DNA from: Campylobacterales bacterium | Lineage (GTDB): Bacteria; Campylobacterota; Campylobacteria; Campylobacterales; QNZT01 | Assembly (NCBI GenBank): GCA_016744895.1 | Contig: JADGDK010000007.1 | Location: 6,227 to 49,045, forward strand | Direction of reading: 5' to 3' | Length of the DNA stretch: 42,819 nucleotides | Part shown: one piece after another, positions 1 through 42,819 of the stretch | Layout: every line of letters starts with the position of its first letter | How positions within the stretch are numbered: the first letter of the stretch is position 1 | The notes under the pieces: generated by a model | Told to the model about the DNA's origin: nothing | Databases searched by the model: none | What the model saw: the letters and a program-made list of their open reading frames with translations, nothing else | Made by a program: the position numbers and the translations under genes

Positions 1-2
1 GT

Positions 3-989
3 ATAGGAATTGGTGGTACGCCAAAACCTTATTATGTTGTTAAAACAAATATTGAAAAACTAAATGGTATCATTGATATCGATAGTGAATTAGGCAAAGG
101 TTCAACTTTCAAACTCAAAATTCCTTTAACTTTAGCAATTATGCAAGCTCTTCTTGTCAATGCGCAAGAAGAGTACTTCGCAATACCATTATCATCTGTT
201 TTAGAAACTGTTAGAATTTCTATGGATGAAGTGTATACTATTGAAGGAAGAAATGTACTTCGCTTAAGAAACGAAATTCTTTCACTTGTAAGACTATCTG
301 ATATGTTTGGTGTTGAGCAGGTATTTGACAGCGGTGAACATGCATATGTCGTTATCATAGGTCTCGCAGAGACTAAGCTAGGTATCATTGTAGATGGATT
401 GGTAGGACAAGAAGAGATTGTTATCAAATCTATGGGAGATTACCTTCAAGGAATAGATGGAATTGCAGGCGCTACAATAAGAGGTGATGGTGGGGTAACA
501 CTCATTACTGATGTATCGGCAATGATGAATCTTGCGAAAGAAGTTAAAATTGACCTAACACAAGAGTCAGCACATAATACGACACAACCAAAAGATAGAC
601 CAAGCGACTATAATGTGCTTATGGTAGATGATAGTAAAACAGACCGTACAATAATGAGAAAATCATTATCACCTCTAGGTATTACTCTAACTGAAGCAAC
701 CAATGGTGTTGAAGCACTTAATATTCTCAAAGCGAATGAAATTAATTTTGATACTGTTTTAGTAGATATTGAGATGCCACAGATGGATGGATATACACTA
801 GCGAGTGAAATTAGAAAATATTCTAAATATAGAAATTTACCACTTCTAGCGGTAACTTCTAGAACTTCTAAATCAGATCGTCTTCGTGGTGTTGAAGTCG
901 GTATGACCGAGTACATTACAAAACCATATTCACCAGAATATTTAATGAGTGCAGTCAGTAAAAATATAAAATTACCAGTGGAGGCATAG
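3..989 (+). CDS. cheA: Chemotaxis histidine kinase CheA with C-terminal receiver (CheAY), 3' part
   Basis: Only the C-terminal part is in the window; the frame is open from base 3. In order it encodes the end of the HATPase domain (VVKTNIEKLNG, then a GKGSTF box), the CheW-like P5 domain with its typical GIAGATIRGDG signature, and from about base 609 a response-regulator receiver. The receiver has the acidic pair VDD, phospho-acceptor Asp in VDIEMPQMDG (bases 765-767), a VTS switch residue and a TKPY lysine. CheA-receiver fusions are typical of Campylobacterota, where the receiver is thought to act as a phosphate sink or tuner. The protein would relay chemoreceptor signals to CheY through CheW, whose gene follows 2 bases later. 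The first ~13 residues do not match the usual GVGMDVV glycine motif (see findings). Confidence 0.95.
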   Translation: MGIGGTPKPYYVVKTNIEKLNGIIDIDSELGKGSTFKLKIPLTLAIMQALLVNAQEEYFAIPLSSVLETVRISMDEVYTIEGRNVLRLRNEILSLVRLSDMFGVEQVFDSGEHAYVVIIGLAETKLGIIVDGLVGQEEIVIKSMGDYLQGIDGIAGATIRGDGGVTLITDVSAMMNLAKEVKIDLTQESAHNTTQPKDRPSDYNVLMVDDSKTDRTIMRKSLSPLGITLTEATNGVEALNILKANEINFDTVLVDIEMPQMDGYTLASEIRKYSKYRNLPLLAVTSRTSKSDRLRGVEVGMTEYITKPYSPEYLMSAVSKNIKLPVEA

Positions 990-991
990 AG

Positions 992-1495
992 ATGAGTGAG
1001 CAATTAGAACAGGTTTTAAAAAACCAACAAAGACAAATGGATGGCGAACTTGGTAAAGGACAACAAGAGGAAAACATTACACAACTTGTAGGATTTATTG
1101 TAGGAGAAGAAGAGTATGCTATACCCATCTTAAACATTCAAGAAATCATTAAACCTATTGAGTATACAAGAGTGCCGAGTACACCTGGATATGTGCTTGG
1201 AGCTTTTAATTTAAGAGGTAATGTTATTCCACTTATTGATTTGAGAATGAAATTTAACCTTCCATCCCAAAATCAAAACGAAGAGACACGTTATATCGTG
1301 ATGAAAGATGGAGAAAATATCGCTGGTTTTGTCATCGATAAATTAACCGAAGCCATCAGACTTAAAGATAGTCAAATTGAACCAGCTCCTGAAACACTAC
1401 ACAAAGAGCAAGGTACCATTAGTGGTATCGGAAAAAGAGAGGATAGTATTTTAACAATCCTTAGAGTAGAAGCATTGTTAAAACGTAGTTTTTAA
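992..1495 (+). CDS. cheW: Chemotaxis coupling protein CheW
   Basis: A 167-residue protein that links chemoreceptors to CheA in the polar signalling array. After a ~30-residue charged N-terminal extension it is a single CheW domain: VGFIVGEEEYAIPILNIQEI, then RVPSTPGYVLGAFNLRGNVIPLIDLR, which is the canonical CheW core. The ATG lies 2 bases after the cheA stop with a purine-rich site (GGAGG) ahead of it, so the pair is almost certainly one operon. Its TAA stop shares the TTAA tetranucleotide with the stop of the convergent metF-like gene. Confidence 0.96.
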   Translation: MSEQLEQVLKNQQRQMDGELGKGQQEENITQLVGFIVGEEEYAIPILNIQEIIKPIEYTRVPSTPGYVLGAFNLRGNVIPLIDLRMKFNLPSQNQNEETRYIVMKDGENIAGFVIDKLTEAIRLKDSQIEPAPETLHKEQGTISGIGKREDSILTILRVEALLKRSF

Positions 1496-2412
1496 CGTCT
1501 ACTCTCAATAATGGTTTTTGCCAATGCAAAGTTGTTGGCAGCCATTAGATGTATTTTTGGATGCAAATCATAAATTTCGCCAAAAGTTTTAACACTTAAC
1601 TCTAACCCTACTTTATCTTGTTCTTCATTAGATATATTTTTTGCATTAAAAAGTTTTTCACCCCACTCTTTTGGAACAAAAACACCAGGAACATGTGCTG
1701 TCAAAAATTGTGCCGTACGAAGTTTTGTAATTGGGAAATATCCTAAAATAAGCTGTGCATCACTCGCTTTACTTCCTGCTTCTACTTTAGCCTTTTCAAA
1801 AAGTTCCAATAACATTTGAGCATTTTCTACACTATATACTGGTTGGGTAATCACTCCATATGCACCGTGTTCGAGCTTGAGCTTCATCTTTTTTTGAAGC
1901 GTTTTAGGATTTTTTGCAAATGCATTGGCAACGGCAAAAGGATAAATAGGCTTTGTCCTCACATCTAAAGGTTTTCCAGCATAATCAATACCACCATTAA
2001 AACATTTGATGATATCCAACAAAAGTGTACTATTTCCTTCAAATACCCCTTTGGTCTTTGGCTGGTCACTCATAGATGCAGGATCACCAGTAAGTGCCAA
2101 AATTGCTCGAATATCTACATCATTTGCACCTAACAAATCTGATTGGAGTCCTATTTTATTTCGATCACGCATAGACATGGTTGCAATAGTCGGTTTTTTA
2201 AAAGCAGTTTGCAGTTTTAGGGATGCAAATAGCGCGTTATATTTCATTTTTGCAAGTGGAGAATCAGTTACCGAAAATCCATCTACCTTCTTATGAAGTC
2301 CCAACTCTTTAATGCGATCAATGATTGGATCAAAGGTTGCAGAGTGTTTTGGTGTTGTTTCAAGTGATAAAAATGTATCGTTTTTAAGTTTTTCTATAAA
2401 TTGTTCAAACAT
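1492..2412 (-). CDS. Methylenetetrahydrofolate reductase-family protein
   Basis: A 306-residue protein of the MTHFR TIM-barrel family, which reduces 5,10-methylene-THF to 5-methyl-THF with FAD. Supporting motifs are ILALTGDPAS (family LRGDPP-like flavin loop), GVITQPVYSVENA (family ITQPVFD-like strand) and an N-terminal LSLETTPK where classical MetF has FEFFPPK. The glutamate is kept but the FPP is replaced, so this is a divergent paralogue rather than a textbook MetF; substrate or partner may differ. It is a single gene on the minus strand, set between the chemotaxis genes and serB, and divergent from serB with only 36 bases between start codons. Confidence 0.82.
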   Translation of the reverse strand: MFEQFIEKLKNDTFLSLETTPKHSATFDPIIDRIKELGLHKKVDGFSVTDSPLAKMKYNALFASLKLQTAFKKPTIATMSMRDRNKIGLQSDLLGANDVDIRAILALTGDPASMSDQPKTKGVFEGNSTLLLDIIKCFNGGIDYAGKPLDVRTKPIYPFAVANAFAKNPKTLQKKMKLKLEHGAYGVITQPVYSVENAQMLLELFEKAKVEAGSKASDAQLILGYFPITKLRTAQFLTAHVPGVFVPKEWGEKLFNAKNISNEEQDKVGLELSVKTFGEIYDLHPKIHLMAANNFALAKTIIESRR

Positions 2413-2448
2413 TTTGGTATTATATCAAAAAAATTTAAGGATTTGTGT

Positions 2449-3069
2449 ATGAAACTATGTGTGTTTGATTTTGACTCCACACTTATGGATGGAGAGACGA
2501 TTGACTTTTTAGCAAGACCATTGGGATTAGAAGAAAAAGTTGCAGGGATTACAGAAAAAGCAATGGCAGGAGAACTTGATTTTTTTGAAAGTCTTACCAC
2601 TAGAGTTTCACTACTTAAAGGATTAGAACAGTCAAAAGTAGATGAAATTTGCCAAAACCTTCCTTATATGCCAGGAGCAAAAGAGACAATTACTGCACTT
2701 AAAAAGCTAGGTTATACCGTTATCGTATTTAGCGGAGGGTTTAGAAATGCTACGTCGTACGCAAAAGATATCTTAGGTTATGATGCTGACTTTTCAAATA
2801 TCTTACATCAAAGAGAAGGTGTTCTTACAGGGCTTGTTGGTGGAGATATGATGTTTGACTTTTCAAAAGGTGACATGATCGTACGAATCCAAAATCTTTT
2901 AGGTATTGATAGAAAAGATACTATGGTCGTAGGTGATGGTGCAAATGATAGATCTATGTTTGAACACGCAGATACAAGAGTTGCATTTTGTGCAAAAGAT
3001 ATCCTTAAAAAAGAGGCAAATATCATTATAGATACAAAAGATTTAACACAAATATTGAAGGAGTTATAA
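2449..3069 (+). CDS. serB: Phosphoserine phosphatase (HAD superfamily)
   Basis: A 206-residue HAD phosphatase that hydrolyses O-phosphoserine to serine, the last step of serine synthesis. HAD motif I is FDFDST near the N-terminus (nucleophile D7, acid/base D9), motif II is VFSGGF, and motif IV is VVGDGANDRSM. The cap region is short, as in SerB. The ATG at 2449 is preferred over the in-frame ATG at 2401 because an AAGGA site sits 6 bases upstream and the HAD strand begins immediately; the extra 16 residues are low quality and would overlap the divergent metF-like gene. It is followed 2 bases later by tal, probably as one operon. Confidence 0.95.
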   Translation: MKLCVFDFDSTLMDGETIDFLARPLGLEEKVAGITEKAMAGELDFFESLTTRVSLLKGLEQSKVDEICQNLPYMPGAKETITALKKLGYTVIVFSGGFRNATSYAKDILGYDADFSNILHQREGVLTGLVGGDMMFDFSKGDMIVRIQNLLGIDRKDTMVVGDGANDRSMFEHADTRVAFCAKDILKKEANIIIDTKDLTQILKEL

Positions 3070-3071
3070 AA

Positions 3072-4058
3072 ATGTACATTGAAGACGCAAAATTCTCACT
3101 TTGGTGTGATTTTATAGAGAGAGATTTTTTAAGTGATGGGTTAAATAAACTTATTGAAGACAAGATTGTAAATGGTGCAACAAGTAATCCTTCTATCTTT
3201 AAAAATGCTTTTTTAACTTCACCTGCTTACAAAGATGATATTGAAGCACTTAAAGGTAAAGATGCAAAAGAGATTTATGAGACTCTGGCTATAAAAGATA
3301 TTCAAACTTCTGCCGATTTACTTGAAGATCTGTACAAAAATGGTGATGATGGGTTTATCAGTATTGAAGTTGATCCAACACTTTGTGATGACGCAAATGG
3401 AACTATTGAAGAGGCAAAGAGACTTCATCAGGCAATTGGACGTAAAAATGTCATGATTAAAATTCCTGCTACAGAAGCGGGATTTATAGCCATGGAGCAG
3501 TTAATAAGTGAAGGAATTCACATTAATGCAACTTTGATTTTTTCACCAGCACAAGCAAAAGGGTGTTTAGATGCATTTGAGAAAGGTTCAAAAAATATAA
3601 CAGGAACTTTACCAAAAGCAGTTATTAGTGTTTTTGTAAGTCGCTTTGATAGAAAAATGGATGAAGCATTTTTTGATAGAAATATTAAAAAAGGACTTTT
3701 AGGGATCATAAACGCAACAAAAATCTATCATGATATACAAGAGAGAGGCTTACCAAATGTAAGAACTCTTTTTGCAAGTACAGGTGTTAAAGGTGATACA
3801 TATGTTAAAGATTTTTATATCACAAATCTTTTATTGGAAAACAGTATCAACACTGCACCCATTGACACGATTGATGCATTTGTAAAAACAGGAATTAAAG
3901 AGCATAAAGAACCTATCGAAATTGATATCGTTGATGGATTCTTTGATGTCATAGAAAACCAAGAATTTGATATAGATGCTATCTATAAAGAACTAATGGA
4001 TGAAGGGCTAGAAGCATTTAAAGATGCTTTCGCTGATATTTTAAAAGCACTAAATTAA
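3072..4058 (+). CDS. tal: Transaldolase
   Basis: A 328-residue transaldolase that moves a dihydroxyacetone unit between sugar phosphates in the non-oxidative pentose phosphate pathway. The family start GATSNPSIFKNA, the Schiff-base lysine strand KNVMIKIPATEAG, the NATLIFSPAQA loop and VFVSRFDRKMD are all present, and the length is normal for the bacterial TalB-like class. The ATG follows the serB stop by 2 bases with a GGAG site in the end of serB. The serB-tal linkage is familiar from Campylobacterota. Confidence 0.95.
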   Translation: MYIEDAKFSLWCDFIERDFLSDGLNKLIEDKIVNGATSNPSIFKNAFLTSPAYKDDIEALKGKDAKEIYETLAIKDIQTSADLLEDLYKNGDDGFISIEVDPTLCDDANGTIEEAKRLHQAIGRKNVMIKIPATEAGFIAMEQLISEGIHINATLIFSPAQAKGCLDAFEKGSKNITGTLPKAVISVFVSRFDRKMDEAFFDRNIKKGLLGIINATKIYHDIQERGLPNVRTLFASTGVKGDTYVKDFYITNLLLENSINTAPIDTIDAFVKTGIKEHKEPIEIDIVDGFFDVIENQEFDIDAIYKELMDEGLEAFKDAFADILKALN

Positions 4059-4073
4059 ATCTTTTTCACTGGA

Positions 4074-4104
4074 GTATCTACTCTTTTTGAAAAAGTGTAG
4101 ATAC
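4074..4104 (+). promoter_or_regulatory. Long near-perfect inverted repeat in the tal-pilT gap
   Basis: Two 15-base arms (4074-4088 and 4090-4104) beginning GTATCTAC and ending GTAGATAC are complementary at 14 of 15 positions around a single central G. The repeat ends 11 bases before the pilT ATG and next to its AAAGGA site. There is no following T-run, so it is not a textbook terminator. It could be an RNA hairpin affecting pilT translation or mRNA processing, or a DNA operator. Confidence 0.55.
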
Positions 4105-4115
4105 AAAGGATAAAA

Positions 4116-5381
4116 ATGACTGTAGTAGATATAAATGAGTTAGTTGAACAGAAAATGCAAGCAGATACAACAAATCAAGTACAAAATACACTCAATGAGA
4201 CGACATCAACTAATCTTAAACAAGAAGCACATTTTGAAGCTAAAAAACTTGATTTCAAAATGCTTAAACAATTAGAGTTTTACCTAGAGGGGCTTATTAA
4301 GCATGGCGGTAGTGACTTACATATTAAAAGTTCTTCACTTATAAGAGGAAGAATCAACGGTGAAATGATGCCACTGTCCAATGAAATCCTAAGCTATGCA
4401 GATGGTATACAACTTGCAAAAGAGGTATTAAAAAGTAGATTTGAAGAGTTAGTTGAAAATAAAAGTATTGATTTTAACTATAAACTAAATGAAAAATATC
4501 GCTTTCGTGGTAATATGTTTTTTCAAACTGATGGCGTCTCTGCAGTATTTCGGGTTATTCCTGTAGACATTCCTAGTATGGAAGATCTAAAAATGCCAAA
4601 ATCAATCGAAAAATTTTGTCACCTCAAACGTGGTCTAGTACTTGTAACTGGACCTACAGGAAGCGGTAAATCAACTACACTTGCTTCAATACTAAACCAA
4701 ATCAATAAAGATCAAAGAAAACATATTATTACTATTGAAGATCCTATTGAGTTTGTTTATAAAGATCAAAACTCACTAATCAACCAAAGGGCAATTGGAC
4801 AAGATGCATTAAATTTTTCAACTGCACTTCGTGCTGCACTTCGTGAAGATCCAGATGTCATACTTGTTGGTGAAATGCGTGATATGGAAACTATAGAGAC
4901 TGCAATGCACGCAGCTGAAACTGGTCACCTTGTACTCTCAACCTTACATACTGTTGACGCAAAAGATACAATCAATAGAATTATCGGTATGTTCCCAGGA
5001 AATGAACAAAATAAAATTAGAATGTCACTCGCAGCAACACTTCAAGGTGTACTTTCACAAAGACTCATTAAAACTGTAGACAACAAAAGAGCCGCTGCTA
5101 TTGAAATTTTAATCAAAAATGCACGGATTGAATCCCTCATAGCTGACTCTAGAGATAGTGAAATCACTGATGCCATTGCTGAGGGTAAAGATATCTATGG
5201 TATGCAAACTTTTGATCAAGCACTCTTAGACCTTTATAAAAATGGTAAAATATCTGAGCAGGAAACACTTTTAAATGCTTCCAATCCAAGTGATCTTAAA
5301 ATGCAAATGACAAGCCACGATAGTGAATCTGGTGGTGAAGTTGACCTGAGTTCAAGTATGATTGATCTCAAAGTTACATAA
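4116..5381 (+). CDS. pilT: PilT-type twitching/retraction ATPase
   Basis: A 421-residue hexameric secretion-type ATPase. An N-terminal ~50-residue low-complexity leader precedes the PAS-like N domain (GGSDLHIKSSS at ~64-74) and the RecA-like core. The core has Walker A GPTGSGKST (179-187), the Asp box IITIEDPIEF, Walker B DVILVGEMRD and the His box TGHLVLSTLHT, followed by RIIGMFP. The acidic Walker B with GEMRD places it with PilT/PilU, which retract type IV pili, rather than PilB. No other pilus gene is in the window. The C-terminal ~30 residues are Ser- and Met-rich and poorly conserved. PilU is the main alternative. Confidence 0.88.
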   Translation: MTVVDINELVEQKMQADTTNQVQNTLNETTSTNLKQEAHFEAKKLDFKMLKQLEFYLEGLIKHGGSDLHIKSSSLIRGRINGEMMPLSNEILSYADGIQLAKEVLKSRFEELVENKSIDFNYKLNEKYRFRGNMFFQTDGVSAVFRVIPVDIPSMEDLKMPKSIEKFCHLKRGLVLVTGPTGSGKSTTLASILNQINKDQRKHIITIEDPIEFVYKDQNSLINQRAIGQDALNFSTALRAALREDPDVILVGEMRDMETIETAMHAAETGHLVLSTLHTVDAKDTINRIIGMFPGNEQNKIRMSLAATLQGVLSQRLIKTVDNKRAAAIEILIKNARIESLIADSRDSEITDAIAEGKDIYGMQTFDQALLDLYKNGKISEQETLLNASNPSDLKMQMTSHDSESGGEVDLSSSMIDLKVT

Positions 5382-5407
5382 TAAGCAAATTTTTAGATAG
5401 CTTTTAG

Positions 5408-5413
5408 TATAAT
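5408..5413 (+). promoter_or_regulatory. -10 box upstream of rplY
   Basis: A perfect TATAAT about 30 bases before the rplY ATG, preceded by the run TTTTAG; no clear -35. This is the usual Campylobacterota sigma-70 pattern and suggests rplY-pth-lptG has its own promoter. Confidence 0.6.
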
Positions 5414-5443
5414 CCGCGTCTTAAATTAAAAAAAAGGACAACT

Positions 5444-5980
5444 ATGCTAGAAGGTATCGTTAGAGATAGTATCGGTAAAAAAGCTACTAAAGCTTTCAGA
5501 CGAGATGGTTATCTAATCGCCAACATTTACGCCAAAGGATTAGAAAATATCAATGCTGCATTTAAATCAAATGAGTTTATCAAAGCAGTAAGAGCAAAAG
5601 AAGCATTAATCTTTGATGTAAAAGTAGGAGATCAGACACTTCCAGTTGTGATTCAAGAGTACCAAAGAGATCCAATTACAAATCAACTTCTTCACGTTGA
5701 TTTAAGAGTAGCTCAAGAAGGCGTATTATCAAAATACTTAGTTCCAGTAGCAACTACAGGAACACCAAAAGGTCTTAAAAATAAAGGTGTATTAATCATC
5801 TCTAAAAAAAGACTTCTTGTAAAATGTAAAGCTGAAGATCTTCCAAGCTCATTTACACTAAATGTAGACGATCTTGATGTTGGTGGTTCAATTCTTGTTA
5901 GAGATCTTGATGCAATTGAAAATGTTCAAATGATGGACGCAGATAGAGTTTCAATTGTTGGTGTTATTAAAGCTAAATAG
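5444..5980 (+). CDS. rplY: 50S ribosomal protein L25 (Ctc form)
   Basis: A 178-residue protein that binds 5S rRNA in the large subunit. The N-terminal L25 domain ([22 protein letters not shown], later [17 protein letters not shown]) is followed by the C-terminal TL5/CTC beta domain ([12 protein letters not shown], then [15 protein letters not shown]). The two-domain form is general in this phylum. An AAAAGGA site precedes the ATG. It heads a three-gene run with pth and lptG, an order conserved in Campylobacterota. Confidence 0.96.
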
Positions 5981-5995
5981 AGCATATTTAAAATA

Positions 5996-6562
5996 ATGAC
6001 ACTTATTGTCGGACTAGGTAACCCTACTGACAAATATAAAAACAACCGACATAATATCGGTTTCATGGTCATTGACAAACTTGTCGATGACCATAATGCT
6101 ACAAACATTACAAAAGCTCCTTTTAAAGGTGCGCTTTATAAATCCAAAGACTTACTACTTTTAAAGCCATTTACTTATATGAACCTCTCCGGAGAGAGTG
6201 TATCAGCAGTGGATGCTTATTATAAACCAGACCAAATTATTGTTATCCATGATGAACTAGATGTTTCATTTGGAGTAATTCGTTTTAAAAATGGTGGTAG
6301 TCATGGTGGACATAATGGACTAAGATCTATCGATGCACATATCGGAGCTGATTATGATAGATTACGATTAGGAATTAGCCGACCAGAGTTTAAAGGTGAT
6401 GTCACAAAACATGTGCTCAATGACTTTTCAAAAGAGCAACAGCCTTGTCTTAAAATTGTTATCGAAAAAGCTTGTGAAATTGTACTTGACTTGACAAGTT
6501 CAGATGTAAAATCTATCCAGCAAAAACATGCTTCTAAAAAAAGCTATTGTGATACTGAATGA
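5996..6562 (+). CDS. pth: Peptidyl-tRNA hydrolase
   Basis: A 188-residue enzyme that recycles peptidyl-tRNA released from stalled ribosomes. The N-terminal VGLGNPTDKYKNNRHNIGF carries the catalytic histidine (H19); LLKPFTYMNLSGESV, VIHDELDV and the basic GGSHGGHNGLRSID loop complete the active site and tRNA-binding surface. The length matches bacterial Pth. Its stop overlaps the start of the next gene in an ATGA, so the two are translationally coupled. Confidence 0.97.
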   Translation: MTLIVGLGNPTDKYKNNRHNIGFMVIDKLVDDHNATNITKAPFKGALYKSKDLLLLKPFTYMNLSGESVSAVDAYYKPDQIIVIHDELDVSFGVIRFKNGGSHGGHNGLRSIDAHIGADYDRLRLGISRPEFKGDVTKHVLNDFSKEQQPCLKIVIEKACEIVLDLTSSDVKSIQQKHASKKSYCDTE

Positions 6563-7638
6563 AAAAGTACCAAAGATTTATCGCAAAACTCTATATTAAA
6601 AACTTTTTACTTGTTTTTCTTGCACTTGAATTCTTTTTTATTGGCATGGATCTATTACAAAATCTAAAACATGTTACTAATTCAGCAAATTTACAAATAC
6701 TCTATACTGTAAATCAACTTCTTTATTACATCAATTTTACACTACCATTATCACTAGTCTTTGCAATGTTACTGTCAATTTTTAATATTTTAAAATCTAA
6801 CGAATTAGTCTCCATGTATGCATTGGGCATTTCAAAATATGAGGTTGTCAAGCCTATACTAATCATTGCATCCTTTCTTACTGGATTTTATATAGCACTG
6901 AACCTTCTTCCTGATTTTGTTGATGCATATGAAAAAGCAAAAAATATTAGAAAGTATAATAATCCCGATAGAACTACTAAAGCAATGTTTTTAAAATCAG
7001 ACAATACTTATGCCTATATCGGAGAATTGTTTCCCGAGCAAAAAACAGGAACAGATCTAAAAATTTTCATTACAAAAGAACATAAACTTGTAGAAGTACT
7101 CGAAGCAAAAAATGCTACTTTTCAAAACAATCATTGGAATTTAACAGATGTAACCTCTATCAAAATTCCTGATTTAAACCAAACATCAAAAGATACAAAA
7201 CTTATTATTCAAAAGTATGAAAGTAAAGAAGTACTCCACGGATTTAAACCCAAAATCATTGACACACTTTTTCAAAGAATCGCAAAATTAACCATTTATG
7301 ATTCATTTTCAGCAATAAAACTACTTGACAAACAAAATTTAAACAGTGATAAAGTAAGGTCTAATCTCTATACAATGCTTTTCTTTCCACTCTTCGCTCC
7401 TATTGTTATATACGGACTATTTTTTCCACTTCCTGCACAAAGAAGAGGTACAAATATAGCACTACTTAGTACATTTTACATTTTTAGCATCTTAAGTATA
7501 TGGGGGATCCTTTTTACCTTTGCAAAAATCTCGGTAAACGGTTCTATATCACCTGAAATTGGAATCATTATACCAATACTTTTACTGGCACTTGCAGCTA
7601 TATTTGTCTCAAAGAAATATGCAGTAAGACATATTTAA
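6559..7638 (+). CDS. lptG: LptF/LptG-family permease (YjgP/YjgQ)
   Basis: A 359-residue inner-membrane protein of the LptB2FG lipopolysaccharide exporter. The family architecture is visible: three N-terminal helices (residues ~12-32, 55-75 and 95-120, with the family-like sequence MYALGISKYEVVKPI), a periplasmic jellyroll (~130-260) and three C-terminal helices (~272-290, 300-325, 333-355). In this phylum the copy after pth is usually called LptG, but LptF cannot be excluded from sequence alone. The start is fixed by the 4-base ATGA overlap with pth. Confidence 0.85.
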   Translation: MKKYQRFIAKLYIKNFLLVFLALEFFFIGMDLLQNLKHVTNSANLQILYTVNQLLYYINFTLPLSLVFAMLLSIFNILKSNELVSMYALGISKYEVVKPILIIASFLTGFYIALNLLPDFVDAYEKAKNIRKYNNPDRTTKAMFLKSDNTYAYIGELFPEQKTGTDLKIFITKEHKLVEVLEAKNATFQNNHWNLTDVTSIKIPDLNQTSKDTKLIIQKYESKEVLHGFKPKIIDTLFQRIAKLTIYDSFSAIKLLDKQNLNSDKVRSNLYTMLFFPLFAPIVIYGLFFPLPAQRRGTNIALLSTFYIFSILSIWGILFTFAKISVNGSISPEIGIIIPILLLALAAIFVSKKYAVRHI

Positions 7639-7647
7639 TTTTTTTGC

Positions 7648-7653
7648 TATAAT
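7648..7653 (+). promoter_or_regulatory. Extended -10 box upstream of znuA
   Basis: TGC-TATAAT lies only 7 bases before the znuA ATG. A start site at the normal distance would fall on or next to the ATG, implying a very short or absent leader, unless this is a chance match in the AT-rich gap. Confidence 0.4.
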
Positions 7654-7660
7654 ATTTCTT

Positions 7661-8515
7661 ATGAAAAGAATAATAATAGTTTTAATAACACTCACAACCT
7701 TACTCTCAGCTAAAATGCAAGTATGTGTCTCTATCCTACCGCAAGCTTTTTTTGTACAAAAGATTGCAGGGGATTTAGTAAATATCGAAGTACTCGTCAA
7801 ACCGGGATCTTCTCCAGCAACCTATGCGCCAAAACCAAGTCAACGAAAGCTCATATCTGATGCATCACTCTATTTTACTATTGGTGTTGCTTTTGAGAAA
7901 AACTGGCTTCATAGATTCAGTGCCGTTAATGATCAAATGAAATTAATTGATACTACTAAAAAAATAGAAAAGATCTCTATGCAAGAAGATAATCATCACG
8001 ACCACAACCATCACGCTGGACATCACCATCACGCTGGTCTAGATCCTCATGTCTGGTTAGATCCTATCCTTGTAATTTCTCAAATTGAAATCATTGCAAA
8101 CGCATTGGCTGCTGAAGATCCTCAAAATGCACCTATATACCTCCAAAATAAAGACCAATTTTTAAAAGAACTGCATAACATTGATATAGAAATCAAAAAG
8201 ATATTAGCAGAGACAAAAAATAGAAAATTTATTGTGTTTCATCCTTCATTTGGATACTTTGCTAAAAGATATGACCTTGAACAAATTGCTATTGAAAAAG
8301 AGGGAAAAGAGCCTAGTGTGAAACATATCAAAAAGGTTATTGATTTTGCTAAGGAACATCATATAAAAAGCATTTTTGTAGCACCTCAATTTTCACAAAG
8401 AAGTGCAAAACAAATTGCAAAACAAATTGCAGGAACAGTTAAAAACATCAATCCCCTTTCAATAAAATGGGATGAAAATATGCTAAACATTGCGAAGAGT
8501 TTTGAAAACAAATAG
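7661..8515 (+). CDS. znuA: Zinc ABC transporter substrate-binding protein
   Basis: A 284-residue periplasmic metal-binding protein of the cluster A-I family. A short signal peptide (1-17, ending LLSA) precedes the two-lobe fold. Metal ligands expected in the family are visible: a His-rich flexible loop (residues ~111-124), LDPHVWLDP directly after it, FHPSFGYFAKRY in the second lobe, and a late FVAPQFS segment. The loop is diagnostic of zinc rather than manganese binders. Its ATPase and permease partners (znuC, znuB) are not adjacent but lie ~4 kb downstream, after the pqi genes. It overlaps the next gene by 26 bases. Confidence 0.93.
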   Translation: MKRIIIVLITLTTLLSAKMQVCVSILPQAFFVQKIAGDLVNIEVLVKPGSSPATYAPKPSQRKLISDASLYFTIGVAFEKNWLHRFSAVNDQMKLIDTTKKIEKISMQEDNHHDHNHHAGHHHHAGLDPHVWLDPILVISQIEIIANALAAEDPQNAPIYLQNKDQFLKELHNIDIEIKKILAETKNRKFIVFHPSFGYFAKRYDLEQIAIEKEGKEPSVKHIKKVIDFAKEHHIKSIFVAPQFSQRSAKQIAKQIAGTVKNINPLSIKWDENMLNIAKSFENK

Positions 8516-9140
8516 TCTAAGTACTACAGAATTAGATAAATTAGTCATTTGTAGAAAATGTGCTACGCTTCACAAAAAAACAGTACTTACTCGTAAAACA
8601 AAAGCGATCTGTACTACGTGTCATAGTACCCTTTACAGAAAACATGAAGATCTCTTAAACAAATCGCTCGCACTAAGTATTACAACACTTATTTTTTTCA
8701 TCACTGCTAATCTTTTTCCAATTGTTACTATTGATCTTAGCGGTAGTATTAGTGACATCTCGCTCACTTCAGTATTTTTAACTATGATTGAAAAACAGTT
8801 CTATTTTGCAGGACTACTTTGTGCTTTTGTAATTTTTCTGCTACCTTTTTTACTTATTGTAAATTTTATAACCTTACTGCTATTTATGAAATTCAAGATC
8901 AATGAACGTGCTGTTAAAAAAATGTTAGTTGTCTTATCTACGCTACTTCCATGGAATATGGTTGAAATATTTTTAATCTCTATTTTAGTTGCGATGGTTA
9001 AACTCATTGGATATGCTGAGATACATTTTGGAATTTCATTTTGGGCGTTAGTTTTATTTGTATTGATTGACATGTATATGATTAAAAATATTAGTATGAT
9101 TGCACTTTGGGGACTTAAAGAGAGAGTCTATGAATCGTAA
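8490..9140 (+). CDS. pqiA: PqiA-family membrane protein (first copy)
   Basis: A 216-residue PqiA half. It has a cytoplasmic rubredoxin-like zinc ribbon with two CxxC pairs (C21/C24, C41/C44), then four hydrophobic segments (~63-83, 105-130, 142-167, 176-196). E. coli PqiA contains two such halves in one chain; here they are two consecutive genes. PqiA works with the MCE protein PqiB in lipid transport between the membranes and was first noted as paraquat-inducible. The start lies inside znuA, with a 26-base overlap and no strong ribosome site, so translational coupling to znuA is likely. Confidence 0.9.
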   Translation: MRRVLKTNSLSTTELDKLVICRKCATLHKKTVLTRKTKAICTTCHSTLYRKHEDLLNKSLALSITTLIFFITANLFPIVTIDLSGSISDISLTSVFLTMIEKQFYFAGLLCAFVIFLLPFLLIVNFITLLLFMKFKINERAVKKMLVVLSTLLPWNMVEIFLISILVAMVKLIGYAEIHFGISFWALVLFVLIDMYMIKNISMIALWGLKERVYES

Positions 9141-9726
9141 TGCAAAACTCATCAACTGCCCATACTGTCAAGCAGTCAATAATGATGCTGGAGATGAGAC
9201 TATATGTCGTAGATGTGACTCTACAATCCACCACTTTGAACATATTAGTTTTCAAAAATCACTTGCCTATCTTATTACTGCAATAATTTTATTTATTCCT
9301 GCAAATTTATATCCCGTACTCATTACAGAACAGTTTGGATCACAAAGTGCCAATACAATCATAGGTGGTGTTATCGTACTTTGGGAAGAAGGTTCCTATC
9401 CAATTGCACTTATTATACTTTTTGCATCGATATTTGTACCAATTATCAAGTTTATTTTAATACTATACTTACTTATAAGTACAAAATTAAAAATATATAC
9501 ACATAAGATAGATAAATTAAGGTTATTTCATATTACAGAACTAATTGGTCCATGGTCAATGATAGATGTATTTGTCGTCTCTATTTTGGCAGCTTTAGTA
9601 CAAATGACAAATGTCCAAATCCATCCAGGAGTTGGGATCACAGCATTTGCCATGATGGTCTTTTTTACGCTATTATCAGCATTGGCTTTTGATACACGAC
9701 TCATATGGGAGAAAAAAGATGCCTAA
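9130..9726 (+). CDS. pqiA: PqiA-family membrane protein (second copy)
   Basis: A 198-residue second PqiA half. The zinc ribbon is C10/C13 and C26/C29, followed by four transmembrane segments; the ELIGPWSMIDVFVVSILAALVQ stretch parallels the LLPWNMVEIFLISILVAMVK stretch of the first copy. The ATG at 9130 is chosen over an upstream in-frame ATG at 9100 because it starts just before the zinc ribbon and has an AAAGAGAG site. It overlaps the first copy by 11 bases. Together the two genes equal one E. coli PqiA. Confidence 0.92.
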   Translation: MNRNAKLINCPYCQAVNNDAGDETICRRCDSTIHHFEHISFQKSLAYLITAIILFIPANLYPVLITEQFGSQSANTIIGGVIVLWEEGSYPIALIILFASIFVPIIKFILILYLLISTKLKIYTHKIDKLRLFHITELIGPWSMIDVFVVSILAALVQMTNVQIHPGVGITAFAMMVFFTLLSALAFDTRLIWEKKDA

Positions 9727-11278
9727 AAACATACCTGAAGTAGAAGTCATTCAACATAAACGGCTTTCTATTTCTATCTGGCTTATACCTATCGTTGCAT
9801 TGCTTATCTCACTTTGGCTTGCATATCAATACTTTTCACAATTAGGTCCAGAAATCACCATTGAATTTCAATCAAGTGCAGGTCTTAAATCCAAACAATC
9901 ACAGATAAAATTTCGTGATGTTACAATAGGGATCGTCAAAAAAATTGCCCTTAAAGATGGAGATAAAGGGGTTATTATAACCGCTAGAATAAATAAAGAT
10001 GCAACTCAACTTATAAATGAAAATGCCAAATTCTGGATCGTTAAACCAAAAATTGATAAAACAGGAATTACAGGACTTGAAACTTTAGTTTCTGGAAGTT
10101 ATATAGAGATACATAGCACAGATAAAGGTAATTTTGAAGAAAACTTTATAGGTCTAGAAGAACCATTTTTAGATGAAAAAAATGCAAAAGGTAAACACTT
10201 CAAACTAAATGCTCCAAACTCTTATGACATTGAACAAGGCTCTTTAGTTTACTGTAGAAATGTTGAAGTTGGGGAAGTTAAAAATGTTAATCTCTCTACA
10301 AATGGTGATATGGTCGAATTTAATATATTTGTGAAAGAACCATATGAAAATTTCATTAATGCACAAACACAATTTTTCTATATGAGCAATTTTAAAATTG
10401 ATCTAAGTAAATCCCGACTTGATATGTCACTGGCTTCCTCTTCACAAATTCTTTATGGAGGTATTACTTTTAAAACACCTAGCAAGCAGATACATCAATA
10501 TCCTATAAAAGATAATTTTATCTTTCCACTCTTTGCATCTGAGGGAGATGCAAATACAAAACGTATAGGTTATAATTCTGAAAATATCAAAACTTTTCAA
10601 ATGCGATTTAGCAATAATCTTGCTAAATTAGAGATCGGTGCACCTATAAAATTTTTAAATTTTCAAATCGGTCATGTTGTCAATATTGAGTCATCTTTCA
10701 ATTCTCATAAAAATCAAATTATCTCAAAAGTTTTAACAGATATTGATACTTCACTATTTAATCATGAGTTAAATAGCTCTTTGAAAAAAGGATTAGTTGC
10801 GCAATTGGCTAAAAGCAATCCATTATTGGATAGTCTCTATATCGAACTTGTCTATGATCAAAATAGTAGCCCACAAAAAATTTCCTCCGCTAGACCTTAT
10901 GATCTGTTCCCAACAAAAAGTGTTGTATTTGATGATATGGGAGCAAAAATGCAAGCACTTCTAAACTCAATTACTATTTTATTAGATGATAGTCAACAAC
11001 CGATACAAAATATCCTTAAAAATTTAAATAAAACAATTAAAAATACAAATGCACTGGTCGCTGGAAATGAACTAAAAAAACTACCTAAACAGATAAGTAA
11101 ATCTCTCATAGAGTTTGAAAATACACTCAAGACAACAAGAGCATTAGTAAATAGTAACTCTAAAATGAGCGATGATGTTTCTGAATCTATGAAAGAGGTA
11201 AATAAAGCTTCTCGTGCTTTAGAACGTGTACTTAGAAAAATTGATCACAAACCTAATTCACTTATATTTGGAGAGTAA
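9719..11278 (+). CDS. pqiB: MCE-domain intermembrane transport protein PqiB
   Basis: A 519-residue protein, close to the E. coli PqiB length. One N-terminal transmembrane helix (~18-37) is followed by three MCE domains, starting at ITIEFQSSAGLKSKQSQIKFRDVTIG, at GKHFKLNAPNSYDIEQGSLVYCRNVEVGEV, and around KRIGYNSENIKTFQMRFSNNLAKLEIGAPIKFLNFQIG. A C-terminal helical, coiled-coil-like tail (~430-510) would form the needle. MCE hexamers make a hydrophobic channel for phospholipids across the periplasm. The ATG at 9719, inside the end of the second pqiA (8-base overlap, with GGGAG ahead), is preferred over the in-frame ATG 30 bases upstream. Confidence 0.92.
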   Translation: MPKNIPEVEVIQHKRLSISIWLIPIVALLISLWLAYQYFSQLGPEITIEFQSSAGLKSKQSQIKFRDVTIGIVKKIALKDGDKGVIITARINKDATQLINENAKFWIVKPKIDKTGITGLETLVSGSYIEIHSTDKGNFEENFIGLEEPFLDEKNAKGKHFKLNAPNSYDIEQGSLVYCRNVEVGEVKNVNLSTNGDMVEFNIFVKEPYENFINAQTQFFYMSNFKIDLSKSRLDMSLASSSQILYGGITFKTPSKQIHQYPIKDNFIFPLFASEGDANTKRIGYNSENIKTFQMRFSNNLAKLEIGAPIKFLNFQIGHVVNIESSFNSHKNQIISKVLTDIDTSLFNHELNSSLKKGLVAQLAKSNPLLDSLYIELVYDQNSSPQKISSARPYDLFPTKSVVFDDMGAKMQALLNSITILLDDSQQPIQNILKNLNKTIKNTNALVAGNELKKLPKQISKSLIEFENTLKTTRALVNSNSKMSDDVSESMKEVNKASRALERVLRKIDHKPNSLIFGE

Positions 11279-11279
11279 C

Positions 11280-11810
11280 ATGAAGACATTTTATATTTTT
11301 TTAACACTTTGGATATTTATTGGATGTAGTGCTCCAAAAAGTTATATTCTTGATAATAAAAGTGTCCCTGTTGTAAATACAACATTGAGTCAAAGCATAG
11401 GTATAAAAACTATTGAATTGCCTCAATATTTATTAGGAAAAGAGATCCCTTTTTTACAACATGATAATCAAATCATCTATCTAAAAGACAAAAAATGGGC
11501 AACTTATCTCGATGAACACCTTACCAATAGAATTGTTTCAACTATTCAAAAATCTTTTAGCACCCCTAAAGTTTATAAATATCCACAAAATACTTCAATC
11601 AAACCTGATATTATTATTCAAATCACGATTAATAAATTTATAGCAACTAAAAATAGTGTCGTACTTGATGCCACCTGTTCAAGAAATGGTAAAAGCAGAC
11701 TTTTTGCTATAAAAAAATCATTAAATTCTCAAGAAGATATTATAGAAACTATGAATAGTGCATTTAATGATTTGGAAAAAAAGTTAGTCGAAGGCTTAGG
11801 CAATCCCTAA
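11280..11810 (+). CDS. pqiC: PqiC/YmbA-type outer-membrane lipoprotein
   Basis: A 176-residue lipoprotein with signal peptide and lipobox FIGCS, so it is acylated at Cys. The body matches the ABC-type transport auxiliary lipoprotein family: SYILDNK near the start, IGIKTIELPQYLLGKEI, then a LDEHLTNRIVSTIQKSF helix. In E. coli PqiC is the outer-membrane docking partner of PqiB. The start 1 base after the pqiB stop, with GGAGAG ahead, gives a proper signal peptide; an in-frame start at 11226 would destroy it. It completes a pqiA-pqiA-pqiB-pqiC operon. Confidence 0.86.
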   Translation: MKTFYIFLTLWIFIGCSAPKSYILDNKSVPVVNTTLSQSIGIKTIELPQYLLGKEIPFLQHDNQIIYLKDKKWATYLDEHLTNRIVSTIQKSFSTPKVYKYPQNTSIKPDIIIQITINKFIATKNSVVLDATCSRNGKSRLFAIKKSLNSQEDIIETMNSAFNDLEKKLVEGLGNP

Positions 11811-11841
11811 AAGTGACGATTTAAAAACAAAAGGAATTTAA

Positions 11842-12411
11842 ATGGGTAATTTCATACACGAAACAAGTTATGTAGATGAAGGCGTAGAGCTAGGAGATAA
11901 TACAAATGTTTGGCATTTTTGCCACATTATTAAAGGAACTACTACAGGACAAAGTTGTTCATTTGGACAAAACTGCGTAGTGGGTCCAGAAGTAAAACTA
12001 GGTGATCGTGTTAAAGTTCAAAACAATATCACAATTCATGATAGAGTAGAAATTGGAGATGATGTACTTTTAGGACCATCTGTATCTTTTGCAAATGCAG
12101 TCAATAGAAGATCTTTTATCTGCAGAAAATTTGAAATGAAATGGACAAAGATTGCTCAAGGTGTTACTGTTGGAGCAAATGCAACAATTGTTAGAGGTTC
12201 TCAAATTGGGGAATATGCAGTTATAGGTACTGGAGCTTTAGTAAACGGTGAAATCAAAGCATATTCACAAGTAGGAGGAGTCCCAGCAATTCATACAAAC
12301 TGGGTTGGAAAAAGTGGTGATCCACTAGAATTTACAGATGATGGAATTGCAGTTGATGAATTTACAAGTACTAAGTATAAATTAGAGGATGGAAGTGTAA
12401 CTGAAATTTAG
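11842..12411 (+). CDS. Hexapeptide-repeat N-acetyltransferase, WbpD/WlbB type
   Basis: A 189-residue left-handed beta-helix acyltransferase. Many hexapeptide turns are visible (VELGDNTNVWHFCHI, VEIGDDVLLGPSVSF, VTVGANATIVRGSQIGEYAVIGTGALV) and a GGVPAIHTNWVGKSG C-terminal end. This closely fits UDP-2-acetamido-3-amino-2,3-dideoxy-D-glucuronate N-acetyltransferases, which act in surface polysaccharide synthesis. No other sugar-nucleotide gene is in the window, so the exact substrate is uncertain. An AAAAGGAAT ribosome site precedes the ATG. Confidence 0.85.
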   Translation: MGNFIHETSYVDEGVELGDNTNVWHFCHIIKGTTTGQSCSFGQNCVVGPEVKLGDRVKVQNNITIHDRVEIGDDVLLGPSVSFANAVNRRSFICRKFEMKWTKIAQGVTVGANATIVRGSQIGEYAVIGTGALVNGEIKAYSQVGGVPAIHTNWVGKSGDPLEFTDDGIAVDEFTSTKYKLEDGSVTEI

Positions 12412-12424
12412 TTAAAATGTCTGA

Positions 12425-13153
12425 ATGAACAGACAAATCCTAATCAAAGACCTATCATTTGCCTATGGCAATAATGTAATCCTAGAAAATCTCAATTTTG
12501 AAGTTTTTAAAAATGATTACATTGCCATTATAGGACCAAATGGTGGAGGTAAAACAACACTTTTAAAATTGTTACTTGGATTTTTACAACCAACCTCAGG
12601 AAAAATTGACATTTTTGGCACATCACCTCTTAAAATGAGACAAAAAATTGGCTATCTTCCACAATATATCAACTTCAATATGGATATGCCTATCAATGTT
12701 TTAGATATCACACTTCAAGGAAAATTAACAAAATCTAAACTCTTTTATAACAAGAAAGATAAACAACTCGCATTAGAAAAATTAGAACTTATGAATGTTG
12801 GACATCTAAAAGATAGAAAAATTAAAGACCTTTCAGGAGGACAAAGACAAAGAGTACTTTTAGCACGTGCACTTACAAAAGAGCCCGACATACTTATATT
12901 AGATGAGCCAACAGCTTCAATAGATCCCGAAGGACAAAAAGAGATTTATGATCTTTTAAAATCTCTACCACTCACAAAACTTATCGTTAGCCATGATATC
13001 AATATCCTCTTTGAAGGGGTAAACAAAGTTGCACATATAAACAAAACCCTACACCTTCACGATAGCGTTAACCATGATATAAATCTCAAAGAAGGTCACT
13101 TTTGTGAAATGGAACTTCTAGACTACTTTAGGAATCATAAATGCTCGCATTGA
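12425..13153 (+). CDS. znuC: Zinc/manganese-type ABC transporter ATPase
   Basis: A 242-residue ABC ATPase: Walker A GPNGGGKTT (GG variant common in the ZnuC/MntB family), Q-loop YLPQ, signature LSGGQRQRV, Walker B ILILDEPTASID, and switch His in IVSHDI. The C-terminus has several His residues (HLHDSVNHD and later HKCSH), which would fit metal handling. It overlaps the permease gene by 13 bases and presumably pairs with ZnuA encoded 4 kb upstream. Confidence 0.92.
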   Translation: MNRQILIKDLSFAYGNNVILENLNFEVFKNDYIAIIGPNGGGKTTLLKLLLGFLQPTSGKIDIFGTSPLKMRQKIGYLPQYINFNMDMPINVLDITLQGKLTKSKLFYNKKDKQLALEKLELMNVGHLKDRKIKDLSGGQRQRVLLARALTKEPDILILDEPTASIDPEGQKEIYDLLKSLPLTKLIVSHDINILFEGVNKVAHINKTLHLHDSVNHDINLKEGHFCEMELLDYFRNHKCSH

Positions 13154-13932
13154 TGGAAAATGCTTTTATAGCATCTTTTTTACTCTCCATTGCTATTGGT
13201 ATCATCGGTTCATTAATGCTAATAAACCGTTCACATTTTATAGCTGCAAGTATTGCTCATGGAAGCTATGGAGGTATCGGTATCGCCATCTATTTTGGCT
13301 TTTCTATCTTACTCTCCACGACACTTTTTGCACTTTTTTTAGCCTTGATTTTAGCAATGATTACTTATCAGTATAAAGAAAGAAGCGATACACTTATTGG
13401 AGTCATTTGGGCAGTTGGAATGAGTATAGGTATTATTTTTACCGATTTAACACCTGGCTATCATGTAGATCTTATGAGCTTTTTGTTTGGTGATATACTG
13501 ATGGTAGCAGATGCAGATATTTTATTTATGGTGGGAGTTGATTTACTGCTCATTGTTTCTATATTTTTCTTATATCATCGATTTTTAGCCATCTCTTATG
13601 ATCGAGATTTTGCAGAAATTCAAGGACTTCGTGTTAAAACAATTTATACATTTTTAATGATTCTTATGGCATTGACAGTGGTTATGAGTATCAGGTCTGT
13701 GGGTTTAATCTTAGTCATTGCACTTTTTAGTATTCCACCATTTGTCGCCGAAAAACTGACTACAAATCTTAAACATATGATGATTGTATCTATGATTTTA
13801 GCATTTGGATTTTGCCTTGGTGGACTCTTTTTATCGTACCAATTTGATCTCTCAACAACACCATCAATTATCATCATAGCTGCTACATTCTTTTTTGGCT
13901 CACTGTTTTACAAACAAAAAGAAGTTTTATGA
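13141..13932 (+). CDS. znuB: Zinc/manganese-type ABC transporter permease
   Basis: A 263-residue ABC-3 family permease with seven or eight hydrophobic helices. The family regions SIAHGSYGGIGIAIYFG and FAEIQGLRVKTIYTFLMILMALTVVMSIRSVGLIL are clear. The ATG at 13141 has an AGGA site in the end of znuC; an alternative ATG at 13153 would make a TGATG overlap with the znuC stop. It forms the membrane channel for zinc uptake with ZnuC and ZnuA. The next gene overlaps it by 4 bases. Confidence 0.92.
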   Translation: MLALMENAFIASFLLSIAIGIIGSLMLINRSHFIAASIAHGSYGGIGIAIYFGFSILLSTTLFALFLALILAMITYQYKERSDTLIGVIWAVGMSIGIIFTDLTPGYHVDLMSFLFGDILMVADADILFMVGVDLLLIVSIFFLYHRFLAISYDRDFAEIQGLRVKTIYTFLMILMALTVVMSIRSVGLILVIALFSIPPFVAEKLTTNLKHMMIVSMILAFGFCLGGLFLSYQFDLSTTPSIIIIAATFFFGSLFYKQKEVL

Positions 13933-15254
13933 AAGGTATATTGATCTCATTATTAATTGGTCTAGGATTTTTTACTATATCTCTTTTAGGATTTAGTGTC
14001 AATCATGCACTTTTAATTGCAATAGTTGCTTTTTTAGTGACGCTTTGGACCAATGGAGCATTACCTCTTGGTGTCGTTTCATTATTACCTCTGATACTTT
14101 TTCCAGCTCTAGGTATTATTGATATAAACACAGTTGCCCCTAACTACTCTAAAACAATTATTTTTTTATTTATTGGTGGTTTTATGATGTCAATTGCTGT
14201 AGAAAAGATTGGACTACATAAATATTTTTCTGCAAAACTACTCTCATTGTTTCCTAAAACTTCAACAGGTATTATCTATGCGTTAGCAATTACAGCGGCA
14301 CTTCTAAGTGCCCTACTCTCTAATACTACTATCACCCTGATGCTCATGCCAATAGGTCTATTTTTAACTGAAAACCTAAAACTAAAAATACGATTTTTAT
14401 TAGCGATTGCTTATGGGGCAAGTATTGGTGGTATTATTACACCCATTGGAACTCCACCAAACCTCTTACTCCTTGGTTTTTTAGAAGAACAAGGTGTAAA
14501 TGCACCTTCATTTGGAGAGTGGATGGTTATGGTTTCTCCAGTTGCATTTTTAATGCTTCTTTTTATACCTTACCTTTTGGCATTAAATGTAAAAAATGAA
14601 TCTGTTAAAGAGATTGATACAGCAATTCCCGCACTTAATAATGCACATAAAAGGTTATTGTGGATACTAGGTTCTTTGGCAGTTGTCTTACTATTAAATA
14701 CCCCTTTAAAACCTTATTATGGTGGGTTGGGACTTGATGAAAAACTAATTCTTTTAGGCTATGGACTATTGATGTTTATGCCAAAAATTGGCTTTATTGA
14801 ATGGGATGATACTAGAAAGCTTCCTTATGAAATCATCTTTTTATTTGGTGCAGGATTTTCTATCGCCTCTGCATTTTCACATACAGGACTTGCAGCAGAT
14901 ATTGCACATAAAATCTCTTTTATCTCTACTATGCCACTTTTTTGGATGTTTATCCTTGTTGCACTATTTGTCAGCTTCTCAACTGAAGTGACAAGTAATA
15001 CCGCACTTACCTCGATAGCACTACCGATCTTTTATGAGTTTGCAAAAGATATGGGAAATGATGGAATTGTTATGATGATGGTAGCCACCATTGCAGCTTC
15101 ATATGCATTCATGTTGCCTATCGCAACACCACCAAATGCTATTATCATGAGTAGTCGTGTTATCAAAGTTGGGACAATGGCTAAAGTTGGAGTTGTGGCT
15201 AATTTTATTGGGGTTTTTGTTGTAGCAGTTGTAGGCTATCTACTATGGAGATAA
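13929..15254 (+). CDS. SLC13/DASS-family anion:sodium symporter
   Basis: A 441-residue transporter with about eleven helices. The two inverted halves each carry the SNT motif (LSNTTIT and TSNTALT) and a following re-entrant loop ITPIGTPPN / LPIATPPN, which is the defining pair in the divalent anion:sodium symporter family. Likely substrates are C4-dicarboxylates, citrate or sulfate; the sequence does not decide. It overlaps znuB in an ATGA, so it is probably cotranscribed with the zinc genes, though a functional link is not obvious. Confidence 0.86.
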   Translation: MKGILISLLIGLGFFTISLLGFSVNHALLIAIVAFLVTLWTNGALPLGVVSLLPLILFPALGIIDINTVAPNYSKTIIFLFIGGFMMSIAVEKIGLHKYFSAKLLSLFPKTSTGIIYALAITAALLSALLSNTTITLMLMPIGLFLTENLKLKIRFLLAIAYGASIGGIITPIGTPPNLLLLGFLEEQGVNAPSFGEWMVMVSPVAFLMLLFIPYLLALNVKNESVKEIDTAIPALNNAHKRLLWILGSLAVVLLLNTPLKPYYGGLGLDEKLILLGYGLLMFMPKIGFIEWDDTRKLPYEIIFLFGAGFSIASAFSHTGLAADIAHKISFISTMPLFWMFILVALFVSFSTEVTSNTALTSIALPIFYEFAKDMGNDGIVMMMVATIAASYAFMLPIATPPNAIIMSSRVIKVGTMAKVGVVANFIGVFVVAVVGYLLWR

Positions 15255-15262
15255 ATAGCCTA
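15232..15262. terminator. Possible hairpin between convergent genes
   Basis: The arms TAGGCTAT (15232-15239) and ATAGCCTA (15255-15262) are perfectly complementary around a 15-base loop. They span the end of the SLC13-type gene and the short gap before the convergent lipoprotein gene. There is only a weak following T-run, so a terminator role is tentative. Confidence 0.35.
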
Positions 15263-15268
15263 TGAAGA

Positions 15269-16018
15269 TTATTTTACAGTAACAACTACACTATCACAAG
15301 CTTTTTGTCCTGCAATATCTTCTATATACAATTTTAAAGTATGTTCACCCACTGGAAGCGTACCAGTAAATTTAGCTTCTTCAGAGATCGTTTCATTGCC
15401 CTCTTTCCACTCAAAATTGGCAACATCATCTCTGCAAATTGCACGACCTGATAAAGTAACATTTTGATCAGCACTGATTTCAACATCTACTCCAGCATCT
15501 GCAATTAATGGCATGTCAGCCTCTTCAATACCTACTAAGACACAAATTCTATCAATTGCAGTTAAGTTTTGCTCATCTGTAACGATAAGTGTTGTCTCAT
15601 ACAAACCTTTTGTACCAAACTTATGCTCAAATGAACTGCTATTTGTATCAAGTGGACATGCACGCATGCTTGTCCAACTAAAAGTTAAGTTTTCATCAGG
15701 ACCATCTGGATCGGAACTTTGATCAGCTGAAAATTCTACAGTTGTACATGGAGGTACTTCAATCAATTCAGTACTACCATTTGCAGTAACAATAGCAATA
15801 GGTGGAATAGGCTTAACTTCACCTTTCTCCTCGATATTGCCAGTTGCTGGTACAACAGTATTAGTTGGCGTATCAGTAGATGTTGTAACTGTCCCAGACG
15901 GTGTCACACTTTTTACCTCTGAAACATCATCTTCACAACACTCACCACCACAACCTACAAAACTAAATAATCCAGCAAGCAATACTGTAGTTTTTATAAT
16001 TTTTTGTATCTTATACAT
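15269..16018 (-). CDS. Lipoprotein with two PKD/Ig-like domains
   Basis: A 249-residue secreted lipoprotein. The signal peptide ends in a lipobox (FVGC), followed by a Cys-rich GGECCEDD and a Thr/Pro-rich linker (~35-70). Two PKD-like beta-sandwiches follow. The first (~75-160) has the SSDPDGPDENLTFSWTS signature and a TDEQNLTA strand; the second (~170-249) has LIADAGVDVEISADQNVTLSG and GEHTLKLYIED. Three cysteine pairs may form disulfides. PKD domains usually mediate surface protein or carbohydrate contacts; no specific role can be assigned. It stands alone between a convergent transporter and a porin. Confidence 0.8.
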   Translation of the reverse strand: MYKIQKIIKTTVLLAGLFSFVGCGGECCEDDVSEVKSVTPSGTVTTSTDTPTNTVVPATGNIEEKGEVKPIPPIAIVTANGSTELIEVPPCTTVEFSADQSSDPDGPDENLTFSWTSMRACPLDTNSSSFEHKFGTKGLYETTLIVTDEQNLTAIDRICVLVGIEEADMPLIADAGVDVEISADQNVTLSGRAICRDDVANFEWKEGNETISEEAKFTGTLPVGEHTLKLYIEDIAGQKACDSVVVTVK

Positions 16019-16102
16019 TACAAACTCCTAATTCATATTACTTGCAGTATCGGAATAAGTTAGAAATACTTTAGGAATAAATAAAAAGAGGGGAAAAATT
16101 AA

Positions 16103-16118
16103 GTCACCCAAAGGTGAC
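16103..16118. terminator. Bidirectional rho-independent terminator after the porin gene
   Basis: GTCACC (16103-16108), a CAAA loop and GGTGAC (16113-16118) form a perfect 6-bp GC-containing stem. On the minus strand it is followed by TTAATTTTT and on the plus strand by ATAATTTTTT. It lies 9 bases beyond the porin stop. Confidence 0.75.
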
Positions 16119-16126
16119 ATAATTTT

Positions 16127-17308
16127 TTAAAAGTTATACGTAAGATAAGCTTGGATATCGTTTGTTGCGTCGTCTGTACCATCAGCATCAGTATTGATTA
16201 ATGCTAAAGTCACATCTAAATTACCAATAGATTTACCAGCAGTTAGAGCAATTTCACTTGTTGCATCACCATTTGTTTGATTTTCCCAATTTGTATAGAA
16301 AATCCCAAGATCAGCAATACTATCTACACTGTATGTAGCAGTTACGTTGTATGCATCTGTATCACTTGCACCTTGACTTCCAACATCCCACCAACCAGCT
16401 GTATAAAGTGGTGTTTGTGCTCCACCAAGATTTACAAAACCTAAGGCTCCAGAAGTTCCACTCATTTTATCCACTGTTGAATAAGCGGCACTTAAACCAA
16501 TTCCATCATAGTCATAACCAATTTTAACACCAACTGCATTACCATCTGAATCATCAGCTCCATCTAACATACCATATTGCCCACCCAATGTAAAACCGGC
16601 AACATTAGTTTCAGCTTGAAGCCAAGCCACATTTGCAGTACTTGGTGCTACAAAATACCAAGCTTGTGCATCTACAGTAGGAATTAATTTTGTTACAGCA
16701 CCAAAAGCATAAGCACCTTCATCTGTTAAAAATTTAGTAAAACCATCACCAATATTTTCAGCTTTTACAGTTGAACCACCAGCAATATTACTTCTTCCAA
16801 CCCATGCACCAACTAATGTAGTATCTGTAATATCATTATTAACTGCTGTAATCGCATCATATGTATTTTTAGCGATATTCCAAGTCTCAGTAAATACCAT
16901 TGGCGTTTCTAATGATTGACGACCTACGATCATTGTAGTATTTGAAATACCATCCAAGGGAGTAAAGGTAAGATTCAAAGTATCAATCCAAACACCATCT
17001 GCTAAATCATCACCATGGTCTACCCATGTACCAGACACTAACGTATTTTCAAGACCCATTGTAGAAATACCAGTAACACCATAGTTTAGTTTTACACATG
17101 TATCACATGAACCAACGGATGCTGTTCCACCTAATTGGACTGCTGCATTTCCATATGATGTAGCTTTATTAAAAAGGTCACCATCATTTGCATCATTTGT
17201 GCCATAAAATAAACTTGCACTTCCAGTAAAACTCTCATTTTTAATATCAGCATATGCAACTGTACTTATCATAGCAATGGTTATGATACTTAATCCTATT
17301 TTTTTCAT
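16127..17308 (-). CDS. Outer-membrane porin
   Basis: A 393-residue beta-barrel. A signal peptide (MKKIGLSIITIAMISTVAYA) precedes alternating strands, with aromatic-terminated strands such as IGYDYDGIGLSAAYS and a C-terminal strand IQAYLTYNF ending in Phe, the BamA recognition signature. It resembles the Campylobacterota major-porin class, including a CDTC pair near residue 70 likely to form a loop disulfide. Very regular, high-expression style codons, a good AAGGAG site and a strong downstream terminator suit an abundant protein. Channel selectivity cannot be read from the sequence. Confidence 0.87.
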   Translation of the reverse strand: MKKIGLSIITIAMISTVAYADIKNESFTGSASLFYGTNDANDGDLFNKATSYGNAAVQLGGTASVGSCDTCVKLNYGVTGISTMGLENTLVSGTWVDHGDDLADGVWIDTLNLTFTPLDGISNTTMIVGRQSLETPMVFTETWNIAKNTYDAITAVNNDITDTTLVGAWVGRSNIAGGSTVKAENIGDGFTKFLTDEGAYAFGAVTKLIPTVDAQAWYFVAPSTANVAWLQAETNVAGFTLGGQYGMLDGADDSDGNAVGVKIGYDYDGIGLSAAYSTVDKMSGTSGALGFVNLGGAQTPLYTAGWWDVGSQGASDTDAYNVTATYSVDSIADLGIFYTNWENQTNGDATSEIALTAGKSIGNLDVTLALINTDADGTDDATNDIQAYLTYNF

Positions 17309-17341
17309 TCAATTCTCCTTATTGTTAAAAAATATAAATAC

Positions 17342-17347
17342 ATTATA
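17342..17347 (-). promoter_or_regulatory. -10 box of the porin gene
   Basis: On the minus strand TATAAT sits about 34 bases upstream of the porin ATG, leaving a short AT-rich leader with an AAGGAG ribosome site. Confidence 0.55.
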
Positions 17348-17389
17348 TAAGACAAAATTGATATTTAATAACACTAAACTGATTAATTT

Positions 17390-18079
17390 TTAAGCAATAA
17401 TAGGAAATTCAACTATTGTTTTTTCATCTTTTATAATGAGCATTACATCTGCTTCAGAAGCAAGTACTTGTAATGGATTACTATTTTGTATATTAATTTT
17501 ATTACTACGTATAATAATATTACAAATAGGATATGACTTTCCATCTACAACCATGTTTTGGCCAATTTTTATTTTAACTTCTATCTCAATCTCTTCACAA
17601 TCGACATATTCTAAAAAAATATGATTTAAAAGCTTTAAAAAGTTCTGAACATGAAGCTTCATATCAGGTATAGTAGGATCTAATAATTCAGTAATTAATA
17701 GACTTCTATTTGCAAATATACTATTTTTAGCCAACTCTAAAAGTGCAAATAAACTCGTAACTGTTGTATCATCTTTTTCTGTATTAGAAGATACATTTGT
17801 CATCTCTTTATAAAGTTTGATACCTATTTTTTCATCATCTAAATATCCAACTAAAAGAGCACAAAATGTATACCTATCATATCTAAGGTGTACCTGACTT
17901 ACTCGAGTTCCAAAGCTTTTTGGTGCATAATTTACTGCCAAATCATAAAGCTTACTTGGTGTTACAAAGGAGAGTAAATACTCTGCTTCATAATTATAAT
18001 GAAGTAGTTTACCACTGCTACTAAAGATAATAAAAGGATTCAAATCATACTCTAAAAATGTTTCGTTAAGTTCTTGCAT
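17390..18079 (-). CDS. Putative PAS-like sensor partner of a Fis-type regulator
   Basis: A 229-residue protein I do not recognise with certainty. The N-terminal ~100 residues look PAS-like (LEYDLNPFIIFSSSGKLLHYNYEAEYLLSF, then KSFGTRVSQVHLRYDRYTFCALLVGYLDDEKIGIKLYKEM). The C-terminal half (FALLELAKNSIFANRSLLITELLDPTIPDMKLHVQNFLKLLNHIF) resembles a worn-down histidine-kinase dimerisation plus ATPase fold without a clear phospho-His or glycine boxes. It starts 4 bases after the NtrC-like gene with an AGGAG site, so the two are one operon. I infer an accessory sensor for that regulator; no catalytic role is claimed. Confidence 0.6.
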   Translation of the reverse strand: MQELNETFLEYDLNPFIIFSSSGKLLHYNYEAEYLLSFVTPSKLYDLAVNYAPKSFGTRVSQVHLRYDRYTFCALLVGYLDDEKIGIKLYKEMTNVSSNTEKDDTTVTSLFALLELAKNSIFANRSLLITELLDPTIPDMKLHVQNFLKLLNHIFLEYVDCEEIEIEVKIKIGQNMVVDGKSYPICNIIIRSNKINIQNSNPLQVLASEADVMLIIKDEKTIVEFPIIA

Positions 18080-18083
18080 CTTC

Positions 18084-18830
18084 TTACTCCTCTAGTCCAT
18101 ATTGATTTATTTTTTTACGCAGTGTATTCCGATTTATATTTAATGCACCAGCCATCTGTAATTGACTTTTATACTTAGTACGGCTTGCTTTTATAAGGGG
18201 TATCTCAAATATTTCTAAAAGCTCTTTATATTCAGATCTCTCATCCATCTGTTTAAGTAAAAAGCTTTCAAGAAGTATTGCAATTTGATCATTCGTAATA
18301 GAGTCAAAAATCACGCCACGATATATAGACTCTTTTAAAGTAATGCTATTTTTTGAAAAGTCCAATTTTATATTATCTATTTTTACATCAGTATCAAAAA
18401 GTTGATTTGCCTCTTCAAGATAACTATCGCTAAGAACAACTAAATCTTCTTTACGCTGACTAAGTGGCGATAAGTCAATTCTTACAGCAAATTTTTCACT
18501 AAAACTCTCTTTTTCTTGTGTTGCTGTAGCGATAAGCTTAATATTATTTTTTTCAAGTTTTTCGATAAACTGTTTGATATTATTAACTTTATCAATATCT
18601 GAAAGAATCAAAACATCAAAATCTTCTAATTTAATACTATTTTCATGTAGCATCTCTTGAAAGTCTAATGCATCATAATGAGTTGCATCTGAGGCTATGA
18701 TATTTGCCAAAGCTTTCTTTCCAACTCCTATTTCCCCAAATATCAAAACAGCAACAGGCAACGTAGAAGCAAGTGTTGCCATATTAAGTGCATTTTTAGA
18801 TGCTTGTGAGTGTGCTATAAATTCATTCAT
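18084..18830 (-). CDS. Degenerate NtrC-family regulator with Fis-type HTH
   Basis: A 248-residue protein, shorter than a complete sigma-54 activator. A RecA/AAA-like start (VAVLIFGEIGVGKKALANIIASD) keeps a Walker A-like motif. A DVLILSDIDKVNN strand stands in for Walker B, and IDLSPLSQRKEDLVVLSDSYLEEAN matches the R-E-D-I sensor region of NtrC proteins. The GAFTGA sigma-54 contact loop and the usual ELFGH segment are missing. The C-terminus is a good Fis helix-turn-helix (QLQMAGALNINRNTLRKKINQYGLEE). It probably binds DNA without activating sigma-54 polymerase. It is cotranscribed with the PAS-like protein. Confidence 0.75.
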   Translation of the reverse strand: MNEFIAHSQASKNALNMATLASTLPVAVLIFGEIGVGKKALANIIASDATHYDALDFQEMLHENSIKLEDFDVLILSDIDKVNNIKQFIEKLEKNNIKLIATATQEKESFSEKFAVRIDLSPLSQRKEDLVVLSDSYLEEANQLFDTDVKIDNIKLDFSKNSITLKESIYRGVIFDSITNDQIAILLESFLLKQMDERSEYKELLEIFEIPLIKASRTKYKSQLQMAGALNINRNTLRKKINQYGLEE

Positions 18831-18878
18831 ATTTATCCTTGATAAATATAATTTTACAATAAAGTGCCTAAAATTTAA

Positions 18879-20006
18879 TCAATAAAGATAATCACTTGCT
18901 GCGCGAAAACCAATTGTATGCTCTTTAAATCCAAGACCATATCCAAGTCTCACGGCACCAATACCTACAAGAAACTCATCATTGAATGAATTAGAGCCAC
19001 CACGTGCTATAGCAGAAAAATTATCAACATATCCAGTATCCATATTACTAATCGCTAAAATATCATTTGCTCCAACTCTTGAAGCTGTATCGTGAAACTT
19101 TCCAACTCCATGTATAGAGTTTAGTATGGTTTTATCATCAAGAATTGGTTTCCACCATGATGGTGCACTACTCAGTTCACTATACTCTTTTTCTCCACTA
19201 TTAGCTTCAATAAATCTATCTTCTATTGCAATCATTCCTGATGTCCACTCAGCAACACCACCTGACAGATCATATACATTCACTTTATAATTTTTTGGCA
19301 CATATGTATCTTCGCCAAGAATTGAATTCTCTATTACAAAGGTACGTCGATTACTAGTACCATTTATATCCCCTTGGTAAAGTTTACCAGCTCCAACTAC
19401 ATTACCTGTCCAATTTTCTGGATTGTTTATAATAAGTTGCTCAAGGTGCATCCACTGTTTTTCAGTAGGCAGTAAAATTGCATATCCACCATCTATCTGA
19501 GAACTTTGCAATGAAATTACTGCTTCAACTGGACTAAGATTATTAACAATTTTTCCACTTTCATTAAAAAATACGTTTAAAGCATTAAGTCCTGTAGCTT
19601 TTGAATCCAAGTCTGTTAAATACCCACTATCCAATGGTAATGATTTATCAAATTTATTATATCTTCCAGCGGCATTATAAACTTGGAAATTTTCTGAAAT
19701 AAGGTCTTGGATATTTATTGTACTGTTTATACTTACAGTTTCATCCGTTGTATTATCCTCTTTTGCTTCAAAAACTGAGAGCCAAAATCCACCCTCCTCT
19801 ACACCATCACCATCGACATCAAAACCTCCAGGGATATAGACAAAATTATTTTCTAACATGAGTTTACCTTGATCACTCTCATAAATCCATGAGGTATTCG
19901 TTCCTGACTCAGATAGCTCTGTTACACCATGACTTCTATCTTCACCACAACCATTTGCAAATAGTAAGACAATTACTAATGATGTTATATAATATATATT
20001 TTTCAT
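18879..20006 (-). CDS. FGE-sulfatase-fold lipoprotein (SUMF1-like)
   Basis: A 375-residue lipoprotein with lipobox ANGC. The C-terminal ~300 residues match the formylglycine-generating-enzyme fold: YIPGGFDVDGDG, LLPTEKQWMHLEQ, VNVYDLSGGVAEWTSG, ARGGSNS and the terminal IGFRAASDYLY. The catalytic cysteines of true FGE are absent; the lipobox Cys is the only cysteine in the chain. It is therefore likely a binding or structural member of the C-type-lectin-like family at the cell envelope. The ATG at 20006 with an AAGGAAAT site is chosen over an upstream in-frame ATG at 20072, which would lie inside the OmpA gene and lose the signal peptide. It follows the OmpA gene by ~10 bases. Confidence 0.8.
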   Translation of the reverse strand: MKNIYYITSLVIVLLFANGCGEDRSHGVTELSESGTNTSWIYESDQGKLMLENNFVYIPGGFDVDGDGVEEGGFWLSVFEAKEDNTTDETVSINSTINIQDLISENFQVYNAAGRYNKFDKSLPLDSGYLTDLDSKATGLNALNVFFNESGKIVNNLSPVEAVISLQSSQIDGGYAILLPTEKQWMHLEQLIINNPENWTGNVVGAGKLYQGDINGTSNRRTFVIENSILGEDTYVPKNYKVNVYDLSGGVAEWTSGMIAIEDRFIEANSGEKEYSELSSAPSWWKPILDDKTILNSIHGVGKFHDTASRVGANDILAISNMDTGYVDNFSAIARGGSNSFNDEFLVGIGAVRLGYGLGFKEHTIGFRAASDYLY

Positions 20007-20016
20007 ATCTATTTCC

Positions 20017-21180
20017 TTAATGTAATACTGCTTCAATTCTTCGATTTTTCTCTCGACCATGCTCGGTGTCATTATCTGCTATCGGATTTAAATCCCCTTT
20101 TCCAACTGCTTTTATTTTTGATGCATTTGCCCCATATATGATAAGTAATGTACGAACAGCTTGTGCTCTTTTGGTTGAAAGTATTAAATTTTTTGCTCTT
20201 TGGCCACTATTGTCAGTATAACCTTCAATCGTAACATTTAAATTTGGATTGTTCTTTAAGTAATTTGCAAAGCGTTTAACACTTGCTTTTGATCCTTCTT
20301 TTATGAGTGTCGAATCTGACTCAAAACCAATTTTTAAATCTTGTCGTTTTGTTTTTACAAAGATACGGTTTTTTACAGGTGATGCAACAACAGGTTTTAC
20401 TACTGGTTTAATCTCAGTATCTTCTACATAATTTACTTCTTCTGGTATTACAATAGCATTAATAATTGTACAGCCATTTATATCTGTGGCACTTCCAACA
20501 GGTGTATGAGGACATTTATCCAAATGATCTGCAATACCATCTCTATCACTGTCAACAGCCATTGGTTCTTGATATTCAACTACTTGAGCAGTTTGTGGTA
20601 TTACAACTTCAGGAATGTAAGAAGTCTCATTCTCAATTGGAGCACGTACAACTTCTACAAAAAGAGGGACATCGATACCCAGCATAAATGCAAACTCATT
20701 ATCCTCATCACTACTACCAAACATTTGCAAAGCTTTAAACTCTGAAACAAAAGTAACACGATCTGTTAGTGGATATTTTGCACCAAAACCAACTTGCGCA
20801 AACGGATGACTCTCAAAAACAGGTGTCTCATCAACAACATGTTCATATCCTAACCCACCCAAAAGATAAGGTGTTAGTGAAGTATTATAACTACTTAAAT
20901 CAATATCATAAATTCCATTAACAGCCAGTTGTAAAAGTGAACCTACTCCGCCGTTATCATCTTCATCAATGCCAATATATCCAAGATCAATGCGAGGTTT
21001 AACTAGTGTAGGTGTATCAAATTTAAAATCAACAAATAGCGACCCATTTTCAAAGTTCCATCCATCTTCATTATCAATAGAAGTAAGGCCCAGTTTAAAA
21101 CCAACTTGATGGTTTTCTACAGCTTCTAATGTACCCAAAGATAAAAGTAGCAACATAGAAAACTTAAGTACTCTATTCAT
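20017..21180 (-). CDS. OmpA-family outer-membrane protein with thrombospondin type-3 repeat
   Basis: A 387-residue protein in three parts: a signal peptide (1-20) with an 8-stranded OmpA-like barrel (~22-175); a linker with a TSP3 calcium motif (DSDRDGIADHLDKCPHTPVG); and a C-terminal OmpA/Pal peptidoglycan-binding domain (LKIGFESDSTLIKEGS, NVTIEGYTDNSG, AVGKGDLNPIADN, REKNRRIEAVL). It anchors the outer membrane to the cell wall. The GYTDNSG and NRRIE motifs are the diaminopimelate-binding ones. A perfect 10-bp inverted repeat lies directly upstream of its ribosome site. Confidence 0.93.
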   Translation of the reverse strand: MNRVLKFSMLLLLSLGTLEAVENHQVGFKLGLTSIDNEDGWNFENGSLFVDFKFDTPTLVKPRIDLGYIGIDEDDNGGVGSLLQLAVNGIYDIDLSSYNTSLTPYLLGGLGYEHVVDETPVFESHPFAQVGFGAKYPLTDRVTFVSEFKALQMFGSSDEDNEFAFMLGIDVPLFVEVVRAPIENETSYIPEVVIPQTAQVVEYQEPMAVDSDRDGIADHLDKCPHTPVGSATDINGCTIINAIVIPEEVNYVEDTEIKPVVKPVVASPVKNRIFVKTKRQDLKIGFESDSTLIKEGSKASVKRFANYLKNNPNLNVTIEGYTDNSGQRAKNLILSTKRAQAVRTLLIIYGANASKIKAVGKGDLNPIADNDTEHGREKNRRIEAVLH

Positions 21181-21188
21181 GATATCTC

Positions 21189-21209
21189 CTAATCAAATAA
21201 TTTGATTAG
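21189..21209 (-). promoter_or_regulatory. Perfect 21-base palindrome at the ompA ribosome-binding site
   Basis: CTAATCAAAT, one base, ATTTGATTAG. On the minus strand the last AG of the repeat is the start of the AGGAG ribosome site, 9 bases before the ATG. It could be a repressor operator or an RNA hairpin that gates translation. Confidence 0.55.
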
Positions 21210-21262
21210 ATTTTAACTAATATATTATTAAAAAGTAAATTATTTATGTTTTAGTAAAAAAA

Positions 21263-21775
21263 TTATAAATTATCTTTAATAAGTTGAATTACTTTGGAAA
21301 TCTCACTTTGATCTAATTTACCATTTTTATAATAAAGTGTTTTACCATCTTTTCCAAAAACAACAATATTTGAAGCATCATCAACTAATGCCCATTTTTC
21401 TACAAGTATCTTTTTCTTATCTTTGACATAGATTGCATTTGGAAACTTTTTCTGTTTTGCTTTTAAGAGTGCTTCGATGATAACATTTGGTTTCCAAGTT
21501 GCAGCTAAATTGACAACAGCGACAGAAGTATAATGCGCTCTATCAAAATTAGCCGCTTTTAATGCTTCAGAAAAGGCTTCATTAGTATCTTTTTCATCTG
21601 GATCAACATAGAAAAGTACATGGACTTTATCTTTTAACATGGTTGAACTCCATGCACTTCCATCTACTTTTCCACCCTCTTTACCATCTAAAACAACATC
21701 AAGTGGAGTCTCTCCAAGCTGTAAACTAAATAGTTGCATGCTCACTAAAATCAACCCTAGTAAAATCTTTTTCAT
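21263..21775 (-). CDS. YtfJ-like periplasmic thioredoxin-fold protein
   Basis: A 170-residue protein with a signal peptide (1-17) and a YtfJ-type thioredoxin fold: KDKVHVLFYVDPDEKDTNEAFSEAL, then VVNLAATWKPNVIIEALLKAKQKKFPNAIYVKDKKKILVEKW and NIVVFGKDGKTLYYKNGKL. The active-site CxxC of true thioredoxins is absent, as is usual for YtfJ. Its function is unknown in the family. It is the last gene of the minus-strand run that begins at 27.36 kb, 27 bases after the RND transporter. Confidence 0.8.
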   Translation of the reverse strand: MKKILLGLILVSMQLFSLQLGETPLDVVLDGKEGGKVDGSAWSSTMLKDKVHVLFYVDPDEKDTNEAFSEALKAANFDRAHYTSVAVVNLAATWKPNVIIEALLKAKQKKFPNAIYVKDKKKILVEKWALVDDASNIVVFGKDGKTLYYKNGKLDQSEISKVIQLIKDNL

Positions 21776-21802
21776 ATAATAAGCCTTTAAATTTTCGGCT
21801 TA

Positions 21803-24082
21803 TTATACCATAACTCGATCTTTATCAGTTATGCTTAAAAGTGCAGGTAAGAATAACAAATCTACTACAAAAGCGATCACAAGTGCCGATGCTGTTACGA
21901 TACCAAAGTTTTGATTTGGTGTAAAAGTACTAAAAGCAAACATTGAAAAAGCAATACTTAATATAATAGTCGTAAAAAGTATCGCACGTCCTGCATATCG
22001 CAGTACCTCATCAAATGAATCTGCCAAATTTAAACCTCTTTTTCTAGCATCAAAATACTTCACCAAAAAATGTATCGTATCATCCACTGCAACTCCAATG
22101 ATAATAGCTCCAGAGATTGCAACTCCAATATCTATGTTAATTCCAATCCATCCCATCAACCCTACTACAAGCATTACAGGTAATAAATTTGGCAGTACAA
22201 ACACCCAAAGTAATTTGGCACGCTTAAAGATAATAAACATAATAATTGAAACTAATATAATTGCTAACGAAAGCGAATAAATAAGTGTATCTGTTACATC
22301 ACTTTGCATATAAGCAAACATAGCTGTCTGTCCTTGGACGGTTGCACTATACGGTGTATCTTTCCACCAATCTTGCACATAGTTGATCATTTGCAGATCT
22401 AAAGAGGTATCCACAATATTAACTTGTCCAGTCACACGAAGCTTTTGCTCATCAATATCCATTTTATCATTGATTTCCATACCCTGTGGAAGCGAAAGTG
22501 AATAAAGAAGTAAATATTGAGCTATAAATTCTTGAGTAGCTGGTATCTCCTCTTTTCCATCCAGCACTTTATTAAACCTCTTGACTGTATCCATAAGTGA
22601 CGTTAAGTGTCTTACATCTGGGAACTTCCCTTGAAAATCCTCATAAAAACGCTCAACTGTTCTCAGAAACTCTGGATCTTTAATACCATCTTTTTTACCA
22701 CTATCTACAACAATTTCATAAGCCATAGGACCTGTTAGATTTTCCATCAAAAATTCTGTTGATTTTCGTATATCTACACTTTTATCAAAATATCGAATCG
22801 TATTACTATCCACTTTAACTTTAAAGAGACCTACTGCAAGAACTGCAAAAAGTAAAGTGGTAATGATGATAATCTTTTTATTATTTTTTACAATAAATGT
22901 CCCATATCCAAGTGGTTTTTTATTGACTACTTTTTCCACCACTTCTGCTTTAACATCTTTTTTAAATAACAGTAAAACCGCTGGCATCCACAAAAGAGAG
23001 ATGAAAAATGCTAGTATAGCACCACTTGCTGTTGCAATACCAAGTGTTAACACTGGTATGACTTTAGAAATTGTAAGTGTCGCAAACCCAATTGCTGTCG
23101 TCAAAGACGTAAGAAATACTGGAAGCATATTTTTTTGTACACTATGCAATACTGCCTCTTTATTTTCCTCTCCTTCTCTCTTGTACATTAACCATATAAT
23201 ATAAATATGTACAGCATCGGCAATACCAATAGCCACTACAAATACAGGAAGATTTGCTGTAAAATTATTTAATTTATATCCAAGTAATACTTGAACAGCC
23301 AAAACTATCATAAAGGTAAATATAACCACACCAATAGGTATAAGTGCACCACTTACACGACGAAAGAGTAAAAATAAAAGTAACATAGATGCAATTAACA
23401 CGAGTGGTGTAAATGTAGTGGCATCATTGGTGCCAATTTGAACAAAAGCTTGATTGAGTGGAGGACCACCATTAAGATAATATGTGTAACCTGTTTGCGC
23501 AATTTCTGGTGCTAAAATCTCATTAACAAGTTTCATGATCTCATCACTTTTATCACTATCATCGTTGACTTTTGGTGTCAATCTTGCAGAGATCATAGTA
23601 GTCAAACCATCACGTGAAATAAATCCATCTACAATCAAGGAGTCATTTATCGCAATATTTTTTCTATCTTTAAAATAGGCTTCATCTTGACTCTGTATAT
23701 CTTGTATAAAATCCTCAACAATCACATCATCAGGTTCTTCAAGGTTAGAATGAACATACTGATAATTTGTAATCGAATCCACTCGAGCTATGTACTTAGT
23801 ACGCCAAAGCTTTTGTGTAATATTATCAATACTTTGAAGTGCTTTTTTATTAAATATCCCATTTTCATCTTTAAATGAAATAATAACAGCATCATCATTT
23901 CCAAAAGTTTTCCTAAAATTATCATAATCTACAAGTGTTTTAGACTTCTCTCCAAACCAAATCCGATAACTTCCATCCATCTCTAAATGTTTAAGATTTG
24001 AAGCTAGAGCAAAAACCAAAAGAGGAACGCCAATAGCAATAACCCACTTAAACTTATCCAAAAAATTAATATATTTTTTCAT
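21803..24082 (-). CDS. RND/MMPL-family lipid-type exporter
   Basis: A 759-residue RND transporter of the smaller, HpnN/MMPL-like type. Two repeats are visible. Each has an N-terminal helix (FKWVIAIGVPLLVFALAS; KKIIIITTLLFAVLAVGLFKV), a periplasmic loop, and a five-helix sterol-sensing-like bundle with GIADAVHIYIIW / GVAVDDTIHFLVKYF, where the Asp in helix 4 is the proton relay. The second ATG (24082) is chosen because AGGAG then has 6-base spacing; the ATG at 24088 abuts the site. Between a beta-barrel gene and a LolA-like gene, it likely moves lipid or a lipidated cargo toward the outer membrane. Confidence 0.88.
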   Translation of the reverse strand: MKKYINFLDKFKWVIAIGVPLLVFALASNLKHLEMDGSYRIWFGEKSKTLVDYDNFRKTFGNDDAVIISFKDENGIFNKKALQSIDNITQKLWRTKYIARVDSITNYQYVHSNLEEPDDVIVEDFIQDIQSQDEAYFKDRKNIAINDSLIVDGFISRDGLTTMISARLTPKVNDDSDKSDEIMKLVNEILAPEIAQTGYTYYLNGGPPLNQAFVQIGTNDATTFTPLVLIASMLLLFLLFRRVSGALIPIGVVIFTFMIVLAVQVLLGYKLNNFTANLPVFVVAIGIADAVHIYIIWLMYKREGEENKEAVLHSVQKNMLPVFLTSLTTAIGFATLTISKVIPVLTLGIATASGAILAFFISLLWMPAVLLLFKKDVKAEVVEKVVNKKPLGYGTFIVKNNKKIIIITTLLFAVLAVGLFKVKVDSNTIRYFDKSVDIRKSTEFLMENLTGPMAYEIVVDSGKKDGIKDPEFLRTVERFYEDFQGKFPDVRHLTSLMDTVKRFNKVLDGKEEIPATQEFIAQYLLLYSLSLPQGMEINDKMDIDEQKLRVTGQVNIVDTSLDLQMINYVQDWWKDTPYSATVQGQTAMFAYMQSDVTDTLIYSLSLAIILVSIIMFIIFKRAKLLWVFVLPNLLPVMLVVGLMGWIGINIDIGVAISGAIIIGVAVDDTIHFLVKYFDARKRGLNLADSFDEVLRYAGRAILFTTIILSIAFSMFAFSTFTPNQNFGIVTASALVIAFVVDLLFLPALLSITDKDRVMV

Positions 24083-24091
24083 TCCCATCTC

Positions 24092-25255
24092 CTAAAAATA
24101 GTAACCAAATTCTAACTTCACTCTATCTAACTCTTGAAATACTGACTTATTTTCAGGAGACAAATGTTGATAAGAAGCTTTTAACTTATACTTTTCCCAA
24201 ACTCTGGTATCATACTCTACAAAGTAAATTTTTTCTTTGGTATCCAAATCGATATCCATGCCACCTAACACTTCTGAACTCGACAGATCATTCATAGAGA
24301 GTCTAAAACCGAGTGTCAAATCATCTGCAAAAAATTTGTTAAAATCAACCTTTTCATCATCTTTAGCCTCATAACGGTAATACTCCGCCAAAAGCCCTAA
24401 ATCTTTTTGCTCCCAAGCCCCATAAAGCGTATGTTCAAATCCCACACCAAACTCTCCATAGTCTGATACTTTCTCATCATCACTAACTGTATACGCTAAT
24501 TCTGTCTTATAAATTGTATCTCCATGTATATAGGTTGCATATCCTAAGAGTTTATTTACGATGAATGCATTTTGTCTGAGTCTGCCCTGTTCCACACTCA
24601 TATAACGCTGAGAATCATAACCATTTTGATATACAACTCCATAATCAATTTGTACTTCATCACCTGAACCACTATACTTTAAAAACAGCGTCGGACGATT
24701 TTTATCTTTTTGGGTTTTCAATTCATCATTGTAGGGCAATGGAAAAAAATTATTGACTGACTCACTATCTTGCATACGCTGTCTCTCTTCGTGAAGCTTT
24801 ACAATACATGACAATTCAGAATTATCAAGATATTTGGTATAAGCAATATTCCAAGATCCAAGCTTACTGTCATAATCAAAAGGATCGTCTAAAAAATCTT
24901 TAGTATTAAATACATCAGTGATATTATAAAACTCCAAAGCACCCCAAAATCGTGTATTTCTTCCTATCAAAATATCACTATCTTCAAAATTGTATTGATA
25001 ATAAAGGTCATTTAAATCAACATAACGACGTTCTTTATCATCCTTGTCCAAAATACCTTTGATCTTAGCAACCACTACACCATCACCAATCTCTTTTTTC
25101 AACTCTGCTTCTAATCGTAATGCCAAAGCATTATCTCTTTTGTGATCTATATCATGATTAAGATACTGTGTTTCTATACCAATATTGCCTTTGTACTCTA
25201 GATCTCCACTCATCATAACAAGTGGCAAAAATACAACACACGCTAACTTTTTCAC
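24092..25255 (-). CDS. Outer-membrane beta-barrel of the RND/LolA-like operon
   Basis: A 387-residue protein with a short signal peptide and a beta-rich body: early DALALRLEAELKKEIGDGVVVAKIKG, then DLYYQYNFEDSDILIGRNTRFWGALEFYNITDVFN, and a C-terminal strand VKLEFGYYF ending in Phe as outer-membrane barrels do. The R-FWG / DVFN segment recalls the DUF1302/alginate-export-like barrels that accompany LolA-like and RND genes. The start codon is GTG, overlapping the LolA-like stop in GTGA. I infer it is the outer-membrane exit or acceptor of the system. Confidence 0.75.
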   Translation of the reverse strand: MKKLACVVFLPLVMMSGDLEYKGNIGIETQYLNHDIDHKRDNALALRLEAELKKEIGDGVVVAKIKGILDKDDKERRYVDLNDLYYQYNFEDSDILIGRNTRFWGALEFYNITDVFNTKDFLDDPFDYDSKLGSWNIAYTKYLDNSELSCIVKLHEERQRMQDSESVNNFFPLPYNDELKTQKDKNRPTLFLKYSGSGDEVQIDYGVVYQNGYDSQRYMSVEQGRLRQNAFIVNKLLGYATYIHGDTIYKTELAYTVSDDEKVSDYGEFGVGFEHTLYGAWEQKDLGLLAEYYRYEAKDDEKVDFNKFFADDLTLGFRLSMNDLSSSEVLGGMDIDLDTKEKIYFVEYDTRVWEKYKLKASYQHLSPENKSVFQELDRVKLEFGYYF

Positions 25256-26004
25256 TTTTTAAGTTCTCGTTTATCAAAATCTTTAGAATTTAACCCTGCT
25301 TTGATCTTATCTTCTTTCCATATCAAAACTGTCTCTTTATCGTTTTGATGATTTTTCATATCAATTTTTCCCACTCTCCAAACACCATCTATCTGTCTGT
25401 AATCAGAAAAAGTTGCAGTTTTGAGATGCTCTTTTTTCCGATCATAATACTCCACTTTCTGAATCAAAAAATCTTTTGTATCCACCCATGTAACCTGCTT
25501 GGTATAACCAGAGTTTTTATCTTTAGGAGTCCTTGCACCTTTATAACACTCTAGTCCATCTAAAATAACTGTTTCGGGTTCACCTGCAAAGGTATACTTT
25601 CCTGAATTTTGGTTTCCAATATCCTCATATGAGAACTCACTTCCCATAAAAGATCCAGATTTATTTCGAGATGCAATTCTTTTCACACGTTTGAGTGCAG
25701 GAAGATAAAGCCACTGGTCATCATCTCTATCAATATGTTCCCAACCTAAAACCTTTGTCCCTTTAACATCAGCAGGAGATAAAAAAGTAGAAATTGTTTT
25801 ATCTCCGTTTTCACCTTCAAGTGTCTTCATAAGCAAATCTCTAACACTCTTTTGTCCACTAGCATTGATAAGCGTCATTTCTGTTTTTGCGATAGAGCTC
25901 TCAAAGCCATCTGTCACACTATCAGCTTTATTGGCAATCTCTAAATTTGTCAAAGCCATAAGACTTGAAACTACTATCATACTTGCTACCACTATTTTTT
26001 TCAT
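25252..26004 (-). CDS. LolA-like outer-membrane lipoprotein-sorting protein
   Basis: A 250-residue periplasmic protein with signal peptide (1-18) and a LolA/LppX-like half-barrel: RDLLMKTLEGENGDKTISTFLSPADVKGTKVLGWEHIDRDDDQWLYLPALKRVKRIAS, then GSFMGSEFSYEDIG and TKDFLIQKVEYYDRKKEHLKTATFSDYRQIDGVW. These are hallmarks of the family annotated as outer membrane lipoprotein-sorting protein, which is frequently paired with MMPL/RND pumps. It probably shuttles a hydrophobic molecule through the periplasm between the RND protein and the barrel. Confidence 0.88.
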   Translation of the reverse strand: MKKIVVASMIVVSSLMALTNLEIANKADSVTDGFESSIAKTEMTLINASGQKSVRDLLMKTLEGENGDKTISTFLSPADVKGTKVLGWEHIDRDDDQWLYLPALKRVKRIASRNKSGSFMGSEFSYEDIGNQNSGKYTFAGEPETVILDGLECYKGARTPKDKNSGYTKQVTWVDTKDFLIQKVEYYDRKKEHLKTATFSDYRQIDGVWRVGKIDMKNHQNDKETVLIWKEDKIKAGLNSKDFDKRELKK

Positions 26005-26069
26005 AATTTTTCCCTCGTTTATTTAATTGTCATCTTAAGGAGCAAAGCCCCTTGATAATTCACACGCTA

Positions 26070-26441
26070 CTAAAGCTTAACGCTATTGCAGCGTAATTTT
26101 TTTAATTCATAAGACTCCATGTTTAATATCATCGTCTCTTGAATAATCTCTCTTACTAATACTTCATCAACATCAGATACCTCATAAAAATAAAGATGTC
26201 GCACCACTTTCCCCTCCCCTTGCAAAACAGGATACTCTTTTTCTAAAATTGCACCTTTTGCAAAAGCAAGGGTAAATTTCTCTTCATTGCCACGTAAAAA
26301 ACAGATAGCACTATATTTATCATAGTAGGCTGTCTGTTTTGGATTTTTTTGTTCACGAACATCTTTAAAACTAAGGATAATTTTGCGAAGTTTCAAAAAT
26401 ATATCTGAAAATTGACCATTTTTATCAATATCAAACTGCAT
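26070..26441 (-). CDS. DUF1801-type (YdhG-like) small protein
   Basis: A 123-residue cytoplasmic protein. The core YSAICFLRGNEEKFTLAFAKGAILEKEYPVLQGEGKVVRHLYF matches the DUF1801/YdhG fold, a small frataxin-like domain of unknown role. The ATG at 26441 forms a TGATG overlap with the regulator stop and has GAGGAG ahead; the codon just upstream is TTG. It is translated in step with the regulator. Function is unknown; it is not an obvious part of lipid transport. Confidence 0.72.
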   Translation of the reverse strand: MQFDIDKNGQFSDIFLKLRKIILSFKDVREQKNPKQTAYYDKYSAICFLRGNEEKFTLAFAKGAILEKEYPVLQGEGKVVRHLYFYEVSDVDEVLVREIIQETMILNMESYELKKLRCNSVKL

Positions 26442-26719
26442 CAATTCTCCTCAATAAAAATCTTTAACGCTTCAATATATTTTTTAAAAGATTGACGCCC
26501 CACATTAGTGATATGAATAACTGTCTTTGGGCGTTTACCCTCAAAACTTTTCTCAATTCTTACATACTCTGCACTCTCTAATTTGTTTAAATGACTAGAA
26601 AGATTTCCATCAGTAACTTTTAAATACTCTTTCAATGCTTTAAAAGGAAGCTCTTCATTTGTAATAAGTAAAGAGATCAATTTTGATCTAATATTTTGAT
26701 GCAAAAGTGGATCAAACAC
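26441..26719 (-). CDS. Winged-helix transcriptional regulator (ArsR/MarR-like)
   Basis: A 92-residue single-domain wHTH: LHQNIRSKLISLLITNEELPFKALKEYLKVTDGNLSSHLNKLESAEYVRIEKSFEGKRPKTVIHITNVGRQSFKKYIEAL. The recognition helix is around DGNLSSHLNKLE and the wing around KSFEGKRPKT. No metal-binding cysteines are present. It starts with GTG immediately after the stop of the membrane protein, with AAGGAG 7 bases upstream. Such proteins are usually autorepressors; the palindrome at 27377-27395 is the best candidate operator. Confidence 0.88.
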   Translation of the reverse strand: MFDPLLHQNIRSKLISLLITNEELPFKALKEYLKVTDGNLSSHLNKLESAEYVRIEKSFEGKRPKTVIHITNVGRQSFKKYIEALKIFIEEN

Positions 26720-27358
26720 TTACAACTCCTTCTTTAACTTTCTTCCTATCAGAATAGGAAGTACACCAAGAAGTGCAAAAGTAATACCTTGAATAAAATA
26801 GAAAAATGTGGAATTTAAATTACCCAAATCATCAATAAATAGCGTTGCTACCATAACCAATATAGCTATACTCATTTTCAAGTAAGAAGTAAGCGTAAAG
26901 ATTTTTATATTTAGTATAAAACCTAAAATAAAATGCCCAACACCCATTAAAAATATCCAAACAATATAAGCGGGGATAATAAGATCATATTTTGCAAGCA
27001 AAACCGATAATGAAATCGCAAACAAAGTCAACATACTAAACATAATAGATATAAACTTCTGTTTTTTTGTACAGTCTTCTATGTCATACGATTGATTGAC
27101 CTTTTTAATTAAAAACCCCTCTATCATAAATCCAACCGTCATCACAACAATAGAAAAAATTGCCCCATAAAGAAGAGAGGACTTAAGCATGACTCCCATA
27201 AACAAAGTCATGATCATACCTACGATACCCCATACAATGAGGGCATTATAATTATAAGGAAAAAATGCATCTTTATCCACTAATACAGACTTTATCTCAC
27301 TTAAATGTTGTAGAGCATCTTCTTTTTGTCCTTGTTCCTCAAGGTTTTCATTATTCAT
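26720..27358 (-). CDS. Six-helix membrane protein, first gene of the RND/LolA-like operon
   Basis: A 212-residue protein with a ~38-residue acidic, helical cytoplasmic N-terminus (EDALQHLSEIKSVLVDKD) and about six transmembrane segments (~40-58, 62-84, 103-123, 127-151, 158-178, 182-205). No family-specific motif is recognised beyond a general likeness to small membrane proteins encoded beside winged-helix regulators. Tight coupling to the regulator suggests it senses an envelope or membrane state, but this is inference. Confidence 0.7.
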   Translation of the reverse strand: MNNENLEEQGQKEDALQHLSEIKSVLVDKDAFFPYNYNALIVWGIVGMIMTLFMGVMLKSSLLYGAIFSIVVMTVGFMIEGFLIKKVNQSYDIEDCTKKQKFISIMFSMLTLFAISLSVLLAKYDLIIPAYIVWIFLMGVGHFILGFILNIKIFTLTSYLKMSIAILVMVATLFIDDLGNLNSTFFYFIQGITFALLGVLPILIGRKLKKEL

Positions 27359-27376
27359 TCATTTTCCTTTGCAAAT

Positions 27377-27395
27377 TACTTTGTAATGCAAAGTA
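27377..27395 (-). promoter_or_regulatory. Candidate operator: 19-base perfect palindrome over the -10 region
   Basis: TACTTTG, five bases, CAAAGTA. It overlaps the -10 box and the expected start site of the minus-strand operon that encodes a winged-helix regulator, the classic position of an autorepressor site. Confidence 0.65.
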
Positions 27396-27420
27396 TATAA
27401 AAAGAAGAAAAAATTGTCAA
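27392..27420 (-). promoter_or_regulatory. Near-consensus sigma-70 promoter of the RND/LolA-like operon
   Basis: On the minus strand TTGACA (27415-27420) is separated by exactly 17 bases from TATACT (27392-27397). A full -35 consensus is unusual in Campylobacterota. The expected start site is ~28 bases before the ATG at 27358, whose AAAGGA site fits. Confidence 0.75.
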
Positions 27421-27489
27421 GAAAAAAGTCCTTAAAATTTATATAAATTACCCTAAAATATGTCATTAATTTCTAAAAGCGAGTTAAAA

Positions 27490-28743
27490 ATGTATAAAAT
27501 TTTCCTCCTGCTTTCTTTTTTTACTATGGTACAACTTTTTGCAAGCAGTGCAGATGCTTATGTCAATGCCATTAAACTTTATCATCAAAAAGCGTATAAA
27601 AAAGCCTTTTTAGAGATTGAAAAAGAGGCAATAAGAGGCAACAAAGAAGCGCAATACCTTTTAGCAGAGATGTATGAAAAAGGTCAAGGTGTAGAAGAAG
27701 ATGTAGGACAAGCACTCTATTGGTATAAAAAATCTTCTTCAAAATATACCTATATTATAGATGAAAAACCAGATGAAGAAATACTAAGCAAAGAAAATTT
27801 TACACAACGTTTAAAAAATCAAATGCGTTATACTGCAGAAGAGAAAGGAGCGCACTTTGCTTTTAGCAAAATAGATAGTAGTGTACCCGCAGTTAAGTCA
27901 CATATGCTAAAAATGTTAGAAAATAATTTTGGACTTTTACCTTATCAAACCAACTATGTTGCCCCATTTACTTATGCTAATACAACATATAGCAGACACC
28001 TTGCTGCAGCATCAGATAAAACTATTCCTGATGAATGGAAAAAGTATAAAAACTATGATAATCATATAGAAGCAGAATATCAACTGAGTTTTCAAAAACC
28101 ACTAACTTATAATCTTTTTGGCTGGAACGAGTATATTAGTTTTGCCTATACTCAACGTGTCTGGTGGAAAATATATGATGAGTCTTCACCATTTCGTGAG
28201 ACAAATTATCTTCCAGAACTTTTTATGATTTTACCAACTTCAGATACAATTGATCAGCGATATAACCTTAAAGCATATAAGTTTGGCTATCGTCATCAAT
28301 CCAATGGACAAGAAGGCTATCACTCTCGCTCATGGGATAGACTATTTTTTGCAACACTATGGCAGTTTAAAAATCTTTTTATTAGAGCTGAGGGATGGTA
28401 TCGCTTTCCTGAAGACAAAAAAGATGTATCATTTTATACTGGTACAAATCCAAAAGCTTCAGGAGATGACAATCCTGATATTTTAGACTATATGGGATAT
28501 GGTGATTTAGAACTAGCTTATATGTTTGGAGATAGTCAAATAAACCTCTTATGGCGAAACAATTTACATAGGTACAATAATAGAGGTGCAATTAAAATTG
28601 ATTATTCTACACCATTTTTTAATTCTGACAATACGTACTGGTATATCAAACTTTTTAGTGGTTACGGTGAAAGCATGATTGATTATGATCACAGCGTAAG
28701 CAAGTTATCGATTGGGTTTGCTTACTCACGGGGAATATTTTAG
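27490..28743 (+). CDS. pldA: Outer-membrane phospholipase A with N-terminal Sel1 domain
   Basis: A 417-residue protein. Signal peptide (1-20) is followed by a Sel1/TPR-like repeat (~25-85; GNKEAQYLLAEMYEKGQGVEEDVGQALYWYKKS). The OMPLA barrel comes next, with YNLFGWNEYISFAYTQRVWWKIYD and the active-site strands RHQSNGQEG and SRSWDR. The His and Ser of the catalytic set are in HQSNG; the usual Asn of SWNR is Asp here. OMPLA hydrolyses misplaced outer-leaflet phospholipids. The ATG at 27490 is preferred over 27460 because it starts directly at the signal peptide. The gene is divergent from the RND/LolA-like operon. Confidence 0.9.
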   Translation: MYKIFLLLSFFTMVQLFASSADAYVNAIKLYHQKAYKKAFLEIEKEAIRGNKEAQYLLAEMYEKGQGVEEDVGQALYWYKKSSSKYTYIIDEKPDEEILSKENFTQRLKNQMRYTAEEKGAHFAFSKIDSSVPAVKSHMLKMLENNFGLLPYQTNYVAPFTYANTTYSRHLAAASDKTIPDEWKKYKNYDNHIEAEYQLSFQKPLTYNLFGWNEYISFAYTQRVWWKIYDESSPFRETNYLPELFMILPTSDTIDQRYNLKAYKFGYRHQSNGQEGYHSRSWDRLFFATLWQFKNLFIRAEGWYRFPEDKKDVSFYTGTNPKASGDDNPDILDYMGYGDLELAYMFGDSQINLLWRNNLHRYNNRGAIKIDYSTPFFNSDNTYWYIKLFSGYGESMIDYDHSVSKLSIGFAYSRGIF

Positions 28744-28805
28744 CTCTAGATACGTTAGAGTTAAAATATCTAGTAGCACTTTTCTTTTAGTTAATCATTC
28801 TTCGC

Positions 28806-28811
28806 TATAAT
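28806..28811 (+). promoter_or_regulatory. -10 box of ilvE
   Basis: GC-TATAAT about 28 bases before the ilvE ATG, with a TTAGGAAT ribosome site between them. Confidence 0.6.
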
Positions 28812-28839
28812 CACCATTTAATACAATTTAGGAATATAA

Positions 28840-29760
28840 ATGGAAAAAGCAAAGTATATTTGGATGGATGGAGCACTCGTTGATTGGGATGATGCTAAAG
28901 TCCATGTACTCACACACACATTACATTATGGTAATGGTGCGATAGAAGGAACTAAAGCATATAAAACAGTAGATGGAAGATGTGCAATTTTTAAATTAAA
29001 CGAGCATACACAAAGACTTTTAAACTCGGCAAAGATGACACTTATGGATGTGCCATTTACTTTAGAAGAGTTAAATGCAGCACAAGTGGAACTTTTACAA
29101 AAAAATGAGCTATTTGATGGAGCTTATATCAGACCTCTTGTCTATCTTGGTTATGGAGTCATGGGACTTTATCATAAAGATGCACCTGTAAATGTAAGCA
29201 TCTCTTCATGGAAATGGGGAGCTTATCTTGGTGATGAGGGACTTAAAAATGGAATTAGACTTAAAATCGCTTCCATGACAAGGACACCAAATACATCAGG
29301 AATGGGAAAAGCAAAAGCAGTAGCAAACTATCTCAACTCACAAATGGCAAAATTTGAAGCAGTTGAGGCTGGATATGATGAATCTCTACTTTTAGACGAC
29401 CAAGGTTATGTCGCAGAAGCAAGTGGAGCATGCTTTTTTATGGTAAGAGGAGGTAAACTGATCTCTCCACCAAATGATAATTCATTAGAGTCTATTACAC
29501 AAAACACAGTTATCGAATTAGCTCAAGATTTGGGAATAGAAGTTGTTAGAAGACGTATCACTCGTGAAGAGATCTACATCGCTGATGAAGCATTTTTAAC
29601 AGGAACTGCCGCAGAGGTTACTCCAGTTAGAGAAGTAGATGCTAGAACGATAGGAAAAGGATATAGAGGTGAAATGACTGAGAAATTGCAAAGTGCATAT
29701 TTTGATGTTGTTGCAGGAAAAAATGAAAAATACATAAAAGATTTAACGTATATAAACTAA
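28840..29760 (+). CDS. ilvE: Branched-chain amino-acid aminotransferase
   Basis: A 306-residue fold-IV PLP enzyme that interconverts branched-chain amino acids and their 2-keto acids. The family start YIWMDGALVDWDDAKVHVLTHTLHYGNGAIEGTKAY, the RLLNSAKM helix, the PLP-lysine region GMGKAKAVANYLNSQMAK, the EASGACFFMV strand and EAFLTGTAAEVTPVREVD are all present. The length is normal. It is apparently monocistronic; two hairpins separate it from the SPFH gene. Confidence 0.95.
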   Translation: MEKAKYIWMDGALVDWDDAKVHVLTHTLHYGNGAIEGTKAYKTVDGRCAIFKLNEHTQRLLNSAKMTLMDVPFTLEELNAAQVELLQKNELFDGAYIRPLVYLGYGVMGLYHKDAPVNVSISSWKWGAYLGDEGLKNGIRLKIASMTRTPNTSGMGKAKAVANYLNSQMAKFEAVEAGYDESLLLDDQGYVAEASGACFFMVRGGKLISPPNDNSLESITQNTVIELAQDLGIEVVRRRITREEIYIADEAFLTGTAAEVTPVREVDARTIGKGYRGEMTEKLQSAYFDVVAGKNEKYIKDLTYIN

Positions 29761-29762
29761 TT

Positions 29763-29822
29763 TCTCAGCGAAGCTGTAGCTTTAACTGAGAGGAATTGAG
29801 ATGGAGCTTTGCTCTATCTCAA
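29763..29822 (+). promoter_or_regulatory. Two consecutive hairpins in the ilvE-SPFH leader
   Basis: Hairpin 1 has outer arms TCTCAG/CTGAGA (29763-29768, 29786-29791) and inner arms AAGCT/AGCTT. Hairpin 2 has 12-base arms (29796-29807 and 29811-29822, TTGAGAT...ATCTCAA) around a TTT loop with one G-U pair. Neither has a T-tail. The second ends just before an AAGGAG sequence. Confidence 0.5.
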
Positions 29823-29849
29823 GGAGAAATAAAATATAAAGGGAATAAA

Positions 29850-30953
29850 ATGCCAGCAGATTTAAATGATTATTTTAAAAATAGAGGTGGTGGAGATAAA
29901 AAACCACCAAACGATAGAAAACCGTCAGGTGGCGGTGGTGGTGGACGAAAACCACCTGAGACTCCAGAATTTTTAAAAGATTTTGGTAAAAAAACAGGAT
30001 TATTATATGCATTGATTGCATTGGTTGCACTTTTTGTAATTGCAAAACCATTTGTAGTAATCAACTCAGGTGAAGTTGGTATCAAATCAACAGCAGGTAA
30101 GTTTCAAACAGATCCTTTAACACCAGGTTTTCATGTATTTGTTCCATTTTTACAACAAGTTAGAGTGGTAGATACAAAAGTAAGAAGTATCAACTATACG
30201 TCCAATGCACAGCATAATATGGCAAATGTAAGAGAGAGTGGTGTTATGAATGCATCTACAATTACAGCACTTGATAAAAGGGGACTTTTGATTTCAATTG
30301 ATATCACAGTTCAGTATCGTCTAAAGCCTGAAAGTGCTCCTCAAACGATTGCAACTTATGGTTATGCATGGGAAGAGAAGATTATCAATCCAATCGTAAG
30401 AGATGTTGTTCGTGCAGTTGTAGGTTCGTATAAAGCTGAAGAACTTCCTGTCAAAAGAAATGAAATTGCAACTCAAATCCGTGCAGGTATTGAAGAGCAA
30501 GTAGTTGCAAAAGCTGGAAATCCTGTTGAGCTTACCACTGTAAACTTAAGAGAGATTATTCTTCCACCTAAAATTGTTGAACAAATTGAGAGAGTTCAAA
30601 TTGCAAAACAAGAGGGAGATAGAGTTCAGTTAGAAGTTATCAGAGCACAACAAGAGGCTGAAAAAGTTGCAGCTCATGCAAAAGGTAAAGCAGATGCAAG
30701 AATCATCCAAGCAAAAGGTTATGCAGATTCCGTCAAGATAGAAGCAGATGCAAAAGCATATGAAAATATTGAAATTGGAAAAAGTTTAACTTCTGAAATG
30801 TTAAGACTTAAACAAATTGAAGTTCAAGGTCAATTTAACGAAGCATTAAAGACAAATACAAATGCGCAAATCTTTTTAACTCCTGGCGGCTCAACTCCAA
30901 ATATCTGGGTTGATTCAAAAAATAGACAAAAGAAAATTTCAGCTGAACAATAA
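29850..30953 (+). CDS. SPFH/prohibitin-family membrane protein
   Basis: A 367-residue band-7 protein of the HflK/prohibitin type. A Gly/Pro/Lys-rich cytoplasmic N-terminus (1-48) precedes one transmembrane helix (~52-73, [21 protein letters not shown]). The SPFH domain then begins [41 protein letters not shown] and ends with a long coiled coil rich in Ala, Glu and Lys (~250-320, [18 protein letters not shown]). Such proteins scaffold membrane microdomains or control FtsH. The ATG at 29850 is used because the upstream in-frame ATG at 29796 lies in hairpin 2 and gives a non-family extension. Its TAA overlaps the hisIE ATG by one base. Confidence 0.9.
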
Positions 30954-31672
30954 TGGATAAAATTATAGACAGTGTAGACTGGGAAAAGAGCGAACTTATC
31001 CCAGTCATCGCACAAGATTTTGAAACAAATGAAGTCCTCATGTTAGCCTATATGAATAGAGAAGCTTTAAAACTCACCGTTGAGAAAAAAACAGCACACT
31101 ACTTTTCAAGAAGCCGTCAAAAGATGTGGCAAAAAGGTGAAAGCAGTGGAAACTTTCAAATCGTAAAAGAGATATTGATCGATTGTGATAACGATACTTT
31201 GGTTGTGAAAATTGAACAAATTGGAGGAGCCGCTTGTCATACTGGGCGAAAGTCATGTTTTTTTACAAATCTACTAACAAATGATGTAGATGAAGAGATT
31301 AACTTAGAAGCCACAGCAAACTACTCTATAAGTGATAAACTTTACCATACAATTCAAGAGCGTAAACTCGCAAATGATCCGACATCTTCTTATGTTTCAT
31401 CACTTATGCATAAAGGGGATAATGCCATTTTAAAGAAAGTTATAGAAGAGGCTGGAGAGTTTTGTTTCGCAGTAAAAGATAACGACGAAGAAGAAATTAT
31501 TAAAGAAGGCGCAGACTTGGCATTTCATGTGCTTGTAGCATTAGGAGATAAAGGTATCAATCCTGATCGAATCAAGCAAGAGCTTGAACGACGCTCAGGG
31601 ATCAGTGGTATCGATGAGAAAAACTCCAGAAAGAGTGCCCATGCTAAAAAACCTAAAGCAGAGACTGACTGA
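30953..31672 (+). CDS. hisI: Bifunctional histidine synthesis enzyme HisIE
   Basis: A 239-residue fusion. The N-terminal phosphoribosyl-AMP cyclohydrolase (1-~110) has [27 protein letters not shown], the DCDNDTL Mg/Zn site and [11 protein letters not shown] zinc cysteines. The C-terminal phosphoribosyl-ATP pyrophosphohydrolase (~125-225) has the MazG-like [11 protein letters not shown] and [17 protein letters not shown] helices with acidic metal ligands. Together they carry out steps 2 and 3 of histidine synthesis. The C-terminal ~20 residues are basic and extend beyond the usual end. It is coupled to the SPFH gene by TAATG. Confidence 0.95.
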
Positions 31673-32171
31673 TTATACTGATTCATTTACAATGTATGAT
31701 TATGCAGCCTTTGGTTGGCTGCTCTTTCTCTTAGCAGTTTTAATACTGCTCGCTTTGCTTTATTCTAAAAAAAAACCCAAACTTGCAGCATCTCTAATAT
31801 TTTTCACATTTACCTTAATGCTGACTGCACCTATGGGTATAAAAATATTTTTAGATTCTACAATACGAAAAGTAGATGTACATGATCAAAACCATACACT
31901 TTTGAATTTTTCCAAAGCCTTAGTTGTCACAGGTAACTTAAAAAATCTTGGCAAAATAGATATTAAAAAATGCTATATTCAAACAAAAATTTTAAAAGAG
32001 ACAGAAAACAAATATTTAAATATATTATATAATTTAAAACCTATACGGAAAAGGACTACAATATTGGATGAAAATATCTCACAAAATAGCACAAAAGAAC
32101 TCAAAATAGTTTTTGAAAAATTCAACTATCAAAAAGCATATAGAGTTACACAATTTGCGGAGTGTTATTAA
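31641..32171 (+). CDS. DUF2393-like membrane protein (first copy)
   Basis: A 176-residue protein with two N-terminal transmembrane helices (~18-40 and ~47-70) and a periplasmic beta-rich domain beginning [31 protein letters not shown]. The pattern fits the DUF2393 family found in Campylobacterota, of unknown function. The ATG at 31641 lies within the end of hisIE and has GAAAGAG ahead; earlier in-frame ATGs at 31584 and 31614 are less favourable. It is followed by a paralogue with which it shares architecture. Confidence 0.7.
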
Positions 32172-32707
32172 TGATTTTTATGACTACACTTCACTGGATT
32201 GTTTTGGCTATTTTTGTAGTTCTATTTATTGTACTAGTTCTACTTTCAGCTAAAGAAAAAAATGTCAAAACACTTTTATCGATGATATTTTCTTCTTTTC
32301 TTTTAGTAAGTGCTGGAGCCATATTTTCACTTTATGCTTTAGATAAATATACAAAAAAAGGGAAACTCATCTCATCATCTCAAAAAAGAGACTTAAGCCG
32401 AGAAAGCGTGATTGTACGAGGGAAAATTAGGAATGAAGGCAAATTTAAAATTGGTTACTGTAACGTTGAAGTACGTATATCCAATGATATAAACAGCCGT
32501 AGAGGCAAAACAAAATCTTATTTCACACCAAGTACATCATTTGGTAGTATGTTTGGTTCAAAAGATATAAAAGGCAATATTTTTAAAGAAGAGTATCTCG
32601 CAATAGAAAATTTAGATCCAAAAAAATCAAAAGCTTTTAGTATAAGTGTACCCTTTCCTCCACATTTTGTAAATCCAAAGTATAGACTTAAAATCTTTTG
32701 TCATTAA
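32171..32707 (+). CDS. DUF2393-like membrane protein (second copy)
   Basis: A 178-residue paralogue of the preceding gene: two N-terminal helices (~8-30, ~38-60), then a periplasmic domain where ESVIVRGKIRNEGKFKIGYCNVEVRISND parallels the first copy. The ATG at 32171 overlaps the previous stop in TAATG with GGAG 8 bases upstream; a GTG at 32162 is possible. The pair may form a heteromer. Function is unknown. Confidence 0.7.
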   Translation: MIFMTTLHWIVLAIFVVLFIVLVLLSAKEKNVKTLLSMIFSSFLLVSAGAIFSLYALDKYTKKGKLISSSQKRDLSRESVIVRGKIRNEGKFKIGYCNVEVRISNDINSRRGKTKSYFTPSTSFGSMFGSKDIKGNIFKEEYLAIENLDPKKSKAFSISVPFPPHFVNPKYRLKIFCH

Positions 32708-32719
32708 GCATCCAAGGTG

Positions 32720-32725
32720 TATAAT
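32720..32725 (+). promoter_or_regulatory. -10 box of the YeiH-type gene
   Basis: GTG-TATAAT about 36 bases before the ATG, with an AATAAGGT ribosome site. Confidence 0.5.
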
Positions 32726-32761
32726 CAAGCCATCTTATATTAATTAATAAGGTTTACTTAT

Positions 32762-33793
32762 ATGTTTACTCTAGAAAATAGAAATAATACTTTTAAAGGA
32801 ATTGGTTTTGTTGCCATCTTTGCTTTTGCCGCCACAGCAATTGCTGACCTTCCATTCTTTTCTCATCTACAAATCTCTCCGTTAATTATAGGTATCGTAC
32901 TTGGTATCATTTATGCTAATACACTTAGACACCATATCCCAGCTGAATGGGGACCGGGAATTCAATTTTCTGCAAAAACATTACTAAGAACGGCAATTGT
33001 ATTTTACGGTTTTCGAATTACTTTTCAAGAAATTGCAGAAGTTGGAGTTGAAGGTCTTTTAGTCAGTATCATCATGGTCGCCACGACTTTTATTCTCGGT
33101 ACTTATGTAGGTGTCAAATACTTTAAAATGGATAAAGATCTAGCATATTTGACTGCTTCAGGAAGCTCTGTATGTGGTGCTGCGGCAGTTTTAGCTACAG
33201 AACCTATCACCAAAGCTGAATCACATAAAAGTGCTATTGCCGTATCAACTGTTGTACTTTATGGAACATTGGCAATGTTTATCTATCCTGTACTTTACAA
33301 GATGGGAATTTTTGATATGGATGCAAAAACTATGGGTATCTATGTCGGTGGAACAATCCATGAAGTAGCTCAGGTAGTTGCTGTTGGAGGTGCAGTAGGT
33401 GGAGAAGGTGCAAATAGTGCAGTATTGGTTAAAATGACACGAGTTGTGATGATTGTACCTCTTCTTTTAGTGCTAGGATACTACATTAAAAAAACAACTG
33501 AATCTGCAACGAGTGGTGAGAAAACTAAAGTTTCAATACCATGGTTTGTCCTTGGTTTTGTAGGAATGATTGCACTTAATTCTCTTGTACCATTTCCAGA
33601 AACTATCTTATCAACAATTAATAGTATAGATACATTTTTACTGACTATGGCAATGACTGCACTTGGTATGGGAACTTATATGGAAAAATTCAAAACAACT
33701 GGAGCTGCTCCTGTATATGTAGCAGGGATTATGTTTATTTGGCTTATGGTTGGTGGATATTTTATCACTAAAGGGATAGTGGCTATTTTTTAA
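32762..33793 (+). CDS. YeiH-family putative sulfate exporter (UPF0324)
   Basis: A 343-residue membrane protein with about ten helices. The family motifs are strong: LIIGIVLGIIYANTLR near the N-terminus, AKTLLRTAIVFYGFRITFQEI, LTASGSSVCGAAAVLATEPI, GIYVGGTIHEVAQVVAVG and the late TALGMGTYMEKF. Members have been linked to sulfate or taurine-derived sulfite metabolism, but transport is not generally proven. It is convergent with apbE; the 111-base gap holds no clear terminator. Confidence 0.88.
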   Translation: MFTLENRNNTFKGIGFVAIFAFAATAIADLPFFSHLQISPLIIGIVLGIIYANTLRHHIPAEWGPGIQFSAKTLLRTAIVFYGFRITFQEIAEVGVEGLLVSIIMVATTFILGTYVGVKYFKMDKDLAYLTASGSSVCGAAAVLATEPITKAESHKSAIAVSTVVLYGTLAMFIYPVLYKMGIFDMDAKTMGIYVGGTIHEVAQVVAVGGAVGGEGANSAVLVKMTRVVMIVPLLLVLGYYIKKTTESATSGEKTKVSIPWFVLGFVGMIALNSLVPFPETILSTINSIDTFLLTMAMTALGMGTYMEKFKTTGAAPVYVAGIMFIWLMVGGYFITKGIVAIF

Positions 33794-33904
33794 TAATTAC
33801 ACTATAACATATAAACATCTAATAATATTTTAGAGATAGGAGTTTGATTTTTTCTTATTGACATAGATTTCTGAACACTTCCTTTCGGATTTAAAATTTA
33901 GATA

Positions 33905-34774
33905 TTATATTAAATTCTGATGTATTTTCAGATCTTTATCAATCAATAAAACGCCTAATCCATCAGGAATAAATAGATCTTTTTCAAGCATGAAAACAGT
34001 ACTATAAACTCCACTAGTCAAAACTTTGTCTGATATAATTGTTGAGGATATAATCTCTTTTGCGTTATATTTTTGACCGATTATATGAGAAAATTGTTTA
34101 CCTTCTATCTCCTTATTTCTCTCATAGTTTGCTGATGTGGTAAGAGCTTGATTGTGTAAAGGGATGATTGCTATATTTTCATTGGGATTTATTGGATTTT
34201 TTATACCTATAGAAAATGGTTCACCATTTGGTTTTAATCCATATCCAAATATATCTCCACCATAGTTTATAAGTGCTGTTTTTATACCATACTTAATTGC
34301 AATTTTTGTAGCTTCATCTACGGCATACTCTTTGATAACTCCACCAAGATCCAGAAGAGTTCTAAGATCTTTAAAATGTAACTTTTTATCTTTTAGATGC
34401 CAAGAATTCAATCCAGTAAAAGGTTCTTTCTTCTCAAGGCACTTTTGAACTTTGTTTAGAGTATTTTGCTTATAGCACTCTTTTAGTGTTCCAGTAGTTA
34501 TATCAAAGATTTCATTTGTTTTTTCACTTAGGTTTCTTATCTCTTTTAAAACTTCAAAAGTTTGACTATCGATAGTAACTTTATTCCTTCTCCTACCATT
34601 TATAACTCTATTTAGATATGATTTTTTGTCATAAAAGTTATATTTTTTTTCAAGTAGCAGTGTATTTTTTTTAATTTCATTAAAGCAAAGATTTGCTATC
34701 TCTTTATTCTCCGTATAAAGTTGTACTTTACACGAAGTTGTCATAGATTCAAATACAAAATCAAAAAGTTCCAT
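33905..34774 (-). CDS. apbE: ApbE-type FAD:protein FMN transferase
   Basis: A 289-residue ApbE homologue, which transfers FMN from FAD to a Ser/Thr of Dxx(S/T)GA(S/T) targets. Motifs: FESMTTS (family MGT region, 8-14), TLLDLGGVIKEYAVDEA (family DLGGIAKGYAVD, 140-155), NYGGDIFGYG (170-179), LTTSANYER (211-219), FSHIIG (228-233) and SGVYSTVFML (254-263). Two points differ from the norm: KE replaces KG at 148-149, and the usual ADALST-type metal loop reads TSGVYST. There is no signal peptide; an in-frame stop lies 8 codons upstream of the ATG, so none is hidden. The ATG is 2 bases after the stop of the propeller lipoprotein gene. It is the last gene of the operon. Confidence 0.9.
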   Translation of the reverse strand: MELFDFVFESMTTSCKVQLYTENKEIANLCFNEIKKNTLLLEKKYNFYDKKSYLNRVINGRRRNKVTIDSQTFEVLKEIRNLSEKTNEIFDITTGTLKECYKQNTLNKVQKCLEKKEPFTGLNSWHLKDKKLHFKDLRTLLDLGGVIKEYAVDEATKIAIKYGIKTALINYGGDIFGYGLKPNGEPFSIGIKNPINPNENIAIIPLHNQALTTSANYERNKEIEGKQFSHIIGQKYNAKEIISSTIISDKVLTSGVYSTVFMLEKDLFIPDGLGVLLIDKDLKIHQNLI

Positions 34775-34776
34775 AA

Positions 34777-35988
34777 TTAATTCTCTAGACTTATATCATA
34801 ATATACTATACTTGTCCCAGTAGTAATCATTAGTTTAGATTCACTTAAAAATACAGCTCCATTTGCTCGTTCAGATAATTTTATAACTTTTGGAGTATCT
34901 GCTCCATCTATGGAGAAAAGATTTACCTGATTACCTGTTGCTGAGATCGCAAAGGTTTTTTTATCTGGTGATACACTTATTGATTTTGCACTTCCATTTA
35001 TAATAAGTGTTTTTTCAAGTACAAGAGTGTTCACATCTGTTATATCATATATCCTTGCTTTGTTACTTCCTACAAAAATAGCAATTATTTTATTTTGATC
35101 AGGAATTTCTACAATAGATTTAGGTATGCCTGTTGTTTCTATTTCTGCTAATTGGGTTTTTGATTCAATATCAAATATTCTTATATATTTTTTCAAACCA
35201 ATTGTACCACAAAAAATATACTCATCATCGTAACTAAAGTTTAGAGATCTTACTTTTGAACTTTGTGTTCCAACATCTATCTCTATTGGATTATTTAAAT
35301 CATCTACATTAAAGATTTTAATCTTCTTATCTTCTCCTCCACCAATAAGCTTTTGTCCATCATGACTAAGAGCTATATCTCTAATATCAGGATAATTAAA
35401 GTAGTTTGAGTCGGAATTGTCTCGTCTAGAGAATCTAGCTTCAGGTATTCCATTGTTAATATTGTCACTATAAATTCCAACACCCAAATCATCACTATCA
35501 TCACTATATTTTTCAAGTAATGAAAAAACTGATGTACCACTTTCATTTATCAAAACTTTCTCTAAAATCTGTTCAGATGCTCCAGTAGTTGTATCTATAG
35601 TTATAGTTTCACCTGATGAGTATCGGCTTCCTGTAACATCCAAATAGAGTTTATCATCACTTATTGTTTGTGTACTTGGATCTATGATCATCAATCGATT
35701 GTCCCATTTGTTATATACAATGGCATTTTGTGAAGATAGCGCCAACCCTTGCGTTATTTCATCAGAATCTTGTTTTTCCCAAGTAATATTATCATCATTT
35801 TTTATAACGCTTATATCAATTTGTGTAGCTTGTGTTTTATCTTCACTATCGTTAACTACATTTTGATTATTTGTATCACTAGGCATACAGTTATTACACT
35901 CTTTTGCTTTGTACTTATCTTCACTATTACAAGCAGTTAACATCAATACGGTAATGACTGAACATACTATTTTTCTATTAATATTCAT
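34777..35988 (-). CDS. Beta-propeller lipoprotein with ApbE target motif
   Basis: A 403-residue lipoprotein with lipobox MLTAC (Cys20) and a CNNC pair near residue 31. From ~70 it is a WD40/YVTN-like propeller, with repeated blades of the type DIRDIALSHDGQKLIGGGEDKKIKIFN, KVRSLNFSYDDEYIFCGT and AKSISVSPDKKTFAISATGNQVNLFS. Residues 132-138 read DTTTGAS, an exact Dxx(S/T)GA(S/T) flavinylation motif with Ser138 as the predicted FMN acceptor; apbE follows immediately. It is inferred to be an extracytosolic flavoprotein electron carrier. It overlaps the DUF3570-type gene by 11 bases. Confidence 0.82.
   Translation of the reverse strand: MNINRKIVCSVITVLMLTACNSEDKYKAKECNNCMPSDTNNQNVVNDSEDKTQATQIDISVIKNDDNITWEKQDSDEITQGLALSSQNAIVYNKWDNRLMIIDPSTQTISDDKLYLDVTGSRYSSGETITIDTTTGASEQILEKVLINESGTSVFSLLEKYSDDSDDLGVGIYSDNINNGIPEARFSRRDNSDSNYFNYPDIRDIALSHDGQKLIGGGEDKKIKIFNVDDLNNPIEIDVGTQSSKVRSLNFSYDDEYIFCGTIGLKKYIRIFDIESKTQLAEIETTGIPKSIVEIPDQNKIIAIFVGSNKARIYDITDVNTLVLEKTLIINGSAKSISVSPDKKTFAISATGNQVNLFSIDGADTPKVIKLSERANGAVFLSESKLMITTGTSIVYYDISLEN
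35575..35595 (-). other. Predicted covalent-FMN site (DTTTGAS) in the propeller lipoprotein
   Basis: These codons encode D132-S138. The motif is the published ApbE consensus, known from NqrB/NqrC and RnfG proteins; the last residue is the attachment point in those proteins. Confidence 0.7.
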
Positions 35989-37186
35989 AACTTACTCCTG
36001 TTGATATCCAATGGCTTTTTAGGTCATAAGATGTCTCTTGCGTTGCAAGGTTTAAATTAAAATCCCATTTACCTTTGAGATCAGATTCTACACCAAAACC
36101 AAAAGTCCAACTATCAAACTCTCCTAACCTATCATCACTCGTAGCATAGCCATCTTCAGAGAACATAAAATCACCTTGACGATCTTTCCAAAAACTAGCT
36201 TCACTCTGTGTATAATAACGAATCATGGGAGCCAACCTTACATTATTTAATACATTGTAAAAACTTTTTAATTCAGCTGTATGAGACTGAATATCCCAAT
36301 CATCTTTATAGTAACGATAGTTTCCATGGACTATTAACCCTTTTTTTAACTCACTGATTCCATAAAGAGCAATTCCAGATTGATTTTTTTCATCAGGTCT
36401 AACTTCACGAGCTCGATAATATCTATATATTGGACTTTGTGCTGCATCAGCTTCATTGACACGACGAATTACTGTCTGATAAGGATTAGTCAAAGCTTTG
36501 GACTGTTGTGATCTAAAAAATGTAATTTGAGCAAGTGTTTGGGGAGTAAATATCTGAGTAAATGTAATTTCTGTATTCCATATATCCATATCTTTCCACT
36601 CTTCATCAAAGTAAAAGTATGATTCATTTCCTTGTACTGAAACACCTGCTGAAATTGATTGATTTTTATTTTCATCTAAATAGTGTAGATAGCTTAAAGA
36701 AGTTTCTGTACTTTTAAAGTCGTCTTCTTCAGAATAACTAACTCCAAAACCCCATTCATTTCTTTTAGGAGTTCTATATGTTAAAGAAGTGTTAATAGCC
36801 TTTCTTTCATCAACCATTTCTATATTTCTATAAACAAAATCACTTAAATCTATCTGTCCATCACCTATTAAATTTCCTGGTCTTCTTTCTGGATCATCAC
36901 ATATATAAGATCCTGACTCATCAGTACAAGGGGAAGGACTAGAAATAGAATCAAATATAGGAGTACCTCCAGTAATCTCATCATATGTAAATGATGCACT
37001 AAGAGAAAAATCTGTACCCAACTCTTTTTTTATATCAAGTATCGTATAATCCACTTTAATACGATCATCACTTTCTGCATAATGTTCTTGCTGAAATTTT
37101 ACAACATCTCCACTTCCCGCATTTGAAATAGATACAACGCCTGTTACAGCCGCTGATATGATTATATTTTTAGATTTTAATTGCAT
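35978..37186 (-). CDS. DUF3570-type outer-membrane beta-barrel
   Basis: A 402-residue protein with a signal peptide (~1-23), then FQQEHYAESDDRIKVDYTILDIKKELGTDFSLSASFTYDEITGGTP, which matches the start of DUF3570 proteins. Many amphipathic strands follow (WGFGVSYSEEDDF, GLIVHGNYRYYKDDWDI, VRLAPMIRYYTQSEASFW), with a C-terminal strand ISTGVSYEY ending in Tyr. ATG 37186 is chosen over TTG 37192 because GGAGG lies 6 bases upstream. Residues 69-75, DEITGGT, nearly match the ApbE target motif. An internal DGQIDLSDF recalls a calcium-binding loop. The gene overlaps the DUF4266-type gene by 10 bases. It is inferred to be the outer-membrane partner of the flavin system. Confidence 0.82.
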   Translation of the reverse strand: MQLKSKNIIISAAVTGVVSISNAGSGDVVKFQQEHYAESDDRIKVDYTILDIKKELGTDFSLSASFTYDEITGGTPIFDSISSPSPCTDESGSYICDDPERRPGNLIGDGQIDLSDFVYRNIEMVDERKAINTSLTYRTPKRNEWGFGVSYSEEDDFKSTETSLSYLHYLDENKNQSISAGVSVQGNESYFYFDEEWKDMDIWNTEITFTQIFTPQTLAQITFFRSQQSKALTNPYQTVIRRVNEADAAQSPIYRYYRAREVRPDEKNQSGIALYGISELKKGLIVHGNYRYYKDDWDIQSHTAELKSFYNVLNNVRLAPMIRYYTQSEASFWKDRQGDFMFSEDGYATSDDRLGEFDSWTFGFGVESDLKGKWDFNLNLATQETSYDLKSHWISTGVSYEY

Positions 37187-37392
37187 CCACAACCTCCACC
37201 ACCAATTCCACCACCACCAACAGAAGCTTCTTTAGATGTAAAAACATGTTCATTTACTTTTTTGATGATTGGGTCACCACCAATTTGCATTCTTTCATGT
37301 GCCAAGGTCCCTTTTTGCCAAGATTTTACAGGTTTTATACACCCTAAAAATAATATGGACAAAAGAACTAGTGAAGTTAATTTATATGGCAT
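37177..37392 (-). CDS. Small DUF4266-type lipoprotein with Gly-rich CGC tail
   Basis: A 71-residue lipoprotein: signal peptide with lipobox LFLGC (Cys18), then KSWQKGTLAHERMQIGGDPIIKKVNEHVFTSKEAS, the core of the DUF4266 family, and a C-terminal GGGGIGGGGCGCN. Mature length is ~54 residues. The two C-terminal cysteines (C68, C70) in a flexible glycine tail suggest metal or thiol chemistry. It sits between the TlpA-like and DUF3570-type genes, the usual company of this family. Its 3' end also supplies the ribosome site of the next gene. Confidence 0.85.
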   Translation of the reverse strand: MPYKLTSLVLLSILFLGCIKPVKSWQKGTLAHERMQIGGDPIIKKVNEHVFTSKEASVGGGGIGGGGCGCN

Positions 37393-37395
37393 ATC

Positions 37396-37845
37396 TCACA
37401 GTCCTTCTATCTTTTTTGCTAATTTTTTATCTATGTTATCTACTGCTCCCAGAATAGCATCAACAACTTTTCCATCTTTGATAATGTAACATGCGGGCAT
37501 TCCTATAGGGTCAAAAGCTGCAATTACTTCTTGTGTTGAATCATTATGAACTCTAAAATCAAGAGCTAATTTCTTTTGAAAAGATAGACCATCTTTTATA
37601 TTCTTATCAGTATCAATTCCTAAAACTTCTATTTTTTTAGAATCACTATTTTTATGTAGAGAATTTACAAGTGGTAACTCTTTTTCACATGATATACACC
37701 AAGATGCAAAAAAGTCAATAACTGTAATTTTTGAGTTATCTAATTTTAAGATTTTTGAGATTTCAGGTTCTATTTTATCACCAATTTTATAAGCTTGTAA
37801 ACTTAATGCTAAAATAGAGGTAATTATTATAGCTTTTTTGAACAT
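37396..37845 (-). CDS. TlpA/ResA-like periplasmic thioredoxin
   Basis: A 149-residue exported thioredoxin-fold protein. The signal peptide (~1-18) is followed by KITVIDFFASWCISCEKELP with redox pair C50/C53 (CISC), the KIEVLGIDTDKNI strand, the cis-proline loop IGMPACYIIKDGKVV (P117) and a short C-terminal helix. The family reduces or oxidises disulfides outside the cytoplasm. The most likely client is the Cys-rich tail of the lipoprotein encoded 3 bases downstream; heme-apoprotein reduction is less likely because no CxxCH protein is encoded nearby. Confidence 0.9.
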   Translation of the reverse strand: MFKKAIIITSILALSLQAYKIGDKIEPEISKILKLDNSKITVIDFFASWCISCEKELPLVNSLHKNSDSKKIEVLGIDTDKNIKDGLSFQKKLALDFRVHNDSTQEVIAAFDPIGMPACYIIKDGKVVDAILGAVDNIDKKLAKKIEGL

Positions 37846-37874
37846 TTTTGTTTCCTTATTTATATTATGTAAGA

Positions 37875-37904
37875 TTAGAGGGTGGGGAATTCCTCACCCT
37901 CTAA
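37875..37904 (-). terminator. Strong 30-base hairpin after the large lipoprotein gene
   Basis: Arms 37875-37889 and 37890-37904 (TTAGAGGGTG...CACCCTCTAA, centre GGAATTCC) pair at 14 of 15 positions. On the minus strand it lies 18 bases after the stop of the large lipoprotein and 30 bases before the tlpA-like ATG. The T-tail is weak, so it may attenuate or protect mRNA rather than stop it. Confidence 0.6.
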
Positions 37905-37922
37905 TTTAATTTGTTTTATAAG

Positions 37923-40706
37923 CTATGGAATTGTAACTACAGCCATCTGTCTTTTTTTATCACTATTTGTATAATTAAAGAATACTCTTTTGCCATCGCC
38001 TGAAACTGCCATTCTATCAGCTCCTGATGGTTCATTTGAAAATGATTCTTCACTTATAGTCCCATCATCTGCAATATTAAGTATATATATTCCGTTTAAT
38101 GATTTATCTGATCTTTGTACTGGAATCATTAGTTTATTTTCTCCATCAACTACTCTTCCTTCAGCACCATACATACGACCTCCTGTACCTGTACTAAATA
38201 TTTTTTTGTCTTGAAGGTCTTCATTGAAGCTAAATATATTTCCATCATATGTATTTACAATTACTCTTTGATGTGCATACCAAACTCTCGCTATTTCTTC
38301 AACTTCTGCAGAAGCTACTACACCATTTGCATCAACTGCATAAACTTTTTCACCATCTCTTTGGAAAGCCCTGTCTCCTTCATTATTAATTGCTGGAGGA
38401 CCATATGTTTTATACTCTTTATTGTCTCCCATATCAATTGTGCTATTTATAGTGATATTTCCACTTGCATCCACATCATAAATTTCAGCTAAAAATGTGT
38501 CATCATCTTCTTTAACAAAAACTATAGCCTTAGAGTTGTCATTATTCCACTCTACATTGCTTGGTGTACCTGTTGTAATATCTAAAGAGTTTGTTGCATC
38601 AGCAGCTAAAGTTCCATCTTGCCCTACTGCTACACTAAATATTCTACCAAATTCCTCTTTTTTTGTTATTGCAAATGCATTAACACCATTTACTCCTACA
38701 CCTACAACTTCTTCATCATCAGCAAATCTCTTTGGTTCAGTTGCCACTGATATTTCACCTGCTTCATTTACAGAGTACGAGGCTAATCCATATTTTGTCT
38801 CTTCACCAAATGTAGCTTGGATTGGTGCTACAAGTATACTTCCATCACCATTTGCCGCCATATATTGAGCTATTCCTGTTTCTACAGATTTTGGAGTTGG
38901 TAATATTACTGGAACTTTACGAATATTAATATCAAACTCTTTATTTCCTATTTTTGTAGTACTTCTAAATGAAGCTGTAAGTGCAGCTTGTAGTTTTCCA
39001 CTCTCATCCTGTGCTTCATTTGTTGGTCTTGTGACTTCACCATTGGCTGGATTTAAAACTCCTGTTGGAAGAGTACTTGTCCAAGAAATACCGACATTTT
39101 CATATGCACTATTTAGTGATACATCTTTTATAATGGCATTAAGATAACCACCACCATTGATTGATGATCTATTTAGTCCTTTTTTAGCAAGTTCGATTTT
39201 AGTGTCTAAATTTATATTTTGGGTAGTTGTTGTAATGTTTATCATACCAACACTATTTCTACCGTTTATAATCGCTAATTTATCATTATCTAAAAACTCT
39301 GCATCTCTTACACCTTCAGCTGGGAAAAGACCCTGTACACTAAAGTTTGGCACCGTAAGGTTTAAAATCATAACATCACTAGATTCGTGTCCCACAAGAG
39401 CCATTTTGCTAAAGTCAGGAGATATTACCGCAGTATCTGAAGTAAATTTTGTATTAGAAGCATTGATACTACCATCAGCCAAATTTACAATAGCTATATC
39501 TGTAATACCTTTATTATCATGGCCATGATTAAACGCTACAAGCTTACTTGCATCACTATTTATAATTATCTCAGCTGGTTTAAATCCAAGGATAATTTTT
39601 TCATTTCCAGTAAGAGTTTCTGCGGATAATTTAGTAATATTTTTATCATTTGCAACAAATACGGTATCACCTTCAACGGCTATAGCATCAAAACCATCAG
39701 ATTCTATAGCAGCTATTTCATTAGTTAAATCTCCATCATATACAAAGAGGTTTTTTTCACTATCTAACACAACAACTTTACTATCATCACTAGCTACTGC
39801 ATATTTAGAAACTATTTTATTTAATCTTTTAGAGTTTGTTAAATCTATGGAAACTCTCTCACCAACTGTAAATCCAGTTGTATCTGTAGTTGTTGCTATA
39901 GATCCATCATCTTCTATTTTAACTTTATATAGTCCTATTGTAGCCGTATCTGCAGTTTTTGAGCTAGCTCCTTTAGGAGGTATATTTGCATACACATAAG
40001 AAGAGTCAGAATTTAGAACAACATTTCTTAAATAATTTTCACTAGCTCCAGATGTAGAATCTTTTCCATGTCCTGAATCTGTTATAACTGAAACTGGAGA
40101 AAATACTTTGTCTCCTGATGTTATATCGATCACAGTAAGAGCATTGTGATAGTGACTAGCAGCCACAATTTTTCCATTTTTTGCTGTAATTTTACTAATG
40201 GAAGCATCTTTAGAGTCAACCCATTTAGGGTCAATTTGTGCCTTTATTTCTTCATCCACGTTTTTAGATAAAGATTCTGTAAATTCAAGTTTTGCCAAAG
40301 ATGGAATATCTGCTTCTTGTATCTCATTATCGGTAACAGTTATATCTTTGATTCCTTGTGGGTTTGAAGATACCATTGTCATTACTTTATTTATAACTGC
40401 TGCAGTCACAGCGCTTGGATTTGCATCAGGGTGTGCTGCTTTTGCATTCTTAACCGCTGTTTCTACATCTTTTAGGTTTTGAGAAGTAGGATTTTTATTA
40501 CCAAACTTCTCTTTTACATAAGCTTCAACTGCTGGTATTGTTTTTGAATCTATAACTTGATTATATATTAATTCATTATTTAATATGGTATCTCCTAAAA
40601 TTTTACTTTGTAAATTCGTAGTCATACCCCCAGAGCCATTAGAACTTCCACAACCTACTAAAATAGTTGCTAGAGAGATAGATATAAGACTGTTCTTGTA
40701 TTTCAT
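37923..40706 (-). CDS. Large double beta-propeller lipoprotein with ApbE target motif
   Basis: A 927-residue lipoprotein: lipobox LVGC (Cys19), a helical region (~30-150), a first propeller (~165-495), an atrophied bacterial Ig domain (~502-598, ISWTSTLPTGVLNPANGEVTRP), and a second propeller (~605-927). Residues 216-222 read DSTSGAS, an exact ApbE target motif with predicted FMN on Ser222, followed by ENYLRNVVLNSD, which parallels the context in the smaller propeller (EQILEKVLINES). Blades are YVTN-like. The ATG at 40706 with AAAGGA is chosen over 40754, which lacks a signal peptide start. It is the first gene of the flavin operon. Confidence 0.82.
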   Translation of the reverse strand: MKYKNSLISISLATILVGCGSSNGSGGMTTNLQSKILGDTILNNELIYNQVIDSKTIPAVEAYVKEKFGNKNPTSQNLKDVETAVKNAKAAHPDANPSAVTAAVINKVMTMVSSNPQGIKDITVTDNEIQEADIPSLAKLEFTESLSKNVDEEIKAQIDPKWVDSKDASISKITAKNGKIVAASHYHNALTVIDITSGDKVFSPVSVITDSGHGKDSTSGASENYLRNVVLNSDSSYVYANIPPKGASSKTADTATIGLYKVKIEDDGSIATTTDTTGFTVGERVSIDLTNSKRLNKIVSKYAVASDDSKVVVLDSEKNLFVYDGDLTNEIAAIESDGFDAIAVEGDTVFVANDKNITKLSAETLTGNEKIILGFKPAEIIINSDASKLVAFNHGHDNKGITDIAIVNLADGSINASNTKFTSDTAVISPDFSKMALVGHESSDVMILNLTVPNFSVQGLFPAEGVRDAEFLDNDKLAIINGRNSVGMINITTTTQNINLDTKIELAKKGLNRSSINGGGYLNAIIKDVSLNSAYENVGISWTSTLPTGVLNPANGEVTRPTNEAQDESGKLQAALTASFRSTTKIGNKEFDINIRKVPVILPTPKSVETGIAQYMAANGDGSILVAPIQATFGEETKYGLASYSVNEAGEISVATEPKRFADDEEVVGVGVNGVNAFAITKKEEFGRIFSVAVGQDGTLAADATNSLDITTGTPSNVEWNNDNSKAIVFVKEDDDTFLAEIYDVDASGNITINSTIDMGDNKEYKTYGPPAINNEGDRAFQRDGEKVYAVDANGVVASAEVEEIARVWYAHQRVIVNTYDGNIFSFNEDLQDKKIFSTGTGGRMYGAEGRVVDGENKLMIPVQRSDKSLNGIYILNIADDGTISEESFSNEPSGADRMAVSGDGKRVFFNYTNSDKKRQMAVVTIP
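40041..40061 (-). other. Predicted covalent-FMN site (DSTSGAS) in the large lipoprotein
   Basis: These codons encode D216-S222. The Dxx(S/T)GA(S/T) match is exact and lies at the same place relative to the first propeller blades as the motif of the smaller lipoprotein. Confidence 0.7.
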
Positions 40707-40752
40707 ATTTTTTTTCCTTTTGTGAAATATTTTTAAACTTAATGAGACTAAC

Positions 40753-40819
40753 AATATAAAACTTAAATTATACAGATAATGAAATCCGTTATCACTAGCA
40801 TATAATTTAAGTTTATATT
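40753..40819. repeat. ~19-bp inverted repeat with outward-facing -10 boxes
   Basis: The left arm 40753-40772 and right arm 40801-40819 are complementary over 19 bases with one extra A in the left arm; an inner GATAA/TTATC pair sits in the 28-base spacer. Each arm contains TATAAT reading outward: 40767-40772 on the minus strand, toward the large lipoprotein gene (~60 bases from its ATG), and 40801-40806 on the plus strand. It may be a divergent promoter/operator pair or the end of a small mobile repeat. Confidence 0.65.
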
Positions 40820-40837
40820 AATGATAAATAAGAGTAG

Positions 40838-41086
40838 TTCAAATTGAGGTTATTTCATTGTAAATACTGTACTAGCATGTCAATAGCGGAGTTAAATTAG
40901 GCAGTCCAAGAGATTTCTGAAAACAGTTTTTACAACTGCTATCTTGGATAAATTATTGATATCCTTGATAACTCTTATCGATTAAAAGAGAAAAAGGAGG
41001 AAAGTCTTGTAGATTCAGATTTATATAAGTTTAACCCATCTAAACTACTAAAAGAAAAGAATAAAAGGCGTTTCTTAAGGTTGTAA
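40838..41086 (+). pseudogene. Possible decayed ORF upstream of the flavin operon
   Basis: One plus-strand frame reads FKLRLFHCKYCTSMSIAELN, stop, AVQEISENSFYNCYLG, stop, then a 44-codon stretch beginning IIDILDNSYRLKEKKEESLV and ending NKRRFLRL, stop. The composition is protein-like and keeps one frame across two stops; a CxxC pair near the start hints at a zinc ribbon. There is no usable start codon. I do not recognise the family; chance reading in AT-rich DNA remains possible. The 575-base stretch 40707-41281 otherwise holds only the inverted repeat and the micro-ORF. Confidence 0.35.
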
Positions 41087-41099
41087 GACGTAGAATTAA

Positions 41100-41159
41100 C
41101 TACGAAAAACTGACGACATTTACTCCAATATTCACAACATGATCACCCTTTTTTGTCAT
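41100..41159 (-). CDS. Micro-ORF or gene remnant with good ribosome site
   Basis: A 19-residue reading frame (MTKKGDHVVNIGVNVVSFS) starts with ATG, has GGAG 7 bases upstream and a TATAAT (41234-41239, minus strand) further upstream. It could be a leader peptide, a small protein, or the 5' stub of a deleted gene. No similarity is recognised. Confidence 0.3.
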   Translation of the reverse strand: MTKKGDHVVNIGVNVVSFS

Positions 41160-41281
41160 CTTAAATCTCCTATCTCTTATGTTACTCTAAGTAGAAATTT
41201 AAATCTATATTTGGGTGTCTTCATGCCTGTATCATTATAAATTGTTCTTACAAAAATAGTGTCAAAGATAAAACAAATAAA

Positions 41282-42565
41282 TTATTTTCCTAAATAAAGT
41301 TGTCTTGGTCTTGCGATTTTGGATGCTGGATCTGTTTTAAACTCCATTAACTGAGTAATCCAACCTACAGTTCTACCAATAACAAATATTGGTGTAAACA
41401 TCGGTCTTTCAAGCTTTAAAGCTGTCAAAATAACACCTGAATAAAAATCTATATTTGGATATAGTTTTCGTTCTATAAAATACTCATCATTTAATGCTAT
41501 CTCTTCTATCTTATGTGCAATATCCATCAATTTTGAGTCTAAATTTAATTCATCTTTGAGTTGATCTTGTAGCTTTTTTAATTCTCGTGCTCTTGGATCA
41601 AAATTTTTATAGACTCTATGTCCAAAGCCCATTAACCTAAAATCATCATCATGATCTTTTGCTCTTGCGATATATGCATCTACATTTTCAACTTCACCTA
41701 TCATCTCAAGCTGAGCAATGACTGACTCGTTAGCACCGCCATGTGCCCTACCCCAAAGTGCTGATATACCAGCAGAAATCGCAACATAAGGGTGTGCTCC
41801 AGTAGATGCAACATTCCGTACGGTAGTAGTTGATGCATTTTGTTCATGATCTGCATGAAGAGTAAATATCGCATCAAGTGCTTCAACTTCTATCTTTTTG
41901 ATCTCTTCTCTTCCTTCTGAAGTTCTTTTTAATTTACCACCTGGGTAGGCTCTTAACATATATAAAAAGTTTTCTGTAAATGACTTATCAACATCAGGAT
42001 AAATAAAAGGTATACCTAAAGATTTTCGATATGCAAATGCTGCAAGTGTAGGAATTTTTGCAATAATTCTTCGAGCCATCTCTTGATACTCTGCTTCATC
42101 ATCAATATTTAAATGTTCATAATAAAATGACGATAGTGCAGAAACACCTGAAGAGAGAATTGACATAGGATGTGCACTATCAGGGAAAGCAGCGATAAGG
42201 TGTCTAAGATTTTCATCAATAAAAGAGCGATTTCTCAATTCCAAATCAAAATCAAGTAGTTCTTCTTCTGTAGGTAATTTCCCATTTAAAAGTAAATAAC
42301 ATGTCTCAAGATAGCTATGATTCTCTGCTAGATCCTCAATTTCATGACCACGATATCGAAGCTCACCTTTTTCACCATCAATAAACGTGATATATGAAGT
42401 ACAACTAGCAGTAGAGGTGTAACCAACATCAAATGTAAACATTCCAGTCTGTTTATAAAAAGAAGAAATATCTACAACACTTGGTCCTCTAGTAGCATCA
42501 ATAATGTCAAACTCATATTTTTCACCAGTTCTATTGTTTGTAAATGTAAAAGTATCTTTATTCAT
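41282..42565 (-). CDS. gltA: Citrate synthase (type II)
   Basis: A 427-residue citrate synthase that condenses acetyl-CoA and oxaloacetate; in autotrophic Campylobacterota it accompanies a reductive TCA cycle. Features: the N-terminal beta domain of type II enzymes ([34 protein letters not shown]), catalytic histidines in [11 protein letters not shown] and [24 protein letters not shown], and the catalytic Asp region [12 protein letters not shown]. The ATG at 42565 has AGGAG 7 bases upstream; an adjacent ATG at 42568 is nearly as good; the longer in-frame start at 42622 gives an unrelated extension across the promoter. Confidence 0.96.
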
Positions 42566-42592
42566 CATAGCTCTCCTGCATAAATTTTTCTT

Positions 42593-42598
42593 ATTATA
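42593..42598 (-). promoter_or_regulatory. -10 box of gltA
   Basis: CGC-TATAAT on the minus strand, ~28 bases before the gltA ATG. Confidence 0.6.
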
Positions 42599-42719
42599 GC
42601 GTGTAGTAACTATGTAATGCAAATTAACGGATAAGACTGTGCACTGAAATACTCATATTTTTCCATGACTTCAACACTTTGTTTAAAATCTATCGAGTTT
42701 TCCCTAACTGCTTTTATAG

Positions 42720-42725
42720 TATAAT
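42720..42725 (+). promoter_or_regulatory. -10 box before the gene at the right edge
   Basis: AG-TATAAT on the plus strand ~54 bases before the ATG at 42779. The 156-base gap between gltA and this start is otherwise featureless AT-rich sequence. Confidence 0.4.
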
Positions 42726-42778
42726 TATTTTATAAATAAAACATTATAAAATTAAATTTTTTTAACTGGATAAATATT

Positions 42779-42819
42779 ATGAATTTTAATACACTAGATC
42801 AATATCTATGCTCTAAAAA
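42779..42819 (+). CDS. 5' end of an unidentified gene, cut by the window
   Basis: An open frame from ATG reads MNFNTLDQYLCSK to the window end, with a weak GGA site 9-10 bases upstream and a TATAAT further up. Thirteen codons are too few to identify a family. Confidence 0.4.
   Translation, partial: MNFNTLDQYLCSK

Follow-up and report, generated by a model that had tools for sequence, protein, structure and literature searches.

Known flavinylation systems

Several protein families serve as substrates for the FMN transferase ApbE, and those on record include FMN-bind, NqrB/RnfD, DUF2271, DUF3570, Flavodoxin_4, and FMN_red, with no propeller among them (PMC8238504, PMC11334425). The minimal substrate sequence that has been verified is D-x-x-[ST]-G-A-[ST] (PMC12052999). 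Flavinylation of a DUF3570 protein has been demonstrated at two [ST]GA[ST] sites (Meheust et al., eLife 2021, PMC8238504), and the combination of ApbE, DUF3570, a thioredoxin-like protein, and DUF4266 is described as a DsbD-type flavinylation cluster (PMC8238504). The word ‘propeller’ does not occur in PMC8238504, a later survey of substrate folds contains no propeller (PMC11334425), and our search for literature joining ApbE with propellers or WD40 repeats gave no match.

Here we analyse a locus of a Campylobacterales bacterium in which beta-propeller lipoproteins carry the ApbE motif. The window, the whole stretch of DNA that was analysed, has 42,819 nucleotides; its genome is referred to below as G000.

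An operon with propeller lipoproteins

Six genes lie on the same strand, and in their order of reading they encode the following proteins:

37923..40754, minus strand: P0003, a double-propeller lipoprotein with an aBig_2 domain between the propeller halves (Pfam; open reading frame of 943 aa)
37396..37845, minus strand: a TlpA/ResA-like thioredoxin with WCISC and a signal peptide (Pfam, AhpC-TSA/thioredoxin)
37177..37392, minus strand: a small DUF4266 lipoprotein with C-terminal GGGGCGCN (CXC) (PF14086, 70 bits)
35978..37192, minus strand: P0004, a DUF3570 protein resembling an outer-membrane barrel, without a strict ApbE motif (PF12094, 177 bits)
34777..35988, minus strand: P0001, a WD40-type beta-propeller lipoprotein of 403 aa (open reading frame translation, Pfam, Foldseek)
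33905..34774, minus strand: P0002, an ApbE FMN transferase of 289 aa (PF02424, E 8.7e-47)

The open reading frame of P0003 begins at TTG, and its likely ATG start is at 40706. ApbE, DUF3570, DUF4266, and a thioredoxin-like protein thus occur together in the window (PF02424, PF12094, PF14086, and AhpC-TSA/thioredoxin). One member of this set, DUF3570, has been demonstrated as an ApbE substrate, so the operon belongs to a flavinylation system of known type, here with propeller members that had gone unrecognised. An earlier note on this DNA, made from the sequence alone, had recognised the neighbouring apbE and missed the DUF3570, DUF4266, and TlpA-like genes, together with the second propeller and its DSTSGAS. 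It also proposed that a propeller would be an uncommon or new class of FMN target; this stands as far as the substrates on record are concerned, while the cluster around the propeller is of a kind already described.

A DsbD gene lies within the operon in one genome alone (G446), and in each of the other four genomes with such an operon the single DsbD_TM gene lies far off or on another contig. Elsewhere in the window's genome there is a standard DUF3570/DUF4266 pair (L051, G000:C335), a further apbE, which belongs to the same clade and adjoins a response regulator (L111, G000:C365), and an ApbE, apparently exported, with an FMN-bind gene nearby (L112, G000:C110).

The WD40 lipoprotein and its motif

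The lipoprotein P0001 carries two sequence features:

35575..35595, minus strand: ApbE flavinylation motif DTTTGAS (D132-S138), with Ser138 as the predicted FMN acceptor (open reading frame translation, homologue alignment)
35887..35898, minus strand: CxxC (C31-C34), just past the lipidated Cys20 (homologue alignment)

The lipobox of P0001 reads LTAC20, and the lipobox cysteine is aligned in all five homologues, as judged by eye, and the protein is predicted to lie outside the cytoplasm. Pfam matches to WD40 repeats cover residues ~200-390 (PF00400, 35 bits against a cut-off of 27), and with Foldseek the C-terminal blades of a partial model match WD40 structures over ~205 residues. The N-terminal half of the model is of low confidence. 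AlphaFold predictions of the full length and of residues 64-403, made from two-sequence alignments, modelled the motif half poorly, with pLDDT of ~25 around the motif, and for this reason we make no structural claim about it. By its sequence repeats, the motif lies between blades 1 and 2, in the loop preceding the first strand of the next blade, and is directly followed by EQILEKVLINES.

The exact DTTTGAS that the earlier note had reported in a WD40-like lipoprotein is confirmed at residues 132-138 of the 403, in a protein that Pfam and Foldseek both place with WD40, and it fits the verified minimal substrate sequence (PMC12052999). The close spacing to apbE was also read correctly, with the lipoprotein stop codon ending at 34777 and the ATG of apbE at 34774, 2 bases past the gene.

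Beyond the window, searches across samples of relatives, family, order, and phylum, and across a contig collection, yielded the WD40 lipoprotein from no more than four genomes: G002, G307 (Sulfurovum sp. MAG bin23, locus L008), G397, and G446. One homologue came from the contig collection, none was found in the plasmid search, and the phylum-wide sample contained none beyond the window itself. The homologues are thus a small sample of five genomes including the window's, several of them fragmented. In all four others the gene is flanked by DUF3570 and apbE, to the extent that the contigs cover them. Adjacent apbE genes are found in the window and at L034, L008/L061, and L060. In G002, the fragment upstream of the lipoprotein encodes the end of a DUF3570 protein, and in G446 the propeller is split over two contigs, with C94 ending inside it and C128 carrying its C-terminal part, ApbE, and then DsbD.

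At 30-50% identity, the five homologues read DTTTGASEQ, DSVSGASEQ, DSVSGASEQ, DTQSGPSEK, and DAITGASEQ. The Asp, the Gly, the acceptor Ser, and the following Glu are invariant, while the free positions differ (DTTT, DSVS, DSVS, DTQS, DAIT). The full motif, with [ST]GAS, is kept in four of the five, G397 having SGPS with Pro in place of Ala. Of the five positions that the earlier note had named for a check of invariance, D132, G136, and S138 are thus the same throughout and T135 is Ser or Thr, whereas A137 varies in one homologue. Homologues next to apbE in which the Asp or the last Ser/Thr is missing had been named as the observation that would count against a flavin site, and both residues are retained in every homologue. 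No part of the alignment is better conserved than the surroundings of the motif, 8-column windows over or just after it taking ranks 1-5 of 396. The CxxC after the lipid anchor is found in the homologues of G000, G002, and G307 and is absent from those of G397 and G446.

We consider it likely that the WD40 lipoprotein serves the ApbE encoded next to it as a dedicated substrate and that the propellers share the role of flavin carrier or, in the window's lineage, take it over.

Flavin sites in the DUF3570 barrel

The DUF3570 protein of the window retains recognizable remnants of two sites:

36962..36982, minus strand: former site 1, DEITGGT, with Ala changed to Gly and the acceptor Thr kept (barrel site comparison)
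36932..36952, minus strand: former site 2, DSISSPS, with GA changed to SP (barrel site comparison)

The canonical first site is D.[VIL][ST]GA[ST]. In the main DUF3570 group of the order, an [ST]GA[ST] first site is present in 29 of the 29 barrels outside the propeller clade, most of which carry one or two additional sites. At least one strict site occurs in 31 of the 34 barrels outside the propeller clade, and none in the barrels of the window and G307. The comparison within the propeller clade covers four barrels, that of G002 ending at a contig edge and being unscored, and in all four the first site has become [ST]GGT. Strict sites persist in G397 (one) and G446 (two), so that [ST]GA[ST] is absent from the window's barrel and present in others of its clade; the window and G307 have DEITGGT and either DSISSPS or DSISAPS.

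The loss of barrel sites in the window and G307 suggests, at the level of sequence, that the flavin has moved to the propeller. Since barrel and propeller of G446 alike carry strict sites, such a handover would not be general. The same genome led us to drop a strict reciprocity, in which barrel sites would be lost exactly where the propeller carries a site.

An alternative is that the true flavin site is still the barrel's DEITGGT, with Thr77 as acceptor, and that the propellers are assembly or docking partners which are at most incidentally flavinylated. The barrel's first site retains the Asp, the Thr, the Gly, and the acceptor Thr, its [ST]GGT form is common to all four propeller-clade barrels, and the G397 and G446 barrels keep strict SGAS sites. 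Furthermore, changing the motif Ala to Val in another substrate left ~50% of flavinylation (PMC12052999), so [ST]GGT may be tolerated and may still work. Against this, the barrels of the window and G307 have lost sites 2 and 3, while the propeller motif is perfect and forms the most conserved stretch of its protein. We regard this alternative as rather unlikely.

A second, deeply separate DUF3570 clade (L092, L094-L096, L098) shows DAISAAS and the like at its first site and, for instance, DTVAGAS at its second; three of its five members are without a strict motif, and apbE adjoins them where the contig allows. Near a DUF3570/DsbD cluster in G371 (L094:8849-10087, minus strand) is a lipoprotein with DFLSGAT. 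It is probably a multi-haem cytochrome, and its DFLSGAT is possibly an additional flavin site or a chance occurrence.

The motif against chance and the second propeller

Turns of the form D..[ST]G are common in the c-d turns of WD40 repeats. Propellers are rich in such turns, and the motif might be a chance or structural look-alike in which GAS, the invariant Glu, and strand A are features of the fold and not an ApbE site; the SGPS of G397 would fit a fold that needs only D, G, S, and E. The frequencies argue against this reading, D..[ST]GA[ST] appearing in 0.25% of shuffled P0001 trials, in 1.2% of shuffled P0003 trials, and in just one of 341 unrelated open reading frames around DUF3570 loci. 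By these counts the P0001 motif exceeds chance expectation. By sequence it also precedes the first strand of the next blade and so lies outside the c-d turn.

Further evidence comes from the second propeller lipoprotein of the operon. Among six-frame open reading frames of at least 60 aa, the strict motif occurs only twice in the 42.8 kb window, in the two propellers of this one apbE operon:

40041..40061, minus strand: second exact motif, DSTSGAS, residues 232-238 of P0003 (window motif scan, alignment)

The DSTSGAS blade of P0003 aligns with the motif blade of P0001, and a P0003 profile matches the G002 WD40 lipoprotein at the motif blade (E 7.9e-6). In G446, too, a protein of this double-propeller architecture is encoded upstream of tlpA. 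Outside such operons, two P0003 relatives (1105 aa in G397 and 1095 aa in G446) share the YHNALT(V/I)ID blade, but the motif is absent from them, which also speaks against a requirement of the fold. A look-alike thus appears quite improbable.

The ApbE enzyme and its lineage

In P0002, Ser214 and His230 match Ser241 and His257 of Vibrio cholerae ApbE at equal spacing, and the position of Asp285 is taken by Gly255. All 23 ApbEs of the clade that accompanies DUF3570 have Gly at this position, and on this sequence evidence the clade is an unusual ApbE subtype. It is probably active despite the missing Asp, given that all 23 members share the Gly and most of them stand beside barrels with perfect motifs. 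In each of the five propeller operons the open frame of ApbE extends at most 7 codons beyond the gene, too little for a signal peptide, and modification would therefore precede export. Cytosolic ApbEs are known (PMC12052999).

It is very unlikely that P0002 is not the FMN transferase for these proteins and that their flavinylation, if any, is due to another ApbE, such as that of G000:C110, which keeps the Asp, apparently carries a signal peptide, and has an FMN-bind gene close by: although Gly stands at the Asp285 position of P0002 and a signal peptide is lacking in all five propeller operons, the triad Ser and His are retained, and the Gly is shared by a whole clade whose members mostly adjoin DUF3570 proteins with perfect SGAS sites.

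The ApbEs of the propeller operons are monophyletic (support 96/97), as are their DUF3570 proteins (100/100), across five genomes in three families. G000 and G307 belong to different families and pair as sisters for DUF3570 (100/99) and, with weak support, for ApbE (86/54). With ApbE and DUF3570 clades of its own, and with standard DUF3570 genes carried elsewhere in both G000 and G002, the propeller-type operon represents a separate subtype. Its distribution in these trees indicates that it was probably transferred between families as a unit.

A possible role in electron transfer

The sequences show the motif, the operon, the conservation, and the lineage; we infer FMN attachment to the WD40 lipoprotein and, with less certainty, the route of the electrons and their final acceptor. 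In the proposed mechanism, ApbE would use FAD to attach FMN to Ser138, in the DTTTGAS loop ahead of blade 2, and P0001 would thereby become a flavoprotein anchored in the envelope; P0003 would probably be modified likewise at Ser238. In standard systems the DUF3570 barrel is the flavin carrier; here the propellers would share that role and, in the lineage of the window, would probably have taken it over. Electrons could pass from DsbD to the TlpA-like thioredoxin, to the CXC and CxxC thiols of DUF4266 and the lipoprotein, and from these to the FMN sites, then onward through or to the outer membrane. Direct transfer from thiol to flavin would be possible where the CxxC lies near the lipid anchor, as in G000, G002, and G307.

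P0001 probably represents a kind of flavin-carrying redox protein that had not been recognised before. More tentatively, and with some doubt, the flavin may have been handed over from the DUF3570 barrel to a propeller with CxxC and FMN, giving a new class of thiol-to-flavin relay; the double propeller encoded in the same operon would then be a second flavinylated protein. If true, a flavinylated propeller lipoprotein would add one more fold to the ApbE substrates, and the flavin site would be movable between partners of one electron-transfer system. P0001, being small and probably expressible, would also offer a way into the DUF3570/DUF4266 pathway, which is poorly understood.

Comparison with known systems

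The closest described system is the DsbD-type cluster (PMC8238504), which has the same set of TlpA-like, DUF4266, DUF3570, and ApbE proteins; the operon of G446 also ends in DsbD. Propeller-type operons differ from it by adding one or two motif-bearing propeller lipoproteins, and their barrel has partly or wholly lost its own sites. With the substrates DUF2271, FMN-bind, NqrB/RnfD, Flavodoxin_4, and FMN_red (PMC11334425), P0001 shares D-x-x-[ST]-G-A-[ST], a neighbouring apbE, and a predicted extracytoplasmic location. In contrast to them it is a lipoprotein of the WD40 propeller type, for which no flavin-binding pocket is known, and its flavinylation is predicted; as the folds on record include no propeller, it would form a new substrate class if modified. 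Compared with WD40 repeat proteins (PF00400 and related families), the C-terminal blades of P0001 are WD40 repeats like theirs, while the protein as a whole is distinguished as a lipoprotein with a flavinylation-motif loop and, in three of the homologues, an N-terminal CxxC.

Follow-up and report, generated by a model that had tools for sequence, protein, structure and literature searches.

A central question raised by this locus concerns the carrier of its flavin; namely, whether covalent FMN is held by the DUF3570 barrel, an experimentally shown substrate of the FMN transferase ApbE (PMC8238504), or by lipoproteins encoded beside it. The window, by which we mean the whole analysed stretch of 42,819 nucleotides from a Campylobacterales bacterium, encodes on its minus strand, in this order, a 927-aa lipoprotein, a thioredoxin/ResA-like protein, a DUF4266 protein, a DUF3570 barrel, a 403-aa WD40-like lipoprotein and ApbE (Table 1). 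Clusters of ApbE, DUF3570, thioredoxin-like and DUF4266 genes, with or without DsbD, have been described previously (Meheust et al. 2021, PMC8238504). The window locus is a variant of this known flavinylation cluster, with all four partner genes together (Pfam matches: ApbE, 8.7e-47; DUF3570, 5.9e-52; DUF4266, 2.9e-19; AhpC-TSA, 7.7e-12), a CxC at the C terminus of the DUF4266 protein and a dedicated apbE, as in the published clusters. Unlike those clusters, it has a DUF3570 protein without canonical SGAS sites and one or two additional propeller lipoproteins with DxxSGAS motifs; the word 'propeller' is absent from the main text of that study (PMC8238504). The nearest orthologous locus that we found is from a Sulfurovum metagenome-assembled genome, which makes a Sulfurovum-like member of the Campylobacterota the most likely source of the window.

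The last five genes are tightly packed, with overlaps or gaps of a few bases, and 77 bp containing a 16-bp hairpin separate the 927-aa gene from this run. A preliminary description had placed both propeller genes in one operon; the shared strand agrees with this, but the hairpin-containing gap sets the 927-aa gene apart. The stretch that follows the hairpin is T-rich on the plus strand only, so the hairpin may act in mRNA processing instead of terminating this operon. Co-transcription of the 927-aa gene with the other five is likely. Upstream of the 927-aa gene, approximately 500 bp (40760–41280) contain no long open reading frame and have no match in Rfam, and no Rfam families were found in the region.

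Table 1. Positions of the cluster genes, acceptor motifs and hairpin in the window.
Feature	Positions	Strand	Details
ApbE FMN transferase	33905–34774	-	no signal peptide
403-aa WD40-like lipoprotein	34777–35988	-	LTAC lipobox; conserved CxxC at 35887–35898; acceptor motif
DTTTGAS, acceptor motif of the 403-aa lipoprotein	35575–35595	-	residues 132–138; Ser138 is the predicted FMN acceptor
DUF3570 outer-membrane barrel	35978–37186	-	degenerate sites DEITGGT (36962–36982) and DSISSPS (36932–36952); third site absent
DUF4266 small lipoprotein, 71 aa	37177–37392	-	C-terminal CGCN
Secreted thioredoxin/ResA-like protein	37396–37845	-	active-site CISC at 37687–37698
16-bp hairpin in the gap separating the thioredoxin and 927-aa genes	37872–37907	.	
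927-aa lipoprotein	37923–40706	-	signal peptide; LVGC lipobox; N-terminal WD40-like propeller (residues ~155–495) with acceptor motif
DSTSGAS, acceptor motif of the 927-aa lipoprotein	40041–40061	-	residues 216–222; Ser222 is the predicted FMN acceptor

ApbE acceptors follow the rule D-x-x-[S/T]-G-A-[S/T], whose final residue takes the FMN (PMC12052999), and both DSTSGAS in the 927-aa lipoprotein and DTTTGAS in the 403-aa lipoprotein conform to it. Translation of the minus strand confirmed the first of these exactly as it had been reported; with the Glu that follows, DSTSGASE occupies residues 216–223 of the 927-aa open reading frame and DTTTGASE residues 132–139 of the 403-aa protein (35572–35595). 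The follow-on pattern x-x-L-x-x-V-x-[LI]-N that had been described is likewise present in both proteins (E-N-Y-L-R-N-V-V-L-N and E-Q-I-L-E-K-V-L-I-N). Each motif comes after a V/I-I-D strand, with 22 and 29 residues to the motif Asp, so that the spacing of about 25 given earlier is approximate. Across the 13,301 aa of window open reading frames of at least 100 aa, D..[ST]GA[ST] matches only in these two lipoproteins, and the [ST]GA[ST] core has no further match; shuffled sequences contained the motif in 1.2% (927-aa composition) and 0.27% (403-aa composition) of cases. Apart from one ApbE, the 284 proteins of related loci have the motif only in DUF3570 barrels and in 403-aa orthologues. The match in this ApbE, DKKSGAS in locus L016, was set aside as an acceptor site, being the HI-x-D-x-K-S-G loop of the enzyme itself (HILDKKSG). 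Given its frequency, conservation and context, a chance origin of the motif was rejected.

In the family of the 403-aa lipoprotein, all three orthologues, at 45–50% identity, keep the acceptor motif and are each encoded directly before apbE, including DSVSGAS in the orthologue of locus L014 and the corresponding arrangement in genome G002 (locus L017). WD40 Pfam matches in the 403-aa protein mostly cover the residues after about 165–200. A few residues past the lipobox, a CxxC (CNNC) is invariant in the three orthologues with no His after it; this CNNC is a possible dithiol partner. Downstream of apbE in G002 lies a gene for a TonB-dependent receptor (L017:1404–3464), a possible link to metal uptake.

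We then compared the two propeller lipoproteins with each other. Pairwise BLASTP gave a weak match around the motif (E = 0.007), whereas hhalign of a three-orthologue profile of the 403-aa protein with the 927-aa protein gave E = 2.2e-6 over 277 columns (residues 176–483), with the motifs in register. As the motif itself could drive the similarity, the comparisons were repeated with the motif masked. Masked hhalign kept the register with a score of 34.1 (E = 7e-4), whereas the best of 200 shuffles reached 23.9; in the hhalign controls, the C-terminal part of the 927-aa protein and unrelated operon proteins stayed at background. Masked hmmsearch between the two proteins lost significance. The kinship of the two propellers is thus real but distant, and homology through the motif alone was rejected with moderate confidence on the basis of the masked register. 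In an alignment of four propellers, the densest conservation falls in the 14-column stretch that starts at the motif Asp (7 of 14 columns invariant, compared with 37 of 364 overall). On these sequence comparisons we conclude, in agreement with the paralogy proposed in the preliminary description, that the two N-terminal propellers are distant paralogues in which the motif region is best kept.

Structure prediction gave a propeller for the N-terminal domain of the 927-aa protein (pTM 0.71), with Foldseek similarity to WD40 propellers at E = 8e-15 and an alignment to 4h5j (VIA-align) of Z = 27.5 and r.m.s.d. 3.6 over 304 residues. This domain shares the fold of WD40 beta-propellers such as the Thermomonospora WD40 domain (5yzv) and Sec12 (4h5j) at about 10–13% identity, but the window proteins are lipoproteins with a flavinylation motif. 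The motif occupies residues 87–93 of the model, in a long loop between strands 71–77 and 100–102 of neighbouring blades, and this loop is below pLDDT 50; its exposure is plausible in the model. The model of the 403-aa protein, built from two sequences, has no confidence over residues 1–203, which include the motif. The suggestion that both motifs fall on an equivalent exposed loop could thus be followed for one half, the 927-aa protein, in which the position is inter-blade at low confidence; the equivalence of the two loops rests on the alignment and this one loop.

Past its propeller, the 927-aa protein has an atrophied Ig domain (aBig_2, residues 518–585, E = 6.6e-6, just below the curated cut-off), in line with the Ig domain described before, followed by a C-terminal part. 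This part is possibly the second propeller that had been proposed, given a weak hint from WD40_like (E = 0.0097). No orthologues of the 927-aa protein were found in 59 genomes of relatives, in 397 genomes of the phylum, in the L014 genome or in G002, and the protein stands alone among the roughly 400 genomes searched. No related solved structure was found by sequence, and the search for such propellers on plasmids returned generic WD40 matches only, to the WD40 half.

Known ApbE substrate folds are FMN_bind, NqrB/RnfD, DUF2271, Flavodoxin_4 and FMN_red (PMC8238504, PMC11334425). Like these substrates, the window lipoproteins have an acceptor of the D-x-x-[S/T]-G-A-[S/T] type and a neighbouring apbE gene; they differ in the fold of the carrier, a WD40-like beta-propeller. 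In the literature searched, outside which most subscription papers lie, we found no report linking flavinylation, ApbE and a propeller, and a single paper mentioned DUF3570 and DUF4266. The ApbE proteins encoded next to DUF3570 (window, L014, L017, L021, L022, L059, L062 and L065) lack a signal peptide and have SGV-type residues, with Gly aligned at the usual catalytic, Mg-binding Asp (ADA or LDA in generic ApbE).

To place the barrel, 14 DUF3570 proteins were aligned, in which three acceptor columns are seen. Nine of the 11 other Campylobacterota barrels, among them a second barrel of the source genome (L019), show DxxSGAS in two or all three of these columns, and the Vibrio barrel shows it in one. 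The window barrel is devoid of conserved [S/T]GA[S/T] acceptor sites; it forms one clade with that of L014 (Sulfurovum bin23) at 66% identity, and both read DEITGGT, DSIS[S/A]PS and absent at the three columns, the first site being identical. Barrel degeneration together with a propeller is seen in two loci only; the contig of G002 ends before the barrel gene. The preliminary description, whose interpretation is partly supported, had overlooked these degenerate motifs in the canonical substrate of the same locus. In two further loci of other Campylobacterota, L015 and L016, the barrel sites read DAI[T/S]AAS and DTV[V/A]GAS; with the acceptor Ser kept, they may still be functional. A 60-aa DUF3570-like frame beside another apbE of the source genome (L065:276–458) joins N- and C-terminal parts of a barrel and is either an internal deletion or an assembly artefact.

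These features point to a cluster variant in which one or two propeller lipoproteins probably carry covalent FMN, either in place of the DUF3570 barrel or to a greater extent than it. The best reading is that the lipoproteins are candidate new ApbE substrates that would have taken over the flavin role of the barrel. The ApbE features described above, the single 927-aa protein among the genomes searched and the low confidence of its motif loop count against this reading. A narrower reading, in which ApbE modifies the 403-aa propeller only and its 927-aa paralogue has diverged, with a motif that is vestigial or due to chance, is rather improbable. The 927-aa protein is indeed a singleton that was not found in G002 or the L014 genome, its gene is set off by the hairpin, it has no CxxC and its composition is the one that yields the motif more often on shuffling; however, its motif is a perfect match, stays in register even when masked and lies within the best-conserved stretch. 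Coincidental likeness in a blade loop rich in S, T, G and A, with neither lipoprotein flavinylated, is very unlikely: the hmmsearch similarity of the two proteins is largely due to the motif itself, which speaks for it, but the low chance rate, the three conserved orthologues, the adjacent apbE and the lack of the motif in other window proteins all speak against it.

A different possibility keeps the barrel as the main flavinylated subunit, through DEITGGT or DSISSPS, with the lipoproteins as additions; the system would then be an expanded multi-flavin one in which nothing was relocated. DEITGGT retains the Asp and a Thr at the acceptor position, it is unchanged between two barrels that have otherwise diverged by a third of their residues, and some motif substitutions are tolerated according to a review (PMC12052999). 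We nevertheless consider this unlikely, given that Ala is replaced by Gly at the first site and Gly-Ala by Ser/Ala-Pro at the second and that the third is absent, whereas other barrels are canonical. Because DEITGGT still ends in Thr, maybe a poor acceptor, the barrel may keep its flavin; and given the single site in the Vibrio barrel, fewer than three barrel sites may have been present ancestrally in this branch.

From the computed motifs, gene context, distant propeller homology and barrel-site degeneration, we infer how flavinylation, localization, electron path and acceptor might be arranged if the propellers carry the flavin. The cognate ApbE would place FMN on the Ser that ends D-x-x-[S/T]-G-A-S, in an inter-blade loop of the propeller, and the lipoproteins would sit at the outer membrane beside the barrel. 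Thiol electrons would pass from the periplasmic thioredoxin-like protein through the CxC of the DUF4266 protein and the CxxC of the 403-aa protein to the propeller FMN, and from there, with the help of the barrel, to an acceptor located at the outer membrane or further out. DsbD is encoded elsewhere in the genome and could feed the thioredoxin. The few candidate ApbE substrate folds would thereby gain a propeller, and Ser222 and Ser138 are directly testable by the point mutants S222A and S138A.

Altered barrel sites coincide with a redox lipoprotein beside the barrel, either a flavin-motif propeller or a cytochrome, in a small sample of two plus two loci. The relation between the two may be causal, with an exchange of haem and flavin in the same gene neighbourhood (L015 and L016 versus the window). 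As flavin sites have apparently moved to lipoproteins here and haem lipoproteins stand beside the barrel in another branch, the barrel is suggested to be a scaffold or conduit with an exchangeable redox carrier. Tentatively, flavin-motif propellers may have replaced the flavin sites of the barrel, as haem lipoproteins may have done in other lineages, making the system a modular barrel with interchangeable redox lipoproteins; if true, the outer-membrane conduit would be a flavin analogue of porin–cytochrome conduits. The gene position of the 927-aa lipoprotein is occupied in L015 (10574–12370) and L016 (4629–6408) by two-haem and four-haem lipoproteins, respectively, and in L015 a DsbD gene follows apbE.
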